DNA of 5,365 nucleotides from Roseburia sp. GTDB lineage: Bacteria > Bacillota > Clostridia > Lachnospirales > Lachnospiraceae. The stretch spans positions 1 to 5,365 of the forward strand of contig JAGAIK010000382.1 of assembly GCA_017626625.1 (NCBI GenBank). The letters are read 5' to 3'. Of the stretch, positions 1-5,365 are shown in pieces; position 1 is the first letter of the stretch; every line of letters begins with the position of its first letter. Under the pieces are notes generated by a model that saw only the letters and a program-made list of their open reading frames with translations, was not told where the DNA came from and ran no database searches. The position numbers were made by a program, and so were the translations under genes.

Positions 1-374
1 ACCGGGGCGTCTTTCAAATGGCAGGGGCACGTCTGGACACGGGACAGGAACGAATACAGCAGGACGGAGCCTTTGGGGTGTTAGAAACAGAAAATGGGAA
101 AGCAGCGCCTGGGATTTCCTTAGAGGGCAGGACGGGATTTTCCGTGGGGAGCGTTGTGCTGACGGATTATATCAAAGCGGAGGCTTATGACGGGAGAAAT
201 CTGCCCGTCCAAATCCTTCGGGTGGAAAATCCCTCCGGTCAGGATATTACGGGGTCCCTTGCGGCTTCGGGGGAAATTATTTTCGCAGAGAGCGGAATCT
301 ATGTGGTGGAGGTTTCAAGCACGGATGACGGAAACAGAAAAACGACAGCGCAGATAAAGCTGCCGGTGCTTTAA
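1..374 (+). CDS. C-terminal part of an Ig-like, probably exported protein (5' truncated)
   Basis: The reading frame is open from the left edge (first full codon at base 3) to a TAA at 372-374, so the gene begins outside the window. The ATG at 18 has no Shine-Dalgarno sequence before it and is probably an internal methionine. The visible ~120 residues are polar and rich in Gly, Ser, Thr and Val. The last ~80 alternate hydrophobic and polar residues (SVGSVVLTDYIKAEAYDG, then GIYVVEVSSTDDGNRKT), as in a beta-sandwich of the bacterial Ig-like type ending in a final strand. No membrane segment or sorting signal is visible at the C-terminus. It lies 13 bases before a pilin-like membrane protein gene on the same strand, which suggests one operon for surface or pilus components. 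The Ig-like call rests on sequence style only; the specific role is unknown. Confidence 0.6.
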   Translation, partial: RGVFQMAGARLDTGQERIQQDGAFGVLETENGKAAPGISLEGRTGFSVGSVVLTDYIKAEAYDGRNLPVQILRVENPSGQDITGSLAASGEIIFAESGIYVVEVSSTDDGNRKTTAQIKLPVL

Positions 375-376
375 GC

Positions 377-384
377 GGGGTGAT
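377..384 (+). promoter_or_regulatory. Ribosome binding site deciding the GTG start at 388
   Basis: GGGGTGAT matches the anti-Shine-Dalgarno complement GGAGGTGAT with one mismatch and sits just before GTG at 388. An in-frame ATG at 406 has no comparable site close by, so GTG is preferred. Confidence 0.55.
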
Positions 385-387
385 GAG

Positions 388-990
388 GTGAAAAACGTAG
401 TGACAATGATTGTGAATGTATCTTTGGGGTTTCTTTTGCTGTTGATTTTACTGACGGCAGCAGGAAGAATGAACCGGAGCATGGAGATAAAGAGTAATTT
501 ATCCTCTATCACAGAGGAGGCGGTGGAGCGTATGGGGAGCAGCCGGAGGTATGGCAGCAGGCAAATGGCAGAAGCGGAAGTGATAGGGCAGCTTACAGAA
601 AGGGTGGATGCGATGGCGGACATTACCGTGGAAATGGAAAAAACAGATGAGGAGAAGGGAATCCTGGCAATGAAGGTGACGGAAAGCTGGAAACACCCCA
701 ATGGAAAAACAGGAAAGGTACAGGATAGCCGCATCGTTATTTTAAATCAACTGGAGGTGCCGGAGATAAAAGAAGTTACGGTAAAATTTTATGCTTCAAA
801 GGAAGCCATGGAAATGGATGGAAAATGCTATAAATGCTGCTGCCTGTTCGAGGGAGATACGGTATCCTCTCCCGTACCTCCGGTAAAACAGGGGGCGGTA
901 TTTGACGGTTGGAGGGACAGCAGCGACTATATGGCGGATTTTTCGGTGCCGGTGCAGCAGGATATTGTGTATTACGCAGCCTGGAGATAG
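388..990 (+). CDS. Single-pass membrane protein, pilin-like N-terminus, C-terminal InlB B-repeat-like module
   Basis: A 200-residue protein starting at GTG 388, supported by the site at 377-384. Residues about 7-25 form one hydrophobic helix (GFLLLLILLTAAG) followed directly by a polar, probably helical stretch (residues 27-75). This layout resembles pseudopilins and TadE-like minor pilins. Residues ~76-125 look like a small beta domain. Residues ~130-200 resemble the InlB B-repeat/Flg_new module: VKFYAS, then VFDGW at 171-175, ending in YYAAW at 195-199. Unusually, this module has a Cys cluster at 147, 150, 151 and 152 (KCYKCCC). The protein is probably membrane-anchored with the C-terminus outside. 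It follows the Ig-like gene by 13 bases and ends just before a shared terminator, so it is the last gene of its operon. A role in a pilus or surface assembly is inference; no specific family name is certain. Confidence 0.75.
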   Translation: MKNVVTMIVNVSLGFLLLLILLTAAGRMNRSMEIKSNLSSITEEAVERMGSSRRYGSRQMAEAEVIGQLTERVDAMADITVEMEKTDEEKGILAMKVTESWKHPNGKTGKVQDSRIVILNQLEVPEIKEVTVKFYASKEAMEMDGKCYKCCCLFEGDTVSSPVPPVKQGAVFDGWRDSSDYMADFSVPVQQDIVYYAAWR

Positions 991-1002
991 CAGAAATTCT
1001 GC

Positions 1003-1031
1003 AAAGAAAAAAGAGCTGCTACCAGCTCTTT
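1003..1031. terminator. Bidirectional intrinsic terminator between convergent genes
   Basis: A perfect 9-bp stem (1010-1018 with 1023-1031, AAAGAGCTG/CAGCTCTTT) closes a 4-base loop. Read on the - strand it is followed by TTTTTTCTTTGC, a strong U-tract, so it should terminate the CNNM-type gene. Read on the + strand it is followed by only a short TTTATT, giving weaker termination of the pilin-like operon. The TAA stop of the - strand gene (1032-1030) overlaps the foot of the stem. Confidence 0.85.
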
Positions 1032-2313
1032 ATTCCTCAGAAACATCGGATTCCGTGGGGACTTCCGGTTTCTTTATGTAGATTTTTTCAATTCGGTTCT
1101 TGTCCATCTGCTCTACACGAAGCAGTACGTTATCGTCGGTAATAATGACCTCGTTTTTTTCAGGAAGATGGTCTAACAGCCCGATGAGGTAACCGCCGAT
1201 GGTGTCATAATCCTCGGAGGTGAAATTCAAATCCAAATCCTCACAGATATCGTCTAAGTTAGCCGAACCCTGTACGATAAACTCCCGTTCACTTAACTGT
1301 ACGATGGGGTCTTCCTCATCCTCGTCATATTCGTCCCGGATTTCGCCAACGATTTCCTCTAACAAATCTTCTAAGGTGATAAGACCGGCAGTAACGCCAT
1401 ACTCATCGAGGACGATGGCAATGGAGATAGAGGATTTTCTCATCTCTATCAACAGCTCAGCGGTATTTTTGTGTTCATAGGTAAAATAAGGCTCCCGCAT
1501 AATATCCCGGACGGAAAAGTGCTCTTTGTCTGTGCAGAGGAGCAAATCCTTCATATTGACGATACCGATGACATCGTCAATGGATTCCTCGTAAACGGGA
1601 AGTCTGGTAAACTTGTCCTTTTTGTAGAGCTCTATCAGTTCGTCGTAAGTGCAGTCCACCTGGACGAAGGTCATATCAATACGCGGGATCATGACTTCCT
1701 TTGCCTGGGAATCGCCGAAATCGAAAAGATTGTTAATCATCTCATGCTCGTCGGATTCGATAACGCCGCTTTCCTTGCTGACATCCACAATCGTACGAAG
1801 CTCTTCCTCTGTCATCTGCTGATTGCCGTCGTTAGGGTTTACCCGCAGCAGGCGCAGAAAACCCAAGGACAGGTTGTTAATCAAAAAGATAACCGGAGTG
1901 AGAACTTTCATCAGAACTGTAATAATGCCGGAGTAGCTCAGAGCAAGTTTTTCCGAATGAATCGTTGCTAATGTTTTAGGGGAAATTTCACCGAAAATCA
2001 AAATAAGGACTGTCAAAACACCTGTTGCAATTCCCGCTCCTACGCTGCCCCACAATTTGATTGCCAGGGAGGTTGCGATGGAAGAAGCGGAAAGATTGAC
2101 GATGTTGTTTCCAATCAAAATGGCACTGAGCATTTTACCGGAATCATCCGTAATGCGGAGCACCCGTTCTGCCCGTTTATCGCCGTCCTCGGCAAGGGTT
2201 CGGATACGGATTTTGTTTACTGTGGTCAGAGCTGTTTCTGCAGAAGAGAAAAATGCAGAAAGAAAAATTAAGATTACCAAAAAGATAATCTGGGATATGG
2301 CACCTGCGTCCAA
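1030..2313 (-). CDS. CNNM/CorC-family membrane protein with CBS pair (Mg/Co transport family, 'hemolysin')
   Basis: 427 residues. The order is a CNNM (DUF21) membrane domain at about 1-165, a CBS pair at about 204-330, and a CorC_HlyC domain at about 335-413. The membrane domain shows SSAETAL (23-29), IGNN (67-70) and GEISPKT (108-114), the conserved family positions, and three to four hydrophobic helices. The linker carries ESGVIESDE and VMIPRID (207-213). The second CBS half has DEYGVTAGLITLEDLLEEIVGEI (303-325). Family members such as bacterial CorC/MpfA and animal CNNM proteins act in magnesium (and cobalt) efflux, with CBS domains binding adenine nucleotides; the older hemolysin name is historical. 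The start is TTG at 2313, supported by GAGGTGA at 2326-2320; the next in-frame ATG (residue 61) would delete the first helix. It has its own promoter at the end of guaB. The ion is not determinable from sequence alone. Confidence 0.93.
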   Translation of the reverse strand: MDAGAISQIIFLVILIFLSAFFSSAETALTTVNKIRIRTLAEDGDKRAERVLRITDDSGKMLSAILIGNNIVNLSASSIATSLAIKLWGSVGAGIATGVLTVLILIFGEISPKTLATIHSEKLALSYSGIITVLMKVLTPVIFLINNLSLGFLRLLRVNPNDGNQQMTEEELRTIVDVSKESGVIESDEHEMINNLFDFGDSQAKEVMIPRIDMTFVQVDCTYDELIELYKKDKFTRLPVYEESIDDVIGIVNMKDLLLCTDKEHFSVRDIMREPYFTYEHKNTAELLIEMRKSSISIAIVLDEYGVTAGLITLEDLLEEIVGEIRDEYDEDEEDPIVQLSEREFIVQGSANLDDICEDLDLNFTSEDYDTIGGYLIGLLDHLPEKNEVIITDDNVLLRVEQMDKNRIEKIYIKKPEVPTESDVSEE

Positions 2314-2319
2314 ATATGT

Positions 2320-2326
2320 TCACCTC
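2320..2326 (-). promoter_or_regulatory. Ribosome binding site for the TTG-started CNNM gene
   Basis: On the - strand, GAGGTGA ends 6 bases before TTG at 2313. No in-frame ATG lies nearby, so this site fixes the unusual TTG start and preserves the full first membrane helix. Confidence 0.75.
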
Positions 2327-2342
2327 AACTAAATATAATATT

Positions 2343-2367
2343 TTCCGGCACTGTTACAGTGCCGGAA
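2343..2367 (-). other. Strong stem-loop between guaB and the CNNM gene
   Basis: A perfect 11-bp stem (2343-2353 with 2357-2367; TTCCGGCACTG/CAGTGCCGGAA) has a 3-base loop. It lies 34 bases after the guaB stop, where a terminator would be expected. However, the - strand sequence after it is mixed A/T (AATATTATATTT), not a U-tract, and the + side also lacks one. It also falls about 10 bases into the transcript from the promoter at 2384-2412. It may be a weak guaB terminator, an mRNA-stabilising 5' hairpin for the CNNM message, or both. The hairpin is certain; its role is inference. Confidence 0.6.
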
Positions 2368-2383
2368 TGCTAAATTGTTTATC

Positions 2384-3883
<1,500 letters not shown>

Positions 3884-3919
3884 TTATTATTGGTTTGTAA
3901 AAATGTTATTAATTTCAGT

Positions 3920-3948
3920 ATGATAGCAAAAAAAAATAAGGATGTCAA
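3920..3948 (-). promoter_or_regulatory. guaB: guaB promoter
   Basis: On the - strand: a perfect -35 TTGACA (3948-3943), a 17-base spacer, and -10 TATCAT (3925-3920) preceded by TGC, an extended -10. The predicted start is near 3913, leaving a leader of about 57 bases, AT-rich with no evident structure. No purine-repressor-like box or riboswitch was seen. Confidence 0.85.
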
Positions 3949-3977
3949 TGTGCTATAAGTCTGTATTGATAAAAAAA

Positions 3978-3991
3978 TTTTAATATTAAAA
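3978..3991. repeat. AT-only palindrome between the divergent promoters
   Basis: TTTTAATATTAAAA is a perfect 14-base palindrome in the AT-rich centre of the guaB-hisA intergenic region. It lies 30 bases upstream of the guaB -35 box and 41 bases before the hisA -35 box. It could be a regulator site or bending DNA, but AT-rich DNA yields such palindromes by chance. Confidence 0.25.
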
Positions 3992-4032
3992 ATACTAATA
4001 AAAGGATTTGGAAAAGCTTATAAAAATGGTTA

Positions 4033-4061
4033 TTCACAAATGGGTGGATTTGTGTTATGAT
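4033..4061 (+). promoter_or_regulatory. Promoter of the hisA-glnA operon
   Basis: -35 TTCACA (4033-4038), a 17-base spacer, and -10 TATGAT (4056-4061) preceded by TGT, an extended -10. Each hexamer differs from consensus at one position. Transcription should begin about 4066-4068, at the foot of the leader hairpin. The ATG at 4057 lies inside the -10 box and so cannot be the translation start from this promoter. Confidence 0.75.
4035..4054. promoter_or_regulatory. Inverted repeat in the hisA promoter, candidate operator
   Basis: CACAAAT (4035-4041) and ATTTGTG (4048-4054) are perfect 7-base inverted arms separated by 6 bases. They begin in the -35 box and end just before the -10 box. A dimeric repressor bound here would block RNA polymerase. 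The arm order does not match the GlnR pattern (TGTNA-N7-TNACA). The binding protein is unknown. Confidence 0.5.
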
Positions 4062-4067
4062 GACAGC

Positions 4068-4124
4068 GGGCGACGGGGTCCTGACGAGGGGGTACGTCGC
4101 CCATTTTATACCTTTTGGGAGGAC
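4068..4124 (+). promoter_or_regulatory. Structured leader of hisA with possible SD-sequestering pseudoknot
   Basis: A perfect 8-bp stem, GGGCGACG (4068-4075) with CGTCGCCC (4095-4102), closes a 19-base G-rich loop and sits at the predicted 5' end of the mRNA. Within the loop CCT (4080-4082) can pair with AGG (4087-4089). Alternatively GTCCT (4078-4082) pairs perfectly with AGGAC (4120-4124), which contains most of the hisA Shine-Dalgarno. A further loop segment, GGTA (4091-4094), is complementary to TACC (4109-4112), giving H-type pseudoknot geometry. These exclusive pairings would suit translational control. I do not recognise a known riboswitch family; the structure is read by eye. Confidence 0.5.
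4117..4122 (+). promoter_or_regulatory. hisA ribosome binding site
   Basis: GGGAGG lies 6 bases before ATG 4129 and fixes that start over the upstream in-frame ATGs at 4057/4060. Part of it is complementary to the loop of the leader hairpin. Confidence 0.85.
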
Positions 4125-4128
4125 AAAA

Positions 4129-4908
4129 ATGGAATTCAGACCCTGTATCGATATTCATAACGGCAAGGTAAAACAGATTGTGGGGGGGACGTTAAAGGAT
4201 GCCGGCAGTCTGGCAGAAGAAAATTTTGTTTCAGAGCAGGATGCGGCATTTTATGCGAGGCTTTATCAAAAAGAAGGAATCCGGGGCGGTCATATTATTC
4301 TGCTGAACCCGGTGGGAAGCGAATATTACGAAGCCACAAAGCAGCAGGCGTTAGCGGCTTTGGCGGCATATCCGAAGGGACTGCAGGTAGGCGGCGGCAT
4401 TACGGCGGAGAATGCGGCGGAATTTTTAGAAGCGGGAGCAAGCCATGTCATTGTCACCTCCTATGTGTTCCGGGAGGGAAGAATACATTATGAAAACCTG
4501 CATAGGATAAAGCAGGCAGTGGGAAAAGAGCATCTGGTGCTGGATTTAAGCTGCCGGAAGAGAAACGGAGCCTATTACATAGTCACGGACCGCTGGCAGA
4601 AGTTCACGGAGGAGGTCATCCGGGAGGAACTGTTAGAGGAACTGTCGGCATACTGCGATGAATTTTTAATCCATGCGGTGGACGTGGAGGGGAAAGCCTC
4701 CGGCATTGAGGCGGAGTTAGCGGAGTTCCTCGGAAACTGGGGCAAAATTCCCATCACCTATGCCGGCGGCGTGTCAAGCTTTTCGGATTTAGAGCAGTTA
4801 AAGCGCCTTGGGAAAAACAGATTGCATGTAACCATCGGAAGCGCCTTAGATTTATTCGGCGGTTCCATGTCTTATGAAAAAGTGCTAGACTATATCAATA
4901 AGGAGTGA
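4129..4908 (+). CDS. hisA: ProFAR isomerase (HisA), eukaryotic-type subfamily
   Basis: 259 residues. Catalyses the Amadori isomerisation of ProFAR to PRFAR, the fourth step of histidine synthesis, in the cytoplasm. The protein follows the fungal/plant HIS6 pattern rather than the usual bacterial HisA: CIDIHNGKVKQIVGGTL (6-22), ENFVSEQDAAFYARLY (31-46), LQVGGGI (85-91), VIVTSYVF (107-114), VLDLSCRK (137-144), DEFLIHAVDVEG (177-188), YAGGVSS (211-217) and GSALDLFGG (237-245). The acid/base pair is probably Asp8 and Asp139; the GGG/AGG and GSALDLFGG loops bind the two phosphates. ATG 4129 follows a strong Shine-Dalgarno. A 72-base upstream extension in frame is rejected because it covers the -10 box and leader hairpin. 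No other his gene is visible. glnA follows 9 bases later, so the two are likely co-transcribed. The subfamily call relies on recalled similarity to yeast His6; confidence is high for fold and reaction. Confidence 0.92.
   Translation: MEFRPCIDIHNGKVKQIVGGTLKDAGSLAEENFVSEQDAAFYARLYQKEGIRGGHIILLNPVGSEYYEATKQQALAALAAYPKGLQVGGGITAENAAEFLEAGASHVIVTSYVFREGRIHYENLHRIKQAVGKEHLVLDLSCRKRNGAYYIVTDRWQKFTEEVIREELLEELSAYCDEFLIHAVDVEGKASGIEAELAEFLGNWGKIPITYAGGVSSFSDLEQLKRLGKNRLHVTIGSALDLFGGSMSYEKVLDYINKE
4900..4905 (+). promoter_or_regulatory. glnA ribosome binding site within the end of hisA
   Basis: AAGGAG overlaps the last hisA codons, 12 bases before ATG 4918. The spacing is a little long, and termination of hisA at 4908 falls between this site and the glnA start, which suggests translational coupling. 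Confidence 0.65.
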
Positions 4909-4917
4909 TGAGAGAAT

Positions 4918-5365
4918 ATGAGCAAGTACACAAAACAGGATATTATTCGCATGGTGGAGGAAGAGGATGTGGAGTTTATCCGCCTGCAGTTTACGGATAT
5001 GTTCGGCACCTTAAAAAACGTGGCGATTACTTCCAGCCAGTTAGAGAAAGCATTAGACAACAACTGTATGTTTGACGGTTCCTCCATTGAGGGGTTTGTA
5101 AGGATTGAGGAATCGGATATGTATCTGTACCCCGACCTGGATACCTTTGTGATTTTCCCCTGGAGACCCCAGCAGGGAAAGGTGGCAAGAATTATCTGCG
5201 ATATCTACACCGCAGATAAAAAACCTTTTGAAGGAGATCCACGATACATATTAAAAAAGGCTATCGCAGATGCGGCAGATATGGGTTACCGGTTTGAAGT
5301 GGGAACGGAGTGTGAATTTTTCCTGTTTGAGCAGGATGAAAATGGTCAGCCTACCACAGCAACCT
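4918..5365 (+). CDS. glnA: Glutamine synthetase type I, N-terminal third (3' truncated)
   Basis: Makes glutamine from glutamate, ammonia and ATP in the cytoplasm; the family forms dodecamers. Only the first 149 residues are in the window; the frame runs open to the right edge. It begins [27 protein letters not shown] and carries the N-terminal beta-grasp domain with FDGSSIEGF (52-60), [13 protein letters not shown] (61-73), ARIICDIY (90-97) and [13 protein letters not shown] (103-115). It then enters the catalytic domain at GTECEFFLF (129-137), whose Glu residues ligate metal. Arg62 matches the position linked to feedback inhibition in the Firmicutes GSI-alpha enzymes, which lack adenylylation control. 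The usual length is about 440 residues. ATG 4918 is 9 bases after the hisA stop. It probably shares the hisA promoter, since no separate promoter or terminator is seen between them. Confidence 0.96.

Follow-up and report, generated by a model that had tools for sequence, protein, structure and literature searches.

Published ANTAR targets are recognised by a hexaloop with A at position 1 (A1) and G at position 4 (G4), by conserved closing pairs and by overlap with a terminator (PMC3369931 and PMC8934654, in their available portions), and targets overlapping terminators before nitrogen genes have been published (available text of PMC3369931). By current descriptions, ANTAR antitermination requires a pair of hexaloops. 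EutV, from the eut operon of Enterococcus faecalis, needs both hairpins in vivo (PMC3369931, as far as its available text goes), and a structure study of 2022, in the portion available, reports that the ANTAR dimer engages a single hexaloop at any one time, leaving the role of single-hexaloop motifs open (PMC8934654).

The leader upstream of hisA and glnA in a Roseburia sp. genome shares with the EutV/EutW system the hexaloop, its G4, the closing C-G pair and the overlap with the 5′ arm of a terminator (available parts of PMC3369931 and PMC8934654); in relatives of this genome there is also an ANTAR protein that is related in sequence and carries a receiver-like domain. The EutV target, however, contains two hexaloops with a short linker and A1 in each (available text of PMC3369931), whereas here one hexaloop lies near the predicted transcript start and has G1 in the window (the whole stretch of 5,365 nucleotides that was analysed). 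EutV is also activated by phosphorylation, according to the available portions of PMC3369931 and PMC8934654, whereas the proteins linked to the present element have Gly or Ala at the Asp position. AmiR and NasR/NasT, which act on the amiE and nasF leaders, resemble this system in their ANTAR protein, leader terminator and nitrogen-related genes, but their leaders carry two hexaloops instead of one (PMC3369931, in its available text).

NitR of Clostridium acetobutylicum resembles the present case in that a clostridium combines glnA with an antiterminator protein. The available part of PMC4676874 cites the nitR antiterminator and an antisense RNA for the glutamine synthetase of this species, suggests a role like that of nitR for an ANTAR gene of C. 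thermocellum, and does not mention hisA, in contrast to the hisA-glnA arrangement here. The actinobacterial ANTAR-target RNAs were, like the present element, found by a covariance-model search for hexaloop RNAs, but are defined in the available text of PMC8164766 as dual stem-loops, so that a single-hexaloop class would be missed. In the literature searched, from which most subscription papers were excluded, no single-hexaloop ANTAR element with a terminator was described.

The element is set apart from the published dual-hexaloop family, because it lacks the second hairpin and A1 in the window, and looks like a natural single-hexaloop class. It is probable that positions 4068-4108 form a conserved hairpin, predicted to be an intrinsic terminator, with a 5′ arm able to refold into a single hexaloop hairpin (4068-4081); this would likely be bound by an ANTAR protein, the gene of which stands after glnA in related genomes, and binding would allow RNA polymerase to read through into hisA and glnA. 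The features of the leader and operon are as follows.

4033..4061, + strand: promoter-like site TTCACA-17-TATGAT with an extended -10 (10/12 consensus matches)
4068..4102, + strand: terminator-like hairpin, stem 4068-4075 with 4095-4102 (inverted repeat; covariation in 33 leaders)
4068..4081, + strand: hexaloop hairpin GGGC[GACGGG]GTCC, predicted ANTAR target, which excludes the long stem (three inner pairs conserved)
4072..4077, + strand: hexaloop R-A-N-G-R-N (A2 and G4 invariant in 46 elements)
4103..4108, + strand: weak T-tract ATTTTA after the stem (from sequence; T-runs longer in most relatives)
4117..4123, + strand: Shine-Dalgarno GGGAGGA of hisA (read from sequence)
4129..4908, + strand: hisA, eukaryotic-type subfamily (TIGR02129, 328.8 bits against a cut-off of 229.3)
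4918..5364, + strand: glnA, truncated by the contig end (TIGR00653, partial)

Promoter and operon

Eukaryotic-type hisA and glnA (4129-5364) form one operon in the window, divergent from guaB. The hisA-glnA mRNA is predicted to start at about 4066-4068, as the promoter-like site ends at 4061, and the TTCACA..TANNNT pair occurs in 23 of the 33 hisA leaders that carry the element. An earlier note on this DNA, made from sequence alone, had proposed that this mRNA begins with a regulatory leader, which the relatives bear out, as the leader is conserved and structured among them. Between the -35 and -10 of the hisA promoter lies a perfect inverted repeat (CACAAAT-6-ATTTGTG, 4035-4054), which is in part accounted for by the -35 TTCACA and the TGTG before the -10 and is possibly an operator.

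Terminator-like hairpin

The perfect 8-bp stem described in the earlier note is present (4068-4075/4095-4102, 100% complementary, 19 nt between the arms), as are the short strings on which its further pairings were built, namely GTCCT (4078-4082), AGGAC (4120-4124), GGTA (4091-4094), TACC (4109-4112), CCT (4080-4082) and AGG (4087-4089). The fold energy of the window leader is -26.2 kcal/mol against a shuffle mean of -19.6 kcal/mol (z -2.0), a modest single-sequence signal which 11 of 200 shuffles equal.

The HisA protein was searched in 116 genomes and 66 hisA loci were read, the window among them; partial matches lacking the gene start (G001 and G061) were left out, as were matches with E of 1e-9 or weaker, which were taken to be other HisA/HisF proteins. 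The element, comprising a terminator-like stem, a T-run and a refoldable 5′ arm, is found in 33 of the 66 leaders, after one of 34 candidates (L032) was dropped by eye; L001 repeats L002. The selection rule required, besides a hairpin and a T-run, GRNGYY close to the 5′ arm; it partly builds in loop G4 and R5, and the variant GAAC[GACGAA]GTTC at L218 escapes it. The motif occurs in 33/66 hisA leaders as compared with 1.3% of shuffled leaders, and a motif-blind scan finds a terminator in 34/66, of which 30 have the motif in the 5′ arm.

In the 33 leaders, two-sided changes are seen in 7 of 10 pairs of the long stem and 94.2% of 326 cells pair, while only 47-53% of cells pair in the control where the partner is slid by 1-3 columns; the covariation check proposed in the earlier note is thus positive for the stem helix. 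In the RNAalifold consensus a further helix of 2 bp appears above the stem (columns 13-14 with 27-28, 88% of cells paired), here taken to belong to the terminator. The hexaloop hairpin overlaps a predicted intrinsic terminator, as in ANTAR targets, although the T-tract of the window itself is weak. Since a T-run stands behind the stem across the relatives, transcription termination is the likely level of control, and this T-run together with a distance of 20-173 nt from hairpin to start codon among the element leaders fits a terminator and not a Shine-Dalgarno switch.

Alternative hexaloop hairpin

The 5′ arm can form a second, mutually exclusive hairpin, which was examined in 46 aligned elements (33 hisA leaders and 13 elements preceding other genes). 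Its three stem pairs form in 138/138 cells, the window included, and in each of the 46 elements the stem has three or more pairs and the loop six bases. The fourth loop base is G in 46/46, a count partly built in by the selection rule, while loop position 1 is A in 30/46 and G in 16/46; the window has G and so lacks the A1 of published targets. A fourth pair (4068-4081, columns 2-15) was considered and rejected, as it is unpaired in 20/29 rows, and the claim is limited to three pairs.

The middle stem base pairs with different partners in the hexaloop hairpin and the long stem. It is A in 5 elements, in which both partners are then T, and thus selection appears to keep both folds. The energy of the hexaloop hairpin in the window is -4.3 kcal/mol, against -22.7 kcal/mol for the long hairpin; the short hairpin is the weaker one in all of 72 elements (mean -3.6 against -19.8 kcal/mol) and would therefore need help to win over the terminator stem. 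The likeness of the loop bases to an ANTAR hexaloop, combined with the ANTAR gene usually present in the operon, points to a protein as the reader.

One hexaloop or two

Two hexaloops with a short linker, the arrangement of published ANTAR targets, are not found as a general feature of the 72 elements. The motif of the element itself recurs within 45 nt upstream in 1/72 (L049). By the A1/G4 rule an upstream second hexaloop is seen in 7/72 against 4.1 expected, while a looser rule accepting A or G at position 1 gives 13/72 against 6.2 expected, which is above chance. Downstream, the corresponding counts are 12 against 7.6 (A1/G4 rule) and 16 against 12.8 (looser rule).

The element could thus be a classical dual-hexaloop target whose first hairpin has been missed, either because the transcript starts further upstream or because that hairpin is degenerate, as the two motif copies in L049 and the excess under the looser rule would suggest. 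Against this stand the stricter counts given above, and among the 13 looser matches 9 begin at or before the -10, 1 lies after it and 3 have no called promoter. Where a promoter was called (64 elements), the distance from the end of the -10 to the hexaloop stem is 7 nt in 18 and no more than 16 nt in 49, which leaves little room for a first hairpin, and the dual form is accordingly considered improbable. L049 (in G036) is the one clear classical dual form, its hisA leader carrying two hexaloops in tandem, GGAC[AACGGA]GTC followed by GAC[AAAGAA]GTC with the terminator.

ANTAR gene linkage

The search for an ANTAR gene covered 112 relatives. Such a gene lies 1.7-2.2 kb past hisA on the same strand at 31 of 33 element loci and at 12 of 33 loci without the element (p = 1.1e-6, a significance that is overstated, as related loci were treated as independent), and the gene order hisA-glnA-ANTAR is present in relatives, glnA standing between the other two at 18 of the 19 element loci with enough sequence. 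The two element loci lacking an ANTAR gene in the operon are the window and G015. The genome to which the window belongs (81% complete) gave no ANTAR hit; as the contig ends inside glnA, any such gene following glnA would lie beyond it. G015 likewise has the element and no ANTAR hit. At its hisA locus (L148) a dapL-like gene directly follows hisA, and glnA and an ANTAR gene are absent between them, while the leader element is kept. In C. acetobutylicum, nitR adjoins glnA.

Five further hisA loci belong to genomes without an ANTAR hit, three of which are under 90% complete; the element is present in 0/5 and the TTCACA..TANNNT promoter in 5/5. In G071 the ANTAR gene is on another contig, which sets the number of loci with neither an ANTAR hit nor the element at five and leaves the 31/2/12/21 table unchanged. 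At L163, L165 and L166 a second, different type of ANTAR protein is encoded beside other genes, and the hisA leaders of the genomes concerned are without the element.

Where both the element and an ANTAR gene of the operon are absent, glnA tends to be absent after hisA too. As glnA and the ANTAR gene co-occur, the element tracks both, and the association cannot separate them. The terminator or attenuator might then respond to another RNA-binding protein or to nucleotide levels, the ANTAR gene being a mere neighbour whose linkage reflects glnA; G015, and G219 and G349 at the family level, match the model and have no ANTAR hit. A bare terminator, however, has no need of the hexaloop pairing that is kept in 46/46 elements, and the element also precedes other nitrogen genes, as published for ANTAR targets (available text of PMC3369931). 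A reader of another kind is therefore regarded as quite improbable.

A further set of named hisA loci, mostly from Lachnospiraceae and many from Roseburia, was compared. Among the 80 loci listed, 12 have the element and none has it between hisA and glnA; where the listed loci are long enough, an ANTAR gene follows in 10/11 with the element and 23/64 without it, so that 23 of the 33 listed ANTAR loci are without a detectable element. The listed loci that had not been read before comprise 1 with element and ANTAR gene, 21 with the ANTAR gene alone, 35 with neither and 4 that are cut. As the new loci mostly have the ANTAR gene alone or neither, they lend little independent support, and many such operons are without the element.

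ANTAR proteins

The proteins encoded by these genes match EutV, Rv1626, the nitrate regulatory protein and AmiR by sequence, and their profile matches the structures of AmiR and NasR. The phosphoacceptor Asp of the receiver domain is absent, as the position aligned to the EutV Asp is Gly in 15/16 and Ala in 1/16, and the signal is thus probably not phosphorylation. Control of AmiR is exerted by a partner protein rather than through phosphorylation. The ANTAR domain is preceded by 8-12 Lys/Arg within 22-25 residues, and several of the residues with which EutV contacts RNA are replaced. A strongly basic linker (RRRKK and similar) lies near the EutV Lys143/Lys147 positions in L149-L167, and such a linker might strengthen binding to a lone hexaloop.

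Shine-Dalgarno pairing, pseudoknot and ligand

The earlier note had read the leader as a translational riboregulator responding to a small molecule. A conserved leader in the glutamine/nitrogen area is retained from that proposal, while translational control and the small-molecule ligand are not. The perfect 5-nt match by which the loop was thought to sequester the Shine-Dalgarno occurs in 6/33 leaders against 2.8 expected from shuffled loops, and the proposed pseudoknot found no support, its GGTA-TACC helix having been judged by eye.

The Rfam scan suggested in that note gave no match of the window at gathering score in Rfam 15; the one sub-threshold match, at 3967-4113, is to a Tetrahymena snoRNA (29.7 bits against 100). 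In 20 relatives there were three sub-threshold Rfam matches, none of them covering the element. A known Rfam RNA family or riboswitch was therefore rejected, permissive thresholds also having given no family. At L034 (1069-1244, + strand) a sub-threshold match to the Clostridiales-1 RNA (31 against 48 bits) lies about 90 nt from the element on the other strand.

A small ligand-binding riboswitch, acting through termination or translation, would agree with the invariant loop and stem bases and with the lack of an Rfam family at gathering score. Those conserved bases, however, are the bases of an ANTAR hexaloop, the operon holds an ANTAR gene at nearly all element loci, and the Shine-Dalgarno pairing is not generally conserved while the distance to the start codon varies as given above, which makes a riboswitch very unlikely. 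Reading by an ANTAR protein accounts for a leader that could pass as a new riboswitch.

Proposed mechanism

The element most likely functions as ANTAR antiterminator targets do, with an ANTAR protein as its reader. With ample nitrogen, the ANTAR protein would be inactive, the long hairpin would fold and transcription would stop some 40 nt from its start. When nitrogen is limiting, the protein would bind the emerging hexaloop and keep the 5′ arm from the terminator. As the ANTAR gene is inside the operon, this may amount to positive autoregulation. A single hexaloop would suffice, unlike in EutV; if true, one hexaloop would be enough for antitermination in vivo, contrary to the dual-hairpin rule. 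The many examples close to promoters, and the regulator gene linked to them, make the single-hexaloop question directly testable.

Distribution and downstream genes

By covariance model R1 (E <= 0.1), 41 of the 62 genomes searched in the genus have the element; model R2 detects it in 62 of 299 genomes of the family (E <= 0.001) and in 15 of 291 genomes of the class (E <= 0.0005). From the genus, 23 of 33 non-hisA rows were examined, with the motif in 16/23; 14 entered the 72 elements, L103 and L112 being omitted by eye, and 13 entered alignment A2. In the family, 29 loci were examined with the motif in 26 (L170 repeats L013), and in the class 14 loci with the motif in 12. Three further matches in the window's own genome (E 0.1 to 1.1), one of them with the loop motif, were left uncounted.

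An NCBIfam scan was run on 40 of 43 listed downstream proteins (L170, L179 and L208 were left out), and 21/40 are encoded by core nitrogen/glutamine-using genes, a raw share of those scanned. These are gdhA (5), gltB (4, cut by locus ends), urease (3), glnA (2), amt (2) and pyrG (2), together with carA, asnB and one weak partial match to glutamine synthetase. Other downstream genes encode sulfonate-type ABC transporters, xanthine permease, purC and AsnC-like regulators, while a ROK kinase, a MATE transporter, proline iminopeptidase and antiporter-like proteins have no evident nitrogen role. In three other genera (G232, G370 and G383) an ANTAR gene lies about 1.8 kb past the element on the same strand.

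The element could also be a leftover of shared ancestry, namely a plain early terminator without regulation. The hisA leaders are related, so that tests based on independence overstate significance, and many related operons are without the element; the same hexaloop terminator nevertheless recurs in other genera and families ahead of nitrogen genes that are unrelated, and covariation is seen in both alternative pairings, which renders such a relic extremely unlikely. At the family level (299 genomes), an element match occurs in 59/264 genomes with an ANTAR hit and in 3/35 without one (p = 0.07, counted by eye; p = 0.02 when the genome of the window is left out), which is a weak test of the association because ANTAR is nearly ubiquitous there.

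The element offers a candidate nitrogen-control circuit for gut clostridia. The same ANTAR protein may act on the other units that carry the element, such as gdhA, gltB, amt, pyrG and others. The chances are roughly even that a nitrogen-assimilation regulon exists in Clostridia, in which single-hexaloop antiterminators at mRNA starts and within terminators are read by an ANTAR protein of the operon with an unphosphorylatable receiver, whose gate may be glutamine synthetase or PII. At three loci (L098, L100 and L105) the element is found before two units about 2.8 kb apart, one encoding a PucR/AdeR-like regulator and the other a nitrate/taurine-type ABC transporter.
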